Part shown: positions 1-64,000 of the stretch, one piece after another
Position numbering within the stretch: position 1 is the first letter of the stretch
Layout of the letters: each line of letters opens with the position of its first letter
From: Pseudofrankia coriaricola
GTDB taxonomy: Bacteria > Actinomycetota > Actinomycetes > Frankiales > Frankiaceae
Assembly (NCBI RefSeq): GCF_001854805.1
Contig: NZ_MBLO01000036.1
Coordinates: 62,001 to 126,000, forward strand
Reading direction: 5' to 3'
DNA: 64,000 bases
Made by a program: the position numbers and the translations under genes
The notes under the pieces: generated by a model
What the model was told of the DNA's origin: nothing
The model's database searches: none
Seen by the model: only the letters and a program-made list of their open reading frames with translations

Positions 1-392
1 TCCGCCGCGCGCAGCGCGCGCTCGGCCGTGGACAGCGCCTCGATGCCGTCGTCGTCGCCCCGCTCGGTGGCCCGTTCGGAGGCCAGGCCGTACAGCTGGC
101 CAAGCAGCGCGTAGTGGTCGCGCACCGAGTTCAGATCCAGGCCGTGGACGAACGCGCCGCGGTGGGGCTCGATCGAGATCCAGCCTTCGCTCTCCAGCGC
201 GATCATCGCCTCGCGCACGGGAATGCGGCTGACACCCAGCTCCTCGGCGATCTCGTCCTGGCGGACGTGGTCGCCCTGGCGCAGGGTGCCGGCGAAGATC
301 AAGCCCCGGATGTGGTCGGCGACCTGGCTTCCGCTGCTCCTGCGGTCGACGACGGACCGCTTGCCCGGGGCGTGGTGCCCAAGCGGGCTCAC
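1..392 (-). CDS. GntR-family (FadR-like) transcriptional regulator, 3' end outside window
   Basis: The translated minus strand gives a winged-helix domain with the motif DEIAEELGVSRIPVREA, which is the GntR recognition region, followed by EGWISIEPHRGAFV (the wing) and the first helices of an effector domain containing RDHYALLGQLYGLASERA. GTG at 392 is the most likely start; an open frame continues a little upstream without a better start. The protein leaves the window at base 1, so the effector-binding core is not visible. GntR/FCD proteins usually repress catabolic genes in response to an acid or acyl ligand. It reads in the same direction as the Liv transporter but is separated from it by about 650 bases, so a shared transcript is uncertain. 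The family call is firm; the ligand is unknown. Confidence 0.82.
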   Translation of the reverse strand, partial: MSPLGHHAPGKRSVVDRRSSGSQVADHIRGLIFAGTLRQGDHVRQDEIAEELGVSRIPVREAMIALESEGWISIEPHRGAFVHGLDLNSVRDHYALLGQLYGLASERATERGDDDGIEALSTAERALRAA

Positions 393-1044
393 CGCGGTCG
401 CCGTCCGGCGGTTGGGAGGTATGGCCGGCTCCTTCAGCTCAGGTCCAGGGTGCCGAGTTGCTGGCTCCTTCGACTGGGTCGAGCGAAACGCCCACCCACC
501 AGTCCGCACGCGGACCAGTGGATACCCCACAACGGCGAGAGCTCGCCCGGGGGTCCAGGAAGGCCGGGTCCTCGCCGTGCCTTCTGCGGCCTCGGCGGGA
601 ACCTTTCTGCTGGGAAGGCATCACGGGCCGCCGGGAAGCCGGCCGAGGCCGGCGAACAGGTGACCCGCCGTGTTCCCGCGCGGGCAGCGGACCGCGGGGA
701 ACTTGCAGGAAGTATACGACTGGGCAGTGGTGACATCGTCGCTCTAGGCGTTCGCCCGGACATCGCGTCCGTCACTTTTGCTCCATCGGTACCACCCTGA
801 GGACACCTGGATCCGATACCCGAGAGACCGCGAGTTACCGCAGCCATACCCATTTGTGACCACGCGGCGCCCGGCCCGGGGAGCCTCGGATTCCGGAACC
901 GGGAGAAGACAGCGGACGGGTACACGGTCCGCGTCACGCCGAACACGTCCTTTACCGCTCGTGTCCGGCCGTGCCGCGCCGCCGGGCCGTCGGCCGGGCC
1001 ATCACGGCGAGGCGTCGCGCGGTCACGGGCCTGCGCGGCATGCG
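393..1044. other. Intergenic region between transporter and GntR gene
   Basis: About 650 bases without a convincing gene. Open frames on both strands here are Arg/Pro/Gly-rich with no recognisable domain and are typical chance frames of GC-rich DNA. The stretch presumably holds the GntR promoter, since that gene reads leftward from 392. I see no clear operator or terminator. Confidence 0.5.
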
Positions 1045-3885
1045 TCAGTCCTCCAGGTCGACGCGCGGGCCGCCACCCGCGCCGGAGGTCGCGACGGCGT
1101 CGAGCGGCCGCGCGCCGGCCACCGCCGCCTCGGCAGCCTCGGGGATGATGCCCAGGTAGGCGGTGGCCAGACGCTCGGCGTCGACCTCGGCCGCCGGACC
1201 CGTCCAGGTGATGTGGCCGACGGTGAGGAACGCGACCCGGTCGGCGATCGCCAGCGCGTCGCGGGTCTTCTCCTCGGCGATCAGCAGCGTGGTGCCCTGG
1301 CTCTGCAACTGCCGCAGCGCGTCGAAGATCTGCCCGATGATGAGCGGCGCGAGGCCGAGCGACGGCTCGTCGGCGACGAGCAGCCTCGGCGGCCGCACGA
1401 GCGCCGGCGCGAGCGTGAGCATCTGCTGCTCACCGCCGGACAGGGTGCCCGCCGCCTGGTTGCGCCGGTCCTTGAGCAGCGGGAAGGCCGCGTACGCGGT
1501 CTGCCGCTCCTCGGCCGCGCGCAGCCACAGCATCAGGTTCTCCTCGACCGTCAGGTCGGGGAAGATGCCACGGCCCTCGGGCGCGAGGTAGACGCTGTCG
1601 CGCTCGCGGCGCCGCGCCGGCACCCGGGTGACGTCCTGACCGGCGAGCCACACGCCGCCCGCGCGGATCGGGACCAGGCCGCCGACGACCGAGCACAGTG
1701 TCGTCTTGCCGGCACCGTTGCTGCCGAGCAGCGCGACCGCCTCGCCGGCGCCGACGGTCAGGTCGATGCCGTGCAGCACCTCGATCTCGTCGTAGCCGGC
1801 CTTCAGGCCGGCGATCCGCAGCACCGGCTCCGCCGACGCCCGGTCCCCGTCCGTGGCCGCGACCGGGGACGTCGTGGCCACGGGCAGCGGCCGCAGCGTC
1901 GTCGCGGGCAGCGTCGTCGCGGGCGCGTCCGCCCCGGCCGTGCCAACCGTCGCGGCCGCCTGCTGCCTGGCCGCCTTGCGCGCGGTCCGCTCGCGCTTGG
2001 CCCGTGCCCCGGCGGACAGGCCGCCCTCCGGGTCGCGCGCGAGGCCGATCGCGCCGAGGCCGAACAGCATCTGCATGAAGTAGCTCGACGCCGGGACGCC
2101 CTCGAGTGCCTGCGGCGCGAGCGCCATGACGAGGCCCGCCAGCACCGCGCCGGCCGGCCGTCGGATGGACAGCGTGACCGTGGTGGCCAGCCACACCAGG
2201 CCGAGCAGGGCGTCGTAGTCGGTGTTGGTGACCCGGCCGCGGCTTGCCGCCAGCATGACGCCGCCGAAGCCGGCGATGCCCGCGGAGATCACGAACACCA
2301 GCAGCTTCATCCGGTCGACGGCGATGCCGCTGGTGCGGGCGCCCGCCTCGCTGGAGCGGACGGCGAGCATCGCCCGTCCGGTGCTGGAGGAGCGCAGGGC
2401 GTGCACGACCCAGACACCGAGGCCGACCAGCAGCAGCATGAGCAGCACCAGCCAGCGCGGGTTGGACAGGTCGATCCCGCCGATGTGCCCCGGGGTCACC
2501 GCCCAGCCGCCGGAGCCGTTGGAGATGCTCCGGATCTGGAAGAGCAGGTTCTGCCCGACGTAGGCGAGCGCCAGCGTCGACAGCGCCAGCGGCAGGCCGC
2601 CGAGCCGGCGGGTCGGCAGCGCCACGATCAGGCCGATGATCGCCGAGACCAGCGTGCCGGCGATCAGCGCGGGCAGGAACGGGACCCCGCCGTCGAGAAG
2701 GATGCCCGCCGTGAACGCGCCGGCGAGCACGAAGGCCGCCTGCGCGAGGCTCACCATGCCGCCGATGCCGGTGACGACCGTGAAGGACAGCAGCACGATC
2801 GACGTTGCCAGGCCCTGGGCGAGCAGGCCGGCCCAGAAGTCGGTCGCGCCCCAGGCGGTGTAGGCCAGCAGGCCGACGGTGCCGATCCCCCAGAGGATGC
2901 GCCGCTGCCAGGGCGACCCGTGCTCCCCCAGCGCGTCCGCCGGCGGCTTCTCCTCCAGCGTCGTGCCGGCGCTGCGGCCGCGCTCCGCGCCGAAGTAGAT
3001 CAGCAGGCCGAACAGGATGATGAACGGCACCGCGGTGCGGAACCCGGTGATGTCGAGGTCGACGTAGCCGTCGACCAGGTTCTGCGCCACGCCGAGCAGC
3101 AGGCCGCCGAGCATCGCGATCGGGATCGAGGCCATCCGGCCGAGGACGACGGCCGGGATCGAGATGAACAGCAGCGTGTTGTAGCTGAACGAGCTCAGGC
3201 CGAACATCGGCGCGAGCAGAACGCCCACCAGGCCCGCGAGCCCACACGAGGTGATCCAGGAGATGGCGGAGGCACGGTCCGGGTCGACCCCGCGTAGGGC
3301 GGCGAGGTTCGGCCGGCTGACCGAGGCCCGCATCTCCAGGCCGATCCGGGTGCGCCGGACCAGGTAGTAGAGCAGCGCCGCCGAGAAGATCGCCGCACCG
3401 AGCATCGCAAGCTGGTCGCTGTCGATGACCAGGCCGTCGCCGATGACGTGGATCTTCTTCGGGCTCGGACCGAGGCCGGGGATCCGGTAGACGTCCTCGA
3501 TCGCGGGCAGATCCCAGTGCGCCTTGTCCTTCAGCAGGGCCACGATCCACAGCCCGAGTGAGGGCAGGGCGATCAGCAGGCCGAGCGAGGCCACCATGCG
3601 GGCGGCGATCGACGCCTCCCGCAGCGGGTTGAACAGCACCCGGTGCAGCAACCAGCCCAGCAGGGGCGCGAATATGCCGACACAGATGATCGCGCTCGGC
3701 ACGATCGGCAGACCTTGGCCGGTGTTCAGCTGGAAGAACAGGTAGGCCGTCGAGAAGGCGACGCCACCCTGGCCGAAGTTGAAGACACCGGACGTCTGAT
3801 AGCTCAGGGTCAGGCCGGACGCGAGGATCGCGTATAACGCACCGGTGACCAGCCCCGAGACCACCAGGTTGAAGAACTCGGTCAC
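1045..3885 (-). CDS. Fused branched-chain-amino-acid-type ABC transporter: LivH-LivM-LivF
   Basis: One 946-residue protein contains three normally separate subunits of a Liv/HAAT importer. Residues ~1-310 are a LivH-type permease (SGLTLSYQTSGVFNFGQG near the N-terminus). Residues ~325-620 are a LivM-type permease (GIGGMVSLAQAAFVLAGAF). An Ala/Thr-rich linker (~620-700) leads to a LivF-type ATPase with Walker A GSNGAGKTT (~712-720), signature LSGGEQQM (~815) and Walker B RLLVADEPSLGLAP. The GTG start at 3885 is preferred over an upstream ATG because AGGAGG lies five bases before it. No frameshift or internal stop interrupts the linker. LivG lies just upstream in the same direction. Substrates of this family include amino acids, amides and aromatic or other carboxylic acids; the neighbourhood suggests a carbon source rather than leucine. 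The family is certain; the substrate is unknown. Confidence 0.9.
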   Translation of the reverse strand: MTEFFNLVVSGLVTGALYAILASGLTLSYQTSGVFNFGQGGVAFSTAYLFFQLNTGQGLPIVPSAIICVGIFAPLLGWLLHRVLFNPLREASIAARMVASLGLLIALPSLGLWIVALLKDKAHWDLPAIEDVYRIPGLGPSPKKIHVIGDGLVIDSDQLAMLGAAIFSAALLYYLVRRTRIGLEMRASVSRPNLAALRGVDPDRASAISWITSCGLAGLVGVLLAPMFGLSSFSYNTLLFISIPAVVLGRMASIPIAMLGGLLLGVAQNLVDGYVDLDITGFRTAVPFIILFGLLIYFGAERGRSAGTTLEEKPPADALGEHGSPWQRRILWGIGTVGLLAYTAWGATDFWAGLLAQGLATSIVLLSFTVVTGIGGMVSLAQAAFVLAGAFTAGILLDGGVPFLPALIAGTLVSAIIGLIVALPTRRLGGLPLALSTLALAYVGQNLLFQIRSISNGSGGWAVTPGHIGGIDLSNPRWLVLLMLLLVGLGVWVVHALRSSSTGRAMLAVRSSEAGARTSGIAVDRMKLLVFVISAGIAGFGGVMLAASRGRVTNTDYDALLGLVWLATTVTLSIRRPAGAVLAGLVMALAPQALEGVPASSYFMQMLFGLGAIGLARDPEGGLSAGARAKRERTARKAARQQAAATVGTAGADAPATTLPATTLRPLPVATTSPVAATDGDRASAEPVLRIAGLKAGYDEIEVLHGIDLTVGAGEAVALLGSNGAGKTTLCSVVGGLVPIRAGGVWLAGQDVTRVPARRRERDSVYLAPEGRGIFPDLTVEENLMLWLRAAEERQTAYAAFPLLKDRRNQAAGTLSGGEQQMLTLAPALVRPPRLLVADEPSLGLAPLIIGQIFDALRQLQSQGTTLLIAEEKTRDALAIADRVAFLTVGHITWTGPAAEVDAERLATAYLGIIPEAAEAAVAGARPLDAVATSGAGGGPRVDLED

Positions 3886-4023
3886 GAACTCCTCCTTATG
3901 GCGTCCGCGCATGAAGCCGCGCGGACGCGGCGTCCGGAAACCCGGTGCCGACGGGCGGGCAGCCGCCAGGACCGGGGTGGAGCTGTGCCGCTGTGCCGCT
4001 GTGCCGCGGCCAACGCGCTGGCG

Positions 4024-4884
4024 CTAGCCGAGATATGCATCGCGGACGGCCTCGTCGGCCTGGATCTCGGCCGGTGTGCCCTCCGCCAGCACCGAACCGA
4101 GGTTGAGCACGGCGATCCGGTCGCACATCCGCATGACGAAACCGGCGTCGTGCTCGACGAGCAGCACCGCGGTGCCCCTGCCACGCAGCGACTGGACCAG
4201 GTCGCCGAAGCGTTCGGACTCGGCGTGGTCGAGCCCGGAGGTCGGCTCGTCGAGCAGCAGCAGCGTCGGAGTGTCGACGATCGCCCGGGCGAGCTCGACG
4301 AGGCGCTGAAGGCCGAGCGGCAGCGAACCGGCGGCGACCCGGCGGCTGTCGGCCAGGCCGCACCATTCGAGCACCTCGTCCACCTGCTCGCGGCGGTCCT
4401 TCTCCAGCGAGCGCCGCTTCGGCCAGGCGACCAGGTCGGCGAGCACGCCGCCACCACCGCCGCGCCACTCCAGCGCCGCGAGCACGTTGTCCTCGACGGA
4501 CAGCCAGCTGAACACCTGGGCCCGCTGGAAGGTGCGGCGCATCCCGAGGCGCGAGCGGCCGGTGGAGGTCAGCCTCGTGATGTCCTGGCCACCGAACTCG
4601 ACCTTGCCGGTCGTCGCCGCGGTGATGCCTGAGACGACGTCGAACAGCGTCGTCTTGCCCGCACCGTTCGGGCCGATGAGCCCGCGCACCATTCCCGGCG
4701 CGACGTCCAGCGAGACGTCGGTAAGCGCCTGGACACCGCCGAACCGCTTGCTGATGCTGGTCAGGCGCAGCAGTGGCTCGGCGACGGCTGTCGCGGCCGG
4801 TCCGGCCGGTGACGGCCGTGGCGTCGGTGTCGCGGCCGTCACCGACTCGGTACCGCCCATCGACTCAGTACCGCCAGACGACAT
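4024..4884 (-). CDS. livG: LivG-type ABC transporter ATPase
   Basis: A 286-residue cytoplasmic ATPase. Walker A GPNGAGKTT is at residues 71-79, the signature variant SLPLGLQRLVELARA is typical of LivG, and Walker B reads LLLLDEPTSGLD. The ATG at 4884 follows AGGAGG with four spacer bases, and this decides the start over an upstream in-frame ATG. The N-terminal ~35 residues are a Gly/Thr/Pro-rich extension not needed for the fold. It precedes the fused LivHMF gene by 138 bases in the same direction, and together they supply two permease and two ATPase domains for one importer. A cognate binding protein may be the lipoprotein gene at 13.4-14.7 kb. The 178 bases upstream hold its promoter region but no clear operator. 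Confidence 0.92.
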   Translation of the reverse strand: MSSGGTESMGGTESVTAATPTPRPSPAGPAATAVAEPLLRLTSISKRFGGVQALTDVSLDVAPGMVRGLIGPNGAGKTTLFDVVSGITAATTGKVEFGGQDITRLTSTGRSRLGMRRTFQRAQVFSWLSVEDNVLAALEWRGGGGGVLADLVAWPKRRSLEKDRREQVDEVLEWCGLADSRRVAAGSLPLGLQRLVELARAIVDTPTLLLLDEPTSGLDHAESERFGDLVQSLRGRGTAVLLVEHDAGFVMRMCDRIAVLNLGSVLAEGTPAEIQADEAVRDAYLG

Positions 4885-5061
4885 GGGGCCTCCTGGTGCA
4901 GCCATACGGCAGTTGAGAGTGGATATGATATGCAATCCGACCTCGATGTAACAAGGGTCACGTCTGACTCGGCTGCCAGTTCCGCCACCCGCGGGCCGAC
5001 CAGTGCGGGCGGCGCCCGCGCGCACCGGGCCGGCACGCGCCGGGCGGGGAGGCTGGCGGCA

Positions 5062-6207
5062 TCAGTCGACGCCCAGCAGGACGGTCGAGGTGGACGAGAA
5101 CCAGCCACCGGTCCCGTTGACACACGCCACTCTGGCGCCGGGGACCTGTCGGCCGGCCGCCTCGCCGCGCAGCTGTCGGACGGCCTCCACCAGCAGGAAG
5201 ATCCCGCGCATGCCGGGATGGCAGGCGGATAGGCCGCCCCCGTCGGTGTTGGTCGGCATCCGCCCGCCGACCCGCATCGCGGCGCCCTCCAGGTAGGCAC
5301 CGCCCTCGCCGCGACCGCAGAAGCCGAGCGCCTCGAAAGTGAGCAGCACCGTGGAGGTGAAGGAGTCGTAGAACTGGCAGACGTCGACGTCGGCCGGGGT
5401 GAGCCCGGCGCGCTCGAACGCCAGCTTCCCGGAAACCGCCGCCGGCGACACCGTGAAGTCGGTCCACTCCGACATCGTCGTGACGTTGCTGGCGGTGCCC
5501 GTGCCCAGTACCCGCACCGCGGGGCGCGGCAGATCGGCGGCGCGCTCGGCGGAGGTCAGTACCACCGCGCCGCCGCCGTCGCTGCGGATGCAGCAGTGCA
5601 GCTTGGTGAACGGAGTGGCCACCATCGAGGCGGACAACACGTCGTCGACCGTGATCGGGTCCCGGTACATCGCGTCGGGATTGAGGCCCGCGTTGTACCG
5701 GGTGTCGACCGCGATGTTCGCGAACTGCTCGATCGTTGTGCCGAACTCGTGCATGTGCCGCCGTGCCGTCATCGCGTACTTGGCGATGAGCGTGTGCCCC
5801 CAAGGCGCCTCGAACTGGCTCGGGCCGCGGGTCGACAGCGACAGGTTCGCGGTGCGCAGCCGCTTCTTCAGGTCGGCACGGGCCGTCGAGCCGTACGCCA
5901 GCAGGACGGTGTGCGCCGTGCCAGCCTTGATCGCGTCGACGGCGTGCTCGAGCATGACCTCCCAGGTGGAGCCACCGACGCCGGTCGAGTCGACCCACGT
6001 CGGGCGCAGGCCGAGGTATTCGGCCAGCTCGACCGGCGCCAGCACGCCAAGCCCGGTGGAGCCGAAGCCGTCGACGTCCGCATGGCTGAGGCCCGCGTCA
6101 GCGAGGGCGCGGGCGGCCGCCTGGTAGTGCAGCGCGAACGGGGTCGCGTTGTCGACCCGCCCGCAGTCCGACAGCGCCGCGCCGACGACGGCCACCTGCC
6201 CCGTCAT
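5062..6207 (-). CDS. Thiolase-superfamily protein lacking nucleophilic Cys (Ltp2-like retro-aldolase candidate)
   Basis: A 381-residue thiolase-fold protein of the lipid-transfer/SCP-x class. ATG at 6207 follows GAGGAGG. The position that carries the nucleophilic Cys in true thiolases reads GVGGSTWEVMLEHAVDAI, so Cys is replaced by Gly. The C-terminal active-site His is kept in SACHPGMRG, and VCQFYDSFTST retains a Tyr. Ltp2-type proteins without the Cys act as retro-aldolases on beta-hydroxyacyl-CoAs together with a DUF35 protein. A DUF35 gene and MaoC-type hydratases lie divergently 0.3-1.7 kb away, which supports that reading. It is probably regulated from the shared intergenic region with a 15-bp palindrome. 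An alternative is an acyl-carrier or non-catalytic thiolase homologue. Confidence 0.85.
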   Translation of the reverse strand: MTGQVAVVGAALSDCGRVDNATPFALHYQAAARALADAGLSHADVDGFGSTGLGVLAPVELAEYLGLRPTWVDSTGVGGSTWEVMLEHAVDAIKAGTAHTVLLAYGSTARADLKKRLRTANLSLSTRGPSQFEAPWGHTLIAKYAMTARRHMHEFGTTIEQFANIAVDTRYNAGLNPDAMYRDPITVDDVLSASMVATPFTKLHCCIRSDGGGAVVLTSAERAADLPRPAVRVLGTGTASNVTTMSEWTDFTVSPAAVSGKLAFERAGLTPADVDVCQFYDSFTSTVLLTFEALGFCGRGEGGAYLEGAAMRVGGRMPTNTDGGGLSACHPGMRGIFLLVEAVRQLRGEAAGRQVPGARVACVNGTGGWFSSTSTVLLGVD

Positions 6208-6223
6208 ACGTCCTCCTCGCCCC

Positions 6224-6238
6224 GTACCAGTCTGGTAC
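6224..6238. promoter_or_regulatory. 15-bp palindrome upstream of the thiolase-like gene (operator candidate)
   Basis: GTACCAGTCTGGTAC has two perfect 7-bp arms around a single T. It lies 17 bases upstream of the thiolase-like start, in the 283-bp divergent intergenic region shared with the MaoC gene. A location this close to the start suits a repressor site. AT-rich steps such as GTATATAC near 6391 could be the -10 region for the rightward operon. Confidence 0.5.
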
Positions 6239-6490
6239 CGCTTCATCCGACCTATTCAGCCGGTGCCGTACCACCTACGGCCCGCCATCAGGTGGCCAAC
6301 GGCGACGGGCCCGCCCCCAAGCTGACTACGCCCCGCCACTCGCCCACCGAGCCCGCCGATCCGGCGAAGACTCCGGCCTACCCCGAATTTTGTATATACT
6401 ATCCGATTACGGGTTCGAGTGCCTGCACCGGCGCCGTCCCGGGCACCGCTCCTTGACAGCACCCCATGGACAGCACCGCCGGGAGAGCGC

Positions 6491-6964
6491 ATGGACGACG
6501 CAACGGCGCCCGCCGAGGCCGCCGAGCCGGGCACGGAGACGGAGAAGGGTGCCGTCTACTTCGAGGACCTCGAGGTGGGCGGGAAGGCGCCGGTACGCAC
6601 TCTTACGCTGACCCGGACGGACCTGGTCCGCTACGCGGGCGCGTCCCACGACTTCAACCCCCTGCACCACGACGACGAGCGGGCGCGCGCCGCCGGCATG
6701 AAGAGCGTCTTCGGGCACGGCATGTTCTCGGCCGGGGTGCTCGCGACCGCGCTGACCGACCTCGTCGGCATCGGTAACCTGCGCGGCTACAAGGTGCGCT
6801 TCACGACGCAGGCCTGGCCGGGCGACGTGCTGAGCACCGACATCACGGTGACGAGCAGGGACGAGGCCACCGGCCTCGTCGAGCTCGACTGCCAGCTGGT
6901 CAACGCGGAGGGCGCGGCCGTCGTCGCGGGATCCGCGGTCGCGGCGCCAAGGAGGCGGGCATGA
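6491..6964 (+). CDS. MaoC-family (hot-dog) acyl-CoA hydratase
   Basis: A 157-residue single hot-dog protein. The hydratase 2 motif is clear: YAGASHDFNPLHHDDERAR with the catalytic Asp and His, then SVFGHGMFSAGVL. Such proteins add water to trans-2-enoyl-CoAs. The chosen ATG at 6491 follows GGGAG. The stop codon overlaps the next start as ATGA, so this gene and the DUF35 gene are translationally coupled. The first gene of a rightward operon of hydratase, DUF35, FAS1-like dehydratase and CaiB. Confidence 0.9.
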   Translation: MDDATAPAEAAEPGTETEKGAVYFEDLEVGGKAPVRTLTLTRTDLVRYAGASHDFNPLHHDDERARAAGMKSVFGHGMFSAGVLATALTDLVGIGNLRGYKVRFTTQAWPGDVLSTDITVTSRDEATGLVELDCQLVNAEGAAVVAGSAVAAPRRRA

Positions 6965-7371
6965 GCGGTCCACGGTTCGATCTGCCGACGATCGAGGAGG
7001 AGACCGCGCCCTGGTGGGACGCCGCCCGCAAGGGCGAGCTGCTGATCCGCCGCTGCGGCGACTGCGGCAAGGCGCACCTCTACCCCCGCCCGTTCTGCCC
7101 CTCGTGCTGGAGCCAGAACGTCACCTGGGAACGGGCCGCCGGCACCGGCACGCTTTACACCTGGTCCGAGGTGCGGGTGAACGACCTGCCGCCGTTCAAG
7201 GCCCGGGTGCCCTACATCGCGGCGATCGTCGACCTCGACGAGGGCCCGCGGCTGGAGACCAACATCGTCGACGTGACCGAGGCCGAGCTGGCGATCGGCA
7301 TGCGCGTCAAGGTCGACTTCCGGGCCGACGACGAGGCCGACCTGACGGTCCCCGTCTTCCGGCTCGCCTGA
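6961..7371 (+). CDS. DUF35 / OB-fold zinc-ribbon acyl-CoA-associated protein
   Basis: A 136-residue protein. The N-terminal rubredoxin-like zinc ribbon is visible as RRCGDCGKAHLYPRPFCPSC (two CxxC pairs), followed by an OB-fold domain with LYTWSEVRVNDLPPF. DUF35 proteins bind CoA thioesters and partner with thiolase-fold enzymes; in steroid degradation ChsH2 carries this domain and binds Ltp2. Here the thiolase-like partner lies divergently at 5062-6207. The start overlaps the MaoC stop. The family is firm; the partner is inferred. Confidence 0.9.
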   Translation: MSGPRFDLPTIEEETAPWWDAARKGELLIRRCGDCGKAHLYPRPFCPSCWSQNVTWERAAGTGTLYTWSEVRVNDLPPFKARVPYIAAIVDLDEGPRLETNIVDVTEAELAIGMRVKVDFRADDEADLTVPVFRLA

Positions 7372-7423
7372 GGCCTCCGCCCCGGCCCGCCCGTCTCCCC
7401 GCCTGTCTCCAGAGGAGAGCACC

Positions 7424-7912
7424 GTGAGCGCGACCGACTTCATCGGCACCCAGCTGCCGCCGGCGACCGTCGTCGTCGAGCGGGGCGCCGTCGCCGCCTT
7501 CGCCGAGGCCGTCATCGACACCTCGGCCGTCTACCAGCGGGCCGGGGCGGCGGTGGCGGCGGGCTTCGAGGACGTCCCCGCCCCACCCACGTTCACGTTC
7601 GCCGCCCGGCTGCTCGGCGCGTTCCCCGACCTGCAGCCCGCCCGCCCCGACGGCGCCCTCGACACCACCGAGATCATCGCCGCGCTGCGCAAGGACGGTG
7701 GCCTGATCCTGCACGCCGAGCAGGAGTTCGCCTATCACCGGCCCGTGCTCGCCGGCACCACCGTGCACGTCACCGGCGAGGTGGAGGACGTCCGCGTCAC
7801 CACCAACAGCCGCGGCAAGCGGATGACCTTCGTCCGGCTTCGCTCCGACACCCGCGACGAGGCCGGGGAGCTCCTTGTCACCGAGGTCATGACCCTGCTC
7901 CACCGGGCCTGA
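7424..7912 (+). CDS. FAS1-like dehydratase / MaoC N-terminal-type hot-dog protein
   Basis: A 162-residue hot-dog protein of the FAS1-like dehydratase class, with PAPPTFTFAARLLGAFPDL and EQEFAYHRPVLAGTTVHVTG. It lacks the strong DxNPLH catalytic motif of the MaoC gene two positions upstream, so the two may form a heteromeric hydratase as ChsH1/ChsH2-type proteins do. GTG at 7424 follows AGAGGAGAG. Spaced 52 bases after the DUF35 gene and in the same direction. Confidence 0.8.
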   Translation: MSATDFIGTQLPPATVVVERGAVAAFAEAVIDTSAVYQRAGAAVAAGFEDVPAPPTFTFAARLLGAFPDLQPARPDGALDTTEIIAALRKDGGLILHAEQEFAYHRPVLAGTTVHVTGEVEDVRVTTNSRGKRMTFVRLRSDTRDEAGELLVTEVMTLLHRA

Positions 7913-7997
7913 CATCGCCCCTCCCCAGGCGGGGTGGTGGTTGTCGCATTTACCCGGGGACGGCTCCGGGGCAATGCGGGTCGACGCCAGCCAGGGA

Positions 7998-9254
7998 ATG
8001 ATGTCGCACGTGACGACCTCCACCTCGACGACAGACGCGACGACGACCGAGACCGTTCCCGCCGCCCCCGGAGCGTTGCCGCTCGCCGGGCTGCTCGTCG
8101 TCGGCCTGGAGCAGGCCGTCGCCGCGCCGCTGGCGACCCGGCACCTCGCGGACCTCGGCGCCCGCGTCGTCAAGGTGGAGAACCCGAACGGCGGCGACAT
8201 GGCCCGCTCGTACGACGGGGCCTGGCATGGCGAGATCGGCGCGCACTTCGCCTGGTTGAACCGGGGCAAGGAGTCGTTCGCCGTCAACCTGCGCGACCCG
8301 CGCGGCGCGGCGGCGTTGGAGGAACTGGTATCCCGCGCGGATGTCGTCGTGCAGAACCTCGCCCCCGGGGGCGCCGCCCGCCGGGGGCTGGCCGCCGAGC
8401 AGCTGCACGCGAGATACCCGCGGATCATCGCCGTCGACATCTCCGGCTACGGCGAGGGCGGCCCGCTCTCCCACAAGCGTGCCTACGACCTGCTGGTCCA
8501 GTCGGAGTCCGGCTCCTGTGCCATCACCGGCCACCAGGGGCACCCCGCGAAGGCCGGCGTCCCGCTCGCGGACATCGGCGGCGGCATGTACACGCTGACG
8601 TCCGTGCTCGCCGCGCTGCACGCGCGCACCACGACCGGCCGGGGCGCCGCGATCCAGGTCGGCCTGTTCGACGCGGCCGTCGAGTGGATGGGCTACGCGC
8701 TCAACTTCACCATGGGCTCGGGCCTCGTCCAGGAGCCCAACGGCGTCAGCTCCCCCGCTGTCTCCCCCTATGGCAACTACAAGACGGCAGACGGCCAGGT
8801 GCTCGTGCTCGGCACGACGAACAACGGCGAGTGGCAGCGGCTGGCCCGCGAGGTCCTCGGGCAGCCCGACCTCGCCGACGACCCGCGGTTCACCGAGAAC
8901 GACGACCGGGTCAGCCGGCGCGCCGAGCTCGACGTTCACCTCGCCGCCTGGGCGAGCACCGTGACCCTCGAGGACGCCCGCGAGCAGCTGGACAAGGCCG
9001 GCATCGGCAACGCCCGCCTCAACACCATCCCCGACGTCATCGACCACCCGCACCTGGCCGCCCGTGACCGCTGGCGCGAGGTCTCCTCCCCCGCCGGCCC
9101 CGTCCGCGCCGTCCTGCCGCCCCCGGTCAACAAGGACTGGGCCTTCCCGATGGGCGACATCCCGGCCCTGGGCGCCCACACCGAGTCGATCCTCACCGAG
9201 CTCGGCCGCACCCCCGACGACCTGGCCGCCCTGCGCGCCGGCGGCGTCATCTAG
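7998..9254 (+). CDS. CaiB/BaiF family (type III) CoA-transferase
   Basis: About 418 residues. Class III CoA-transferase hallmarks: HLADLGARVVKVENPNGGD, LNRGKESFAVNLRDPRG, ADVVVQNLAPG, YDLLVQSESG with the catalytic Asp, and LTELGRTPDDLAALRAGGVI at the C-terminus. These enzymes move CoA between carboxylic acids through an aspartyl-CoA intermediate, and would activate or recycle the acid handled by this operon. ATG 7998 and ATG 8001 are adjacent, with AGGGA just upstream; in-frame alternatives lie at 7941, 7974 and GTG 8010. The stop at 9252-9254 overlaps by three bases the stop of the disrupted glutamate decarboxylase fragment on the other strand. Confidence 0.88.
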   Translation: MMSHVTTSTSTTDATTTETVPAAPGALPLAGLLVVGLEQAVAAPLATRHLADLGARVVKVENPNGGDMARSYDGAWHGEIGAHFAWLNRGKESFAVNLRDPRGAAALEELVSRADVVVQNLAPGGAARRGLAAEQLHARYPRIIAVDISGYGEGGPLSHKRAYDLLVQSESGSCAITGHQGHPAKAGVPLADIGGGMYTLTSVLAALHARTTTGRGAAIQVGLFDAAVEWMGYALNFTMGSGLVQEPNGVSSPAVSPYGNYKTADGQVLVLGTTNNGEWQRLAREVLGQPDLADDPRFTENDDRVSRRAELDVHLAAWASTVTLEDAREQLDKAGIGNARLNTIPDVIDHPHLAARDRWREVSSPAGPVRAVLPPPVNKDWAFPMGDIPALGAHTESILTELGRTPDDLAALRAGGVI

Positions 9255-9685
9255 TGATGGAAGCCGGTGACGGCCGGCTCGTCGCCGAGCTGGGCCGGGT
9301 GCCCAACGGCCGCGAGGCGGTCGACGACGCGGCGCAGGTCCGTGGCCAGGTGATCGGCCAGATCCGGGCCGAACCCGTTGCGGACGACGACCCGTAGCAC
9401 GGCGAGTTCGTCCAGCGCCGGCGGGAAGCGGTAGGCGGGGACCTGCCAGCCTCGGGTCCGCAGCAGCTCCGAGACGTCGAACACGCTGAACCCGGCGGCG
9501 CGAGCGTCGCGGATCGCGAAGGCGAACGCGGGAATGCCGGTGGCGCCGTCGGAGACGAGCTCGAAGGGGCCCATCGCGGCGATCGTGCCGGACAGCCAGG
9601 TCGCCACGTCGCGGCAGCCCTGCGTCACCTGCCGGTAGCCCTCGTGGCCGAAGCGCAGCAGCGAGTAGTACTGGCCGACGACCTG
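9251..9685 (-). pseudogene. gadB: Glutamate decarboxylase, 3' portion cut off by integrative element
   Basis: The minus-strand frame from 9685 reads QVVGQYYSLLRFGHEGYRQ and continues through VPAYRFPPALDELAVLRVVV to the stop at 9251. This is the C-terminal small domain of pyridoxal-phosphate glutamate decarboxylases. It has no start or catalytic lysine of its own. Host sequence begins at the core CAGGTC (9680-9685 on the plus strand as GACCTG). It joins exactly in frame to the 5' portion at 12263-13267. An open frame does run on into element DNA, so a meaningless hybrid could be made, but an active enzyme could not. Confidence 0.92.
9680..9685. other. Hybrid attachment site core (3' gad junction)
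   Basis: GACCTG marks the switch from glutamate decarboxylase sequence (lower coordinates) to element sequence (higher coordinates). On the minus strand the context is CGTCCCAGGTCGTCGGCC. A second GACCTG at 9714-9719 lies within the element arm. The true crossover dinucleotide should be within or next to the shared core. Confidence 0.75.
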
Positions 9686-9727
9686 GGACGAGTCTACATC
9701 ATTGGAACGTCCCGACCTGGTGGGGGA

Positions 9728-9892
9728 ATGACGATGCAGGTAGAGATCACCTGGACGAACGGCGAGGAGATCGCGCCGGACGTGTTCGCCTACTACCGTG
9801 AGTCGGTCGAGCTGCCGGACGACCATACGGCCGACGATCTGGTACGCGAGCTGGCGCGGCTCGGCGCCGCGACGGCACCGAAGGACGAGTGA
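9728..9892 (+). CDS. Small acidic hypothetical protein of the integrative element
   Basis: A 54-residue ORF starting MTMQVEITWTNGEEIAP. It is rich in Asp/Glu (about a quarter of residues) and has no domain I recognise. GTGGGGGA just before the ATG is a plausible ribosome binding site; a second ATG is two codons later. It is the only rightward gene of the element and is followed by a strong hairpin terminator. Coding status is moderately likely. Function is unknown; small acidic element proteins can be regulators or anti-defence factors, but nothing here shows that. Confidence 0.5.
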   Translation: MTMQVEITWTNGEEIAPDVFAYYRESVELPDDHTADDLVRELARLGAATAPKDE

Positions 9893-9981
9893 CGCCGTCG
9901 GTAGGCTGCCGGACCCCGACTACCGGGACCGTACGAACGGGCGCCTACGTGGCTCACAGCGCCCATAGCGGGCAGATACGA

Positions 9982-10013
9982 CGAAGACCCCCCGGTACGT
10001 CGGGGGGTCTTCG
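9982..10013. terminator. Bidirectional hairpin terminator inside the element
   Basis: A perfect 13-bp stem, CGAAGACCCCCCG with CGGGGGGTCTTCG, and a 6-base loop GTACGT. It sits between the convergent 54-residue ORF (ends 9892) and the serine recombinase (ends 10029). GGTTGTT follows on the plus strand. Confidence 0.85.
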
Positions 10014-10028
10014 GGTTGTTCGGCCTGG

Positions 10029-11675
10029 TTACTCCTCTGCCAGTAGTTCCCGGATGCGAATGAGATCTTCGGCCGGTACCTCTTGCTTCACTTTCGAGAC
10101 GACCAGTCGGGCAACCGCCGGTGTCTCCACCGGTACGGGGGGCATTTCTAGTCCGCCTGTGTATGCGGGGTGCTTGGCCGCTGACTCGGCGAGCCCTGCG
10201 AGATTTTCCAAGCCAAGGACGCGCCCGGGATCAAACCCGCGTCTGCCGCGCTGCCCCTTGGCGACTTTCAACCCGGGGGCAACTACCTTCACGATCTCCC
10301 GTTGAGCCGGCATGCTCATCCCCCGTAGGCGTGCCTCAATGGCCCCAGGGTCGCCCGTAGTGCCCTCTAGCAACTCCCGCAAGGCTTCCGGCACGGATGC
10401 GTCCTGTGCACGCTGGCGGGCAGATGTCAGGGCTTGCTCTAGTTCGTCGATCTCATCCAACAGCGCGATCTTGGATGCGCCCTTGCGTGTCTTCACCAGG
10501 GCTTGAAGCTCCACCAACTCTGCCCCAAGGTCGGCAACCTTGATCTGTGCCCGCACCACGCTGGACTCGTCCGGCGCGCCAATGATCGTCATGGCGTTCT
10601 CTGACGCCAGCACGTATGCGATGTGTCGGATTACGTGATCGTCCAAACCCTTGGCCTGAATCATGGTGCACTGCCCGATGCCGCAACACATGTAGCCCTG
10701 GTATCGGTACGGGCCGATCTTCCTAGACGTCACGGTTGAGTCGCAAACTCCACACCGGGCGATGCCTGCCAACAACGATGTGAACCGCGTTGGCCGTGCG
10801 ACGTGCCGGTACTGCTCGGCAGACTCTCGGCGCCTGGCCTGGACGCGCAGGAACTCACCCTGACCGATCATGACCGGAATGTTGATCGCGTACTCACCAG
10901 CGTCAAGGTTCTCCGAACCTTCAAAGGTGCGCACGGCGGTGTACGTCTGGTTCTCCAGAATTCGACCAACGGTTGCGGCGGACCACTCATCGCCATTGCG
11001 AGGGGTAGGCACTCCCCGGGCATTCAGGTCCATGGTGATCGTGTGCCGACCCTCACCGTTGAGATATCGGGCGTAGATCTCCCGGACGACGGCGGCCGTA
11101 GCAGGGTTCTCGACCCAGCCCGTGAGACGCCCACGGGCGTCTCTCACCGCGTCGTATCCGTATGCGACGGATGATGGGGGGATTCCGGCAGCGATGTTGG
11201 CGTCAAGGCCACGCTTGGACCGTTTGCGAAGCTTTACGATCTCCTGTCGGGCGTCGTCCAATGCCTCTGTGATCGTCTTCCGGTCGCGCTCGTCCCGTGG
11301 GTCATAGACCCGATCACCTTCGGCGATCTTCACGCCCAACCGGGCGCATCGGTCGATGAACACGCGCCCCCGAGTGTCGTCACGGTCAAGGCGGGAGATC
11401 TCCCAAACGGCGACAACGTCGACCTGTCTGGCTTCGACCATCGCCACGACCCGTGGCCACGTCTCGCGCGGTGACGCAGACCAGGGAGAGGCACCCTTGC
11501 CGTCTTCGACGATCACGTCAACGATCGTCCAGCCGAGACGCTCAGCCACGCCGCGTAGAGCTGCCTCCTGCTCACCTACGGACTTGCCCGCCCGGTCGTC
11601 TGCCTTGCTTCGACGGCAGTAGAGAACGACGCGCACGTCAGCCACGGTATGCCGGCCGCCAAATGTGCTGGTCAC
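10029..11675 (-). CDS. Large serine recombinase (phiC31/TP901-type integrase)
   Basis: 548 residues. Residues ~13-165 are the resolvase-type catalytic domain with VLYCRRSKADD, where Ser23 is the predicted nucleophile, then SVGEQEAAL and SRLDRDDTRGRVF. Residues ~170-290 form the recombinase DNA-binding domain (GIPPSSVAYGYD, GRHTITMDLNARGVPTPRNG, WSAATVGRILENQTY). A zinc ribbon with CGVC near 305 and a CC...C group near 335 follows, then a coiled-coil-rich segment (LGAELVELQALVKTRK) as in phiC31-type integrases. It starts at GTG 11675, overlapping the stop of the upstream ORF as GTGA. It should catalyse attP x attB integration into the glutamate decarboxylase gene. All expected domains are present, so it looks functional. 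Confidence 0.95.
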   Translation of the reverse strand: MTSTFGGRHTVADVRVVLYCRRSKADDRAGKSVGEQEAALRGVAERLGWTIVDVIVEDGKGASPWSASPRETWPRVVAMVEARQVDVVAVWEISRLDRDDTRGRVFIDRCARLGVKIAEGDRVYDPRDERDRKTITEALDDARQEIVKLRKRSKRGLDANIAAGIPPSSVAYGYDAVRDARGRLTGWVENPATAAVVREIYARYLNGEGRHTITMDLNARGVPTPRNGDEWSAATVGRILENQTYTAVRTFEGSENLDAGEYAINIPVMIGQGEFLRVQARRRESAEQYRHVARPTRFTSLLAGIARCGVCDSTVTSRKIGPYRYQGYMCCGIGQCTMIQAKGLDDHVIRHIAYVLASENAMTIIGAPDESSVVRAQIKVADLGAELVELQALVKTRKGASKIALLDEIDELEQALTSARQRAQDASVPEALRELLEGTTGDPGAIEARLRGMSMPAQREIVKVVAPGLKVAKGQRGRRGFDPGRVLGLENLAGLAESAAKHPAYTGGLEMPPVPVETPAVARLVVSKVKQEVPAEDLIRIRELLAEE

Positions 11676-12217
11676 GCGGCCACGCTCCGCACCAGCGGGC
11701 GACGGAAAATGATCGTGATGCGCTCGTCCGCCCGAAGCTCACGCCACATGGCCGAGTGCGGCCCGTCCGGGCCGCCCGTGACGCCGTCTAGCTCAATCTC
11801 GATCGTGTCCCCGTAAGGACGGTGGAAGCGCTCGACGTAGGTCACGGTGCCCGTGTTGCCGTCGGCCAGACGGGCCCTGTCACCCATGCGGACGGCGGAC
11901 GCGCACGCGGGAGCTTCGTTGGTCCGGTCAACGATCGGGTACTCGACCGGCGCGGCCGGTTCCGGCGTGTTGCTGGCAGGCACGGTCAGGGCTTCGATGC
12001 GGAACGCGCCACGCTCGCGCGGGTTGACCATCTCGACCAGGCCACGGCGAACGAGAGACCCAACCGTCCGGCCGTCCAGCCGGTTGCCCTTGGCGTCGCG
12101 GTACTCGCTTCGGGCGTTCGCGCCGATCGTCCCGTAGACCTGCTCAACGGCGGTGCAACCGCCACCTGTGATGATCGTCAGCGTGCGCCGCTGAGCGTCG
12201 GAAAGCCTGGTAGCCAT
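11672..12217 (-). CDS. Element-encoded winged-helix-like protein (candidate recombination directionality factor)
   Basis: A 181-residue protein starting MATRLSDAQRRTLTIITGG. The first ~75 residues look like a winged helix (DGRTVGSLVRRGLVEMVNP resembling recognition helix plus wing). The C-terminal half (VRMGDRARLADGNTGTVTYV) looks like a small beta-barrel of KOW or SH3 type. GGAGGGG precedes the ATG. Its stop overlaps the integrase start, so the two are co-translated, and it is the first gene inside one attachment site. Excision factors of serine integrases are diverse and often encoded next to the integrase, so this is the best candidate here. It could instead be a transcriptional regulator of the integrase. 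I do not recognise a named family. Confidence 0.72.
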   Translation of the reverse strand: MATRLSDAQRRTLTIITGGGCTAVEQVYGTIGANARSEYRDAKGNRLDGRTVGSLVRRGLVEMVNPRERGAFRIEALTVPASNTPEPAAPVEYPIVDRTNEAPACASAVRMGDRARLADGNTGTVTYVERFHRPYGDTIEIELDGVTGGPDGPHSAMWRELRADERITIIFRRPLVRSVAA

Positions 12218-12253
12218 GGGGTTTGCCCCTCCGGTGCCCTCATCTGCTGCTGA

Positions 12254-13267
12254 TCAGCGGATGACCTGCGCGCCGGGGCGGGAGAAGTTGAGCGCGAACG
12301 TGGGTATCGTGCCGCCGAGGTAGTCGACGTGGAAGACGAGCTCCTCGGGCAGGTGGTCGTGGTCGCGCCAGAGCACCCAGCCGACGCCCGGGTACACCAG
12401 GCCGTACTTGTGGCCCGAGGCGTTGATCGAGACGACCCGGTCGAGCCGGAAGTCCCAGACGAGGTCGGGGTCGCAGAACGGGGCGACGAAGCCGCCGGAG
12501 GCCGCGTCGACGTGCACCGGCACGTCCGGTCCGCCGCCGGCGGCGAGCCGGTCGAGCGCGGCGGCGATCTCGGCGACCGGCTCGTACGTCCCGTCGAACG
12601 TCGAGCCGAGGATGGCGACCACCCCGACCGTGTTCTCGTCGCAGTGCCGCACGGCCTCGTCCGCGGTGAGGTGGGTGCGCCCGGGCGCGAGCGGGACGAG
12701 CCGGGCCTCGACGTCCCAGTAACGGGCGAACTTCTCCCAGCAGACCTGCACGTTCGCGCCCATCACGAGGTTCGGCCGGTCGGCGGGCAGGCCGGCGGCG
12801 CGCCGCCTGGCCCGCCACCGGCGGGTCATCGCGAGGCCCGCGAGCATGCAGGCCTCCGACGAGCCGGTCGTCGAGCAGCCGACCGCGTCGCGGGCGTCGG
12901 GCGCGTGCCACAGGTCCGCGAGGATGTTCACGCAGCGCGCCTCGAGCTCGGCGGTCTGCGGGTACTCATCCTTGTCGATCATGTTCTTGGCCGCGCACTC
13001 CGCCATCAGCCGGTCGGCGTGCGGGTCCATCCAGGTGGTGACGAATGTGGCCAGGTTCAGCCGGGCGTTGCCGTCGAGCATCAGCTCGTCGCGCACCAGC
13101 TGGTAGGCGGTCTCCGGGTCCATCGGCCCCGCCGGGAGCCGGTACCGGGGCAGCTCGCCGCCGCCCTCGGCCGCGACGCCCGCCGGCCGCGTCGGCAACC
13201 GCAACTGCGGCCGCACCGCCAGTCGCGCGTCCGCCCGCTCCCCCATCGCCTGCCTGTGCAGCGCCAC
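12254..13267 (-). pseudogene. gadB: Glutamate decarboxylase, 5' portion with catalytic core, truncated by integrative element
   Basis: 337 residues. PLP-binding features of group II decarboxylases are intact: [27 protein letters not shown] (Asp254) and [15 protein letters not shown] with the Schiff-base Lys at 287. The frame ends [10 protein letters not shown] then a stop, whose last two codons come from the element. The normal protein should continue QYYSLLRFG and so on, and exactly that sequence is found at 9251-9685. The missing C-terminal domain helps close the active site, so the fragment is unlikely to be active. GTG 13267 is taken as start; ATG seven codons in is the alternative. Glutamate decarboxylase makes GABA and consumes a proton, serving acid resistance or nitrogen metabolism. 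Confidence 0.93.
12263..12268. other. Hybrid attachment site core (5' gad junction)
   Basis: GACCTG again marks the switch between element (lower coordinates) and glutamate decarboxylase (higher coordinates). Element sequence next to it contains the 10-bp palindrome GCTGATCAGC (12249-12258). The two junctions differ by A versus G one base past the core, which lets the original gene sequence be inferred as encoding AQVVGQYY. Confidence 0.75.
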
Positions 13268-13317
13268 ACCGCAAGGCTAGGGGGTCGCGAAACCCTCGGC
13301 GGCCAGGGGGCGCCAGC

Positions 13318-13350
13318 GGGTTCCGCGGCGTCGACGGCGCCGCGGAACCC
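13318..13350 (-). terminator. Hairpin terminator after the Liv-type binding protein gene
   Basis: GGGTTCCGCGGCG pairs perfectly with CGCCGCGGAACCC across a 7-base loop. It lies between the binding protein stop (13384) and the glutamate decarboxylase start (13267), both leftward, so it separates the two transcripts. Confidence 0.7.
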
Positions 13351-13383
13351 TGGCTGTACGAACTGGCCGTCCAGATACCCCGC

Positions 13384-14727
13384 TCAGCCCTCGATGGGCG
13401 TGGAGGCGACGGCGCGGAACTCGGTGGGCTGGCCCTTGTCGTCCAGGGAGGTGACCAGGCCCCCGCGGACGCAGACCGCCGGGGTCGCCGGCGCTGCCTT
13501 GCCGCTGCAGCGGAACTTCATCGGGTCGGCGCCGGGCAGGTCCTTCTCCGGCATCGACTTGATCGCGGCAGTGATCGACGCCGGGGTGATGTCTCCGGAG
13601 ATGCCCTCGGTCGCCGCCTGCAGCGCCGCGACGACGGTGAACATGCTCAGCGAGCCCTGGCGGTTGACCTGGATGCCCTTGCCCTTGCCGTAGCTGTCGA
13701 CGACGGCGGAGAACAGCCGCGTCGACGGGTTGTCCGTGCCGATCGGGGCGGTCGCCGAGACGGTGATGCCCTTGAGCACAGAGCCCGGAACCGCCTTGCG
13801 TAGGGCGTCGGTGACGCACTGCGAGATGGCGACGACCGGGCCGGTGAAGCCGACGGAGTGCAGACCGTTGAGCCCGGCGATGCAGAACGAGTCGCTACCG
13901 ATCATCTGCACAACCCGCGGGCCGGCGGCCGCGATGCGCTGCATCTGCGGCGTCATGTCGGCGGTGCCCGGCGGGACTGGCACGAGGTCCAGCTTGATGC
14001 CGGCGGCCTTGAAGGCGGCGGGCGCGACCGTCTGGTAGATGCTCATCACGGCCGGCACGTCGATGGCGACGACGGACACCGTGTCGATCTTCTTGTCCTT
14101 CGCCAGCTGGATCGGCAGGCTGACCAGGGAGAACAGCGCATCGCTCAGGACGAACGTCGAGTCCTTGTCCGTGAGGATCGAGGCCGCGTTGGCGCCACCG
14201 AAGATCACCGGGATGTGCGCCTGGTGCAGCGGCTCCCACATGCTCTCCACGACGGAGGACGACCCGACGACGACCGCGGTGACGTTCTTCTCGACCATCT
14301 GGTTCGCGCAGTCGGTGCCCTTGGCCGGGTCGGCGAGGGCGTCGCACTTGACCAGCTCGATCGGGTGCCCGCCGATGCCGCCCTTGCGGTCGTTGAGATA
14401 GGCGACGGTCGTGTCGGCGACGGGACTCTCGAAGGAGAGGTCCGTGACGGCGCCCTTGCCGTCCGAGATCATCCCGATCTTGACGGGCGCGCCCTTTGCG
14501 GGGTTCAGGGCGCCGAGCACCTGATCCGTGCCGGCCGTGCTGGCGGTGGCCGCCGGGGCCGCGCCGCCCTCGTCGTCGCTGCCGGAGCCGCCGCAGGCGG
14601 CGAGCAGCAGGCTCGCCGCGACGGTGGCTAACGCGGCTAATGCGGCTGACGCGCGGACGTGCCCACGCGCCCGCCGTCGCCCTCGGTCGCCGGACGGGCT
14701 GTTGGCTGGTATCTCTATGGCGTGCAT
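13384..14727 (-). CDS. Liv-type ABC transporter substrate-binding lipoprotein
   Basis: A 447-residue exported lipoprotein. A charged N-terminus is followed by a hydrophobic segment and the lipobox LAAC with Cys45, then a Gly/Ser/Ala-rich tether. The mature part is a periplasmic-binding-protein type 1 fold (Peripla_BP_6): VKIGMISDGKGAVTDLS, AYLNDRKGGIGGHPIELV and CDALADPAKGTDCANQMVEK are typical. Paired cysteines suggest disulfides. AGAGGGAT precedes the ATG. It could feed the Liv permease at 1-5 kb, although it lies 8 kb away with an insertion between. An imperfect palindrome 55 bases upstream and a divergent TetR gene suggest local repression. Confidence 0.92.
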   Translation of the reverse strand: MHAIEIPANSPSGDRGRRRARGHVRASAALAALATVAASLLLAACGGSGSDDEGGAAPAATASTAGTDQVLGALNPAKGAPVKIGMISDGKGAVTDLSFESPVADTTVAYLNDRKGGIGGHPIELVKCDALADPAKGTDCANQMVEKNVTAVVVGSSSVVESMWEPLHQAHIPVIFGGANAASILTDKDSTFVLSDALFSLVSLPIQLAKDKKIDTVSVVAIDVPAVMSIYQTVAPAAFKAAGIKLDLVPVPPGTADMTPQMQRIAAAGPRVVQMIGSDSFCIAGLNGLHSVGFTGPVVAISQCVTDALRKAVPGSVLKGITVSATAPIGTDNPSTRLFSAVVDSYGKGKGIQVNRQGSLSMFTVVAALQAATEGISGDITPASITAAIKSMPEKDLPGADPMKFRCSGKAAPATPAVCVRGGLVTSLDDKGQPTEFRAVASTPIEG

Positions 14728-14781
14728 GTGGTATCCCTCTACTCGCCGGAGCTCGGGAGTGAATGCTCGCGTACCATGGTC

Positions 14782-14804
14782 ATTTGGTCAACGGATTGAC
14801 AAAT
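14782..14804. promoter_or_regulatory. Imperfect palindrome upstream of the binding-protein gene (operator candidate)
   Basis: ATTTG-G-TCAA-CGGA-TTGA-CAAAT is an inverted repeat with one extra base in the left half. It ends 55 bases before the binding-protein start, in the 550-bp region shared with a divergent TetR gene, and overlaps a TTGACA hexamer. It is a plausible TetR site. Confidence 0.45.
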
Positions 14805-14964
14805 GCCCTGGATAAATGAGCCAGAAAGCCGCGGTCACGCCGCGTCACGAGGACGAGGGATCCCGGGTCAGGTCGGCTGCCGCCAGCCGACAGACATCCC
14901 ATGGGCTCGGATGTCCAGCCACGCGGCGGCCCGCGACACGGTCCCAGCGACCAGCAAATGCACC

Positions 14965-15135
14965 TCGGCCACACCTGGTGACAGCGCATCGGCGCTCTAC
15001 CAACCCGACCACCTCGTCAGCCCGGCCCAAGGCGCACCACCGCCAGAAGCCAGGACCCCGGCACCACGCCAGGAGCAGGGTTCCTGCCGGATCGCGAAGC
15101 GATCTGGGAGGTTAGGCTCAGCGCCCGACACGGGG
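14965..15135 (+). repeat. Dispersed intergenic repeat, copy A
   Basis: This contains GGTGACAGCGCATCGGCGCT, then CACCTCGTCAGCCC and CACCACCGCCA, and ends near CAGCGCCCGACACG. The same order of motifs appears at 46081-46210 and, inverted, at 54445-54575. Copy A is interrupted near its end by the separate palindromic repeat at 15083-15112. There is no coding sense in any frame. The surrounding 14728-15280 gap otherwise holds no gene that I can support. Confidence 0.6.
15083..15112. repeat. Short palindromic repeat, copy 1
   Basis: CCTGCCGGATCGC-GAA-GCGATCTGG-GAGG folds as a hairpin with a GAA loop. A second copy at 34749-34777 has the fully paired end GGCAGG. It resembles a REP-type intergenic palindrome. 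Confidence 0.6.
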
Positions 15136-15280
15136 CGAGCGCGCCCAGCGCCTCGCCCCGACGGGTGAGCAGCGCCCGACGGTATGATTTTCCGATGGTG
15201 GCCTGTCGCCCGTCGGCTCCGGAGGCCTTAGCCAGGCGGCGCGCGACAAGGGCGCGCATGGCTGGGGATGGTGTCCTGCC

Positions 15281-15946
15281 ATGACGGCGGAGGTTCGACC
15301 TCACCTGCGAGCCGACGCGCGCCGCAACCGCGACCGCATCATCGCCACGGCCACCCAGGCATTCGCCGACGACGGGCCCGACGTGCCGATGGAGGAGATC
15401 GCCCGGCTCGCCGGCGTCGGTGTCGGCACGCTGTACCGCCACTTCCCCGACCGGGAGGCGCTGGTCGTGGCCGTCGTGCGCGACAGCCTGGCGACCTCGC
15501 TCGCCAGGGCCCGCGCGGCGGCCGACGAGACCGCGGCCGACGAGACCGCGGCCGACGGCCGTGCCTGGGACGCGCTGGTACGCAGCCTCAGCCCGTCGCG
15601 CGAGCTGCGGCTCACGATGCGACTGACCGTCCTGTTCTCACCGGGGATGGCGGCGGCCGTGCGCGCCGACCCGGCCATCACCAGGATCCGCCGCGAGTAC
15701 GCCGAGGCGCTCGACGCCCTGATCCGCGCGGCCCAGACCGAGGGGTCACTGCGCCCCGACGTCGGCTCCGGCGACGTCGCCCACCTGCTCGCGCTCGCCG
15801 CCTACAGCCTCAGCCGCGGCCTCGGCACGACGGCCGAGATCGCCTTCGATCGCGCCCGCGCCATCATCCTCGACGGCTTGCGCGCCCGCCCCACGACGCC
15901 GCTGCCCGGCCATCCCCTGACTACGACCGACCTCGCCGCCGAATAG
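15281..15946 (+). CDS. TetR/AcrR-family regulator
   Basis: 221 residues. The N-terminal helix-turn-helix is clear: RIIATATQAFADDG then EEIARLAGVGVGTLYRHFPD. The C-terminal ligand domain is Ala/Arg-rich and not assignable. A duplicated pentapeptide (ADETAADETAADG, residues ~82-94, from a 15-bp tandem repeat in the DNA) sits in the linker between the domains. It is divergent from the Liv-type binding-protein gene, whose upstream palindrome is a likely target. No good ribosome binding site is seen close to the ATG. Confidence 0.9.
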   Translation: MTAEVRPHLRADARRNRDRIIATATQAFADDGPDVPMEEIARLAGVGVGTLYRHFPDREALVVAVVRDSLATSLARARAAADETAADETAADGRAWDALVRSLSPSRELRLTMRLTVLFSPGMAAAVRADPAITRIRREYAEALDALIRAAQTEGSLRPDVGSGDVAHLLALAAYSLSRGLGTTAEIAFDRARAIILDGLRARPTTPLPGHPLTTTDLAAE

Positions 15947-16011
15947 CGCCGACCAGCCGACCGGCCCGCGCCGTAAGCGTTCCGGCGCAGGCTGAGAGAC
16001 GAAGAGCCCGC

Positions 16012-16067
16012 CCATGATCTGGTGGAATTTTCGGAGCCATGGCTCCCACAACTCCACCAGATCATGG
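16012..16067. terminator. Nested palindrome / bidirectional terminator between convergent genes
   Basis: CCATGATCTGGTGGA (16012-16026) pairs perfectly over 15 bp with TCCACCAGATCATGG (16053-16067). Inside lies a second perfect palindrome, GGAGCCATGGCTCC (16033-16046). It sits between the convergent TetR gene and the OmpA-like gene. The nested architecture is unusual for a plain terminator and could be a MITE-like remnant. Confidence 0.65.
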
Positions 16068-16143
16068 AAACCGGCCGGTGGGACAGCCCGCGGGCGGGCA
16101 CGCCGCGCCCGCGTTCCGCGGGCGATACGCGGGTGGCTTCCGC

Positions 16144-16941
16144 TCAGCCGTTCGGAAGGCGTAGAACCAACTCAACCCGACGGTTGAAGGCCTGGCCTTC
16201 GGGGTCGGGTGAACCGTCGGGGTTGGCGTTCTCGGCGAGGGGTCTGGTGCTGCCCATGCCGACGGCGGTGACCTCGGTGGCGTTGACGCGGTGGTCAAGC
16301 AGGTAGGCCCGGACGGCGCCGGCCCGGCGTTCCGACAGTGCCTGATTCGCGCCGGCGGTGCCGGTCGAGTCGGTGTGGCCGCGGACCTGGATCTTGCCGC
16401 CGGGGAACCTCGAGTTGATCAGCTTGATGGTGTTGTCCATCGTGTCGGTGCTGCCGATTGCGTCGCTGCCGGTCGCGAACAGGTTGTCGCTGTTGAACAC
16501 GACGATGACGACCTTCACGCCGGCCGTGTCCCGGGCCAGCAGCAGGCTGCCCGAGATTCCGGTGAGGTCGATGTCGGTGGAGCCCGGCAGTCGATACAGC
16601 GATCCGTCGACGAGCCGGCTGCCACTTTCCGGCTCGTTGGCCGTGCCGATCTCGCACGGGATGCGCAGCACCAGCCCGCCACCGAAGTCCTGCGTGTCGC
16701 AGGTCGGGTCGGGCTGACCGTCGCCGTCGTAGTCGTCCAGTCCCGGCTGCGCCCCCGGCGGCAGGGTGGTCGCCGCGTCGTCGGGAGCCGCGTCCGCCGT
16801 CGGTTCGGCGGATGTGGCCGCGACCGAGGTGGGGCTCGTGGGCCCCGTATCCGGCCCACCATCCGATCCCCCGCACCCTGTGCAGCCCACCCCGAGCGTG
16901 ACCGCCGCGGCTAGCAGACGCCACCCGTGAAGCCGTTTCAT
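16144..16941 (-). CDS. OmpA-family peptidoglycan-binding lipoprotein
   Basis: 265 residues. MKRLHGWRLLAAAVTLGVGC is a signal peptide with a lipobox-like Cys20, followed by a Thr/Pro/Ala-rich linker. A calcium-binding-like DDYDGDGQPDP motif follows. The C-terminal OmpA domain (residues ~150-265) has GGKIQVRGHTDSTGTAG, LSERRAGAVRAYLL and FNRRVELVLR, the peptidoglycan-binding signature. It probably anchors to the cell wall from the membrane side. ATG 16941 is chosen because GGGGGAT precedes it. It is monocistronic. Confidence 0.9.
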   Translation of the reverse strand: MKRLHGWRLLAAAVTLGVGCTGCGGSDGGPDTGPTSPTSVAATSAEPTADAAPDDAATTLPPGAQPGLDDYDGDGQPDPTCDTQDFGGGLVLRIPCEIGTANEPESGSRLVDGSLYRLPGSTDIDLTGISGSLLLARDTAGVKVVIVVFNSDNLFATGSDAIGSTDTMDNTIKLINSRFPGGKIQVRGHTDSTGTAGANQALSERRAGAVRAYLLDHRVNATEVTAVGMGSTRPLAENANPDGSPDPEGQAFNRRVELVLRLPNG

Positions 16942-17176
16942 ATATCCCCCCATGGCCGAAGCAGACGCAGCGTAGCCCTCCGAGAGAAAGCCCGGAGGGC
17001 GCCGAGCGTGTCGGCCATCCGTCCGCACACGGAAGTGGGGAATACGGTTGACTTGGACGCACGGCGCAGGAACGGGCCGACGGATTGGTTCCAGCGCCGG
17101 CGAAGGGTCGTCGAAGCCTGGCACGACGCCAGCTGCATGCGCCGCGCGGCCGGGACGGCGTAGCACGGTCTCATCT

Positions 17177-17401
17177 CTACGCTTTCCTGAAACAGGCGCA
17201 ACCCTTTGCGTAGGTCCCGTTCTTCGACCACGAGTAGCGGCGCAGCAGTCCGATGTAGGCGCGCGCCCGCTCCGTCGCGTCTTTCCGGTCGCGGCGACGC
17301 GCCCGGCCATGCGAAAACTTCTGGATGACCTCCACTGCCGTGGTGGCCAGGATCTCGCCACCCGCGATGGCACGGATCAGGCGCTGGCAGGACTCCTTCA
17401 G
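17177..17401 (-). pseudogene. PIN-domain (VapC-type) toxin remnant
   Basis: The minus-strand frame reads LKESCQRLIRAIAGGEILAT, then TAVEVIQKFSHGRARRRDRK and DATERARAYIGLL. This matches the middle of actinobacterial VapC PIN proteins, where TTVEVIQEFxHVRARRR carries the conserved Glu. There is no start, the first Asp-containing strand is missing, and after LLRRYSW the similarity stops and a TAG follows at 17177. It is therefore a decayed internal fragment of about 74 codons. It lies between the OmpA-like gene and the CoA ligase. Confidence 0.6.
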
Positions 17402-17444
17402 CCTGGCCGGGCCGGGCCCCGGCCAACGCGGGCAGGCGGTCGGG

Positions 17445-19622
17445 TCAGGGCTGCCTGGTGGGGACGACGAGGGCGTCCACGGCTACGACGCCCTGGCCCG
17501 CCGGGCGGACCAGGATGGGGTTGATGTCGAGCTCGGAGATGGCGTCGCCGAGGTCGAGGGCCAGGGACTGCAGGCGCAGGATGACGTCGACGAGGGCGTC
17601 GATGTCGCCGGCGGGGCGGCCGCGGGTGCCGCGCAGGATCTTCACGCCCTTCGTCGACTCGATGACCCTGCGGGCGCGGGCGGCGTCGAACGGCGGGACG
17701 GCGAAGGCGACGTCGGCGAACACCTCGGTGAACACGCCGCCGAGGCCGAACGTGATGGTCGGGCCGAACGGGTGCTGATGCGACAGGCCCAGGATCACCT
17801 CGGCGACCGCGTCGGTCACCATCTGGGCGACGAGCACGCCGTCGATCGCCGCCTCGGGCGCGGCGCTCGCGGCGGTGGCCAGCAGCCGGTCGTAGGTCGC
17901 CCGGACAGCGTCCTCGTCGGCGACGCCGACGGCTACCAGCCCGAGATCGGACTTGTGGGCGATGTCCGCGGAGACGATCTTCATGACGACCGGCGGGCCA
18001 AGCTCGGCGGCCGCCGCGACGGCGTCGTCGGCCGACGTGACGACCCGCTCCCCCGCGACCGGGATGCCATAGCCGGCGAGCAACTTCTTCGAGTCGACCT
18101 CGTTGAGGGTCGCGCCGGCCCCGGCCAGCAGCTCCCGGCCCGCGACCGCGGCGACGGCGCGCTCGGCCGGCGCCGGAATGCCGGCCGTCGCGTCGTCGCC
18201 GAACGGGCTCCGGTACGCGCGCACGAACCGCGAGTACCGGCCGAGTTCCGAAAGCCCGCGCACCGCCGCGTTGAATGAATGGAACACCGGCACACCGGCC
18301 TCGCACAGCGACCGGTAGGAGTCGTCGCGGATCGGGGAGATCCACGCCGCGACCACCGGCTTGCCTTCGCCGGCCAGGAACTTCTGGTGCAGCGCGATGA
18401 GGTCGCGCGACAGCGCGTCGCTCATGCCGGGAAACACGCCGGTGATCGGCGCGAACAGCACGTCGGTGTTCGGGTCGTCGAGCATCAGCTGGAGAACCTC
18501 GCGGTTCTCCGGGCGGGCGGTGATGACGCCGCCGGAGTCCACCGGGTTGTCCCGGCGCAGGTACCAGGGGATGTACTTCTCGAGCGCGTCGACCGTCTTC
18601 TGCCCGAACTTCGGAATTTTGACCCCGGCGGCACCGAAAAGGTCGGCGACGTGCGAGGCGGTGCCGCCGGACATCGCGTAGACGGCGATCCCGCCGGGGC
18701 CGTCGACGAGCCCCGTCTGGCAGAACATGTTCGAGATCTCGATGACCTCGTCGAGGTCGTCGACGCGGATGACGCCGTACTGGTCGAACACGGCGTCGTG
18801 CACGGCGTCGGGACCGGTGAGGTGGCCGGTGTGCGCGGCGGCCATCACCCGGCCCTCCTCGCTGCGACCGATCTTGATGGCGACGATCGGGATGCCCGCA
18901 TTCGCGCAGGCGTCGGCGGCGCGCATGAACGCCTCGCCGTTCTGAAAACCCTCGACGTATGTCGCGATGGCGCCGACGTTCGGCCGGTGGGCGGCGAGGT
19001 AGCCGGCGAAGTCGGCCCACTCCAGGTCGGCCTCGTTGCCGATCGTCGCCCAGATCTCGATGCCGACACCAAGGGCCTGCGCCTGGGTGATCGGGCGGCC
19101 CTGGTAGCCGGACTGGGTGATGATGGCGAGTTTCCTGCGGCTGGGCAGCCCGTCCGGCCACGGCTCGAAGATGTTGAGGTTGGTGTTCGGGCCGAGCACC
19201 CGGGTCGCGCCGCTGGCGAGTTCCCGCAGCCTCGCCTCGGCGGCGTCGCCCTCGGCCGTTCCGAGCTCCCCGAAACCGGCCGAGAAGACGACGACGAAAC
19301 CGGCGTTCCGGTTCACCGCCTCCTCGACGACCGGCAACGGGTCGCGCACCAGGACGATGACGATGTCCGGGTCGGCCGGCAGCGCGGTGACGCTCGGGTA
19401 GGCCTTCACGCCGAGAATGTCGGGCTTCTTCGGGTGCACCGGGATGACCTCGGCGCCAAGCGCGCCTAACCGCTGGTTGACCTGCGTCCACTGTGCCCGC
19501 TGTGGGCTTCCCTCGGTGTCGGACGCACCTACGACGGCGACGACCCGCGGGGAGAACAGCCGCGACCAGTCGACGTGCCGCAATCCAGGGTTGCGTGGGC
19601 CAGGGTGCCGCGGCTCGGGCAT
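17445..19622 (-). CDS. ADP-forming acyl-CoA synthetase (acetyl-CoA synthetase/CoA-binding + ATP-grasp)
   Basis: 725 residues. The N-terminal CoA-binding domain has VVAVVGASDTEGSP. The ligase CoA domain has SGFVVVFSAGFGELG-like sequence (here AGFVVVFSAGFGELG), and AAAHTGHLTGPDAV holds the phosphorylated His. The C-terminal ATP-grasp domain has KKLLAGYGIPV and PPVVMKIVSADIAHKSDLG. Such enzymes interconvert an acyl-CoA plus ADP and phosphate with the acid plus ATP. The domain order CoA-binding, CoA-ligase, ATP-grasp is the fused ACD form. It is followed upstream by a crotonase and two acyl-CoA dehydrogenases in the same direction, so it probably serves their pathway. Confidence 0.92.
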   Translation of the reverse strand: MPEPRHPGPRNPGLRHVDWSRLFSPRVVAVVGASDTEGSPQRAQWTQVNQRLGALGAEVIPVHPKKPDILGVKAYPSVTALPADPDIVIVLVRDPLPVVEEAVNRNAGFVVVFSAGFGELGTAEGDAAEARLRELASGATRVLGPNTNLNIFEPWPDGLPSRRKLAIITQSGYQGRPITQAQALGVGIEIWATIGNEADLEWADFAGYLAAHRPNVGAIATYVEGFQNGEAFMRAADACANAGIPIVAIKIGRSEEGRVMAAAHTGHLTGPDAVHDAVFDQYGVIRVDDLDEVIEISNMFCQTGLVDGPGGIAVYAMSGGTASHVADLFGAAGVKIPKFGQKTVDALEKYIPWYLRRDNPVDSGGVITARPENREVLQLMLDDPNTDVLFAPITGVFPGMSDALSRDLIALHQKFLAGEGKPVVAAWISPIRDDSYRSLCEAGVPVFHSFNAAVRGLSELGRYSRFVRAYRSPFGDDATAGIPAPAERAVAAVAGRELLAGAGATLNEVDSKKLLAGYGIPVAGERVVTSADDAVAAAAELGPPVVMKIVSADIAHKSDLGLVAVGVADEDAVRATYDRLLATAASAAPEAAIDGVLVAQMVTDAVAEVILGLSHQHPFGPTITFGLGGVFTEVFADVAFAVPPFDAARARRVIESTKGVKILRGTRGRPAGDIDALVDVILRLQSLALDLGDAISELDINPILVRPAGQGVVAVDALVVPTRQP

Positions 19623-19667
19623 GACACAGACCTCCTCGACGTACGGGCTGACGGCCGGCGGCGGATC

Positions 19668-20522
19668 TTAAAAGCCGCGGAAGCGGGTGGGCCGGCGTTC
19701 GACGAAGCTCGCGACGCCCTCGTTCGAGTCGACGGTGTTCGACATGACGTCGACGATCCAGGCCTCCTCCTGGGCGAGGGTGTGCCGTTCGACGTCGAGC
19801 GACCGGTTGAGCAGCCACTTGTTCGCGCTGTGCGCCCTGGTCGGCCCAGCGGCGAGCCGCCCGGCGATGTCGGCGACGGTGGCATCGAACTCGTCCGCCG
19901 GCACCGACCGGGTGATCAGCCCGATCTCGGCGGCGCGCGGCGCGGGAACGTCCTCGGCGAGCAGCACCAGCTCGCGCGCCCTGGTGAGGCCGACCAGCCG
20001 CGGCAGCAGCCAGGTGCCGAGACCGTCGACGGCGAGGCCACGGCGGGCGAAGACCTCGATGAACTTCGCCTTCTCGGTCGCGACGACGATGTCGCAGGCG
20101 AAGGCGATGTGCGCGCCGATGCCGGCGGCGGTGCCGTTGACGGCGGCGACGACCGGCTTCTCGCAGTCCAGGATGGCGTGGATCAGCCGGATCGCGCCGC
20201 GCAGCATGGCGCGCCGGACGTCGCCGACCAGCTTCTCCGGGACGTCGTCCGGCCGAGCCGGGGGCGCGGACTGGTTACGCAGGTCCGCCCCGGTGCAGAA
20301 GAACCGTCCGGTCGCGGTCAGCACGACGCAGCGGACCGTCGGGTCCTCGTTGAACTGGTCGAGCCAGGCGATGATCTTCTCACGCTGGTCCGCGGTGAGC
20401 GCGTTACCGGCGTCCGGCCGGTTCAGCGTGATGGTGGCGATCCCGTCCTGGACGTCGAGCGTGATCTCCCGAGGCGGGACGTCGGAACCCTCGACACCCT
20501 CGACGACGGCCGAGCTGGTCAT
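19668..20522 (-). CDS. Enoyl-CoA hydratase/isomerase (crotonase family)
   Basis: 284 residues. Crotonase features: ATITLNRPDAGNALTADQRE, VVLTATGRFFCTGADL (oxyanion hole), NGTAAGIGAHIAFACDIVVA and LAVDGLGTWLLPRLVG. The hydratase Glu of the first helix is replaced by His (GIGAHIAF) and the second position is Asp, as in PaaG-like isomerases, so isomerase or hydratase activity is open. ATG 20522 is preceded by a weak AAGG. It lies 109 bases after the small acyl-CoA dehydrogenase, across a tandem duplication. Confidence 0.9.
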   Translation of the reverse strand: MTSSAVVEGVEGSDVPPREITLDVQDGIATITLNRPDAGNALTADQREKIIAWLDQFNEDPTVRCVVLTATGRFFCTGADLRNQSAPPARPDDVPEKLVGDVRRAMLRGAIRLIHAILDCEKPVVAAVNGTAAGIGAHIAFACDIVVATEKAKFIEVFARRGLAVDGLGTWLLPRLVGLTRARELVLLAEDVPAPRAAEIGLITRSVPADEFDATVADIAGRLAAGPTRAHSANKWLLNRSLDVERHTLAQEEAWIVDVMSNTVDSNEGVASFVERRPTRFRGF

Positions 20523-20542
20523 GCGGCAGCCCTTCTTTCCAT

Positions 20543-20656
20543 GTCTCTGATGGCCTCCATGGACGGAGGGGTGATCATGCTGCCATCCATTTCGGCCGAG
20601 TCTCTGATGGCCTCCATGGACGGAGGGGTGATCATGCTGCCATCCATTTCGGCCGG
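20543..20656. repeat. 57-bp tandem duplication at the 3' end of an acyl-CoA dehydrogenase gene
   Basis: Two nearly identical 57-bp units (20543-20599 and 20600-20656) contain TGATGGCCTCCATGGACGG and ATCATGCTGCCATCC. The unit includes the last codons and stop of the dehydrogenase gene (AEMDGS frame on the other phase), so the duplication lengthened the spacer to the crotonase gene. Confidence 0.9.
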
Positions 20657-21699
20657 GCAAGCGAGTGTGCGACCGTGTCGGCCGCCTCCTCGGGAGTCGT
20701 GAACGCGTTCCGCAGAATCCACGCCCGCTTCAGGAAAAGGTGGATCGTGGTCTCCCACGTGAAGCCCATGCCACCGTGCACCTGGATCGCCGTCTTGGCG
20801 TTGCGCGACGCGGCATCGGCCGCCAGCACCCGGGCGCCGGCGATGGCGCGGACCGGGTTGAATGTCGGATCCGCGTAGCCGTCGTCGAACCCTTCGCCTT
20901 CGCCGTCGCCCACGCTCGTGCCGGCGTCGTCGAGCGCGACCGCGGCCGCGTCGACGGCGACACGGGCGACCTCGGCCCGGGTGAACGCCTCGGCGAGCAG
21001 GTGCTTGACGGCCTGGAAGCCGCCGATCACCCGGCCGAACTGCTCGCGCTGCTTGGCGTACGCGGTGGCGAGTTCGACGGTCCGCGTCGCGTTGCCGGCG
21101 AGCAGCGCCGAGGCGAGGACCGAGCCGCGCAGCAGCCAGCCGCGCGCCAGCTCCGGCCCGCCGACCTGCTCCCCGGCCGGCACCGCGTCGGCGAGCCACA
21201 TCGGCGTCGTCGGGTCGAGCGGGTTCGGCACCGGCGTGCCCTCGACGGCGCCCGCGGCCGTCCGCCAGACGCCCTGGTCGTCGACGACGTACACGTCGGC
21301 GGCGAGGTCCAGATGCGGGATGACCCATGGCCCGCCTGCGCGGGCCGGCCCCGAGCCCGCCGGCGGGCGGGTGACGACCGTCGCGAACGCCTCGCCCGCG
21401 CCGACCCGCTCGTCAAGGTCGGCGACGAGCGCGGCCGCGACCAGCGGCCCGGGGACCAGCTCGGCCCCGAGCACCTGGAAGACCAGGCCCGCGTCGGCGA
21501 CGCCGAGCTCCAGCCCGCCGCGCGCCTCCGGCTGGGTCATCGTGAACGCGCCGAGCCCGGCGAGCGCGGACCACGCGGCGCGGTCGAAGCTCGCCGCGTC
21601 CGTCCAGTTCCGCGTCGTCTCCAGCGGGAGCCGCGCACCGCACAGGTCGCGGACGGTCGCCTGCAGGGCGAGGCCGTCCTCGTCGAGATCGAAGTGCAC
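20632..21699 (-). CDS. Acyl-CoA dehydrogenase, small/partner subunit
   Basis: 355 residues, ACAD fold: DLDEDGLALQATVRDLC at the start, YAKQREQFGRVIGGFQAVKH in the C-terminal helical domain and AIQVHGGMGFTWETTIHLF. The middle beta domain is poorly conserved and short of the full FAD contacts. Two-gene ACADs of the ChsE type have one such subunit. The start is GTG 21699, three bases after the stop of the larger ACAD gene, so the two are coupled. A heteromeric flavoprotein oxidising an acyl-CoA is inferred. Confidence 0.88.
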   Translation of the reverse strand: MHFDLDEDGLALQATVRDLCGARLPLETTRNWTDAASFDRAAWSALAGLGAFTMTQPEARGGLELGVADAGLVFQVLGAELVPGPLVAAALVADLDERVGAGEAFATVVTRPPAGSGPARAGGPWVIPHLDLAADVYVVDDQGVWRTAAGAVEGTPVPNPLDPTTPMWLADAVPAGEQVGGPELARGWLLRGSVLASALLAGNATRTVELATAYAKQREQFGRVIGGFQAVKHLLAEAFTRAEVARVAVDAAAVALDDAGTSVGDGEGEGFDDGYADPTFNPVRAIAGARVLAADAASRNAKTAIQVHGGMGFTWETTIHLFLKRAWILRNAFTTPEEAADTVAHSLARPKWMAA

Positions 21700-21702
21700 C
21701 GC

Positions 21703-22938
21703 TCACCGCTCCCGGGGCAGGCCGAGGACGCGCTCGGCGAGGATGTTCTTCTGGATCTGCGAGGTGCCGGCGCCGATGCTGATCGCGAAGGCGTGCAGAT
21801 GCTCGATGATGTGGCGACCGACGGGCAGGCCGGCGCCAGCGCCCAGGGGCAGCGCGTCGAGGCTGATCGCGTAGCGCTCCAGCACCTTCATCGCGACCTC
21901 GCCGAAATGGTGGATCGCCTCGGAGTAGGTCAGCTTGAAGGCCGACCCGCCCGAGGGCGGCACGCCGCCGCCGCCGGCCGCGCGGGTGACGTTGCGCCGG
22001 GTCAGCGCCCACATGGCGTCAAGCTCGGCGGCGACCTGGCCGATCTCCCGGCGGATCGCGTCGTCGTCCCAGGCCGTGCGGCTCTGGCCCGCCCTTGGCC
22101 CGGAGTGATATTGCCCGTGGCCGAGCGTCTTGGCGAGCGTCGCCAGTTCCTCGACCATCGTCATCGCGGTGAGCAGCTCGCGCACCAGCGATGTCCCGCG
22201 CTCGAAGCTGAAGGTCACCATCGCGACCCGCCAGCCGTCGTTCTCCCGGCCGACGAGGTTCTCCACCGGGACGCGGACCTCGTCCAGGAACATCTCGGCG
22301 AACTCGCTCTCGCCCTGGATGGTGCGCAGCGGGCGGACGTCGATGCCGGGGGTGTCCATCGGCATGATCAGCCAGCTGATGCCGCGGTGCTTGCCGGCGT
22401 CCGGGTCGGTGCGGACCAGCAGCTCGCAGTAGTCGGCGGCGAAGCCGTAGGACGTCCAGATCTTGCTGCCGGTGACGACGTAGTGGTCGCCGTCGCGCAC
22501 GGCCCTGGTGCGCAGGCTCGCCAGGTCGCTGCCGGCACCCGGCTCGGAGAAGCCCTGGCACCAGATCGACTCGCCGCGCAGGATCCGCGGCAGGTGGAAG
22601 TCCCGCTGCTCGTCGGTCGCCTCGGCGATCAGCGTCGGGCCGGCGTGCAGCTGACCGACGAAGTGCACCCCGAGGTCGGGGGCGCCGGCCGCCGCCGACT
22701 CGGCGAGGAAGATCAGCTGTTCGGACGCGGTCGCGCCGCGGCCTCCGTAGGCGGCCGGCCAGTCGATGCCGGCGTAGCCGGCGTCGAAGAGCATCCGCTG
22801 CCAGCGCTGGTCGTAGGCCTTCTTGGCCGGCCAGTCGCCGTAGGCGGGCCGCGGGCCGAGGACTGGCAGGTTCTCGGCGAGCCAGGCACGCACCTCCTTG
22901 CGGAACCTCGCGTCGGACTCGGAGTCCCGCAGCCGCAT
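21703..22938 (-). CDS. Acyl-CoA dehydrogenase, large subunit
   Basis: 411 residues with a complete ACAD pattern: WCQGFSEPGAGSDLASL (flavin and substrate loop), YVVTGSKIWTSYGFAADYC, and C-terminal IGAGTSQIQKNILAERVLGL. The residue just before GTS, where medium-chain enzymes carry the catalytic Glu, is Ala, so the base may come from elsewhere or from the partner subunit. GAGGTGGAG precedes ATG 22938. It is first in a leftward operon: large ACAD, small ACAD, crotonase, ADP-forming CoA ligase. Confidence 0.92.
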   Translation of the reverse strand: MRLRDSESDARFRKEVRAWLAENLPVLGPRPAYGDWPAKKAYDQRWQRMLFDAGYAGIDWPAAYGGRGATASEQLIFLAESAAAGAPDLGVHFVGQLHAGPTLIAEATDEQRDFHLPRILRGESIWCQGFSEPGAGSDLASLRTRAVRDGDHYVVTGSKIWTSYGFAADYCELLVRTDPDAGKHRGISWLIMPMDTPGIDVRPLRTIQGESEFAEMFLDEVRVPVENLVGRENDGWRVAMVTFSFERGTSLVRELLTAMTMVEELATLAKTLGHGQYHSGPRAGQSRTAWDDDAIRREIGQVAAELDAMWALTRRNVTRAAGGGGVPPSGGSAFKLTYSEAIHHFGEVAMKVLERYAISLDALPLGAGAGLPVGRHIIEHLHAFAISIGAGTSQIQKNILAERVLGLPRER

Positions 22939-23309
22939 GCTCCACCTCGTCTCGTCCGGCGGACCCGGCCTCGCCGGTCCCTGGGCAGGCCCCGGGCACG
23001 TGGCCTCGCCATCGTCGCGCGCCCTTCGCCCAAGCAGGCGCCCACGCCGGAGGGGACGGGGGCTACGCCCCCTCCGGCGCCGCCTCGCCCGCGGCGCCGA
23101 CATCGTTGGCGGCTCCGCAAACGGTTGGCCGGGCAGATCGTATACATTATGCTAGCGCAGCGGACCGCCGCGACACCAGCGACAGCCGCGATCCGCCGGG
23201 AGCGGCCGGACGGCGGTGACCGCGGGCGACGCAGGCGGCCGTACAGCGGCGCGGCGGTCGATCGAGCAGTGACGAGCAGTACTCAGCCGGATCGGTGGTG
23301 CATACGGCC
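22939..23309. promoter_or_regulatory. Divergent promoter region between ACAD operon and amidohydrolase
   Basis: A 370-bp gap between divergent genes. The only AT-rich island is GTATACATTATGCTAGC (about 23140-23156), which could hold -10 elements for either strand. I see no clear operator and no gene. Confidence 0.45.
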
Positions 23310-24563
23310 ATGACAGACCTGACGACAGAGCAGCTCCCGCAGGTGGTGGGCGGGCCCGACGTCGACGCGTCGGTCCTGGCGAAGATCCCGGATCTCATCG
23401 ACATGGACGCGCACGTCGTCGAGGCGCCGGAGGTGTGGAGCTCCCGGCTGCCCGCGAAGCACCGCGAGCAGGGCCCACGCATCGTCATGGCCCCGGCCGG
23501 CGAGGTGAAGCTCGTCGGCTCCAGCTACATCGAGGCTCCTGGCACCGACGGTCCGGACGTTGCCTGGTGGAGCTACGAGGGCCGGATGACGAGCCTCAAG
23601 CGCTACATCGCCGCGGCCGGCGTCCCCGCCGACGAGGTCACCATGGACGGCATCACCTTCGACGACATGCGCCCCGGCTGCTGGAAGGTGGCCGACCGGA
23701 TCGCCGACATGGACATCAACGGGGTCGCCGCGCAGCTCGCATTCCCGAACTACCCGCGGTTCTGCGGGCAGATCTTCCTGTGGGGCAAGGACAAGGAGCT
23801 GTCGAAGCTCTGCGTCGAGGCCTACAACGACTGGATGGTCGAACAGTGGTGTGGCACGTCGGGCGGGCGGCTGCTCCCGCTGTGCATCGTGCCGCTGTGG
23901 GACGTGAGCCTGGCCGCCGCCGAAGTGCGCCGCAACGCGGCCCGTGGCGTGCGCGCGGTCGCGTTCACCGAGCTTCCGGCGTACCTGGACCTGCCGAGTC
24001 TGCACTCGGGGTACTGGGACCCGTTCTTCGCCACCTGCGCGGAGACGGGCACCGTCGTCGCGATGCACATCGGGTCGGGCACCAAGGTCATGCAGACGGC
24101 ACCGGACGCGCCCGAGGCCGTGCAGGCGACAGTCCTGTTCAGCAACAGCGCCGGCAGCCTCGTCGACTTCCTGTTCTCCGGCGTGCCGCATCGTTTCCCG
24201 GACCTCAAACTCATGTACGCCGAGGCCCAGATCGGCTGGATCCCGTACGTGCTCGACCGGGCCGACGACGTGTGGCTGACCCACCGCGGCTGGGCGCACG
24301 GCCAGCTGCACTGCCCCGAGCCACCGTCGGTCTACTACCGCCGCCAGGTCTACAGCTGCTTCTTCAAGGACCCGGTGGGCGTCGACCTGCTCGACCGGAT
24401 CGGCATCGACAACGTCGTCTTCGAGACCGACTACCCGCACCAGGACGGCACCTGGCCGCAGTCGAAGAAGGCCGCCGCGCAGCAGTTCGGCCACCTGCCC
24501 CAGGCGGACATCGACAAGATCGCCCGTGGCAACGCGGCCAGGCTCCTGGGCCTGGAGCTGTGA
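23310..24563 (+). CDS. Amidohydrolase-2 family metal-dependent hydrolase/decarboxylase
   Basis: 417 residues of the PF04909 type. The metal-binding start is IDMDAHVVEAPEVW (DxH). MHIGSGTKVMQ, HRFPDLKLMYAEAQIGWIPY and VVFETDYPHQDGTWP are the later metal and catalytic segments. Relatives include decarboxylases and hydrolases acting on aromatic or cyclic acids. ATG 23310 is taken as start; GTG 23295 is an upstream alternative. It leads a rightward group, followed after 296 bases by a MaoC-like gene. A related gene is cut by the right window edge. Confidence 0.88.
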   Translation: MTDLTTEQLPQVVGGPDVDASVLAKIPDLIDMDAHVVEAPEVWSSRLPAKHREQGPRIVMAPAGEVKLVGSSYIEAPGTDGPDVAWWSYEGRMTSLKRYIAAAGVPADEVTMDGITFDDMRPGCWKVADRIADMDINGVAAQLAFPNYPRFCGQIFLWGKDKELSKLCVEAYNDWMVEQWCGTSGGRLLPLCIVPLWDVSLAAAEVRRNAARGVRAVAFTELPAYLDLPSLHSGYWDPFFATCAETGTVVAMHIGSGTKVMQTAPDAPEAVQATVLFSNSAGSLVDFLFSGVPHRFPDLKLMYAEAQIGWIPYVLDRADDVWLTHRGWAHGQLHCPEPPSVYYRRQVYSCFFKDPVGVDLLDRIGIDNVVFETDYPHQDGTWPQSKKAAAQQFGHLPQADIDKIARGNAARLLGLEL

Positions 24564-24859
24564 TTCTTGGTTCGCTCCGTCCGGGCGCGGCGCTGTGTTG
24601 CTGGTTCGCTCCGTCCGGGCACGGCACTCCGGCCCCGTACTCGCTTCGCTCCCACGGGACCTCCGCGCCGTGTCCTCCTCCGCGAACGTGCGCTTCGGCG
24701 ACCTCCGCTGCGGCCCAACCACGTTCGCTTCGCTCCGTGGCCGGGCCTCCGCGGAGGCGCGCCTCCGCGCCAGCTCGGTTGCTCGGTCCTGACCGTTACG
24801 ACCGGGGTCTTCCGCATCTACCGTCATAGCAGGCCGTAAGACCGAAAGGCGGCCCATCC
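24564..24859. repeat. Intergenic region with degenerate GGTTCGCTCCGTCCGGGC repeats
   Basis: The gap begins with two near-copies of TTGGTTCGCTCCGTCCGGGC (about 24567 and 24602), and shorter related pieces (TTCGCTCCGTGG, CTTCGCTCC) recur to about 24745. No gene is supported. The promoter of the next gene should lie in the final 100 bases. Confidence 0.5.
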
Positions 24860-26191
24860 GTGGTCACGAATGCCAACGACGCCACCGCGACCGAAGGGAA
24901 GCCCGAGGCCAACGGCGAGGCCAGGACCGAGGCCAAGGAGCGCAGGCCCGACGGGACGATCACCGACGAGGGGATCGCGCGGCTGCGGGCCCGGATCGGC
25001 ATCGCCGAGCCGCACACCGCCCCGCCGCAGTACCGGCGCCCGAACGTCGACGCGTTCCGCAACGTGGCCCGCTGCTACGGCGACGACAACCGGCTGTGGT
25101 GCGACGAGGACTACGCGACCGCCTCGGTGTGGGGCGGGCCGATCGCCCCGCCGCCGCTCGTCGGCGGCGACACCCTCATCGGCGAGGACGAGGTCACCCG
25201 CATCCCGGACCACCTGCGCGACGTGATGAAGGGCGACCCGCTGCGCGGGGTGCACGCCTTCTACTCGGCGGCGTCCCGCGAGTGGTGGGCACCGCTGCGG
25301 CCGGGGCTGCGGGTGTTCCGCCGCAACGCCCTCGTCGGCGTGCACGACAAGGTGAGCGAGTTCGCCGGCCGGGCGGTCCACGAGTGGGGCGGCCAGGTCT
25401 TCATGGACGAGACCGGCACGCCGCTGTCCGGGCAGTACCGCAACATGGTCCGCACCGAGCGCCGCAAGGCCCGGGAGCGCGGCAAGTACGCGAAGGTCGA
25501 GCCCCAGCGCTACACCGACGAGCAGATCGCCGAGATCGAGGCGGCCTACGACGCCGAGGCCGCCGCCCGGCGCGGCGGCGACCCGCGCCACTGGGAGGAC
25601 GTCCAGGTCGGCGACACGGTCGGGCCGATGGTGAAGGGCCCGCTGCGCGTCACCGACATGGTCTGCTGGCACGTCGGCATGGGCATGGGCCTCTACGGCG
25701 TCGCCCCGCTGCGCCTGGCGCTGACGAACCGCCGGCGCATCCCGGGCTTCTACTATCGCGACGACCTGAACATCCCGGACGTGCAGCAGCGGGTGCACTG
25801 GGACCCGGAGCTCGCCCGCCGCGCCGGCAACCCGACGACCTACGACTACGGCCGGATGCGCGAGACCTGGCTCATTCATCTGTGCACCGACTGGATGGGC
25901 GACGACGCCTGGCTGTGGAAGCTCTCCTGCGAGTTCCGCAAGTTCAACTACGTCGGCGACACGCAGTGGCTGCGCGGCACGGTCGTGAAGAAGTACCTGG
26001 CCGACGGCGGCCGGCCCGCCGTCGACCTGGAGCTTGCGGCGACCAACCAGCGCGACGAACTCACGACGCCCGGTACGGCGACGATCTTGTTGCCCAGCCG
26101 GGAGCACGGCGCCGTCCGCCTGCCCGACCCGCCCGGCGGCACCGGCAACCTCCAGAGCACTCTCGACGCGATCGTCGAGCAGTTCCGGTGA
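24860..26191 (+). CDS. Double hot-dog FAS1-like dehydratase/MaoC protein
   Basis: 443 residues. The N-terminal half contains YGDDNRLWCDEDYATASVWG and GGPIAPPPLVGGD, typical of FAS1-like dehydratase domains. The C-terminal half contains HWEDVQVGDTVGPMVKGPL, a MaoC-type start. The catalytic DxNPLH motif is not obvious. The length suits a fused two-hot-dog acyl-CoA dehydratase or an assembly partner. GTG 24860 has AAAGG ten bases upstream. It is followed 60 bases later by a crotonase. Confidence 0.8.
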   Translation: MVTNANDATATEGKPEANGEARTEAKERRPDGTITDEGIARLRARIGIAEPHTAPPQYRRPNVDAFRNVARCYGDDNRLWCDEDYATASVWGGPIAPPPLVGGDTLIGEDEVTRIPDHLRDVMKGDPLRGVHAFYSAASREWWAPLRPGLRVFRRNALVGVHDKVSEFAGRAVHEWGGQVFMDETGTPLSGQYRNMVRTERRKARERGKYAKVEPQRYTDEQIAEIEAAYDAEAAARRGGDPRHWEDVQVGDTVGPMVKGPLRVTDMVCWHVGMGMGLYGVAPLRLALTNRRRIPGFYYRDDLNIPDVQQRVHWDPELARRAGNPTTYDYGRMRETWLIHLCTDWMGDDAWLWKLSCEFRKFNYVGDTQWLRGTVVKKYLADGGRPAVDLELAATNQRDELTTPGTATILLPSREHGAVRLPDPPGGTGNLQSTLDAIVEQFR

Positions 26192-26251
26192 GCGTGACGA
26201 GCGTGATGAGCGCGGCGACGCGGCGAGCCCACGACCTGGGTCAGGGCTGAC

Positions 26252-27094
26252 GTGACGAGCGACGATCCGGCCGCCGTTCCCGGCGCCGCCGCCTACGACA
26301 GCGTGCCGGGCCTCAGCATCGTGCTCGACGGGCCGGTCCTGCGGCTGACCCTGGACCGGCCGACGAAGCGCAACGCGATCAACGACACGATGATGTACGG
26401 GCTGATCGACGCGATCGCCCAGGCCGGCACCGACGAGGCCGTCCGGGTCATCCTGCTGCGCGGCAACGGCGAGAACTTCTGCGGCGGCGCGGACATCGTC
26501 GCCCGCAATGCCGCCGGCGGGGCGAAGCCGCGGGCGGGCTCGATCCAGCGCCGGCTGCCGTTCCAGGCGCACCGGCTGATCCCGCTGATCTGCGGCCTGC
26601 AGACCCCGGTGGTGTGCGCGGTGCAGGGCTGGACGACCGGGATCGGCCTGGCGCTGGCCGTCGCGGCCGACGTGACGGTCGCCGCCGCGGACACCCGGTT
26701 CTGGGCGCCGTTCTCCGAGCGCGGCTTCACCCCGGACAGCGGCCTGACCTGGCTGCTGCCACGCCGGGTCGGCGAGGTGCGGGCCCGGCGGATGCTGCTG
26801 CTCGGCGAGCGGATCGACGCGGCCACCGCCGTCGAGTGGGGCCTGATCCACGCCGCCGCCGCGGCCGAGGAGCTCGAGGCGGCCGTGGGCGGCGTCGTGG
26901 CCCGGCTCGCGGCCGGCCCCACGGTCGGGCTGGGCCTGACCAAGTGGCTGCTGCACGTCGGCGCGTCGAACAACCTGGACGACCAGCTGCGCAGCGAGGG
27001 CTTCGGCATGGAGCTCTCATCGCGCAGCGAGGACTTCCGGGAGGGCCTGGCAGCCTTCGCCGCCAAGCGCTCGCCGAACTTCAAGGGGCGGTGA
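26252..27094 (+). CDS. Enoyl-CoA hydratase/isomerase (crotonase family)
   Basis: 280 residues. LRLTLDRPTKRNAINDTM, VILLRGNGENFCGGADI, WTTGIGLALAVAADVTVAA and GFTPDSGLTWLLPRRVG mark a crotonase. As in the 19.7-kb paralogue, the first hydratase Glu is absent and an Asp occupies the PaaG-type position, which favours isomerase or specialised hydratase activity. GTG 26252 is the start. It almost abuts the next acyl-CoA dehydrogenase gene. Confidence 0.9.
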   Translation: MTSDDPAAVPGAAAYDSVPGLSIVLDGPVLRLTLDRPTKRNAINDTMMYGLIDAIAQAGTDEAVRVILLRGNGENFCGGADIVARNAAGGAKPRAGSIQRRLPFQAHRLIPLICGLQTPVVCAVQGWTTGIGLALAVAADVTVAAADTRFWAPFSERGFTPDSGLTWLLPRRVGEVRARRMLLLGERIDAATAVEWGLIHAAAAAEELEAAVGGVVARLAAGPTVGLGLTKWLLHVGASNNLDDQLRSEGFGMELSSRSEDFREGLAAFAAKRSPNFKGR

Positions 27095-27099
27095 CAGGG

Positions 27100-28521
27100 A
27101 TGTCGGTGACGACGCCGGACGCGCCGGACGCGGCCAGCGGCCCGGACGCGGTGCTTCCCAAGGGCGCCGCGGACGCGAAGGGGCCGGTCGGGCCGGACGG
27201 CAGGCTGCTGCTCGCCGCGGACGCGACGCCGGAAGAGACCCACGCCCAGGTGCGCGCGTGGGTCGAGGCGAACGTGCCGGTGGCCTGGCGCGAAGCGGCC
27301 ACGGCTGGCGGGCGGGCGGCGATCCGGAGAGTTCGCAGCCGGGCGGACTACGAGCGCTGGTACCCGGTGTTCGGCGTCTCCGGGCTGGTCGCGGCCCGAT
27401 GGGCGCCCGAGTACGGCGGCCTCGGTCTGTCGTCGGGGGCCGCCCGGGCCGCCGACGAGGAGCTGCGCCCGTACAACCTGGGCCGGCTCAACCCGCTGGG
27501 CCTGGCGAACGCCGCCGCCGCGCTGTTCGCGCACGGCACCGAGGAGCAGAAGCGCCGCTTCCTGCCGCCGATCGTGCGCAACGAGGAGGTGTGGTGCCAG
27601 CTGTTCTCCGAGCCCGGCGCCGGCTCCGACCTCGCGTCGCTGGCCACCCGGGCCGTCCGCGAGGGTGACAACTGGATCGTCACCGGCCAGAAGGTCTGGA
27701 CGACCTGGGGCTTCCTGGCCGACTACGGCGTGCTGCTGGCCCGCACCGACCCGGACGTACCGAAGCGGAACGGCATCACCTACTTCCTCATCGACATGCG
27801 CCAGCCGGGCGTCGAGGTGCGCTCGCTGCGGCACGTCACCGGCGAGGTCGACTTCTGCGAGGTCTTCCTCGACGACGCGGTCGTCCCGGACAGCCAGCGG
27901 CTCGGCGCGGTCGGCGACGGCTGGCGGGTCGGCAACTCCACCCTGTCCGGCGAGCGGCAGATGGTCTCCGGCTCCGGCTCCGGCGGCGTCGACCGGATCG
28001 GCGGCTCGGGCGCGCTGCATCTGGTGAAGCTCGCAAGGGACGTCAGCGCCGCGGGCCGGCCGGGCGGCTGGGACGAGCCGACCGTCCGGCAGGAGATCGC
28101 GCACCTCTACAGCGAGGAGCGGATCCGGGCCTGGACGAACGAGCGCATCCGCGCCCGACTCGCCGCCGGGCTCGCGCCCGGTCCGGAGAGCTCGATCGGC
28201 AAGGTCCACCAGGGCGACCTCAACCAGCGCACCCAGGCGCTGGCCGCCGACCTGCTCGGCGCGTACGGCGCCGCCTGGGAGTCGGAGTTCCTTCCCGGCA
28301 CCGAGCACGCGGGCGCTGACGGCGCCCCGCTCGACCCGGCCGAGGTCTACGCCGAGTCCCTCCCCCACGAGGTACGGGGCATGCTGCGCAGCCGCGCCAA
28401 CACGATCGAGGGCGGGACGTCCGAGGTGAACAAGAACATCCTCGCCGAGCGGGTGCTGGGCCTGCCTCGCGAGCCCGACCAGTACCGCGGCAAGGCCTGG
28501 AAGGACGTCCCCCGCAGCTGA
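27100..28521 (+). CDS. Acyl-CoA dehydrogenase
   Basis: 473 residues, longer than the usual ~400 because of a ~30-residue N-terminal extension. It has WCQLFSEPGAGSDLASLATR, WIVTGQKVWTTWGFLADYG and the C-terminal IEGGTSEVNKNILAERVLGL. ATG 27100 is six bases after the upstream crotonase stop; GTG 27091 overlaps that stop and is an alternative. It is likely a homomeric FAD-dependent dehydrogenase in an operon with the MaoC-like and crotonase genes. Confidence 0.92.
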   Translation: MSVTTPDAPDAASGPDAVLPKGAADAKGPVGPDGRLLLAADATPEETHAQVRAWVEANVPVAWREAATAGGRAAIRRVRSRADYERWYPVFGVSGLVAARWAPEYGGLGLSSGAARAADEELRPYNLGRLNPLGLANAAAALFAHGTEEQKRRFLPPIVRNEEVWCQLFSEPGAGSDLASLATRAVREGDNWIVTGQKVWTTWGFLADYGVLLARTDPDVPKRNGITYFLIDMRQPGVEVRSLRHVTGEVDFCEVFLDDAVVPDSQRLGAVGDGWRVGNSTLSGERQMVSGSGSGGVDRIGGSGALHLVKLARDVSAAGRPGGWDEPTVRQEIAHLYSEERIRAWTNERIRARLAAGLAPGPESSIGKVHQGDLNQRTQALAADLLGAYGAAWESEFLPGTEHAGADGAPLDPAEVYAESLPHEVRGMLRSRANTIEGGTSEVNKNILAERVLGLPREPDQYRGKAWKDVPRS

Positions 28522-28573
28522 CCGCGCCCTCACGAGATCGCTGCCAGTCAGAGCTGGTCGACGTCGGGGCCAA

Positions 28574-28636
28574 TCGAAGTCAGAGCTATTCGAAGTCAGA
28601 GCTATTCGGAGTCGGAGCTATTCGGAGTCGGAGTAG
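28574..28636 (+). repeat. 16-bp tandem repeat ending at a start codon
   Basis: Four consecutive 16-bp units: TCGAAGTCAGAGCTAT twice, TCGGAGTCGGAGCTAT, then a 15-base last unit ending GGAGTAG directly before the ATG at 28637. The last units carry GGAG, so the array supplies the ribosome binding site of the next gene. Confidence 0.85.
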
Positions 28637-29500
28637 ATGGCTGAGGAGTACCAGACCCTTCGGGTCAGTCGGGACGGGCCGGTCGGCTGGCTCGAGCTGA
28701 ACCGGCCGAAGGCCGGCAACGCCATGGACGGCGCCATGTTCGACGAGCTGCCGCGCGCCTGGGCCGAACTCGACGCCGACCCGGAGGTGCGCGTCATCGT
28801 CAACGTCGGCGCCGGCCGGGACTTCTGCACCGGCCTGGACGTCGTCCAGCTCAGCCGCGACCCGGGCGCGCTGCGCGAGCAGTCCCGGCGGACCAAGCGG
28901 TCCGAGCTGCGGATCACCGGCTGGCACTGCGGGGTCGTCAAGCCGGTGATCGCCGCGATCCAGGGGCGGGTCGTCGGCGGCGGCCTGCACTTCGTCGCGG
29001 ACGCGGACGTCGTCATCGCCGCATCCGACGTCACGTTCATCGACTCGCACGTGTCGGTCGGGCAGGTGACCGCGTTCGAGGGCATCGCGCTGACCCGCAA
29101 GCTCGCCGCCGAGACGATCATGCGGCTGGCGCTCGCCGGGCGGCACGAGAAGCTCGGCGCCGCCCGGGCCTACCAGCTCGGCATGGTCAGCGAGGTCGCC
29201 CGGGACCCGGCCGACCTGCGCGAGCGGGCCGCGGACCTGGCCGCGAAGATCGCCCGCAACTCGCCGGCGGCAATGGCCGCGACCAAGCGCGCTCTCTACC
29301 GCGCGCTGGAGGACGGCCTGACGGCCGCCTGCCAGGCCGCGGCCGCCGACCTCGTCGGCCTGTGGGGCCACCCCGACCAGGTCGAGGGCCCGGCGGCGTT
29401 CGTCGAGAAGCGCGCGGCGCGCTGGGCGTCACTCGACCGGGAGGCGGAGCACGAGAAGGTGCTCGCCTCGCGGAAGCCGACAGCGGAGCGTGTCAGATGA
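28637..29500 (+). CDS. Enoyl-CoA hydratase-related protein (crotonase family)
   Basis: 287 residues. VGWLELNRPKAGNAMDGAMF and VNVGAGRDFCTGLDVVQL are crotonase motifs. The active-site segment VVGGGLHFVADADVVIAASD and HVSVGQVTAFEGIALTRKL differ from classical hydratases and match the paralogue at 29.8 kb, so both belong to the same subfamily. The initiation region is a tandem repeat. A three-armed hairpin follows the gene. Confidence 0.88.
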   Translation: MAEEYQTLRVSRDGPVGWLELNRPKAGNAMDGAMFDELPRAWAELDADPEVRVIVNVGAGRDFCTGLDVVQLSRDPGALREQSRRTKRSELRITGWHCGVVKPVIAAIQGRVVGGGLHFVADADVVIAASDVTFIDSHVSVGQVTAFEGIALTRKLAAETIMRLALAGRHEKLGAARAYQLGMVSEVARDPADLRERAADLAAKIARNSPAAMAATKRALYRALEDGLTAACQAAAADLVGLWGHPDQVEGPAAFVEKRAARWASLDREAEHEKVLASRKPTAERVR

Positions 29501-29511
29501 GCCCGTCTATA

Positions 29512-29593
29512 GGCTTGCCCATCCGCCACGAACCCCAGGCCGTCCGTTGGACTGTGGCGGATGGGCAAGCCTCTGGGCTTGCCCATCCGCCAC
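29512..29593 (+). promoter_or_regulatory. Three-arm inverted repeat with two exclusive hairpins
   Basis: Arm 1 GGCTTGCCCATCCGCCAC (29512-29529), arm 2 GTGGCGGATGGGCAAGCC (29554-29571) and arm 3 identical to arm 1 (29576-29593). Arm 2 can pair perfectly with either neighbour: a 24-base loop with arm 1 or a 4-base TCTG loop with arm 3. It lies between two crotonase genes in the same direction. It could be a terminator, an attenuator-like switch or an intergenic repeat. Confidence 0.75.
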
Positions 29594-29782
29594 GCTTCGG
29601 CCTCGGCGGCTCGCATGGACCAGAGCTGAGCTCGCCGACGGCCCACCCCTCACCCCTCCCGCGGCCGTCTGGCGCCCCAGCGGCCCACACAGCCGTGTAT
29701 GCCCGAACACATTCTGTGTCCGCGGCGGAGCTCCGGCCCGTCTCCATTCCAGATCTCGAAGAAACGGCCTAGGAGGATGAGC

Positions 29783-30766
29783 GTGACGGACTCGTCGGCG
29801 ACCGGGGCGGCGTCGGTGGCGCCGGGGACGCCCGCGACCGAGGCTGACTTCGACCACCTGTACCCCGGCTACGAGACGCTCGTCGTCGCCCGCCGCGGCC
29901 ACGTCGGCTGGCTCATCTTCAACCGGCCGAAGCAGCTGAACGCGATGAACAACCGGATGCGCGACGAGCTGGCCAAGGCCTGGCTGGAGCTCGACGGCGA
30001 CCCGGAGATCCGCGTCATCGTGCACACCGGTGAGGGCCGGGCGTTCCAGACCGGCGTCGACGTGGCCGAGATCGCCACCGACGGCCTGGGTATGGAGCGC
30101 TACCGGGCGGAGGCCGAGGTCTTCGACCTGCACTTCACCGCCTGGCACCAGAAGGTCGAGAAGCCGGTCATCGCGGCGGTCAACGGGCTGTGCGGCGGCG
30201 GCGGGTTCCACTTCGTCGCCGACGCGGACATCGTCATCGCCGCCGCGGACGCGAAGTTCTTCGACCCGCACGTCTCCGTCGGCCAGGTGGTCTCGTTCGA
30301 GCTGATGGCCCTGCTGCGCAAGATGCCGTTCGAGCCGGTGATGCGGATGGCGCTGGTCGGCGCGCACGAGCGGATGCCGGCGGCGCGCGCCTACGAGCTG
30401 GGCATGGTCAGCGAGGTTGTCGACCCGCCGGCACGGCTGCGCGAGCGGGCCGCCGAGATCGCCGAGCTGGTCGCCCGCAACTCGCCGGTGGCGATGCGCG
30501 CGACCAAGCGTGCGCTGTGGGGGGCGCTGGAGGACGGGCTGACGGCCGCGTGCAAGGCCGGCGCCGCGCACCTCGTCTCCGTCTGGGGCCATGCCGACCA
30601 GGTCGAGGGCCCGGCGGCGTTCGTCGAGAAGCGCCCCGCCAAGTGGGCCGAGCTGGAACAGGAGCCGAAGCCGGCCACCGCGGTCGCGGCCGCGAAGCGG
30701 GCCGACGAGCGGACCACGACCACGGCCGCGGCGACGGACCCGACCGATCCGGAGGGGTCGGCATGA
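29783..30766 (+). CDS. Enoyl-CoA hydratase-related protein (crotonase family)
   Basis: 327 residues, longer than usual owing to an Ala/Thr-rich N-terminus and a Lys/Ala/Thr-rich tail. HVGWLIFNRPKQLNAMNNRM, VHTGEGRAFQTGVDVAEI, GLCGGGGFHFVADADIVIAA and HVSVGQVVSFELMALLRKM mark a crotonase, paralogous to the gene at 28.6 kb. GTG 29783 is preferred because AGGAGG ends six bases before it; an in-frame ATG at 29777 directly abuts the AGGAGG. The stop overlaps the start of the CoA ligase as ATGA. Confidence 0.88.
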   Translation: MTDSSATGAASVAPGTPATEADFDHLYPGYETLVVARRGHVGWLIFNRPKQLNAMNNRMRDELAKAWLELDGDPEIRVIVHTGEGRAFQTGVDVAEIATDGLGMERYRAEAEVFDLHFTAWHQKVEKPVIAAVNGLCGGGGFHFVADADIVIAAADAKFFDPHVSVGQVVSFELMALLRKMPFEPVMRMALVGAHERMPAARAYELGMVSEVVDPPARLRERAAEIAELVARNSPVAMRATKRALWGALEDGLTAACKAGAAHLVSVWGHADQVEGPAAFVEKRPAKWAELEQEPKPATAVAAAKRADERTTTTAAATDPTDPEGSA

Positions 30767-32298
30767 GGCTCGTCGACCTGCTGGAGCCCCGCGCCGACGA
30801 CGAGACGACGCCCGCGGTCTTCGTCGGGGACGAGGAGACGACCCGGGCGGCGCTGCGCCGCGGCGCCGAGGCGCTGGCAGCGGCGCTGCGGACGGCCGGG
30901 GTGCGCCCCGGCCACCCGGTGGCGGTGATGCTGCCCGGCGGGGCCGAGGTCGTAGCCGCGATGTTCGGCGTCTGGACCGCCGAGGCCGTGTACGTGCCGC
31001 TCAACCCGCGCACGTCGGACGCGGAGATCGCTTACCTGGTCGAGGCTGTTCGCCCGGCGGCGGTCGTCACGATGCCCGGCTGGGCGGGCCGCGTCACCGG
31101 CGGCGACCTGCCGGTCGTCGTCCACGCGGGTACGAGCGGTGGCGAGCTGGCCTGGGCCGAGGCGGTGCCCGGTCTGCGCACGCCCGCGGACGTGCCCGCG
31201 CACGACGCCGACATCGCGCTGGTGCAGTTCACGTCCGGCACGACCGGCCGGCCCAAGCCGGTGCTGCTGCGGCACTCGGGCTACCTGGCACTGCTGGAGC
31301 CGGTGCTGGCGAAGCTCGTCGGCGACGCGGCAAAGGACAAGCTGGCGCAGCGCAAGGTACCGATGCCGAACCTCATCCCGACCTCGATGGCGCTGTCCGC
31401 GGGCATCTACAACGTGCTGTTCGCGTTCCGCGTCGGTGCTCCCGCGGTCATCATGCCGACGTTCACGACGGCGGCGTTCGGCAAGGCCATCACGAAGCAC
31501 CAGATCCGCTCGACGGTGCTGCCACCAGCGGCGATGAACATGCTGACGGACGACCCGTCGATCACCTCGCTCGCGCCGCTCCGCTACGTCCGGGGCATCA
31601 CCGCGCCGCTCTCGCCGCTGCGCGCCCGGCTGTTCAAGGACAAGTTCGGCGTCACCGTGCTCAACTGCTACGGCCAGACGGAGATCGGCGGCGAGATCGT
31701 CGGCTGGAACGCGGCGGACGCGCGGGCGTTCGGCGAGTCCAAGCTCGGCTCGATCGGCCGCCCGCACGCGGGGGTGACGCCGCGCATCGTCGGCCCGGAC
31801 GGACGTGAGGCCGAGCCGGGCGGGCAGGGCGAGCTCTACGTCCGCACGCCGGCGGTGTCCGCCGGATACGCCGACGGCAAGGCGCTGGGCGACCGGCTCA
31901 CCCCGGACGGCTGGTTCCGCACGGGCGACATCGCCCGGATCGACGAGGACGGCTTCCTCTGGATCGAGGGCCGCGTCTCCGACATGATCAACCGCGGCGG
32001 CCTGAAGGTCTTCCCCGGCGAGGTCGAGGAGGTCCTCCGTCTCTCCCCCGCGGTCGCCGACTGCGCCGTCGTCGGCATACCGGACGACCGCCTCGGCGAG
32101 GTCCCCTGGGCCTTCGTCGTCACCCACCCGGGCGCAGCCTTCGACCCGGCGGCCCTCGCCGCGGCGGCCCGGGAGAAGCTCCTCCCCTACAAGGTGCCGG
32201 TCCGTTTCGTCCAGCTCGACGAGCTCCCCCGCACCGAGGTAGGCAAGATCCGCGCCGGCGACCTCGTCAGACTCGCCACCCAGCCCACCACCAGCTGA
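30763..32298 (+). CDS. AMP-forming acyl-CoA synthetase
   Basis: 511 residues. Adenylate-forming motifs are present: VQFTSGTTGRPKPVLLRH (P-loop-like), LNCYGQTEIGG, GWFRTGDIARIDEDGF and the C-terminal PRTEVGKIRAGDL with the catalytic Lys. It activates a carboxylic acid to its CoA thioester in two steps. It is translationally coupled to the upstream crotonase through the ATGA overlap. The chain-length or ring specificity is not readable. Confidence 0.93.
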   Translation: MRLVDLLEPRADDETTPAVFVGDEETTRAALRRGAEALAAALRTAGVRPGHPVAVMLPGGAEVVAAMFGVWTAEAVYVPLNPRTSDAEIAYLVEAVRPAAVVTMPGWAGRVTGGDLPVVVHAGTSGGELAWAEAVPGLRTPADVPAHDADIALVQFTSGTTGRPKPVLLRHSGYLALLEPVLAKLVGDAAKDKLAQRKVPMPNLIPTSMALSAGIYNVLFAFRVGAPAVIMPTFTTAAFGKAITKHQIRSTVLPPAAMNMLTDDPSITSLAPLRYVRGITAPLSPLRARLFKDKFGVTVLNCYGQTEIGGEIVGWNAADARAFGESKLGSIGRPHAGVTPRIVGPDGREAEPGGQGELYVRTPAVSAGYADGKALGDRLTPDGWFRTGDIARIDEDGFLWIEGRVSDMINRGGLKVFPGEVEEVLRLSPAVADCAVVGIPDDRLGEVPWAFVVTHPGAAFDPAALAAAAREKLLPYKVPVRFVQLDELPRTEVGKIRAGDLVRLATQPTTS

Positions 32299-32575
32299 CC
32301 CGGATCGGACCAGCCCGGATCAGACCGCGGGAGAGTCGCGACGGGGTTGTCCCGAATCGGTCCGGCGCGCCGCGGCCGCGCCCCGGCCGGTTTCACGGCC
32401 GGGTTATGAGCACGCATCGGCCCATTGAAGGCTCGCAAAGGAGACCGGCGCCCAAACGCCCCTATGACGCCTGGACGCCGGTCGATTGAGATCTCACGCT
32501 TTCATCAGCTAGGTAGGCCGTGACGTCGCTCAGGCGCGGTCAGGGCGGGCTTCGTCACAGCAGGCGGGTTTCCGG

Positions 32576-33022
32576 TCAGCCCCGGACGCGGCGGTTGGCG
32601 GCCTGGCTGTTGTCGTAGGCGGTTTGCGTACGAGTCCCCGGCGTCACACAGACATGGTCGCTGCGCCTGGCCTCGCGCCAGACGTAACCCTGCTTACAGG
32701 TGTCCCGGCCGTATGCCCCATAACCTGCCCGCCGCGCCGCGGCGTGCAGGTTGTCATCCGCGGCCTGCGCACGAGTTCCCGGCGTCACACAGACATGGTC
32801 GCCGGAAAAGGCTTCCCGCCAGACGTAGCCCTGCTTGCAGGTGTCCGGTCCATACGGCAACGCCGCCGCCGCGGGGGACGCTCCCGCCAGCCCCACCGCG
32901 GTCACGCCGAGGGCGACGGCCGCGGGCAGGAGCCGCCAGCTGGATCCGCCAGCCCACGCCGGCCGGTCGACGGCCCGGTGGCGCGCACGGTTCTTTCGCC
33001 TGGCGGACGAGATAGCCTTCAT
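32576..33022 (-). CDS. Secreted protein with duplicated two-cysteine repeat
   Basis: 148 residues. A twin-basic N-terminus, a hydrophobic stretch and GASPAAAALPYG indicate a signal peptide. The mature protein consists of two ~45-residue repeats, each with DTCKQGYVWREA then DHVCVTPGTR and a following DN..AA.RR. Each repeat carries two cysteines, likely a disulfide. I do not recognise a named domain, though similar repeats occur in secreted actinobacterial proteins. ATG 33022 follows GGAGGGG. The 277 bases to the upstream CoA ligase and the region beyond hold no other clear gene. Confidence 0.75.
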   Translation of the reverse strand: MKAISSARRKNRARHRAVDRPAWAGGSSWRLLPAAVALGVTAVGLAGASPAAAALPYGPDTCKQGYVWREAFSGDHVCVTPGTRAQAADDNLHAAARRAGYGAYGRDTCKQGYVWREARRSDHVCVTPGTRTQTAYDNSQAANRRVRG

Positions 33023-33720
33023 GATCGGAATCCCCTCCAAGTGAGCGAACAAACCCGACCGAAGGTTCCCCGAAGGCCGGCACGGGCGGCCGACCTCGGC
33101 ACGCAGGAGCCCTCGCGCCGAGCGGCTCCGGAGAAGGTCCGACCATCAGGTCGATATTGTCACCTTCGACTACCCGGCATTACATGACGGAAATACCGTG
33201 CCCGCGTTCTCGGGCCGGAGCCGTCGGCGCGGTCCGTATTCCCGCGCGGCAGGTGACTGCAAACATGCTGTCGGACGAATTCCGCCGCGTCCGCCCTCGG
33301 CACCGAGAGGTAACCAGGGGCCGCGTCACCGACCGGTCGAAATCGCCACCGAACTCAGCAGCTGACCGGGAACGCCGGATGCCTACGCTCCTGACATGAC
33401 CGGTGGCGCGGGTACTGGGACGGCGACAACGGTCAGTTCGTCGATGCCGGCAAAGTCCGCGGGGTTGCAGGTATATACGGGAAGGCCTCTGGACAGCGCG
33501 GTCGCCGCGATCATGGCACTGGATCGTCACCCCGGCCACGAGTCCGGTGAGCCCCCGGCTGTCCCCTTCACGTCCCTGTCCCCTTACGTCTGGGACCACC
33601 ACGCCGCTCAGGACAGCCCGGCCACACAACCCCAGCCCGCCAGATCCAAACGATCACAGAAGTCGGACTGGGTCAACGATCGTGGACCGGCGGCAGTCCC
33701 TTGCTCTAAAGTTCACGATC
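33023..33720. other. Intergenic region with a PIN fragment
   Basis: About 700 bases between the secreted protein and the LLM gene. Apart from the PIN-toxin tail at 33383-33526 I see no coding sense; other open frames are Arg-rich chance frames. Promoters of both divergent genes should be here. Confidence 0.45.
33383..33526 (-). pseudogene. PIN-domain toxin C-terminal remnant
   Basis: The minus-strand frame reads SAMIAATALSRGLPVYTCNP then ADFAGIDELTVVAVP and stops at 33383. This is the last helix-strand part of VapC-type PIN proteins, where (D)AMIAATALxxGLPLYTxNPxDF is typical. The frame is closed by a stop a few codons upstream, and no start or catalytic Asp strand is present. It is a remnant of about 47 codons and comes from a different region of the domain than the 17.2-kb remnant. 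Confidence 0.6.
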
Positions 33721-34689
33721 ATGGCGAGTTCGAGGGCCTTCCGATTCGCGGTGCAGGCGACCAAGGCGCGTTCCGGCGGTGAGTGGCGAACGCTCGCCCG
33801 CCGGATCGAGGACCTGGGGTTCTCCACGCTCTTCCTGGCGGACCACTATCTGGGTCGTGGGCCGGCGAGCAGCGAGGCCCGCCAACCGCCGCAGCATCTC
33901 GCGCCGATCACCGCGATGGCCGTCGCCGCGGCCGTGACCGAAACGCTGCGGATCGGCTGCCGGGTCTTCTGCGTCGACTACCACGTGCCGGCCGTGCTGG
34001 CGAAGGAGGCGGCCACCCTCGACCTGCTGTCGGACGGGCGGCTGGAGTTCGGCATCGGCGCCGGCTGGAGCGCGCCCGAGTACCGGGCGATGGGACTGGA
34101 GTTCGCGCCGGGGCCACGGCGGATCACCAAGCTCGAGGAGGTGATCGCGCTGTTCAAGGCGCATTGTGCGGGCGAGGAGTTGGACCGGCACGGCGAGTTC
34201 GTCGAGGTGAGCGGCTACACCGGGCTGCCCCTGCCCGTGCAGCGGCCGCACCCGCCGATCATGATCGGCGGCGGGAAGAAGCGGGTGTTGTCGCTCGCCG
34301 GCCGGCAGGCCGACATCGCGAGCATCGCGAACGTGCCGTTCACGCCCGTGAACGACGACGGGTTGACCCCGCACCAGGAGGCGGAACGCCGGCTCGGGTA
34401 CGTGCGGGACGCGGCCGGCGAGCGGTTCGCCACGCTCGACGTCGAGGGCTCGCCGTTCTTCACCCGGGTGACCGACGACCCGGAGGGCGCGCTCGCGCCA
34501 GTCGCCGAGGCGATGGGCATGCCGCCGTCCGAGCTGCGCAGGCACCCCAACGTCCTGGCCGGCACCGCCGACGAGATCGTCGACCTGCTGGAGCTGCGGC
34601 GGGAGACCTTCGGGGTCAACTACGTGAGCGTCCAGCAGTCCGACGCGGAGGCGTTCGCGCCGATCGTCGACCGGCTGGCCGGGAAGTAG
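33721..34689 (+). CDS. LLM-class F420-type oxidoreductase
   Basis: 322 residues of the luciferase-like monooxygenase superfamily. FRFAVQATKARSGGEW, LADHYLGRGPASSEA, LDLLSDGRLEFGIGAGW and PIMIGGGKKRVLSLAGRQAD match the F420-dependent TIGR03621-type group. A close paralogue is at 50755-51723. Likely an F420H2- or FMN-linked oxidoreductase of the catabolic region. ATG 33721 starts right after a promoter-bearing gap. A structured hairpin repeat follows the stop. Confidence 0.9.
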   Translation: MASSRAFRFAVQATKARSGGEWRTLARRIEDLGFSTLFLADHYLGRGPASSEARQPPQHLAPITAMAVAAAVTETLRIGCRVFCVDYHVPAVLAKEAATLDLLSDGRLEFGIGAGWSAPEYRAMGLEFAPGPRRITKLEEVIALFKAHCAGEELDRHGEFVEVSGYTGLPLPVQRPHPPIMIGGGKKRVLSLAGRQADIASIANVPFTPVNDDGLTPHQEAERRLGYVRDAAGERFATLDVEGSPFFTRVTDDPEGALAPVAEAMGMPPSELRRHPNVLAGTADEIVDLLELRRETFGVNYVSVQQSDAEAFAPIVDRLAGK

Positions 34690-34697
34690 GTCCCTGG

Positions 34698-34738
34698 AGG
34701 GCCAAAGGGCGTGCGAAAATGATCTTCTTCGCATGCCC
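34698..34738. repeat. Hairpin repeat (GTGCGAAAATGATCTTC family), single copy
   Basis: AGGGCCAAAGGGCGTGCGAA (from 34698), then AATGATCTTC, then TTCGCATGCCC. The arms GGGCGTGCGAA and TTCGCATGCCC pair over 11 bases with one G-T pair. The same core with different but still complementary outer bases occurs three times at 39391-39597. It follows the LLM gene stop. Confidence 0.7.
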
Positions 34739-34748
34739 GGCCGGGGTT

Positions 34749-34777
34749 CCTGCCGGATCGCGAAGCGATCTGGCAGG
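34749..34777. repeat. Short palindromic repeat, copy 2
   Basis: CCTGCCGGATCGC, GAA, GCGATCTGGCAGG: a hairpin with one G-T pair and a GAA loop. Copy 1 is at 15083-15112. It lies between the convergent LLM and SDR genes and may act as a terminator. Confidence 0.65.
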
Positions 34778-34798
34778 TCCGATTGTCCCCAGGATCAC

Positions 34799-35554
34799 TC
34801 AGCGGGCCGTGTAGCCGCCGTCCACCGGGAGCAGCGTGCCGGTTATGAACGACGACTCGTCGCTCGCCAGGAAGAGCGCGGCGGCCGCCAGCTCCTCCGG
34901 CATGCCCCACCTCTTCATCGGCTGCGGCGGGATCAGGTCGGGCGGCGGGGTCGAGCCGGGCTCCCCGCCGGCGAGGCCCGTCCAGACCATGCCGGGGCAG
35001 ATCGCGTTCACCCGCACCCCCTTGGTGGCGTAGTCGAGCGCGGCCGACCTGGTGAGCTGCACGACCCCGCCCTTGGCCGCCGCGTAGACCGCCTGGTTCT
35101 TCATCCCCACCAGGCCGGTGACGGACGCCGTGTTGACCACCGAGCCGCCGCCGCTGCGCAGCATGGCCGCGATGCCGTGCCGCATGCCGAGGAAGACGCC
35201 CTTGAGGTTGACCGCGACAACGTCGTCGAAGATCTGCTCGTCGAACTCGGCCAGCGGGCGGCGCGGGCCGCCGAAGCCGGCGTTGTTGAACAGCACGTCG
35301 AGGCCGCCGAATTCGCGCTCGGCGGTTTCGATCATTCGCGCGACGTCGTCGTTCTGTGATACGTCGACATGAACCGCGACCGCTCCATCACCGATCTCGG
35401 CAACGGCTTCCTTCTCTCGCCCGCTGATGTCCGCGCATACCACGCGAGCACCTTCCCGCGCAAAGAGGAGGGCTGTCGCGCGCCCTATTCCTGAACCGGC
35501 GCCGGTGACCACGGCGACCTTTCCGGCAAGCCGACCCGTCTTTTCGTCGCTCAT
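34799..35554 (-). CDS. Short-chain dehydrogenase/reductase
   Basis: 251 residues, classical SDR: VVTGAGSGIGRATALLF (NAD(P) binding), LFNNAGFGG, the catalytic Ser in NTASVTGLVG and YAAAKGGVVQL (YxxxK), and a CPGMVWTG loop. Asp in CADIS after the second strand suggests NAD preference. A paralogue with similar ends is at 45281-46021. GGGG just before ATG 35554. It is divergent from a TIM-barrel isomerase-like gene with a 50-bp shared promoter. Confidence 0.92.
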   Translation of the reverse strand: MSDEKTGRLAGKVAVVTGAGSGIGRATALLFAREGARVVCADISGREKEAVAEIGDGAVAVHVDVSQNDDVARMIETAEREFGGLDVLFNNAGFGGPRRPLAEFDEQIFDDVVAVNLKGVFLGMRHGIAAMLRSGGGSVVNTASVTGLVGMKNQAVYAAAKGGVVQLTRSAALDYATKGVRVNAICPGMVWTGLAGGEPGSTPPPDLIPPQPMKRWGMPEELAAAALFLASDESSFITGTLLPVDGGYTAR

Positions 35555-35604
35555 GGGGGAAAGTATAGTACAACGGTATAGTGGGGGCGGATTTTGAGGA
35601 GGCC
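35555..35604. promoter_or_regulatory. Compact divergent promoter with GTATAGT direct repeats
   Basis: GTATAGT occurs at 35563-35569 and 35576-35582, 13 bases apart, in the only 50 bases between two divergent starts. Transcripts must begin very close to the start codons. The repeats may be -10 elements or a regulator site. Confidence 0.45.
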
Positions 35605-36366
35605 ATGGTGACTGTCGAGTTCGCGCTGAGCCCCGACACGATGTGGGATGTCGACATTGACGCAATGGCCGGCGCGACCCAGGCGGCCGGCTTCTCGGCG
35701 CTCGGGCTCGTGGTCGGCGGGGCGGACGAGAAGGCCGCGGCCGCGTTCGACACGGCCGGGCTGCGCTGCCACGAGCTGATGGCGCTGCTGTTCACCGGGC
35801 GGGACGACACCGTGCTCCGGCACGCGGCCCGGCTCGCCACGTCGGCGGCGGCCGTACGGGCCGAGTGGGTCGTGGCGACGTTCCTCGCGCCGCTCGGCGG
35901 GCAGACGCTGGACCTCATCAAGCGGAGCGCGGACGTCTTCGCCGAGGCGGGGGCGCGGCTGGCGGTGGAGTTCAGCCCGCTCGGCGGGGTGCCGTCGATC
36001 GACGCCGCGCTCGAGGTGGTCGAGGCCGCGGGCCCGGAGCGGGCCGGAGTGCTGATCGACAGCTGGCACTTCTTCCGCGGCGGCGCCCCCTGGGAGCAGC
36101 TCGAGCAGGTCCCGCTCGACCGCGTCGCGTACGTGCAGCTCGCCGACGCGCTGCCGCCGGCCTCCGACGATGCGATGAGCGAGACCGCGCACCGGCGCGC
36201 GCTTCCGGGGCAGGGCGAGCTGGACCTGGCCCGGTTCGTCGGGACGCTGCGCGACCGCGGCTACGACGGGCTCGTCAGCGTCGAGGTGCTGAACGACGAG
36301 CTGCGCCGCCGCCCGCTGGAGCTGCCGCAGGCGGCCATGGCGGCGACGGTGCCGTACTGGCGCTGA
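35605..36366 (+). CDS. Xylose-isomerase-like TIM-barrel protein
   Basis: 253 residues of the sugar phosphate isomerase/epimerase (AP endonuclease 2) family. RLAVEFSPLGGVPSIDAALE and GVLIDSWHFFRGG carry the metal-binding Glu and the Asp-x-x-His, and YVQLADALP and SVEVLNDELRRR complete the site. The family covers epimerases, isomerases and dehydratases of small polyols and cyclic acids. GAGGAGG lies just before ATG 35605; GTG 35608 is equally possible. Its stop is 12 bases from the convergent CoA ligase stop. Confidence 0.85.
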   Translation: MVTVEFALSPDTMWDVDIDAMAGATQAAGFSALGLVVGGADEKAAAAFDTAGLRCHELMALLFTGRDDTVLRHAARLATSAAAVRAEWVVATFLAPLGGQTLDLIKRSADVFAEAGARLAVEFSPLGGVPSIDAALEVVEAAGPERAGVLIDSWHFFRGGAPWEQLEQVPLDRVAYVQLADALPPASDDAMSETAHRRALPGQGELDLARFVGTLRDRGYDGLVSVEVLNDELRRRPLELPQAAMAATVPYWR

Positions 36367-36377
36367 CGGCGGGCCGC

Positions 36378-37916
36378 TCACGCCGAGCCGATCCGGAACC
36401 GGCGGACCTTGCCGACGCTGGTACGCGGCAGCTCGTCGATCAGGTGCCACTCGCGGGGGCGGGCGGCCGGTGGGAGGTTGCCGGTCGCCCAGTCCGCCAA
36501 CGCGGCCAGGTCGGGCGGGGCGCCCGCGTCCCGCGGCACGACGTACGCGACGGGGACGACGTCGCGGGTCGGGTCCGGCCTGGCCACCACCGCGGCCTCC
36601 AGGACGCCCGGCGCCTGCGCCAGGACCGACTCCACTTCGGTGAGGCTGACGTTCTCGCCGGAAACCTTGATCACGTCGTCGAGCCGGCCGACGAAGCGCA
36701 GCCGCCCGTCGGCGTCGGCCGCCACCAGGTCACCGGTCGTGAACCAGCTCGTCCCGTCCGGAAGGTCGGTGAACGACCGGCCGTTCGTCTCCGGGTCGTC
36801 GAGGTAGCCCGCGAAGAGGTCCGCGCCGCGCACCCCGCGTACCCGCAGCATGCCGGGCGCCCCCGTGGCGGCGGGACCGCCGTCCACCGGGTCGACCACC
36901 GCGATCTCGCGGTCGCCGAGCGGCTCGCCGATCACGTCGTGCCGCAGCGGGACGCTGGTGTCGCCGGTGACCGCGGCGATGGTCTCGGTCATCCCGTACA
37001 GCTGGCGGGGCCGGCACCCGACGATCGCGGCGAATCGCTCGTAGTGCTGCTCCCCGAGGCTCTGCGCGAACCACACGTGCCGCAGCCGCAGCGGCGGGAG
37101 CTCGGTCCCGCAGCGGGCGAGGATCATCCGGATCGGCGCCGCGAACAGGCTCGCGTGCGTCACGCCGAGCTCGTCCGCCTGCCGCAACCAGCGGGACGCG
37201 GAGAACGTGTGGGTGAGCGCGACGGCGGCGCCGGTCGCGATCGCCGGGGCGAAGCAGTAGTACTGCGCGTTCGCGTGGAAGAGCGGCAGCGTGACGAGCC
37301 AGCGGTCCTCGGGGCGCAGGCCCACGGCCGCGGCCATGACCGCGCCGACCGTCCGGTAGTTCTCCTGCGTCAGCACGACGCCCTTCGGCTCGGACGTGGT
37401 GCCCGACGTGAACATCACCGCGAGCCGGTCGGACGGGCCGATGCCGGCCGCGGCGGCGGCGACGGGCTCGCCGCGGGAGAGCGGGCCGCCCGGTGCCACA
37501 TCGGCGGCCGTCTCGGCGAGCTCGACCACCACGGGAACCGCGCCGGCGGCGCCCGCGCGGTAGGCGTCCGCGCGGGCGGCGGCGCACAGGGCGACGGCCG
37601 GCCGGATCCGGCGGACCTGGGAGGCGATGTCGCGCGCCGTCGACGCCGGGTCGGCGGGCGCGATCCAGGCGCCCAGCCGGGCGGCGGCGAGCCAGGCGGC
37701 GACGAAGGCCGGGCAGTTGGCGAGCGCGAGGTGCACGCACGAGCCGGGCCCGACCCCGGCGGCCCGCAGCGTCCCGGCGGTCTCGGCCACGACCTCGTCG
37801 AACTCCTCGTACGAGTACGCGTTGATCGCGTGGTCGTCGCGAAAGAGCAGGAAGAGCCGGTCGCCGTGGCCGGCCACGGCCGCGGACCACAGCTCGTGGA
37901 ACGTCGTGGAAGGCAC
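36378..37916 (-). CDS. AMP-forming acyl-CoA synthetase (CaiC/ATP-dependent acyl-CoA ligase type)
   Basis: 512 residues. VMFTSGTTSEPKGVVLTQEN, LYGMTETIAAVTG, TSWFTTGDLVAADADGRL and PRTSVGKVRRFRIG define an adenylate-forming ligase. A relation to crotonobetaine- or cyclic-acid-CoA ligases is suggested by the overall pattern but not proven. GTG 37916 starts five bases after the class II aldolase stop, so the two genes form a leftward operon controlled from 38.74 kb. Confidence 0.9.
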   Translation of the reverse strand: MPSTTFHELWSAAVAGHGDRLFLLFRDDHAINAYSYEEFDEVVAETAGTLRAAGVGPGSCVHLALANCPAFVAAWLAAARLGAWIAPADPASTARDIASQVRRIRPAVALCAAARADAYRAGAAGAVPVVVELAETAADVAPGGPLSRGEPVAAAAAGIGPSDRLAVMFTSGTTSEPKGVVLTQENYRTVGAVMAAAVGLRPEDRWLVTLPLFHANAQYYCFAPAIATGAAVALTHTFSASRWLRQADELGVTHASLFAAPIRMILARCGTELPPLRLRHVWFAQSLGEQHYERFAAIVGCRPRQLYGMTETIAAVTGDTSVPLRHDVIGEPLGDREIAVVDPVDGGPAATGAPGMLRVRGVRGADLFAGYLDDPETNGRSFTDLPDGTSWFTTGDLVAADADGRLRFVGRLDDVIKVSGENVSLTEVESVLAQAPGVLEAAVVARPDPTRDVVPVAYVVPRDAGAPPDLAALADWATGNLPPAARPREWHLIDELPRTSVGKVRRFRIGSA

Positions 37917-37921
37917 GGGCG

Positions 37922-38716
37922 TCAGTCCGCGTAGGACGGGTCGAGCCGCTCAACCTTCCGCAGCAGCGCGGGCCACTCGCGGTCGTGCGAGCCGGCGAGG
38001 TCGCGCAGCCACTGGCGGACGGTCAACGCGACGACCTCGGGCGGCGGGATGGTGAGCGGCTGCCCGCTGGACAGCGCCAGAAGCTGCGCCCGCGCGGCCT
38101 TCTCCAGATAGAAGGTCTCCGTGATGGCGTGCCCGACGCTGCGGCCGACCGTGATCGTCCCGTGGTTGCGCAGGATCAGGCCGGCGTGGTCGCCGAGGTC
38201 ACTGACCAGTCGCTCCCGCTCTCCCGAGGCGAGCGCGATGCCCTCGTAGTCGTGGTAGCCGAGCCGGTCGTGGAAGCGCATCGCATGCTGGGTCAGCGGA
38301 AGCAGCCCGTCGGCCAGCGTCGACAGCGCCATGCCGGCCTCGGTGTGCAGATGCACCACGGCGTGCGCGTCCTCGCGGGCGGCGTGGATCGCGCCGTGGA
38401 TGACGAAGCCCGCCGCGTTCGGCCGGAACGGGCTCTCGCCGACGACCGTGCCGTCCAGGTCGATCTTCACCAGGCTGGACGCGGTGATCTCGTCGAAGCC
38501 AAGGCCGAGCGGGTTGACCAGGAAGTGGCCGCCTGGGCCGGGTACCCGCGCCGAGATGTGGGTGTAGATCAGGTCGTCCCAGCCGAAGAGAGCGCACAGA
38601 CGGTACGCGGCGGCCAGATCGCGCCGGATCCGCCGCTCCTCGGCCGACATCGGCCCGGCCTCGGCGACCCGCGTGACGGGCAGCTCGAACGACGCGTACT
38701 CGGCGACCGCTGCCAT
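37922..38716 (-). CDS. Class II aldolase/adducin family protein
   Basis: 264 residues. The zinc site is visible in AVVHLHTEAGMALSTL (HxH) with a later His in LILRNHGTITVG; ISARVPGPGGHFLVNPLG and GLGFDEITASSLVKIDLDG are typical. Members include fuculose- and ribulose-phosphate aldolases and decarboxylating or hydroxy-acid enzymes. It is the first gene of an operon with a CoA ligase. A perfect 20-bp palindrome lies 24 bases upstream of the ATG, next to a divergent TetR gene. Confidence 0.9.
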   Translation of the reverse strand: MAAVAEYASFELPVTRVAEAGPMSAEERRIRRDLAAAYRLCALFGWDDLIYTHISARVPGPGGHFLVNPLGLGFDEITASSLVKIDLDGTVVGESPFRPNAAGFVIHGAIHAAREDAHAVVHLHTEAGMALSTLADGLLPLTQHAMRFHDRLGYHDYEGIALASGERERLVSDLGDHAGLILRNHGTITVGRSVGHAITETFYLEKAARAQLLALSSGQPLTIPPPEVVALTVRQWLRDLAGSHDREWPALLRKVERLDPSYAD

Positions 38717-38739
38717 GACTGCCCACCGTCCGACTAGGC

Positions 38740-38759
38740 TGAACTGAACGTTCAGTTCA
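38740..38759. promoter_or_regulatory. Perfect 20-bp palindrome, TetR operator candidate
   Basis: TGAACTGAACGTTCAGTTCA is a perfect dyad between the divergent aldolase/CoA ligase operon and a TetR gene. Size, symmetry and place fit a TetR operator controlling both directions. Confidence 0.8.
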
Positions 38760-38763
38760 CTGT

Positions 38764-38826
38764 GTCAACCGGGCAGGTGCCGTGTCAACCGGCAGCGCGG
38801 CGTCAACCGGGCAGCTCAGCGTCAAC
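38764..38826 (+). repeat. GTCAACCGGGCAG direct repeats in TetR leader
   Basis: GTCAAC(CGGGCAG) recurs at 38764, 38784, 38802 and 38821, 18-20 bases apart, between the operator and the TetR ribosome binding site. The last copy is partial. Spacing near two helical turns could suit protein binding, or it is slippage-derived. Confidence 0.65.
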
Positions 38827-38843
38827 AGAAAGGAGCGCCAGCC

Positions 38844-39392
38844 ATGGCGGCACGAGCCGAGTCGGCGATCCTCGACGCGGCGTACGCGCTGCTGGTCGAA
38901 CGCGGGCTCGAGGCCACGACGGTCGAAGCGATCGCCGCGCGGGCGGGCGTGAGCAAGGTGACCATCTACAAGTGGTGGCCCAACCGCGCGGCGGTGATCA
39001 TGTCGGCGTTCCTGCGCGAGTCCGCGGACCTGCTGCCCTACCCCGAGCGCTTCCAGCTACAGCAGGTCGAGGACCGGCTGCTGATGATGACCGCGGCGTT
39101 CCGGGGCGCGACCGGGACCGCGATGGCGGCGCTGATCGCCGCCGGCCGGTCCGACCCGCAGCTCGCCGAGGCGTTCCGCGACGGCTACATCAACGCGCGG
39201 CGGCGCCAGGGCATCGCGATCGTGCGGGCGGCCATCGCGGCCGGGGAGATTCGGCCCGCCGATCCCGACGTGGTGCTCGACCTGGTGTACGCGCCGCTCT
39301 ACTTCCGACTGATGGTCGGGCACAAGCCGCTGGACGAGGACGACGTGCGCGAGCACGTCCGGTTGGTGCTCGCGGCGCTGCGCCCCGCCTAG
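38844..39392 (+). CDS. TetR-family regulator
   Basis: 182 residues. SAILDAAYALLVERGLEATT and AIAARAGVSKVTIYKWWPNR form the helix-turn-helix; KWWPNRAAVI is typical of a TetR_C_6-like subgroup. The C-terminal half (ADPDVVLDLVYAPLYFRLMV) is the ligand domain. AAAGGAG precedes the ATG. It most likely binds the 20-bp palindrome upstream and represses itself and the divergent aldolase/CoA ligase operon. The stop codon TAG is also the first bases of a 69-bp tandem repeat. Confidence 0.93.
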   Translation: MAARAESAILDAAYALLVERGLEATTVEAIAARAGVSKVTIYKWWPNRAAVIMSAFLRESADLLPYPERFQLQQVEDRLLMMTAAFRGATGTAMAALIAAGRSDPQLAEAFRDGYINARRRQGIAIVRAAIAAGEIRPADPDVVLDLVYAPLYFRLMVGHKPLDEDDVREHVRLVLAALRPA

Positions 39393-39597
39393 AGGGCCAA
39401 AGGATGTGCGAAAATGATCTTCTTTCGCACATCCGGCGGCCGCCGTCCCCAGGGTCACCAGAGGGCCAAAGGACGTGCGAAAATGATCTTCTTTCGCACG
39501 TCCGGCGGCCGCCGTCCCCAGGGTCACCAGAGGGCCAAAGGACGTGCGAAAATGATCTTCTTTCGCACGTCCGGCGGCCGCCGTCCCCAGGGTCATT
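39391..39597. repeat. Three tandem 69-bp repeats, each with a conserved hairpin
   Basis: Units begin at 39391, 39460 and 39529. Each has AGAGGGCCAAAGGA, a hairpin, and GGCGGCCGCCGTCCCCAGGG. In unit 1 the arms are GGATGTGCGAAA / TTTCGCACATCC; in units 2 and 3 they are GGACGTGCGAAA / TTTCGCACGTCC. The T-to-C and A-to-G changes are paired, so the stem is kept. A fourth, diverged copy is at 34698-34738. The array starts within the TetR stop codon. Confidence 0.9.
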
Positions 39598-39614
39598 GAC
39601 AGGCACCCCGCACA

Positions 39615-39650
39615 CGACGAAGGCCGCCGGGGATCCGGCGGCCTTCGTCG
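39615..39650. terminator. Strong hairpin terminator after the TetR gene and repeat array
   Basis: CGACGAAGGCCGCCGG pairs perfectly over 16 bp with CCGGCGGCCTTCGTCG across a GGAT loop. Confidence 0.75.
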
Positions 39651-39667
39651 ATCTGTGGCGGGGGCAG

Positions 39668-39708
39668 CGGTGGGCGGATGGGGCTCGAACCCATGGCCGG
39701 AAGACCAT
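39668..39708 (-). pseudogene. tRNA-like 3' fragment
   Basis: On the minus strand ATGGG-TTCGAGC-CCCAT forms a perfect T arm with the GTTCGA signature, followed by CCGCCCACCG, as in the acceptor 3' end of a tRNA. The complementary 5' acceptor sequence and D arm are absent; upstream is an unrelated 17-bp hairpin. It therefore looks like the 3' end of a tRNA left by an integration or deletion. It could be chance. Confidence 0.35.
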
Positions 39709-39758
39709 GAGGCCCTCGGTCCCGCTGACGTCAGGGCGTCCGCGGGACCGAGGGCCTC
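39709..39758. terminator. Long hairpin, 17-bp stem
   Basis: GAGGCCCTCGGTCCCGC (39709-39725) pairs perfectly with GCGGGACCGAGGGCCTC (39742-39758) across a 16-base loop. It lies at the boundary of gene debris and may be a terminator whose gene is gone, or an element end. Confidence 0.6.
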
Positions 39759-39762
39759 TCGT

Positions 39763-40257
39763 GGCCGACTACGGCGCCTCGGCGCGGGCCTCGCCACCCG
39801 GCTGGCGGCGGCCGGGGCGCCCTCGGGTGTGACGTACTGGCGGACCAGCCACCTGGGCGGCCACCGCTTCGCCGCGACCTTCTTCGTGCTGCCGGAGGGC
39901 ACCGCCTGGGCCTACGGCGACGAGGACCTCGTCGAGACGGTGCTGCGGCGCAAGGGCGAGTTCGCCGACGTCGCCGACCACTACCGCGGCTGCTGCGGGC
40001 TCAAAGGCCCTCAGGTGCAAGCACTCGAGCTCGAGGTCCTGCGCCAGGTGGGCTGGAGCCTGCTGGACTCCCCCCGCACGGGCTCGTTCGACGGCTCGCG
40101 CGCCGAGCTGTCCTGCGGGTATGACGGCGAGACCGTCACGTGGTCGGCAGACGTCCGGCCCGGCCGCGGCGTCCCGGCCCCCGACTGCCCGAGCCCGCCC
40201 GCATCCGCCACCAAGAGTCAGACCGAATGGGCGGTCTCGGCGATCAGTCGCGCCTAA
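39763..40257 (+). pseudogene. Sucraseferredoxin-like protein, 5' end missing
   Basis: The frame reads YWRTSHLGGHRFAATFFVLP, GTAWAYGDEDLVETVLRRKG, HYRGCCGLKGPQVQALELEV and LRQVGWSLLD. These match the C-terminal half of thioredoxin-like sucraseferredoxin proteins. The N-terminal half, including the first cysteine-bearing region, is missing, and the frame runs back into the unrelated 39.7-kb hairpin. A broken gene of at most ~160 codons. Confidence 0.65.
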
Positions 40258-40389
40258 GCGCCTATCCAGGGGTTCTGCGCGTAACCCGGGTGAGATCACC
40301 GGGTGGGAGGTCGTGTTGACACCGGCCCCGCCGGGGGTTGGATCGAGGTTGCACCAGTCGTCCACCCGTCCGGCGAGGTCGTGGTCAGT

Positions 40390-40800
40390 ATGCGCCCGCC
40401 CACTGTGTTCGCCAACCGCCCCACCTGCGACCTCGAGCAGCTGCGAGGGGATCTGCGAGGCCGGTGGCGGGTGGCGGTGCGGGCGGTGATGGTGCTGCTG
40501 TCCCTGCACGGGCTGACCGCGGCCGAGATCGGGGCACTGCTGGAGTGTCATCCGGCCACGGCGCGGCGCTGGATCGGCCGGTTCAACATCGCCGGACCGG
40601 CCGGGCTGGCCGACCGGCCCCGACCGGGACGGCCCCGGCTGGGTGGACGCCGGCTGTGCGCGCGGATCGCCGCCCTGCTGGAGTGCCCGGGGCCGTGGAC
40701 GGTCCGGCGGGTCTGGCGCTGTCTGGGCCGGCCGGACCTGAGCCTGCGCACGCTGTACCGGCGGATCCGTCAGGTCGCCGTCTGGCGCCGGCCCTGTCCC
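40390..40800 (+). mobile_element. IS630-type transposase, N-terminal DNA-binding fragment
   Basis: The frame from ATG 40390 reads VRAVMVLLSLHGLTAAEIGA, LLECHPATARRWIGRFNIAG and LADRPRPGRPRLGGRRLCA. This is the double helix-turn-helix N-terminus common in IS630-family transposases of actinomycetes. The DDE catalytic domain is absent: after RQVAVWRRPCP the reading frame passes into a toxin-antitoxin locus. The element is a remnant. GTG 40303 would extend the frame upstream. Confidence 0.7.
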
Positions 40801-40843
40801 GGAGGAGGACATCGAGGAGGCGCGCCGGTGGTTCCGGCCGTGA
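40799..40843 (+). pseudogene. C-terminal tail of a lost antitoxin
   Basis: A short frame reads PEEDIEEARRWFRP and stops with TGA overlapping the toxin start as GTGA. The acidic-helix tail and the overlap are what a VapB-type antitoxin end would show. Everything upstream has been replaced by the IS630 fragment. Confidence 0.5.
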
Positions 40844-41265
40844 CGAGGCGGCGTCCGCACAGCGGCCGACTCGGTATCCCGTTCGTGCTCGATACCGGTG
40901 CGGTGATCGCGTTGTCCCAGCTCGACAAGACGGCGCGAACGATGCTTGCCGCCGCTCTGCGTGAGCAGTCTCAGGTCTGGGTTCCCGCTCCCGTCATCAC
41001 GGAGCTCGTCCGTGGCAATCAACGGCGAGATGCCGCCGTCAACCGCGTGTTGAAGTCCGTCAGTGATGTCCATCCGCTCGACGAGCCGCTCGCGCGGGAT
41101 GCCGGCAGGTTGCTCGCCGGTGGCGGCACGACGGTGGACGCCATGGTGGTGGCGACCGCGCAACGTGTCGCGGGCGCCGGCTCAGTGGTGATAATGACTG
41201 GCGATCCCCGCGACATCACGGCACTTGTCGCTGACGACTCACGGGTACGAGTGGCGGCTGTATGA
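40840..41265 (+). CDS. PIN-domain ribonuclease toxin (VapC-type)
   Basis: 141 residues with all four acidic PIN residues in place: FVLDTGAVIAL (Asp18), PVITELVRGN (Glu55), TTVDAMVVATA (Asp100) and IMTGDPRD (Asp122). VapC toxins cleave RNA, often tRNA, and are normally neutralised by VapB. The start GTG 40840 overlaps the antitoxin tail. No complete antitoxin remains upstream, so the toxin must be unexpressed, inactive, or controlled from another locus. A strong terminator follows. Confidence 0.88.
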   Translation: MTRRRPHSGRLGIPFVLDTGAVIALSQLDKTARTMLAAALREQSQVWVPAPVITELVRGNQRRDAAVNRVLKSVSDVHPLDEPLARDAGRLLAGGGTTVDAMVVATAQRVAGAGSVVIMTGDPRDITALVADDSRVRVAAV

Positions 41266-41347
41266 CCCGGTCTCCCCAGGTCATACGCGGTGTTCTCCCC
41301 GGGGCTGCCGATGCCCGTCGCAGCGAAAGTAGGTAGAGCCGGTCACG

Positions 41348-41383
41348 CGAAAAGCACGGTCCGCATGCGGACCGTGCTTTTCG
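41348..41383. terminator. 36-bp perfect palindrome, bidirectional terminator
   Basis: CGAAAAGCACGGTCCGCA (41348-41365) is followed directly by its exact complement TGCGGACCGTGCTTTTCG (41366-41383). It lies between the convergent PIN and P450 genes. T-rich sequence follows on the plus strand. Confidence 0.85.
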
Positions 41384-41408
41384 TCGTTGTCGGGCCGGGT
41401 GATGGCGG

Positions 41409-42596
41409 CTACAGGGTGATGGGCAGGCGCTTGTGGCCGCGGACGGTGCTGGTGTGCAGCATCTCGACGCCGTCCCGGTCGATCTCCCATTTCGGGAAGC
41501 GGCGCAGCGTCTCCTCCAGCGCGGCCCGCGTCTCCAGCCGGGCAAGTGCCGCGCCGAGGCAGAAGTGGATGCCGTGGCCGAGGGAGACGTGGCCGTCGAC
41601 CTTGCGGCGGATGTCGAACCGGTCCGGGTCGGGGAACCTGCGCTCGTCGCGGCCGGCGGACGCGGTCAGCAGCAGCACCTTGGACTTCGCCGGGATCGTC
41701 ACGCCGTGCAGCTCGACGTCCCGGATGGCGGTACGGCCCTGCACCGCCGACGGCGCGGCGTAGCGCAGCAGCTCCTCGACGGCGTTCGGGATCAGTCCCG
41801 GGTCCTGGGCGAGGTCCGCGCGCGCCTCCGGGTTCTCGGCGAGGATGAGGCCGGCCCAGCCGACCAGCCGGGCGACGGTCTCCGTGCCGGTGCTGACGAG
41901 CAGGCAGGCGAAGTCCGTCGCCTCCTCGCTGGTCAGCCGGCGGGTGCCGCCGTCCTCGGTGCGCATCTCGGCCTCGACCAACGCGGTCATCATGTCGTCG
42001 CGCGGGTTTGTGCGCCGGGACTCGATCGCGTCGCCGAAATAGTCGTACAACTTGATCTGGGCGCCGAACGAGATGTCGTTGACGATGCCCTTGTTCTCGT
42101 CGATGTGGAACGCCTGGTCGATCGTCCGGCGGATCTCCTCGCGGTCGGCCGGGTCGACGCCGAGCAGCTCGGACATGACCCTCGACGGCAGCTGGGCGGA
42201 GAACTCCTGGACGTAGTCGAAGCCGGCGGAGCCGAGGTGCGGGTCGAGCAGCTCGGCGCACACAGACCGGATGTAGGGCTCCAGCTCGGCGATGCGCCGC
42301 GGGGTGAACGCCCGGGAGACCAGCAGTCGGATCGCGGTGTGCGCCGGCGGGTCCTTGAAGATCATGAAGCCGGTGTCCATCGGCTCCGAGCTCATGATCT
42401 CCAGAACCGTGCCGTAGACGGAGCTGAAAGTCGCCGGGTCGCGGTGGGCGGCGTCGATGTCCTGGTGCCGTGACAGCGCGTAGAAATCGAGCCGGTCGTT
42501 GCGGTAAACGGGCGCCTCGTCACGCAGCCGGCGCCAGACCGGGTACGGGTCGACGTCGATCGCCTTGTCAAACGGGTCCCAGTACAGATCGCGCAC
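41409..42596 (-). CDS. Cytochrome P450
   Basis: 395 residues. The I-helix (ACLLVSTGTETVARLVGWAG), ExxR region (EELLRYAAPSAVQGR context) and heme loop LGHGIHFCLGAALARLE (Cys near 345) are intact. GTG 42596 has GAGGG upstream. It is paralogous to the P450 at 57.7 kb (shared DPYPVWxRxRDEAPxYxN). Monooxygenation of a hydrophobic substrate is expected; redox partners could be the ferredoxin at 56.1 kb. An inverted repeat lies 28 bases upstream. Confidence 0.93.
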   Translation of the reverse strand: MRDLYWDPFDKAIDVDPYPVWRRLRDEAPVYRNDRLDFYALSRHQDIDAAHRDPATFSSVYGTVLEIMSSEPMDTGFMIFKDPPAHTAIRLLVSRAFTPRRIAELEPYIRSVCAELLDPHLGSAGFDYVQEFSAQLPSRVMSELLGVDPADREEIRRTIDQAFHIDENKGIVNDISFGAQIKLYDYFGDAIESRRTNPRDDMMTALVEAEMRTEDGGTRRLTSEEATDFACLLVSTGTETVARLVGWAGLILAENPEARADLAQDPGLIPNAVEELLRYAAPSAVQGRTAIRDVELHGVTIPAKSKVLLLTASAGRDERRFPDPDRFDIRRKVDGHVSLGHGIHFCLGAALARLETRAALEETLRRFPKWEIDRDGVEMLHTSTVRGHKRLPITL

Positions 42597-42623
42597 TGCC
42601 GAAGCCCTCGCCCCCGTGATTGT

Positions 42624-42646
42624 AATTGGTATTTGCCCAACCAAAT
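42624..42646. promoter_or_regulatory. Inverted repeat upstream of P450 (operator candidate)
   Basis: AATTGGT (42624-42630) and ACCAAAT (42640-42646) are inverted with one mismatch and a 9-base spacer, 28 bases before the P450 start. Confidence 0.45.
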
Positions 42647-43080
42647 CGGAGCATAGCCCGCGGCGGAGACCACGCCGAGCGGCGGCGGTGAAGCCCGGTG
42701 GGTGGTACGTCACATCACATTTCCATTCCCAGCGATAGAACTACGTCACGACAACAGGCAAAAGGGGGAATCGCCCCGCGCGCTCATGCCCTCACCTCAT
42801 GGCGCACGGCCACCACCCTCGGTGCGCGCCACAACCGTTTTGGCCTGGCTGATCTCACGGACAGAAGCCGGGGCTGTCGCCCATCTGTCAACGGCCAGAC
42901 AGGCCCGGTCGCCGCCCCCGCCACTCCGCAGGGCAGGTGACAGCGCGGTACCTTCACGCCAGAACGCGCACGGAGTTCGAGCCTGCCTGTGGTTGGTTTT
43001 CCCGAGTGAGACGTCCACCTCGACGTGGGTCTCCGCGGTTAGGCCGTACCTATTTCAGTACTCAGATCAATACAGAACCT
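42647..43080. other. Intergenic region, no gene recognised
   Basis: About 430 bases. Open frames on both strands give no recognisable domain. The AT-richer stretch around 42710-42760 may contain remnants of transferred DNA, but nothing specific is visible. Confidence 0.4.
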
Positions 43081-43440
43081 TCAGGCGGGCCAGCTTTCGG
43101 TCAGGATCCGCGGGCCGCGGCGGGAGAGCATTCCGACACTTTCGCCGCGGGACGCCATGCGTTCGTCCGTCGACTCGCCGCGGATGTAGCGGGCATAGAG
43201 CTGCTGGCGGATGACGGCGAGCCGCCAGCAGGCGAACGCCTCGTACCAGGCGATGGCGGCCAGGTCGAGACCGCTGCGCGCGGCATGGCGGTCGACCACC
43301 TCCGCGCGGGTCGGCAGGCCCAGCGTGTCCATGCCAGGGTCGTGGAGGGCATGGTCATCGTCCGTGTCAGCCGGGTCGGGCCAGTAGCTCAAAAGCGTGC
43401 CCAGATCGACCAGGGGGTCAGCCAGCACGGCCGGCACAGC
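43081..43440 (-). pseudogene. Aminoglycoside-phosphotransferase-like protein, C-terminal fragment
   Basis: The minus-strand frame reads LADPLVDLGTLLSYWPDPAD, LGLPTRAEVVDRHAARSGLD, AIAWYEAFACWRLAVIRQQL and YARYIRGEST. This matches the last third of APH-type phosphotransferases often found with acyl-CoA dehydrogenases (ACAD10-like). The ATP-binding lobe and the catalytic HGDxxxxN and DWE motifs are missing, and no start lies at a sensible place. A truncated remnant. Confidence 0.65.
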
Positions 43441-43574
43441 CGAGGGCACGCCTGGTGGAGGACACCGGCGGTGCCGCTCGTCGGTTGACGCGCGAGCAGC
43501 CCGCACGTTAGTCAGATTTCAGCACAGTTTCAGTGGCACAGGCCGGCGCTCCAGTGCCAGATACGGAGGAACCC

Positions 43575-44981
43575 ATGTCCGACGTTTCTATGATCATCGA
43601 CGGGGAGCGCCGGGCCGCCCCGTCGACCTTCGGTGTCGTCAACCCGGCGACCGGCACGGTCCACGCCGAGGCGCCGGACTGCTCCCGCGAGCAGCTCGAC
43701 GAGGCGTTCGACGCCGCGGCCAAGGCCTTCACCGACTGGCGCAAGGACGAGACCGCCCGCCGCACCGCACTACGAGAGGCCGCGACAAGGCTCGCCGCGG
43801 CCGCCGACCAGATCGGCCCGGTCCTCACCGCCGAACAGGGAAAGCCACTGAAGGCAGCGAAGATGGAACCACTCGCCGCCAGCATGTGGCTGAAGTACTT
43901 CGCCGACCTGGAGGTCGGCCGCGAGATCATCCAGGACGACGCCCGCGCCTACGCCGAGGTCGTCCGCCGCCCCGTCGGCGTCGTCGCCGCCATCACCCCC
44001 TGGAACTTCCCGATCGTGCTGTCGGCGTGGAAGATCGGCCCCGCGCTGCTCGCAGGCAACACGATGGTCCTCAAACCCTCGCCGTTCACCCCCCGCAGCA
44101 CCCTGCTCATGGGCGAGATCCTCGCCGAAGTCCTCCCACCCGGCGTCCTGAACGTCGTCTCCGGCGGCGACGAACTCGGCAAATGGATGACCACCCACCC
44201 CACACCCCGCAAGATCAGCTTCACCGGATCCGTCGCCACCGGCAAACACATCGCCACCGCCGCCGCCCCCGACCTCAAAAGAGTCACCCTCGAACTCGGC
44301 GGCAACGACGCCGCGATCATCCTCGACGACGCCGACCCCACCGCCATCACCGAGAAACTCTTCCGCGGCGCCTTCGACAACAACGGCCAGGTCTGCTCCG
44401 CCATCAAACGCCTCTACGTCCCCGAGTCGCTCTACGACGACGTCGTCGACGCACTCGCCGCCCGCGTCGCCCGGGTCAAGGTCGGCGACGGCATGGACCC
44501 CACCTCCGAACTCGGCCCCATCCAGAACCGCCCCCAGTACGACCGCGTCTCCGGCCTCGTCGCCGAAGCACTCGCCGGCGGCGCGAAGGCCGCCACCGGC
44601 GGCGCCCCCATCGACGGCCCCGGCTACTTCTACCAACCGACCATCCTGACCGGCGCCGCCGAGGGCACCCGCATCGTCGACGAGGAACAGTTCGGCCCCG
44701 CCCTACCCGTCATCTCCTACCGCGACCTCGACGAGGTCGTCACCCGCGCCAACGCCACCATGTACGGCCTCTCCGGCTCCGTCTGGTCCACCGACCCCGA
44801 CCGCGCCGCCGCCATCGCCGAACAACTCGACTGCGGCACCGCCTGGGTCAACACCCACGTCGCCCTCGGCCCCCACCAGCCCTTCGGCGGCTTCAAATGG
44901 AGCGGCCTCGGCGTCGAGAACGGCCCCTGGGGCCTCGCCGGCTTCACCGAAATCCAAGTCCAATACCGCGCCAAGAAATGA
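43575..44981 (+). CDS. Aldehyde dehydrogenase
   Basis: 468 residues. ITPWNFPIVLSAWKIGPALL, FTGSVATGKHIA, TLELGGNDAAIILDD (general base Glu) and NNGQVCSAIKR (catalytic Cys) are intact. NAD(P)-dependent oxidation of an aldehyde to an acid is expected. GGAGGA precedes ATG 43575. Codon use differs from neighbours: GAA, CAA and AAA appear far more often and CCC/ACC runs are frequent, suggesting a different origin. The gene is isolated between two remnants (APH-like and esterase). Confidence 0.93.
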   Translation: MSDVSMIIDGERRAAPSTFGVVNPATGTVHAEAPDCSREQLDEAFDAAAKAFTDWRKDETARRTALREAATRLAAAADQIGPVLTAEQGKPLKAAKMEPLAASMWLKYFADLEVGREIIQDDARAYAEVVRRPVGVVAAITPWNFPIVLSAWKIGPALLAGNTMVLKPSPFTPRSTLLMGEILAEVLPPGVLNVVSGGDELGKWMTTHPTPRKISFTGSVATGKHIATAAAPDLKRVTLELGGNDAAIILDDADPTAITEKLFRGAFDNNGQVCSAIKRLYVPESLYDDVVDALAARVARVKVGDGMDPTSELGPIQNRPQYDRVSGLVAEALAGGAKAATGGAPIDGPGYFYQPTILTGAAEGTRIVDEEQFGPALPVISYRDLDEVVTRANATMYGLSGSVWSTDPDRAAAIAEQLDCGTAWVNTHVALGPHQPFGGFKWSGLGVENGPWGLAGFTEIQVQYRAKK

Positions 44982-45073
44982 CGCCCGCCGGCCGCCGCAC
45001 CCCCGACCAGAGCCTGGCCGGGGCGCGGCGCGTCCGGAGCGCTGAAGCTGGTGCCGCTCCTGCCTGGATCCCT

Positions 45074-45245
45074 GGGCGATGCGCTCTGTGATCGTCGTGG
45101 CCTCGTCCTCGGTCAGGACGACGCCGGCGACGCTCTGCGCGATCGCCCGCCGGAACGGGCCGCGCCCGGCGTCCGCCACGGTCAGGCAGGCGACCGACGT
45201 GGCGCCGGCCGACTCGCCAGTTCTGCCGTATTGCGCCGTCATTTC
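45074..45245 (-). pseudogene. Type B carboxylesterase remnant
   Basis: The frame reads GRTGESAGATSVACLTVADA and RGPFRRAIAQSVAGVVLTED then EATTITERIAQ. GESAG is the nucleophile elbow and LFRRAIAQSGA the adjoining helix of para-nitrobenzyl-type esterases. Only ~55 codons remain; sequence on both sides is unrelated. Confidence 0.65.
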
Positions 45246-45280
45246 CAGGCACATCACCCGTCAATGACCAGCCATGGTCG

Positions 45281-46021
45281 TCAGCGCGCGACGTAACCGC
45301 CGTCGACCGGCATCGCCACGCCGGTCATGAACGACGACTCGTCGCTGGCCAGGAAGAGCGCCGCGGCGGCGAGCTCCTCCGGCCTGGCGAAACGGGCCAT
45401 CGGGTTCGGCACCTTGATGTCCGCGGGCGGCGTGGGACCGGCCTGGGCGACGGCCATGCCGGTCCAGGTCATGCCCGGGCAGACCGCGTTGACCCGGATG
45501 CCGGACTTCGCGTAGTCGAGCGCCGCCGACTTGGTGAGCAGCACGACGCCGCCCTTGGCCGCCGAGTACCCGGCCTTGTCCTTCCAACCGACCATCCCGG
45601 CGTTCGAGGCCGTGTTGATGATCGAGCCGCCGCCGGTCCGCAGCATCGCGGGAACGGCGTACTTGATGCCGAAGAAGGTGCCCTTGATGTTCACCGCGAG
45701 GAGGCGGTCGAGCGTCTCCTCGTCGAGCTCGTGGATCGGCCCGAACGGGCCCGAGATGCCAGCGTTGTTGAACAGCACGTCGAGCCGGCCGAACTCGCGC
45801 TCCGCCGTCTCGACCATGTTCTGGACCTCGGCCGCGACGGCCACGTCCACCTGGACCGCCACCGCGCCCGCGCCGATCTCCGCGACGGTGTCCTTCTCCG
45901 AGCCGTTCATATCCGCGCAGACGACCTTCGCGCCCTCCGCCGCGAACAACAGCGCCGACGCCTTCCCGATCCCAGACCCGGCTCCCGTAACGATCGCGAC
46001 CTTGCCATCCAGCCTTCCCAC
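45281..46021 (-). CDS. Short-chain dehydrogenase/reductase
   Basis: 246 residues, classical SDR: IVTGAGSGIGKASALLFAAE, LFNNAGISG, INTASNAGMVGWKDKAGYSA (Ser and Tyr), AAKGGVVLL and CPGMTWTGMA. Strongly similar to the SDR at 34.8 kb, including the C-terminal VDGGYxAR. GTG 46021 follows GGAGG. A dispersed repeat copy lies upstream, between it and a second SDR gene in the same direction. Confidence 0.92.
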   Translation of the reverse strand: MGRLDGKVAIVTGAGSGIGKASALLFAAEGAKVVCADMNGSEKDTVAEIGAGAVAVQVDVAVAAEVQNMVETAEREFGRLDVLFNNAGISGPFGPIHELDEETLDRLLAVNIKGTFFGIKYAVPAMLRTGGGSIINTASNAGMVGWKDKAGYSAAKGGVVLLTKSAALDYAKSGIRVNAVCPGMTWTGMAVAQAGPTPPADIKVPNPMARFARPEELAAAALFLASDESSFMTGVAMPVDGGYVAR

Positions 46022-46080
46022 AACAACCTCCGTCGGACGTCGATGTGGCTACCGGCCGACGCAGGGGCCGGCAGCCGGAA

Positions 46081-46210
46081 TCCAGCCACAACTGGTGACG
46101 GCGCATCAGCGCTGCACCAACCCAGCCACCTCGCCAGGCCAGACCAGCCCCGACCACCGCCATATGCCTGTGCCCGGAACCACGCGAGGAGGGCGCTCAG
46201 CGCCCGAAAG
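46081..46210 (+). repeat. Dispersed intergenic repeat, copy B
   Basis: CCAGCCACAACTGGTGACGG then CGCATCAGCGCTGCACCAAC, CCACCTCGCCAGG, CGACCACCGCCAT and a terminal GGGCGCTCAGCGCCCGA hairpin. Same motif order as copies A and C. It fills most of the gap between two SDR genes. Confidence 0.65.
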
Positions 46211-46317
46211 GCGCTGCCCGGTTGCGGGCGCGAAGCGTCCGGCAACGGGAGCGCCCCACCCCGCCGCGGGCACCGCCCCTGGGGACGAGGCGCTCCGCGC
46301 CTCGTCCCCAGCCGGCT

Positions 46318-47073
46318 TCAGGTGTTGCGGCCGCCGTTGACGCCGATGATCTGGCCGGTGATGTAGCTGGCCTCGTCGCGGCACAGGAACGAGGTGGCCG
46401 CCGCGATGTCCTCCGGCTTGCCGGCGCGACGGACCGGGGTCTTCTCGGCGTGGTCCTCGACGCCGCCGCCCAACATGCCGCGACGCTCGGACTCTCGCAG
46501 CATGGGAGTGTCGACGAAGCCCGGCGGGATCGTGTTGACGGTGATCCCCTCCGGGCCGAACTCGAGCGCGAGTGCCTTGGTCATACCGATCAGGCCGGCC
46601 TTCGAGGAGACGTAGTGCGTCATGTACTGCTGGCCGCCCTGGGCACTCGAGGACGAGATGTTCACGATCCGGCCCCAGTGCGCCGCGATCATGTCGGGCA
46701 GCACCGCCTGGGTGACGTAGAAGGGCCCGGACAGGTTGACCGCGATGGTCTTGTCCCAGGACGCGTCGCTGATCTTCAGGAACTCGCGGAAACCGGTGAC
46801 GCCCGCGTTGTTCACGAGTACCAGGACCGGGCCCATCGACGCCCGGATGCTCTCGACGGCCGCGTTCACCTGCTCGCGGCTCGACACGTCGACCCCGCCG
46901 AAGGCGACAGCCTCGTTCCCCGCCTCGCCGATCTCCTCGGCGACCTTCTTGGCCGCGTCGGCGTTGAGGTCCAGGACGGCGACCGCGAAGCCGTCCGCGG
47001 CGAGCCGGTGGGAGATGGCCCGCCCGATACCCGACCCACCGCCGGTGACAAGCGCCGTCCGCTGCTCGGTCAC
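46318..47073 (-). CDS. Short-chain dehydrogenase/reductase (3-oxoacyl-ACP/acetoacetyl-CoA reductase type)
   Basis: 251 residues: LVTGGGSGIGRAISHRLAAD, VLDLNADAAKKVAEEI, LVNNAGVTGFREF, NISSSSAQGGQQYMTHYVSS (Ser and Tyr) and a FabG/PhaB-like PGFVDTPMLRES loop. GTG 47073 is preceded by AGGAGG nine bases upstream. It is different from the other two SDRs in the window. Confidence 0.92.
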   Translation of the reverse strand: MTEQRTALVTGGGSGIGRAISHRLAADGFAVAVLDLNADAAKKVAEEIGEAGNEAVAFGGVDVSSREQVNAAVESIRASMGPVLVLVNNAGVTGFREFLKISDASWDKTIAVNLSGPFYVTQAVLPDMIAAHWGRIVNISSSSAQGGQQYMTHYVSSKAGLIGMTKALALEFGPEGITVNTIPPGFVDTPMLRESERRGMLGGGVEDHAEKTPVRRAGKPEDIAAATSFLCRDEASYITGQIIGVNGGRNT

Positions 47074-47203
47074 TATGCCGAACCTCCTTTGGTTCCTGAA
47101 TGTGCCCTGATCGGCCTGAGTGGCGGGCGGGTGCCCACGGCGGCCCGGCCGCGCGCGGCGCGGCGCCGCGGCGCCGCGGGCACCCGCCCCGGGTGTGCGG
47201 AGC

Positions 47204-47450
47204 CTAGGAGATGGCCTCGTCCCCGGCGATCGAGGTGCGGTGCATCAGCCGGCTGGAGGTCTCGCCGTAGGGCAGCGCCCGGTGCAACATGCCCGTGTTG
47301 TCCCAGATGACGAGGTCGCCACGCCGCCACTTGTGGCGTACCACAAACTGTGGCTGTGCCGCCCAGGTGAGCAGCCGGCCGAGCAGCGACTCGCCCTCGT
47401 CGGCCGATCGGTGGTCGGCGTGATCCGCGTCCTGGTGACGCTCATCGCGC
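47204..47450 (-). pseudogene. TauD/TfdA-family dioxygenase, C-terminal fragment
   Basis: The minus-strand frame reads GESLLGRLLTWAAQPQFVVR, HKWRRGDLVIWDNTGMLHRA and LPYGETSSRLMHRTSI to a TAG at 47204. This is the end of alpha-ketoglutarate-dependent dioxygenases, with the third iron His (MLHRA) and the ketoglutarate Arg (SSRLMHR). The HxD iron motif and the N-terminal two thirds are missing, and the fragment abuts the stop of the small gene at 47469. GC-rich inverted sequence (47128-47186) follows. Confidence 0.7.
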
Positions 47451-47468
47451 GTTCGTCTCCTGGCCCAC

Positions 47469-47810
47469 TCAGATGGCGGGTTCGACGGTGGCGTTGAAGA
47501 ACGCCGCCCCCGAGTCCGGGATACGGGGCTGCTTGAAGATGTTCACCGGATACGAAACCATGATCATCGAGTAGAGCAGGTGCAGCAGCCGGGTCTCCGC
47601 CTCGGGCAGGTCGTTCACCTCGAACGTGTCGAGGTAGGCGATCGCCTCCTCGGCCAGCGGCGCGATCGCGTCGTAGAACTCGCCCAGCTCGTCGATCGTC
47701 TTCGTCAGCCGCTTCGCGTACCGCTCGGGCCGCGACGCCAGCGCCCAGTCCTCGACCCAGGGCTCGAGAACACTGAACTTCCCGGGCAGGGTGCCCGTCG
47801 TGGTGCTCAT
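47469..47810 (-). CDS. Small hypothetical protein coupled to Rieske oxygenase
   Basis: A 113-residue, mostly helical acidic protein: MSTTTGTLPGKFSVLEPWVE, YAKRLTKTIDELGEFYDAIA and LPEAETRLLHLLYSMIMVSY. No domain I recognise. AAGGAG precedes the ATG and the gene starts 14 bases after the Rieske oxygenase stop, so it is likely co-expressed and may be a small accessory subunit of it. Function not known. Confidence 0.75.
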   Translation of the reverse strand: MSTTTGTLPGKFSVLEPWVEDWALASRPERYAKRLTKTIDELGEFYDAIAPLAEEAIAYLDTFEVNDLPEAETRLLHLLYSMIMVSYPVNIFKQPRIPDSGAAFFNATVEPAI

Positions 47811-47824
47811 CTCGTGGGCTCCTT

Positions 47825-49120
47825 CTACTTCTCTTTACCGGCCTGGTGGGCGGCGACGGCTTCCCGGACGACGTGGTGGAACTGGCGGATCATCAGCTCC
47901 ATGTCGGACAGGTGGAAGGTGCCCTGCGCGCGGTTGTTCAGCGCCGACCAGGTCGCCTCCACCGTGTTCGTGTCCTGCATCGCGAACTCGATGGTGCTGT
48001 CGACCACCAGCTCCTGACCGAGCCGCTCGGTGACGTTCTTCGGCTCCGGGAAGTAGATGTCGACCTCGTACGAGTGCGTGCCGACCGACTCCGGGATGTA
48101 CTGGTAGGTGATGTAGTACCCGCGGTGCCACAGCTGGATCGACAGGTTCGGGAACAGCCAGTACTGGTCGTTGCTCCAGTACTGGATGTTGCCCGGGTTG
48201 CGCTCGGGGGTCAGGTAGTCGATGTCCTCCGGCAGGTCGTCCGGGCCGAAGATGCCGCCGCGGAACAGCCGGTAGACCCAGTCCTGGTCGCGCTGGGCGG
48301 GGCCGACGGACTGCGTCCGCTTCTTCAGCGGCGGCGGGCCGGGGACCGAGGTCAGCATGTGCGGGGCGAACAGGTCGTAGTGGTAGGAGTCCATCGGCGG
48401 GACGAGCTTCTCCGCCTTCGACATGTCCGCGTTGAGGAACCGCCCGTGGACGTACGCCGGGTGGTACCACTCCAGCAGGGCGTCGATCCCGATCTTCCAA
48501 TTGCCCTTGATGAGGGTCTTGAAGCCCCAGTGGTTGGTGAACTTCTCGAACGGCCACGCCTCGAGCTCGGTGACCAGCTTCTCGCCGAGGAAGTCCCGCA
48601 GCGTCGGGGCGTCCTGGCTGAAGTTCACGAAGATGAACCCGGCCAGCACCTCACAGCGCAGCTGGGGCATCCCCAGCTCGTCGTCGGGCAGCGAGTCGAA
48701 GAACTGGTCCCGCTTCGTGACGTAGCTGCACCTGCCGTCGAGGCCGTAGCGCCAGCCGTGGTACTTGCACTGGAACTGGCGCGCGGAGCCCTTGGACTCC
48801 TCGCCCGGGTGCTCCTGCCACACGACCTTGTTGCCGCGGTGCGCGCAGACGTTGTGCAGCGCGTAGACCTCGCCGTCGGTGTGCCGGCTGATCACGATCG
48901 ACCCGAGGCCCCTGAACTCGCGGGTGAAGAACGTGCCGTTGCGTGGCAGCTGCTCGACCCGGCCGACCTTCAGCCAGGTCCGCCTGAAGATCGCCTCATG
49001 CTCGGCCTGGTAGAACTCCTCGGAGATCGAGTCCTCGTAGCTGACGGGCCCGGTGCCAAGTTCCGGGTAATCCAACGTGTACTTGGCCCGGCCGGTCGCC
49101 AGCTTCTCGATGCTGGACAT
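47825..49120 (-). CDS. Rieske non-heme iron ring-hydroxylating oxygenase, alpha subunit
   Basis: 431 residues. The Rieske site is C92-x-H94 ... C118-x2-H121 (NVCAHRGNKV and QFQCKYHGWRYG); the spacer of 23 residues is longer than the usual 15-17. The mononuclear iron site is in ALLEWYHPAYVHGR (His220, His225). The C-terminal domain is a SRPBCC fold. It needs a ferredoxin/reductase not encoded next to it. GGAGGGGGTGGAG precedes the ATG. A small protein of unknown function and a dioxygenase remnant follow. Substrate unknown; aromatic or alicyclic. Confidence 0.93.
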   Translation of the reverse strand: MSSIEKLATGRAKYTLDYPELGTGPVSYEDSISEEFYQAEHEAIFRRTWLKVGRVEQLPRNGTFFTREFRGLGSIVISRHTDGEVYALHNVCAHRGNKVVWQEHPGEESKGSARQFQCKYHGWRYGLDGRCSYVTKRDQFFDSLPDDELGMPQLRCEVLAGFIFVNFSQDAPTLRDFLGEKLVTELEAWPFEKFTNHWGFKTLIKGNWKIGIDALLEWYHPAYVHGRFLNADMSKAEKLVPPMDSYHYDLFAPHMLTSVPGPPPLKKRTQSVGPAQRDQDWVYRLFRGGIFGPDDLPEDIDYLTPERNPGNIQYWSNDQYWLFPNLSIQLWHRGYYITYQYIPESVGTHSYEVDIYFPEPKNVTERLGQELVVDSTIEFAMQDTNTVEATWSALNNRAQGTFHLSDMELMIRQFHHVVREAVAAHQAGKEK

Positions 49121-49251
49121 TTCTCCACCCCCTCCAGGGATGATCTCGGACCGGACGGAATCCGGCGCCGATCAGCGATGCTGCGGTGATCAGGATGTGG
49201 ATGTGACGGGGACGGCGCGCGGGCCGCACCGCCAAGCCGAGACGGCAGCCA

Positions 49252-50442
49252 TCAGACGACGCCGTCCGCGCGCAGCTGGGCGATCTGCTCGGCCGAGCGG
49301 CCGAGGATCTCGCCGAGGACCGCGTCGGTGTGCTCGCCGAGCTCAGGGCCGAGCCAGCGGATCTCGCCCGGGGTCTCCGACAGCGCCGGGATCACTCCCG
49401 GCACCGCGAGCGGGCCGATCCGCGACTCCTCCACCGTGATCGTCCCGCGGTGCTGGTACTGCTCGTCGTCGAAGATGTCGGCGATCGAGTAGAGCTTGCC
49501 GGCCGGCACCTCGGCCGCGCGGCAACGGGCCACGACCTCGTCGCACGACAGTGAGCCGACCCAGTCGGTCACCAGCTTGTTGACCACGTCGCGGGCCGCG
49601 AGCCGATTCTGCTTCGGCCCGAAGAGGTCGGGGGCGGACAGCTCGGGCCGGTCCATTGCCCGCGCCAGCCGGGCGAACATGTCGTCGTGCGAGCAGGCGA
49701 TCGCCACGAAGTGGCCGTCGGCGGTCCGGTAGTGGCTGTGCGGCACGACGTTCACCGTGTCGGCGCCCATCCGCTCCCGGACGAAGCCGTTCTTCTGGTA
49801 GGCCGGCGCCAGCTCGTCGAGCGCCCGGAAGATCGTCTCGAACAGCGCGATGTCGACGACCTGGCCGCGCCCGGTGCTCTCCCTGGCCCGCAGTGCCATC
49901 AGCACCCCGATAACGCCGTACATGCCGGACATGTAGTCGGCGAGCGAGGTGGAGCCGGGCGTCACCGGGATGCCGCCCGGCTCGCCGGCGAGGTAGGCCA
50001 GGCCCGAGAACGCGTGCGCGATCCGGGCGAAGCCCGGCAGGTTCCGCAGCGGGCCCGACTGCCCGTAGGCGGACACCCGCAGCAGGATCGCGCCGGGGTT
50101 GATCTCCTGGATCGTCGGGAAGTCCAGGCCCCACTTCTCCAGGACACCGGGCCGGAAGTTCTCGATGACGACGTCCGCCCAGGCGATCAGCTCACGGAGC
50201 AGCTCCTGGCCGCGCGGGTCGGCGAAATTGATCGTCACCGACCGCTTGTTGCGCGCCTCCGAGAGCCAGACGAGCGTGTCGCCGCACTCCGTATCACTGC
50301 CGAACCGGCGCAGGTGGTCGCCGACGCCGGGGCGCTCGACCTTGACGACCTCGGCGCCGAACTCGCCGAGCACCGTCGCACAGAACGGGCCGGCCAGGAA
50401 GGTGCCGAGATCGAGGACCTTGACTCCGTCGAGCGCATGCAT
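49252..50442 (-). CDS. CaiB/BaiF family CoA-transferase
   Basis: 396 residues. VKVLDLGTFLAGPFCATVLG, FGAEVVKVERPGVGDHLRR, NKRSVTINFADPRG and GFARIAHAFSGLAYLAGEPG mark a type III CoA-transferase, and MYGVIGVLMALRARESTGRG is typical. ATG 50442 is chosen for AGAAGG upstream and because homology begins at once. It follows the promoter region shared with the divergent LLM gene and precedes the Rieske gene in the same direction by 131 bases. Confidence 0.92.
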   Translation of the reverse strand: MHALDGVKVLDLGTFLAGPFCATVLGEFGAEVVKVERPGVGDHLRRFGSDTECGDTLVWLSEARNKRSVTINFADPRGQELLRELIAWADVVIENFRPGVLEKWGLDFPTIQEINPGAILLRVSAYGQSGPLRNLPGFARIAHAFSGLAYLAGEPGGIPVTPGSTSLADYMSGMYGVIGVLMALRARESTGRGQVVDIALFETIFRALDELAPAYQKNGFVRERMGADTVNVVPHSHYRTADGHFVAIACSHDDMFARLARAMDRPELSAPDLFGPKQNRLAARDVVNKLVTDWVGSLSCDEVVARCRAAEVPAGKLYSIADIFDDEQYQHRGTITVEESRIGPLAVPGVIPALSETPGEIRWLGPELGEHTDAVLGEILGRSAEQIAQLRADGVV

Positions 50443-50644
50443 GCCGTGGACCTTCTGACGAGACGGGCGGGCGAGATCGAAGATCGGGTTACCGGCCGGA
50501 TCAGGGCGAGGCGCGGGAACGCCCTCCACTCTTCCGGCACCACCCGGGCCGGTCGCGAAGGAGCGCCACGGCGTTCCGGCGGGCACGCCACGCGGGCGGG
50601 GCTCCCGTCATCACGCCCTCCAGAAGAACGGTCGTCTCTCATAC

Positions 50645-50700
50645 GAGAATGATCAGCCCGTCATGATGAGAACGATCAGCGTACGCTGGCGAGAACGACG
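50645..50700. promoter_or_regulatory. 23-bp-spaced direct repeats between CaiB and LLM genes
   Basis: GAGAATGATCAGC (50645), GAGAACGATCAGC (50668) and GAGAACGACG (50691) are spaced exactly 23 bases. The second overlaps the palindrome CAGCGTACGCTG (50677-50688). They lie in a 312-bp divergent region, about 55-110 bases upstream of the LLM start, and look like an activator or repressor binding array. Confidence 0.6.
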
Positions 50701-50754
50701 CTACCACAAATCGTAGGTCGTCCTATAGTTCTGCGAGCATCGTATAATCGCGCC

Positions 50755-51723
50755 ATGCCAATGGTCCGTCCGTTCCGCTTCGCCGTCCAGGGCACCAAGG
50801 CCGCGTCCGGCACCGCGTGGCGCGACCTGGCCCGGAAGGCGGAGGACCTCGGGTACTCGACACTCTTCGTGGCCGACCACTACCTGGGCCCCGGCCCCGT
50901 GGCACGGGCGGCGAGTATGCCGCCGCAGCACCTGGCCCCGCTCGCCGCGATGACCGCCGCCGCCGCGGTGACCACCTCCCTGCGGGTCGGCTGCCGGGTT
51001 TTCTGCGTCGACTACCACGTGCCGGCCGCGCTGGTGAAGGAGGCGGCGACGATCGACCTGCTCTCCGACGGCCGGCTCGAGTTCGGCATCGGGGCGGGCT
51101 GGAACGGGGCCGAGTACGACGCCATGGGCCTCACCTTCGCCCCGGCGCCGCGGCGCATCGACAAGCTCGTCGAGGTCGTCGCCCTGGCGAAGGCGCACTG
51201 GTCCGGCGAGCCCATCGAGATCAAAGGCGACCATGTCAACGTCTCCGGCTACCGCGGCCTGCCGGCGCCCGTGCAGCTGCCGCGCCCGCCGATCATGATC
51301 GGCGGCGGCAAGAAGCGAGTGCTTTCGTTCGCCGCCCGCGAGGCCGACATCGTCAGCATCTCCAACGTGCACTTCAGCGCCCGCAACGACGACGGGCTGA
51401 CCCCCAACGAGGAGCTCGCCCGCCGGGTCGACTACGTCCGGTCGGCCGCGCCCGAGCGCGTGGGCGAGCTCGACATCGAGAGCTCACCGTATTTCTCCGA
51501 GATCACCACGGACAAGGCGGCGGTGTTCGAGAAGCTGGCCGGGTGGATGAAGACCACGCCGGACGTGACCGCCGCGCACCCGAACGTGCTCGTCGGCACC
51601 GCCGACGAGATGGCCGACCAACTGCTTGCGCGCCGTGAGGCCTTCGGCATCAACTACGTGACCATCCAGTGGGACCAGCTGGAGAGCTTCGCGCCGATCG
51701 CCGCCCAGCTGACCAGCAAGTAG
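50755..51723 (+). CDS. LLM-class F420-type oxidoreductase
   Basis: 322 residues, close paralogue of the protein at 33.7 kb: FRFAVQGTKAASGTAW, VADHYLGPGPVARAAS, IDLLSDGRLEFGIGAGWNGA and PIMIGGGKKRVLSFAAREAD. F420-type luciferase-like monooxygenase superfamily. ATG 50755 or ATG 50761. A rightward group follows: CitE-like lyase and aldehyde dehydrogenase. Direct repeats upstream suggest regulation. Confidence 0.92.
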   Translation: MPMVRPFRFAVQGTKAASGTAWRDLARKAEDLGYSTLFVADHYLGPGPVARAASMPPQHLAPLAAMTAAAAVTTSLRVGCRVFCVDYHVPAALVKEAATIDLLSDGRLEFGIGAGWNGAEYDAMGLTFAPAPRRIDKLVEVVALAKAHWSGEPIEIKGDHVNVSGYRGLPAPVQLPRPPIMIGGGKKRVLSFAAREADIVSISNVHFSARNDDGLTPNEELARRVDYVRSAAPERVGELDIESSPYFSEITTDKAAVFEKLAGWMKTTPDVTAAHPNVLVGTADEMADQLLARREAFGINYVTIQWDQLESFAPIAAQLTSK

Positions 51724-51791
51724 CCCTCCGGGCACCCAGGCCCCGGTCCCGGCCCGGCAGGAACCCAGTCGGCAGAAACCCAGGAGGACCC

Positions 51792-52712
51792 GTGCGCGAA
51801 CCGCGCGCCCGCCGCTCGGAGCTGGCGACGCCGGCCAGCAGCGAGAAGATGTGCATGAAGGCCGGCTCGTCCGGGGCCGACCTGGTCTTCCTCGACCTGG
51901 AGGACGCCTGCGCGCCGCCCGCGAAGGCGTCCGCCCGGGGCATCGCCGTCAAGGCGCTGACCGGCCAGGACTGGGGCCACACCGTCCGGGCCGTCCGCGT
52001 CAACGGGCTGGACACCGAGTGGTGCCACGACGACATCATCGAGATCGTCACCGGTGCCCGCGAGGCCGTCGACGTCCTGATCGTGCCCAAGGCGCGCTCG
52101 GCCCGCGACGTCTGGTGGGTCGACGTCCTGCTCACCCAGCTGGAGACCAAGCTCGGCCTGCGCAGGCGGATCGGCCTCGAGGTGCTCATCGAGGAGGCCG
52201 AGGGCCTGTCGAACGCGCCCGAGATCGCCAAGGCCAGCCCCCGGTTGGAGGCCATCATCTTCGGCGCCGGCGACCTGTCGGCGTCGCTGCACGCCCGGGT
52301 GAACGGCAACTTCGACCCACTCGGCGACTACCCCGGCGACTTCTGGCACTTCGCCCGCGTACAGGTGCTCGCGGCGGCGCGCGGCGCCGGCATCGACGCG
52401 ATCGACGCGCCCTACCCCGCCTACAAGGACCCCGACGGCTACCGCCGGGCCGCGACGCACGCGAGCCTGCTCGGCTTCGACGGCAAGTGGGCGATCCACC
52501 CGTCCCAGGTGCCCATCGCGAACGAGGTCTTCGCCCCGACGGCGGCGCAGATCACCGAGGCCCGGGACTCGATCGAGGTCTACCGCGCCTCCGAGCGCGA
52601 CGGGGTCGGCGCGATCGGGCGCGACGGCCGGCTCGTCGACGCCGCCCACATGCGCCTGGCCGCCAACGTGCTGCACCGCGCGGCGCTGGCCGGCCTGATC
52701 GACGAGGTCTAG
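51792..52712 (+). CDS. CitE-like HpcH/HpaI aldolase/citrate lyase beta-family protein
   Basis: 306 residues. KAGSSGADLVFLDLEDACAP, IGLEVLIEEAEGLSNAPEIA, IIFGAGDLSASL and GFDGKWAIHPSQVPIANEVF are typical of CitE-like (beta-hydroxyacyl-CoA lyase or malyl-CoA thioesterase) TIM barrels with Glu/Asp Mg ligands. GTG 51792 follows AGGAGG. It could cleave a malyl-CoA-like intermediate of the local pathway. The 260 bases to the next gene contain a duplicated segment. Confidence 0.9.
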   Translation: MREPRARRSELATPASSEKMCMKAGSSGADLVFLDLEDACAPPAKASARGIAVKALTGQDWGHTVRAVRVNGLDTEWCHDDIIEIVTGAREAVDVLIVPKARSARDVWWVDVLLTQLETKLGLRRRIGLEVLIEEAEGLSNAPEIAKASPRLEAIIFGAGDLSASLHARVNGNFDPLGDYPGDFWHFARVQVLAAARGAGIDAIDAPYPAYKDPDGYRRAATHASLLGFDGKWAIHPSQVPIANEVFAPTAAQITEARDSIEVYRASERDGVGAIGRDGRLVDAAHMRLAANVLHRAALAGLIDEV

Positions 52713-52826
52713 ACCACCGGAAACCAACCGCCACCGCTGCCTCGCGTCCGCCCGCCCAGGGCCGGGCCGGGGCCGCCAGGGAACCCGACCCGAACGCGAC
52801 CGCCGCTTCAAGCCAACCCGACACAT

Positions 52827-52964
52827 AGCGCAAGAAGGCAGTAGAAGGCGCCCTACCGCGCGACCGGCAGCAGGAAGCGAAAGGTAACCGCACGATGCAC
52901 AGCGCAAGAAGGCAGTAGAAGGCGCCCTACCGCGCGACCGGCACCAGGAAGCGAAGGGCAACCG
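52827..52964 (+). repeat. Duplicated ~64-bp leader segment (74-bp period)
   Basis: AGCGCAAGAAGGCAGTAGAA with the following sequence to GGCAACCG occurs at 52827-52890 and 52901-52964, differing at a few positions. The second copy runs into the GGAGGAACC ribosome binding site of the aldehyde dehydrogenase. Confidence 0.85.
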
Positions 52965-52972
52965 GAGGAACC

Positions 52973-54424
52973 ATGCAGGTTCAGGATCGTCTGTTCATCG
53001 GCGGCGAGTGGGTCGCACCGAGCGGCCCGGACACGTTCGACGTCATCTCCCCGGCCACCGAGGAGGTCATCGCCAGGATCGCCGAGCCGACGCCGGCGGA
53101 TGTCGACAAGGCGGTGGCCGCCGCGCGGACGGCGTTCGACGAGGGCCCCTGGCCCCGGCTCGACCCGGCGGAGCGGGTCTCGGCGGTCCGCCGGCTCGCC
53201 GCGCTCTACAAGCCGGGCCGCGCCGAGCTCGCCAGCCTGATCACCGCCGAGATGGGCGCGCCGATCAGCTTCGCCAAGGTCGGGCACGTCGCCATCCCGA
53301 TGTTCATGATGAACGCCTTCGCGGGCATCGCCGAGAACCTCGTCTGGGAGGAGAAGCGTCCCGGCTTCTACGGCCAGGACATCCTGGTACGCAAGGAGCC
53401 GGTCGGCGTCGTCGGCGCGATCGTCCCGTGGAACATGCCGATGCACCTGACGATCGGCAAGCTGGTCCCCGCGCTGCTCGCCGGCTGCTCGGTCGTGCTG
53501 AAGCCGTCGCCGGAGACGCCGCTGGACGCGTACTGGCTCGCTGGCCTGCTGGAGCAGGCCGACATCCCGCCGGGTGTCGTGAGCATCCTGCCCGCCGGCC
53601 GCGAGATCGGCGAGTACCTGGTCTCGCACCCGGGGATCGACAAGGTCTCGTTCACCGGCTCCACCGCCGCCGGCCGAAAGGTCGCCGCCGCCTGCGGGGC
53701 GAACCTCAAGCGGGTCGGCCTGGAGCTGGGCGGCAAGTCCGCCGCCGTCGTACTCGACGACGCCGACCCGGCAGCGATGGCCAAGGGCGTCGAGGTCGCC
53801 GGCCTGATGAACAGCGGTCAGGCCTGCGTCGCCCAGACCCGGGTGCTGGTCCCCCGGTCGCGCTACGCCGAGTATGTCGACGCGCTCGCCGCCATGGTCG
53901 AGTCGCTGCCCACGGGCGACCCGACCGACCCCGCCACCGCGGTCGGCCCGCTGGTCGCCCAGCGCCAGCAGGAGCGGGTCCGCGGCTACATCGAGGTCGG
54001 CCAGAAGGAGGGCGCCCGGCTCGTCGCCGGCGGCGCCGACCTGCCCGCCGGCGTCGACCGCGGCTGGTACATCCGGCCGACGCTGTTCGCCGACGTCGAC
54101 AGCTCCATGCGCATCGCGCAGGAGGAGATCTTCGGCCCGGTCCTGTCCGTCATCCCCTACACCGACGAGGCCGAGGCCGTCAGGATCGCCGACGCGACCG
54201 AGTACGGCCTGTCCGGCTCGGTGTGGACCGCCGACGTCGAGCGCGGCCTCGGGGTCGCCCGGCGGGTGCGCAGCGGCACCTTCGGCGTCAACGAGGCCTA
54301 CAGCATGGACCCGGCGGCGCCGTTCGGCGGCGTGAAGGCCTCCGGCATCGGCCGCGAGCTGGGCAAGGAAGGCATCGAGGGCTTCCTCGACTCCAAGTCG
54401 ATCTCGATCGCGGCGAGGCGCTGA
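52973..54424 (+). CDS. Aldehyde dehydrogenase
   Basis: 483 residues: IVPWNMPMHLTIGKLVPALL, FTGSTAAGRKVAAACG, GLELGGKSAAVVLDD (Glu) and NSGQACVAQTRVLV (catalytic Cys). The class resembles betaine/gamma-aminobutyraldehyde-type and broad-range dehydrogenases. GGAGGAACC precedes the ATG. Its codon use is the ordinary GAG/AAG/CAG type of the region, unlike the aldehyde dehydrogenase at 43.6 kb. Likely in a transcript with the CitE-like gene. Confidence 0.94.
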   Translation: MQVQDRLFIGGEWVAPSGPDTFDVISPATEEVIARIAEPTPADVDKAVAAARTAFDEGPWPRLDPAERVSAVRRLAALYKPGRAELASLITAEMGAPISFAKVGHVAIPMFMMNAFAGIAENLVWEEKRPGFYGQDILVRKEPVGVVGAIVPWNMPMHLTIGKLVPALLAGCSVVLKPSPETPLDAYWLAGLLEQADIPPGVVSILPAGREIGEYLVSHPGIDKVSFTGSTAAGRKVAAACGANLKRVGLELGGKSAAVVLDDADPAAMAKGVEVAGLMNSGQACVAQTRVLVPRSRYAEYVDALAAMVESLPTGDPTDPATAVGPLVAQRQQERVRGYIEVGQKEGARLVAGGADLPAGVDRGWYIRPTLFADVDSSMRIAQEEIFGPVLSVIPYTDEAEAVRIADATEYGLSGSVWTADVERGLGVARRVRSGTFGVNEAYSMDPAAPFGGVKASGIGRELGKEGIEGFLDSKSISIAARR

Positions 54425-54444
54425 ACGCGCTCGCCCGCGTGTCG

Positions 54445-54575
54445 GGCGCTAGGGCGCCCTCCCTGCGCTGGTCCGGGGTGAGGCCATGTGGCGGTGGCTG
54501 GCCCGATCTGGGGCCGACGGGGTGGTTGCGTTGGCGCTGCGCCGATGCGCTGTCACCTTCTGTGGCTGGGTTTGC
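54445..54575 (-). repeat. Dispersed intergenic repeat, copy C (inverted)
   Basis: Read on the minus strand: CAGCCACAGAAGGTGACAGC, GCATCGGCGCAGCGCCAACG, CCAGCCACCGCCACATGGCC, then GGAGGGCGCCCTAGCGCCCG. Same motif order as copies A and B. It lies between an aldehyde dehydrogenase and a P450. Confidence 0.6.
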
Positions 54576-54806
54576 GCTGTGTGCCCACGCGGAAGGCGCC
54601 GCGGCCGGACGGTGTCATGCCGGCCGGCCGCGGTCGTTTCGGTCTCGGACGCGTCTGCCGCGCGGGCGTCGTACGGTAGGTTGAGATAGCAGCTTCCGTT
54701 AGTCGAGAATGCTGCTCTCAGCACTTTTTAACGCCGTTGCCCCCTCTGGCGGCGGAGAAACAGGTCCCGCGCCCGGCCGGCGTCGCGGTGTCGAAGGGAG
54801 CCTTCA

Positions 54807-56102
54807 GTGGCGAACGACCTCGAGTCGTTGGACTTCTTCCTGGGCAAGGAGCTTGTCGATAACCCGTACCCCTACTTCGACGAGCTGCGGTCCAAGTGCC
54901 CCGTGCACCGGGAGCCGCACCACAACGTCGTGATGGTCACCGGCTACGACGAGGGCATCGAGGTCCTGCAGGACAGCGAGAACTTCTCGTCCTGCACCTC
55001 GGTGACCGGCCCGTTCCCGGGGTTTCCGGTCCCCATCGAGGGCCGCGACGACGTCGCCGAGCTGATCGCGCAGCACCGGGACTCGCTCCCGTTCTTCGAC
55101 CAGCTGCCGACGATGGACCCGCCGCTGCACACCGACCATCGCGCGCTGCTGATGAAGATGATCACCCCCAAGCGCCTCCGCGAGAACGAGGAGTGGATGG
55201 GTGTCATCACCGACCGGCTGCTCGACAGCCTTCTCGAGGGTGGCAAGGGCGAGTTCATCGGCGACTTCGCCGGCCCGCTCGCGCTCCTGGTCATCGCCGA
55301 CCTGCTCGGCGTACCCGAGGAGGACCACGCCGAGTTCGTCAGCCACCTGAACCGGGCCGCCAGTGGCACCATCGGCGGCACCAGCGGCGAGTCGATCTCG
55401 CACACCCCGCTGGAGTTCCTCTACGAGAAGTTCAAGGTCTACATCGAGGACCGCCGCAAGGAGCCGCGCGGCGACGTGCTCACCGGGCTCGCGCAGGCGA
55501 CGTTCCCCGACGGGTCGACGCCCGAGGTGATGGACGCCGTGCGGGTCGCGGCGAACCTGTTCTCGGCCGGCCAGGAGACCACCGTCCGCCTCGTCAGCAC
55601 CGCGGGCAAGCTGATCGCCGAGGACCCCGAGCTGCAGGCCAGGCTGCGCGCCGAGCCCGGCCTCATCTCGAACTTCCTCGAGGAGACGCTGCGGACGGAG
55701 AGCCCGATCAAGGGCGACTTCCGGCTCGCCAAGGTGCCGACGACCGTGGGCGGCGTGGACGTCCCCGCCGGCGCCACACTCATGGTGGTCAACGGCGCGG
55801 CCAACCGCGACCCGCGGCACTTCGAGGACGCGGACAAGTTCGACATCAGCCGGCCGAACTCCCGGCACCACATCGCGTTCGGCCGCGGCATCCACACCTG
55901 CCCCGGTGCCCCGCTCGCCCGTGCCGAGGCCCGGGTCGCGATCGAGCGGCTGCTCGCCCGCACGAGCGACATCCGCGTCGACGAGACCGTCCACGGCCCC
56001 GCGGACGCCCGCAAGTACCGGTACCTGCCGACTTTTATCCTGCGCGGCCTCGGGTACCTACGCCTGGAGTTCACCCCGGCGGAGAACCCGAGCGAGGCAT
56101 GA
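54807..56102 (+). CDS. Cytochrome P450
   Basis: 431 residues. I-helix AANLFSAGQETTVRLVSTAG, ExxR in EETLRTESPIKGDF, and heme loop FGRGIHTCPGAPLARAEARV (Cys near 363). The sequence MDPPLHTDHRALLMKMITPK is the usual P450 C-helix stretch. GTG 54807 is the start. The stop overlaps the ferredoxin start (ATGATGA), so it is coupled to its probable electron donor. Unlike the other two P450s it has no close paralogue here. Confidence 0.95.
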   Translation: MANDLESLDFFLGKELVDNPYPYFDELRSKCPVHREPHHNVVMVTGYDEGIEVLQDSENFSSCTSVTGPFPGFPVPIEGRDDVAELIAQHRDSLPFFDQLPTMDPPLHTDHRALLMKMITPKRLRENEEWMGVITDRLLDSLLEGGKGEFIGDFAGPLALLVIADLLGVPEEDHAEFVSHLNRAASGTIGGTSGESISHTPLEFLYEKFKVYIEDRRKEPRGDVLTGLAQATFPDGSTPEVMDAVRVAANLFSAGQETTVRLVSTAGKLIAEDPELQARLRAEPGLISNFLEETLRTESPIKGDFRLAKVPTTVGGVDVPAGATLMVVNGAANRDPRHFEDADKFDISRPNSRHHIAFGRGIHTCPGAPLARAEARVAIERLLARTSDIRVDETVHGPADARKYRYLPTFILRGLGYLRLEFTPAENPSEA

Positions 56103-56290
56103 TGAAGGTCTTCATCGACGAGGACATCTGCCGCGGGCACGGCGTCTGCGCGGCGGAGTGCCCGGCGGTGTTCGGCATCAGCGACGACGGCTACGGCGAG
56201 GTCCTGGTCGACGAGGTGCCCGCGGATCTCGAGGCGGAGGTCCGCACCGTCTCGGGCCACTGCCCCGAGCGGGCCATCACCGTCGAGTAA
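56102..56290 (+). CDS. P450-associated [3Fe-4S]/[4Fe-4S] ferredoxin
   Basis: 62 residues. DICRGHGVCAAECPAVFG and SGHCPERAITVE give Cys10, Cys16 and Cys54, with His13 where a fourth cluster Cys would be, the pattern of P450 ferredoxins; Cys20 is extra. It passes electrons to the P450 it overlaps. ATG 56102 or ATG 56099. A strong terminator follows. Confidence 0.94.
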   Translation: MKVFIDEDICRGHGVCAAECPAVFGISDDGYGEVLVDEVPADLEAEVRTVSGHCPERAITVE

Positions 56291-56304
56291 CACGCCGACG
56301 CGCC

Positions 56305-56342
56305 AAGGGGCGGTGGTGGGCTCAGGCCCACCACCGCCCCTT
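56305..56342. terminator. Strong terminator after the P450/ferredoxin pair
   Basis: AAGGGGCGGTGGTGGGC pairs perfectly over 17 bp with GCCCACCACCGCCCCTT across TCAG. T residues follow. Confidence 0.85.
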
Positions 56343-56441
56343 CGTCGTTATCGGACAGACCGCCAGCCAGGCTCGCTCAGCTCGACGCCCAGGGCCGGCT
56401 CGCCCGTCGGCGCTCTTCTTCGTCTCAGAAGCTTCTTCGTG

Positions 56442-56732
56442 TCAGAAGCCGGGAACGATCGCGGCATTGCAGTCCGCGGCGGCCTGGCGCAGCGGGATCG
56501 CCTTGGCATAGGCCTCGGACGTGTACCAGGCCTTGGCCTCCTCGACCGAGTCGAACTCGAGGATGACCGTCTGGTTGCCATGCCACTCGCCCTCAAGGAC
56601 CTCGGAGACCGGGCCGAGGGCGAGTGGCCGCCCGGCGACGCCCGCGAACGAAGCCCCGGCGACCTTCGCGTACTCGGCCATCCCGTCCGGGTCCTTGATC
56701 GCCTCTGTCAACACGACATACGCCTTCGGCAT
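56442..56732 (-). CDS. DUF1330 family protein
   Basis: 96 residues: KAYVVLTEAIKDPDGMAEYA, NQTVILEFDSVEEAKAWYTS and IPLRQAAADCNAAIVPGF are DUF1330 hallmarks (dimeric alpha-beta barrel). Function is not established for the family. AAGGAG precedes ATG 56732. The 17 bases containing its stop are duplicated just downstream (56415-56431 and 56432-56448). Located after an LLM gene in the same direction. Confidence 0.88.
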   Translation of the reverse strand: MPKAYVVLTEAIKDPDGMAEYAKVAGASFAGVAGRPLALGPVSEVLEGEWHGNQTVILEFDSVEEAKAWYTSEAYAKAIPLRQAAADCNAAIVPGF

Positions 56733-56828
56733 GGCCCGCTCCTTCATGTCCGCACAAAACGTCCCGCGGCGATGCAACCACAGCCCTCCACCACGCGCAG
56801 CCGCCGTCATCGCCGGGCCGGTCCCCGG

Positions 56829-57734
56829 TCAGGACAGGTATGTCCCGCCGAATGCCTCGATGAAGTCGAAGGTCTGCTCGGGGGAGGTGGAGTGGCAGGA
56901 GATCACCAGCCAGGTGACCCCGATCTTCTCCAGCTCCGCCCACTGCTCGCGGTGCCGGTCGGCGTCCGCCGTCGGCGCGTCGGTGAACGTGGCGTCGTTG
57001 TAGGACGACGTGAAGTCCAGCGGACCGGGGCGCCCGGCGGCGGCGGCCGCGTCCTTGACTCCCTGGATCAGGGTGGCGAGCTGCTCCCGCGAGGTGATCG
57101 CCATCGTCTGGGCGGTGACGGCCACCTGGGGGCTGGCCATCATTGGCAGCCAGCCCTGCCCCTTCTCGGCGGCGCGGCGCCGGGCACGGCCCGAGTTGCC
57201 GCCGACCCAGATCGGGATCGGGTCCTGGACGGGCTTCGGCCGGGCGATGACGTTGCGGGCGTCGAAGTGCAGGCCCTTGTAGCTGAACGGCTCGCCGCGC
57301 CAGTGCAGCGGCAGCACGTCGAGCGTCTCGTCGAACAGCGCGGCCCGTTCCGCCAGGTCGACGCCGAGGGCGAAGAACTCGGACTTCTGGTAGCCCGTGC
57401 CCATGCCCAGGATCAACCTGCCGCCGGAGAGCTTGTCGACGGTCGCGGCGGCCTTCGCCAGCGTGAACGGGTTGTGGTACGGCGCGACGACCAGGTTCGT
57501 CATCAGCCGCAGCCGGGTGGTCGCCGCCGCCGCGAAGCCGAGCGCGACGAACGGGTCAAGGCTCTGGTGCCCGCCCGTCTCCAGCCACTTGGCGCCGGGT
57601 ACCGGGTGCTCGGTGAGCGAGATCGCGTCGAAGCCGGCCTTCTCGGCGGCGACGGCGACCTCGTCCAGCGGCCCGGCGTCGAGCATGTCGCGGCTGGTCC
57701 CGTTGGTCTCCGGGTAATGCAGGATGAAGCGCAT
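56829..57734 (-). CDS. LLM-class F420-type oxidoreductase (TIGR03619-like)
   Basis: 301 residues: MRFILHYPETNGTSRDMLDA, LTEHPVPGAKWLETGG, KLSGGRLILGMGTGYQKSEF and PIWVGGNSGRARRRAAEKG mark a luciferase-like F420-type protein of a different subgroup from the 33.7- and 50.8-kb pair. It sits nine bases after a P450 stop in the same direction, so the two probably act together. Confidence 0.92.
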   Translation of the reverse strand: MRFILHYPETNGTSRDMLDAGPLDEVAVAAEKAGFDAISLTEHPVPGAKWLETGGHQSLDPFVALGFAAAATTRLRLMTNLVVAPYHNPFTLAKAAATVDKLSGGRLILGMGTGYQKSEFFALGVDLAERAALFDETLDVLPLHWRGEPFSYKGLHFDARNVIARPKPVQDPIPIWVGGNSGRARRRAAEKGQGWLPMMASPQVAVTAQTMAITSREQLATLIQGVKDAAAAAGRPGPLDFTSSYNDATFTDAPTADADRHREQWAELEKIGVTWLVISCHSTSPEQTFDFIEAFGGTYLS

Positions 57735-57743
57735 ATAACCCTC

Positions 57744-58958
57744 CTACACCGTGCGGATCGGCAGACGCATCCAACCGCGTGTCGTGGACGTGTGGTCGAG
57801 GACCGCGTTCGGATAGTCCACCTCCCAGTCCGTCCACCGCTTGAGCACTTCCTCCAGCACAACCCTGCCCTCGGTGCGGGCAAGCGAGGAGCCCATGCAG
57901 AAGTGGATGCCCCGGCCGAACGCGAGATGGCGCTCGGCGTCCCGGTTGATGTCGAACCTGTCGGCGTCGGGGAAGCGCCGCTCGTCCCGGTTGGCCGAGC
58001 CGTTCAGCAACAGCACGATGCTGCCCGCCGCCACGTCCTGGCCGTGCAGCTCGACGTCCCGCGACAGGACCCTGGCCTGCACCGGCGACGGCGACTCGTA
58101 GCGCAGGATCTCCTCGATCGCCTGGTTGACCGTGGAGGTGCCGGCGGCGATCGCCCGGCGCTGGTCCGGGTGGTCGGCGAGCAGCTGGCCGGTCCAGCCG
58201 ATCAGCCGGCGGGTCGTCTCATTGCCGGCGCCGGCCAGCAGAATGACGTAGAGAAGGATCTCGGTACGGTTCAGCCGGCGGGTCGTCCCGGTCTCGTCGC
58301 GGAACTCGACGTTCAGCAGCGTGGTCATGAGGTCGTCCGACGGGTGGTCGACCCGCCAGTCGACGTACTCGGCGAACTCCGCCATCGAGGCGGTCATGTC
58401 GGAGATCCTCGGGACCTCGCCCTGCCTGAGAGTGTGGCGCGCGTTGCTCCGGTCTCGGATCGCCTCCTGGTCGCTCTCGGGGATGCCGAGCAGCATGCCG
58501 ATCACCCGCATCGGGATGTAGGCGCCCAGGTCGGCGACGAAGTCGAACCCCGGCTCGCCAACGAACTGGTCCAGCGTGCGAACGGTGAGCTCGCGCACCC
58601 GCGGCTCCAGGGCGGCCATCCGCTTCGGGGTAAACACCCGGGACAGCAGCGCGCGGTGCAGGTCGTGCAGCGGCGGGTCCTCGGCCAGGATCATGCCCGG
58701 CGGGATCGGCGCGTCAGATTTGATCATCTCCAGGACGGAGCCCTGGCCGGACAGATAGGTCCGGTGATCGACGAGCGCCTCGTCGACGTCGTCCCACCGG
58801 CTCAGGGCGTAGAAGCCGTGCTCGGCGTTGTGGTACAGCGGCGCCTCGTCGCGCATCCGCTTCCACACCGGGTACGGGTCGTTGTCGATCTCCACGTCGT
58901 AGGGGTCGTAGTAGACCCCCCGGTCCGCCACGGCGGCCGATAAGTCGAGCTCCGTCAC
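57744..58958 (-). CDS. Cytochrome P450
   Basis: 404 residues. VILLAGAGNETTRRLIGWTG (I-helix), EEILRYESPSPVQAR (ExxR) and FGRGIHFCMGSSLARTEGRV (Cys near 352). The N-terminus DPYPVWKRMRDEAPLYHN is shared with the P450 at 41.4 kb, so they are paralogues. GTG 58958 follows GGAGG; the open frame extends much further upstream but only by chance. It is first in a leftward transcript with the LLM gene. Confidence 0.94.
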   Translation of the reverse strand: MTELDLSAAVADRGVYYDPYDVEIDNDPYPVWKRMRDEAPLYHNAEHGFYALSRWDDVDEALVDHRTYLSGQGSVLEMIKSDAPIPPGMILAEDPPLHDLHRALLSRVFTPKRMAALEPRVRELTVRTLDQFVGEPGFDFVADLGAYIPMRVIGMLLGIPESDQEAIRDRSNARHTLRQGEVPRISDMTASMAEFAEYVDWRVDHPSDDLMTTLLNVEFRDETGTTRRLNRTEILLYVILLAGAGNETTRRLIGWTGQLLADHPDQRRAIAAGTSTVNQAIEEILRYESPSPVQARVLSRDVELHGQDVAAGSIVLLLNGSANRDERRFPDADRFDINRDAERHLAFGRGIHFCMGSSLARTEGRVVLEEVLKRWTDWEVDYPNAVLDHTSTTRGWMRLPIRTV

Positions 58959-59180
58959 GCCTGAACGCCTCCATCCGCCCCAGGGCACCGACCACCGGCC
59001 ACAGCGGCAGCCAAGCCATATTCGCGGCAGCAGCATGTCACCGATATGAAGGCCGAGGCAACCATGGTGGACGCCTCCGCCGCGCGCCGAGTCATCGCCG
59101 ACGGCCGCCCACGGCCGCTTCCGGCCGCGGGCGGGCAGGCGAAGGGCAGGTCGCCTGTTGCGCGCATCTGCACCGGCCGA

Positions 59181-59201
59181 TGAGTATCTACTCATTAATG
59201 A
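59181..59201. promoter_or_regulatory. Overlapping palindromes upstream of the double CaiB gene
   Basis: TGAGTATCTACTCA (59181-59194) and TCATTAATGA (59192-59201) are both perfect dyads and overlap. They lie 52 bases before the CaiB start in a 294-bp divergent region, an unusually AT-rich island. Candidate operator plus promoter. Confidence 0.55.
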
Positions 59202-59252
59202 TAAATCCGCGGCCAGCCCGGTGCCGGCCGCCGCGAGGCGGAAGGAACGCGG

Positions 59253-61718
59253 ATGACCACCGAGACGATGGGTCAGGGCCCGCTTGCCGGCATACGAGTT
59301 GTCGAGGTCGCCTTCGGTACCAGCGTGGTCGGGGCCGGCCTGGCCGGTAGCCTGCCGGGTGCGATGCTGCGCGATTTCGGTGCCCAGGTGACCCGGGTCC
59401 GCTCGGCACGGCGACCGGCGCTCGACACCGGGGTGGAGTTCGCCCGTGTCTGGGACCGCGGGAAGGAGATCGTCGAGGTCGACGACGACGCGGACCCCGA
59501 GGGCGCCGCGACGACGGCCGCGGCGCTCGCCAGGTCCGCCGACGTCCTGTTCCTCACCGGCCCGGAGGAGGCGATCGAGCGCCGCGGGCTGGGCTACCCG
59601 GACCTCGCCCGCGCCAACCCGGCCCTGGTGGTGGTCCGCACCCGGCCCAGCTACACCGCTCGCGGCGCGCTCGCCGACCTGGAGCTGCTGCTCGCCGCCC
59701 GCACCGGGCTGCTCACCCAGATCAGATGCCACCAGCCTGGCCGCCCGGCCTTCGCGGACCTCACGGTCGCGAGCGCGGGCGCGGGGCTCGCGGCGACGGT
59801 CGGCGCGCTCGCCGGGCTTTACGAGCGGGCCGCGACCGGGCGCGGCGGCTGGGCGGAGACCTCGCTCGCCGACGGCCTGCGCGCCCTGCTCCCCATGATC
59901 ATCGGCCGCGTGGAGCACCCCTCCCCCACGACGACGCTGCTCTGGAAGGATCAAGGCCCCAAGGAGAGCCTCGCCTACCGGTGTGCCGACGGCGAGTACA
60001 TCCAGCTCTGGTTCGGCGCCAAGGGCGCCTACGAGGAGTTCCTCGCGTACCTCGGCGAGCCTCCCAGTGAGCGCGGCTACAACGCCGACCTGATGAGCGG
60101 CGCGATGGTCGAGCGCGGCGCCCGCTGGGCCGCGGCGTTCGCGGGCCGACCCCGCGCCGCCTGGCTCGCCGACCTCGCCGGCCACAACTTCCGCTGCGAG
60201 CCGGTGCTGCGCCCCGGCGAGGCGCTCCTGGACGACCACGTACGCCGCACCGGGCTGTCCGTCGGCCATGGCGACCCCGACCACGGCCGGATCACCGTCC
60301 TAGGCCCGATAGCGCGCGTCACCCCCGCGGCCCCCGCCGCCTCGCCCGTCCCCGCGCCGACGAACGGCCCCACGGCGGGCACCGGGCGGCTGCTGTCGGG
60401 TGTGCGGGTGCTCGACCTGTCCGCCTACCTCGCCGGGCCGGTCGCGACGGCGGTGCTGGCGGAACTGGGCGCCGACGTCGTCAAGGTCGAGCCGGTGACC
60501 GGCGACATCCACCGGAACATGGAGCCCATGTTCGCCGCCGGCCAGCGCGGCAAGCGGGCCGTCGCGCTCGACCTCAAGGCGCCCGGCGCCGCGGGCGTCC
60601 TCGCCGCGCTCTTCCGCGACAGCGACGTCGTCCACCACAACGCGCGGGTGGGGCTCGCCGAACGGCTCGGCTACGACGAGGCCACCGTGCGCGCTGCCAA
60701 CCCGAACGCCGTCTACTGCCACGCGAGCGGCTTCGGCGCGACCGGCCCGCGCGCGAAGCTGCCGGCCAACGACCACCTCATGCAGGCGCTCTCCGGTGTC
60801 GAGGGCTCCCAGGGCGGCGCCGGCCAGGCGCCGACGTTCCTCGTCTGGGGCGCGATCGACTCGGCGAGCGGCTGGGTCGCGGCCTGCGGGATCCTCGCGG
60901 GCCTGTACGCGCGCCGCCGCCACGGCGGCGGGCAGTCCGTCAGCACGTCACTGCTCGGGGCCGGCCTGATGCTGAAGTCCGGCGCGTTCGTCGTCAACGC
61001 CGGCGACCCAGCCGACGCGAGCGACCCGGCTGACGCGGGCGGCCCGACCCGCCTGGGCGGCCCGGGCTCGGACGGCGCGCCGGCCGGCGGGGCCACGGTG
61101 GTCGCCGGGCCGGCGCTCGACGCCGAGCAGACCGGCTACGGCGCGGCCTACCGGATCTACCAGGCTGGTGACGGCGCCTGGCTCGCCCTCGCGGTCCCGG
61201 ACGCCGAGGCGTGGGGGCGCCTGCGCGACGCGGTCACGGCCGGTCTGCCGGCGGGGCGGGGGACGCTGCTCGCGAACCTGCCCGCGACGCCGCCACCGCT
61301 GCGGACCCTGCCGGGCGAGCGCCAGCCCGCCGAGGAGATCCTCGAGGCCGCCTTCCGCGAGGACGGCGCGGCGGCCTGGACAGCCCGGCTGCGCGCGGCC
61401 GGCGTGCCGGCGGAGCTGGTCGCCGAGGTGGACCGGTCGGGATTCGTCTCGAACATCGTCGACGACCCGGTGGACCGCGAGCTCGGCCGCACGGTCGCCT
61501 TCGACTGGGGAGCGCGTGGCCTGACCGAGCAGCCCGGGTTCGCGCTGCGGCTGGGCCCCGAGGGCCGCCCCGCCGTACGGGTCGCGATCCCCGGCCTCGG
61601 TGAGCACACCGCCGAGGTCCTCGACGCCGTCGGCTTCGACGCGGACGCCCGCGCGGCCCTCGCCGCCGGCGGCGCGATCCCCGCCGAGGCACCGCGCGCC
61701 GTCGGCACGCCTGGCTGA
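59253..61718 (+). CDS. Double-domain CaiB/BaiF CoA-transferase
   Basis: 821 residues, two complete type III CoA-transferase repeats in one chain. Repeat 1 (~8-365) starts GPLAGIRVVEVAFGTSVVGA; repeat 2 (~380-815) starts LLSGVRVLDLSAYLAGPVAT and has LGADVVKVEPVTGDIHRN and FGATGPRAKLPANDHLMQAL. Repeat 1 is more diverged in its nucleotide-binding opening, so one half may be structural. The linker is Ala/Pro-rich. GGAAGGAA precedes the ATG. It is followed by a TetR gene that is itself a double-domain protein. Confidence 0.9.
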   Translation: MTTETMGQGPLAGIRVVEVAFGTSVVGAGLAGSLPGAMLRDFGAQVTRVRSARRPALDTGVEFARVWDRGKEIVEVDDDADPEGAATTAAALARSADVLFLTGPEEAIERRGLGYPDLARANPALVVVRTRPSYTARGALADLELLLAARTGLLTQIRCHQPGRPAFADLTVASAGAGLAATVGALAGLYERAATGRGGWAETSLADGLRALLPMIIGRVEHPSPTTTLLWKDQGPKESLAYRCADGEYIQLWFGAKGAYEEFLAYLGEPPSERGYNADLMSGAMVERGARWAAAFAGRPRAAWLADLAGHNFRCEPVLRPGEALLDDHVRRTGLSVGHGDPDHGRITVLGPIARVTPAAPAASPVPAPTNGPTAGTGRLLSGVRVLDLSAYLAGPVATAVLAELGADVVKVEPVTGDIHRNMEPMFAAGQRGKRAVALDLKAPGAAGVLAALFRDSDVVHHNARVGLAERLGYDEATVRAANPNAVYCHASGFGATGPRAKLPANDHLMQALSGVEGSQGGAGQAPTFLVWGAIDSASGWVAACGILAGLYARRRHGGGQSVSTSLLGAGLMLKSGAFVVNAGDPADASDPADAGGPTRLGGPGSDGAPAGGATVVAGPALDAEQTGYGAAYRIYQAGDGAWLALAVPDAEAWGRLRDAVTAGLPAGRGTLLANLPATPPPLRTLPGERQPAEEILEAAFREDGAAAWTARLRAAGVPAELVAEVDRSGFVSNIVDDPVDRELGRTVAFDWGARGLTEQPGFALRLGPEGRPAVRVAIPGLGEHTAEVLDAVGFDADARAALAAGGAIPAEAPRAVGTPG

Positions 61719-61781
61719 CGCCTCCCGGCCACGAGCCCGCCCGTTCCCAGGCCGGGCTCGTGGCCGGTCGTCGGCTTCGTA

Positions 61782-61841
61782 GCCAGGCCTTCGTCTCATG
61801 GCCAGGCCTTCGCTTGATGGCCAGTGACGGCCAAGCCTTCG
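61782..61841 (+). repeat. GCCAGGCCTTCG short repeats
   Basis: GCCAGGCCTTCG at 61782 and 61801 and GCCAAGCCTTCG at 61830, between the CaiB stop and the TetR promoter. Minor repeat, perhaps slippage. Confidence 0.5.
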
Positions 61842-61910
61842 TCACACGCTCCAGGTCGCTGGTGAAGTCCGTACGTTCGTTCTCGTTCAATTTGAGATAC
61901 TGACAGGATC

Positions 61911-63290
61911 ATGGCGAGCGATCCGACCCGCTCAGCGGGCCGGCCCGTGGAGCGGGCACCCATCGTCGACGCAGGGGGTGTACCCGCGCCGGAGTCGATC
62001 GCCCGCCGCGTCCCGTTCGCCAACAACCCCACGGTCGGTCAGCGCGGGCGGCTCACCCAGCAGCGCATCGTGGCGGCGGCGCTGCAGGTGTTCGGCGAGG
62101 GCGGCTACCACACCGCCAGCGTCGCCGACCTCGCCAAGCGCGCCGGCTGCTCCCGGGTGGCGTTCTACCAGTACTTCTCCAGCAAGGAGGACGTGCTTCG
62201 GTATCTGGCCGGGCAGGTGGCCCGCCAGGTCGGCGCCTCGGTCGAGGCGATGGGGCCGCTGACCCCGGACGCGGCGGGCTGGACGACGATCCGCGAGTGG
62301 GTGGAACGGTACGCGGACATCTACGAGCACTTCGGCGCCGTGTTCCACGTCTTCGAGAGCGCGGCCAGGGAGACCTTGAGCCTCAAGGCGCTCAATGTGC
62401 AGGCCGCGACGACGAACATCGCGCTGATCCGGTCCAGACTCACCTCGACCACGCTGGCCCACCACGAGGCCGACGCGGTGATCGGCCTGCTCCTGGGTGC
62501 CACGGCCCGCACCTACTACTCGGCCGAGATCCTGCGCCACGCGGCCCCGCGTGCGTACCCCCGCGCGCGGGTCGAGGACGCGCTCGCGGACGTCATCCAC
62601 CGGGCCTTCTTCGGCCTCGTTCCCGGCGTGAACGCGCACGGCCACGACGCCGGCGAGGTGCCGTTCATCGACTTCGACCGCCGGGCGGGCGCGGCGCCGG
62701 CCCGGCGCTCCGCGCTCACCGACGCCGCGCGGGCCACCTACGACGCGCTGCTCTCGGCCGGGTACGAGGTCTTCAACAAGCGTGGGTACCACGGCGCCCG
62801 CGTCGACGACGTGGCCGCGGCCGCCGGCCTGTCGCACGGCATCTTCTACCGCTACTTCGCCAACAAGGCCGACCTCGCGCGCACTCTCGTGCTGACCGCG
62901 ATGACGCCGCTGTCCAGCACGCTCGCCGCGATCCCCACACCACCCGCGCCCGGGTCAGGAAAGGCCTGGTCGACGGCGGCCCTGCGGGACTGGCTGCGCA
63001 CGTACAACGAGACGCAGGTCTCCGAGGCCGGGATCATCAGGATCTGGGTCGACGCGACACTGCACGAGGCGGTGCTCGGCACCGACGCGGCCGCGGCCCT
63101 CGACTGGGGCCGCCGCCAGCTCGCCCACTTCCTGGCGCCGCGTGGCTTCGGCGACGTCGACGCCGAGGCGATCGTGGCGATGGCGCTGCTGGACGTGTTC
63201 GGCGGCGGCCACCGCTCGGCGGAGACATTGGAGGCCGCCGTCCACGTGCTCGAGGGCGGCCTGCTCGGCCAGCAGCGCGCATCCACCTGA
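61911..63290 (+). CDS. Tandem double TetR-family regulator
   Basis: 459 residues, about twice the normal length, with two helix-turn-helix domains. The first: RIVAAALQVFGEGGYHTASV, DLAKRAGCSRVAFYQYFSSK (~52-100). The second: ATYDALLSAGYEVFNKRGYH, DDVAAAAGLSHGIFYRYFAN (~278-320). Each is followed by a helical ligand-type domain. One chain could form a pseudo-dimer and bind asymmetric sites. AGGA precedes the ATG. Likely target: the upstream CaiB gene or its palindromes. Confidence 0.9.
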   Translation: MASDPTRSAGRPVERAPIVDAGGVPAPESIARRVPFANNPTVGQRGRLTQQRIVAAALQVFGEGGYHTASVADLAKRAGCSRVAFYQYFSSKEDVLRYLAGQVARQVGASVEAMGPLTPDAAGWTTIREWVERYADIYEHFGAVFHVFESAARETLSLKALNVQAATTNIALIRSRLTSTTLAHHEADAVIGLLLGATARTYYSAEILRHAAPRAYPRARVEDALADVIHRAFFGLVPGVNAHGHDAGEVPFIDFDRRAGAAPARRSALTDAARATYDALLSAGYEVFNKRGYHGARVDDVAAAAGLSHGIFYRYFANKADLARTLVLTAMTPLSSTLAAIPTPPAPGSGKAWSTAALRDWLRTYNETQVSEAGIIRIWVDATLHEAVLGTDAAAALDWGRRQLAHFLAPRGFGDVDAEAIVAMALLDVFGGGHRSAETLEAAVHVLEGGLLGQQRAST

Positions 63291-63364
63291 CGGACGGCCA
63301 GACACACGGCCCCGCGGCCGAGTCACGGGCCGTCGTGGCCGGTCTCCCGCCCGCTCTGAAAAAA

Positions 63365-63409
63365 GCTCCGGACCGGTACCGCGTCATCGGCGCGGCACCG
63401 GTCCGGAGC
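63365..63409 (-). terminator. Rho-independent terminator for the amidohydrolase gene
   Basis: GCTCCGGACCGGT pairs with ACCGGTCCGGAGC, continued by five more pairs after one mismatch. On the minus strand it is followed by TTTTTT, so it terminates the leftward gene ending at 63453. Confidence 0.88.
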
Positions 63410-63452
63410 GATGGACTCGAACGTCCGGGACTCGTGCGGCTCCCGTCGCGTC

Positions 63453-64000
63453 TCAGACGCCGACGGGGCTTTCGAGCTTTGCCGGGTAGCCCAGGAGCTT
63501 GGCCATGTTGCCGCCCATGAACTTGGCGACCCGCTCCTCGTCGTCGATGTAGGCCAGCAGGTCCTCGGCGTACTTGGCCGGCTCGGCCAGGCCCTCCGGG
63601 TGCGGGTAGTCCGACCCGAACAGGACGTGCTCCTCACCGAGCAGCTCGGCGAGCTCCGCGTAGTTCTCCTCCCAGAAGGGGGAGATGTAGATGCAGCGGC
63701 GGATGGCCTCGACCGGGTTCTCCGGGAAGTCCTGCGGCATCTTCTTGTAGAGGTCCTTCAGCGCCTTCATCAGCGGAGCCACCCAGGCGGCGCCGTTCTC
63801 GATGACGGCGACCTTCAGGTCCGGGAACCGGGTGAGCGCGCCGTGGCAGGCCAGGGCCGCCACGGAGTCCTCGATCGGGCGCCACGCGGAGAGCATGCGG
63901 AACGCCTGCGGCTGGAACGGCAGGAACTCGCTGTTGTTGCCGTACCAGTCGTTGGTGTAGCGCTCGTAACCCGAGTCGGACGAGTGCATGCCGACGACCA
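63453..64000 (-). CDS. Amidohydrolase-2 family protein, 5' end outside window
   Basis: C-terminal ~180 residues of a PF04909 metal-dependent hydrolase: HGALTRFPDLKVAVIENGAA, ISPFWEENYAELAELLGEEH and LFGSDYPHPEGLAEP (catalytic Asp). The frame is open through the window edge with VVGMHSSDSG in frame, so the start lies beyond 64000. Same superfamily as the gene at 23.3 kb but clearly diverged. Terminator downstream at 63365. Confidence 0.9.
   Translation of the reverse strand, partial: VVGMHSSDSGYERYTNDWYGNNSEFLPFQPQAFRMLSAWRPIEDSVAALACHGALTRFPDLKVAVIENGAAWVAPLMKALKDLYKKMPQDFPENPVEAIRRCIYISPFWEENYAELAELLGEEHVLFGSDYPHPEGLAEPAKYAEDLLAYIDDEERVAKFMGGNMAKLLGYPAKLESPVGV

Follow-up and report, generated by a model that had tools for sequence, protein, structure and literature searches.

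Type II VapBC modules combine a PIN-fold toxin carrying conserved acidic residues with an antitoxin whose gene lies directly upstream of the toxin gene and overlaps it. VapC15 of M. tuberculosis (4CHG) and VapBC1 of Caulobacter (5K8J) are the closest described examples for the locus presented here. Toxin genes without an adjacent antitoxin are also on record: TASmania is reported to list many such orphan toxins (PMC6504116), and the class of object is therefore already known.

The locus lies in the draft genome (G000, 11.2 Mb in 280 contigs) of a soil actinobacterium of the Frankia group. The window, i.e. the whole stretch of 64,000 nucleotides that was analysed, corresponds to bases 62001-126000 of contig C36. 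It carries an intact VapC-type toxin gene preceded by a short remnant of the antitoxin gene, itself joined to the left half of an IS630-family element. We give a probability of about 0.75 to the reading that this is a decayed VapBC-type locus, generated by an IS-linked deletion of about 14 kb, in which the toxin was silenced through the loss of its promoter.

The toxin gene and the remnant of its antitoxin

The toxin gene occupies positions 40828..41265 of the plus strand (145 aa) or, if it begins at GTG 40840, encodes 141 aa. Its product belongs to the Pfam PIN domain family (PF01850, E 1.1e-9, 39.4 bits for a cut-off of 23.6). Since its score against the NCBIfam VapC equivalog NF047959 is far below the cut-off (17.9 bits vs 80), it is filed here as a VapC-type PIN toxin and not as a member of that equivalog. 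Four acidic residues, D18, E55, D100 and D122 (numbering from GTG 40840), are all present, and we take them to be the catalytic ones. In an alignment of 23 proteins of the family, from which the other matches were left out, D18 and D122 show no variation, conservation of D100 reaches 90% or more, and position 55 is occupied by E, or by Q in several members. The AlphaFold model of the toxin has a mean pLDDT of 89.8 and its top PDB structure matches are VapC toxins, the best being VapC15 (4chg_A, E 9.7e-6), while profile matches to structures comprise 5k8j (E 1.3e-5) and 4chg (E 0.001). The predicted fold is that of a normal VapC. A search for inactivating changes in the gene revealed no stop, frameshift or active-site loss. 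One candidate, a window-specific S to G change (TSD to TGD) in the last Asp motif, was ruled out because two paralogues (L014 and L019) share it. The toxin is thus intact, with its four acidic residues, as an earlier note on this DNA had stated.

Orthologues 80-94% identical to the toxin are found in four other genomes. At E<=1e-18, matches occur in 5 of the 393 genomes of the class (own genome included, with at most 10 candidates scored per genome), all from one genus. At E<=0.001 they extend to 21 of the 35 genomes of the family, again counting the window's own, and are mostly distant paralogues. One related PIN gene match (L012, G029:C1:2937295-2937672) includes an internal TGA stop and may likewise be a decayed gene of the wider family. 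The comparison between the toxins of the window and of its closest relative, G031, gives a dS of 0.120 and a dN of 0.034 (ratio 0.28; 0.083 to 0.197 for nine other pairs). When polarised with three outgroups, the changes amount to 8 synonymous and 7 non-synonymous on the window branch and to 3 and 4, respectively, on the G031 branch, with one unpolarised. These changes indicate neither clear relaxation nor clear constraint; the window branch also spans the time before the deletion.

The start codon deserves attention. GTG 40828 is present in all five orthologous loci and is preceded, at a distance of 7 bases, by GAGGAGG (40814..40820, plus strand), the likely ribosome-binding site, which is identical in the five loci. 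At 40840, four of them have GTG and AgB1.9 has GTA. These observations make GTG 40828 probably the real start, and not GTG 40840 of the GTGA overlap to which the earlier note had drawn attention; the overlap of GTG 40840 with the TGA of the antitoxin does exist.

The ribosome-binding site sits within the remnant of a VapB-like antitoxin gene (40790..40843, plus strand), which is homologous to the four intact orthologues and identical to them at 48 to 53 of its 54 bases. It consists of the last 17 codons and the stop, so that the tail of 14 codons described from the window alone is real but longer than had been thought. Its translation ends with GPVPEEDIEEARRWFRP immediately before the stop. 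The remnant has no start codon: its frame is open over 33 codons up to the upstream stop and contains neither ATG, GTG nor TTG. A complete 72-aa antitoxin gene precedes and overlaps the toxin gene in all four other orthologous loci; the arrangement of a VapBC operon, with the antitoxin gene directly upstream, is therefore observed in those four but not in the window, where 17 codons remain. The intact antitoxins match CcdA (20.4-20.8 bits, cut-off 22.4) and VapB_antitoxin (18.5-20.0 bits, cut-off 23.4) with scores under the cut-offs in the three cases tested, and two of the three match NCBIfam MazE far under its cut-off. PADLOC families give no match with the G031 antitoxin, the toxin or the 291-aa fusion described below.

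No Pfam antitoxin family was identified in seven other ORFs near the junction, on both strands, a set that covers the short ORFs in part; this agrees with the view that no complete antitoxin is hidden in another frame. Nor did a search of the whole G000 genome with the G031 antitoxin provide an orphan VapB of the same family, for which the earlier note had proposed to look elsewhere. The remnant itself, at 86%, is the one close match. Distant antitoxins occur on contigs C33 (43%, residues 5-69) and C220 (38%, residues 6-69), each directly before its own VapC. Three more matches have E values of 0.38 or worse, and that at 0.38 (C261) precedes its own toxin.

The IS630 fragment and the deletion junction

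IS630 elements target TA. A Suc_Fer-like (sucrase/ferredoxin-like) gene ends here with a stop codon whose TA (40255..40256) is directly followed by the left end and the 5' half of an element of this family (40257..40794, plus strand), and the Suc_Fer homology to G028 and G031 stops right after this TA. An alignment of the left end with six further copies, taken from four genomes, shows that their flanks differ before the same left-end point. The element retains the N-terminal part of the transposase (40390..40794, plus strand), with helix-turn-helix (HTH) domains (HTH_32, HTH_28 and HTH_29), the rest being missing. This part matches positions 2-113 of the 299 of NF033545 (E 3.7e-13, below the full-length cut-off) and is 67% identical to L078 up to residue 135, where the match ends. 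Of the characters of an IS630 element, the N-terminal HTH and the TA target are present; a complete transposase and both ends are not, homology ending at 40794. The fragment is presumably unable to move by itself. No second copy of it was found in G000, and a search for plasmid copies of the IS gave one weak partial match in Streptomyces. In four other loci (L074, L075, L076 and L077, in G030 and G031) the DNA homology of the IS to the window breaks off some 135 to 435 bases in from the left end, and these copies look truncated or internally deleted too.

The Suc_Fer-like gene is represented by its 3' part (39775..40256, plus strand), which covers positions 118-191 of the 191 of PF06999 (E 2.3e-7, 31.5 bits, below the cut-off of 34.9). 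It shows 91% identity to G031:C1:7220160-7220641 and 89% to G028, and the gene is whole in both genomes (316 aa). Its 5' part is missing from the window, lost at a separate scar (39765-39774).

The five bases GGCCC at 40790..40794 (plus strand) are common to the IS and to vapB. At this point GGCGGCGGCCCAA is found in three of the four other IS copies compared (L078, L079 and L081) and GGCGGCGACCCAA in the fourth, L080; vapB has GGCCC at the corresponding place in its four orthologues. Unlike the other IS copies, the window continues after 40794 into vapB sequence. In G031, TetR, Suc_Fer and vapBC are on one strand and in the order of the window: the TetR region at 7202548-7203253 (97%), Suc_Fer at 7220160-7220641 (91%), and the vapB tail and vapC from 7234714. 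There, 14.07 kb separates Suc_Fer from the vapB tail. When 13.95 kb of this stretch was searched in G000, the 40 candidates scored out of 1503 included 19 matches at E<=1e-60, none of them above 72% identity. The flanks of the missing stretch are 88-97% identical, against at most 72% for the best matches listed to the stretch itself, which is therefore taken as absent from G000.

In G028, Suc_Fer is carried by the strand opposite to vapC. The G031 layout may consequently not be ancestral, and the 14 kb may in part have been gained in G031. That vapB is truncated does not hinge on the G031 layout, the gene being complete in all four relatives. Most likely, a single deletion took away half of the IS together with about 14 kb, the 5' part of the antitoxin gene and the conserved block upstream of it. 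The antitoxin had initially been described as replaced by an IS630 fragment: its loss and the abutting fragment are confirmed, but a simple insertion does not account for them, as the layout of G031 points to a deletion of about 14.1 kb that begins within an IS630 copy on the left and ends within vapB on the right.

The following sequence of events can be proposed. An IS630-family element inserted into the TA of the Suc_Fer-like stop codon, upstream of a vapBC operon, a step that the comparison of copies and flanks shows. A deletion, measured as about 14 kb in G031, then brought the middle of the IS up against the final 17 codons of vapB; its outcome is visible in the window and its route was probably illegitimate recombination at GGCCC. 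It would have removed the antitoxin along with the conserved block upstream, leaving vapC and its ribosome-binding site intact. From then on little VapC would be made, with a weak IS promoter that may still read through to give a 291-aa fusion, and the survival of the cell would be due chiefly to the simultaneous loss of the toxin's promoter.

Other features are found further upstream. The two sides of the second scar (39765-39774), about 1 kb upstream of the junction, are 16.8 kb apart in G031, so that this short segment has two large differences. A 69-bp unit is repeated in three tandem copies at 39391-39595 (98% matches); its relatives give at least 40 further matches in G000 vs 3 in G031 and 1 in G028 (E<=1e-20), which looks like an expanded repeat family of the window's strain. 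The minus strand of 39672-39711 resembles the 3' half of a tRNA, according to its T-loop pattern. A tRNA attachment site was dismissed there: ARAGORN finds no tRNA in the window, and Rfam no tRNA at this place but two microRNA matches far under the gathering score. A long hairpin-forming stretch at 39707-39758, with 95% identity in G031, is perhaps a terminator.

Expression of the toxin and survival of the cell

Directly upstream of the antitoxin start lies a 23-base block, TATCGCCTTnnnAGTAGGATTGG, which is the same at 20 fixed places in all four orthologues. Nothing in the window matches it, even when as many as 3 mismatches are allowed. The TAGGAT it includes could be the -10 element of a leaderless transcript. 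A consensus promoter scan gives no promoter at 40100-41400 and none at the intact G031 operon either, and is thus uninformative. The IS retains TTGACA at 40316-40321, conserved in five of the six other copies and replaced by TTGATA in the sixth, and this might drive read-through transcription. With its ribosome-binding site and GTG kept, the toxin could be translated if transcribed; as that site is in the surviving tail, any block to expression is in transcription. The window toxin is most likely a poorly transcribed decay product, and none of the observations suggests a present function.

The transposase N-terminus is joined in frame to the PIN domain, giving from ATG 40390 an open frame without stops (40390..41265, plus strand, 291 aa) whose exact coordinates had been correctly recognised in the earlier note. 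That the transposase frame runs into the toxin frame is something that happens by chance, with odds of one in three per junction. It is very improbable that this frame is expressed as a new DNA-binding-plus-nuclease protein: it is open over 291 codons, TTGACA lies upstream and the PIN part is confident in the fusion model (block-mean pLDDT 91-97), yet the block means are low in the HTH part (43-72) and in the link (34-47), with residues 125-155 below 50, and the fusion is restricted to one genome among those with an orthologue. The confident PIN part implies that fusion is not expected to destroy the PIN fold, a point not used here to explain survival. Even harder to credit is an HTH-PIN chimera driven by the IS promoter and tolerated without antitoxin as the fusion restrains or aims the RNase, i.e. 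a single-chain replacement of VapBC. The titles and abstract openings covered by a literature search describe no IS630-VapC fusion, which is not proof of absence. The junction could also be an assembly error: IS elements cause false joins, and the genome is a draft of 280 contigs (3.87% contamination). This too is very unlikely: the junction is well inside a 338-kb contig, the left boundary falls exactly at TA, no second copy of the IS fragment was found in the assembly, and the missing 14 kb is not recovered elsewhere in an assembly rated 99.98% complete.

Loss of transcription has to be weighed against two explanations in which the toxin is made. The expectation that a toxin without antitoxin should be lethal is not supported here, the upstream block having been deleted as well; moreover, 32 of 78 putative M. 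tuberculosis toxins are reported as toxic when expressed in M. smegmatis (PMC2781298). The latter proportion is consistent with a toxin expressed at some level but weakly toxic, whose antitoxin could be lost at little cost, and the intact frame and the kept ribosome-binding site are compatible with tolerated expression. The conserved acidic residues and a predicted fold typical of VapC argue against it, and we consider this explanation possible though rather unlikely. Neutralisation in trans by a VapB from another locus of the same genome is improbable. In the antitoxins of C33 and C220, GPITDEE stands in place of the GPVPEED of the lost one, but each of the two directly precedes its own VapC. 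Tests in M. smegmatis with four VapB and VapC proteins of M. tuberculosis reportedly showed inhibition between cognate partners only (PMC2781298), and modelling reportedly predicts most non-cognate VapBC pairs to be incompatible (PMC7472061). As far as these two reports go, control in trans is a less likely explanation than a loss of transcription or a mild toxin.

Comparison with known systems

The locus offers a clean natural record of the origin of an orphan toxin, in which the antitoxin and the region upstream were lost at once in a lineage that lived on. Provided that the module was still intact immediately before the deletion, either it did not work as an effective addiction system on that occasion or its toxin is mild. 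Should the fusion be expressed, the toxin would have been captured by a transposase domain. Beyond the record of how an orphan arises, the locus corresponds to routine genome decay, well preserved but ordinary.

The window toxin shares with type II VapBC systems the PIN fold and the acidic residues, and its intact orthologues share with them the overlapping antitoxin gene upstream. It differs from them in that the window antitoxin is deleted except for 17 codons that are not translatable alone. The IS fragment resembles IS630-family transposases (NF033545) in its N-terminal HTH part and its insertion at TA, and departs from them by the absence of the rest of the transposase and of the right end. 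As in the orphan toxins reported in TASmania (PMC6504116), the toxin gene stands without an adjacent antitoxin. In contrast to those orphans as reported there, the deletion that made this one can be read base by base, since close relatives keep the intact locus.
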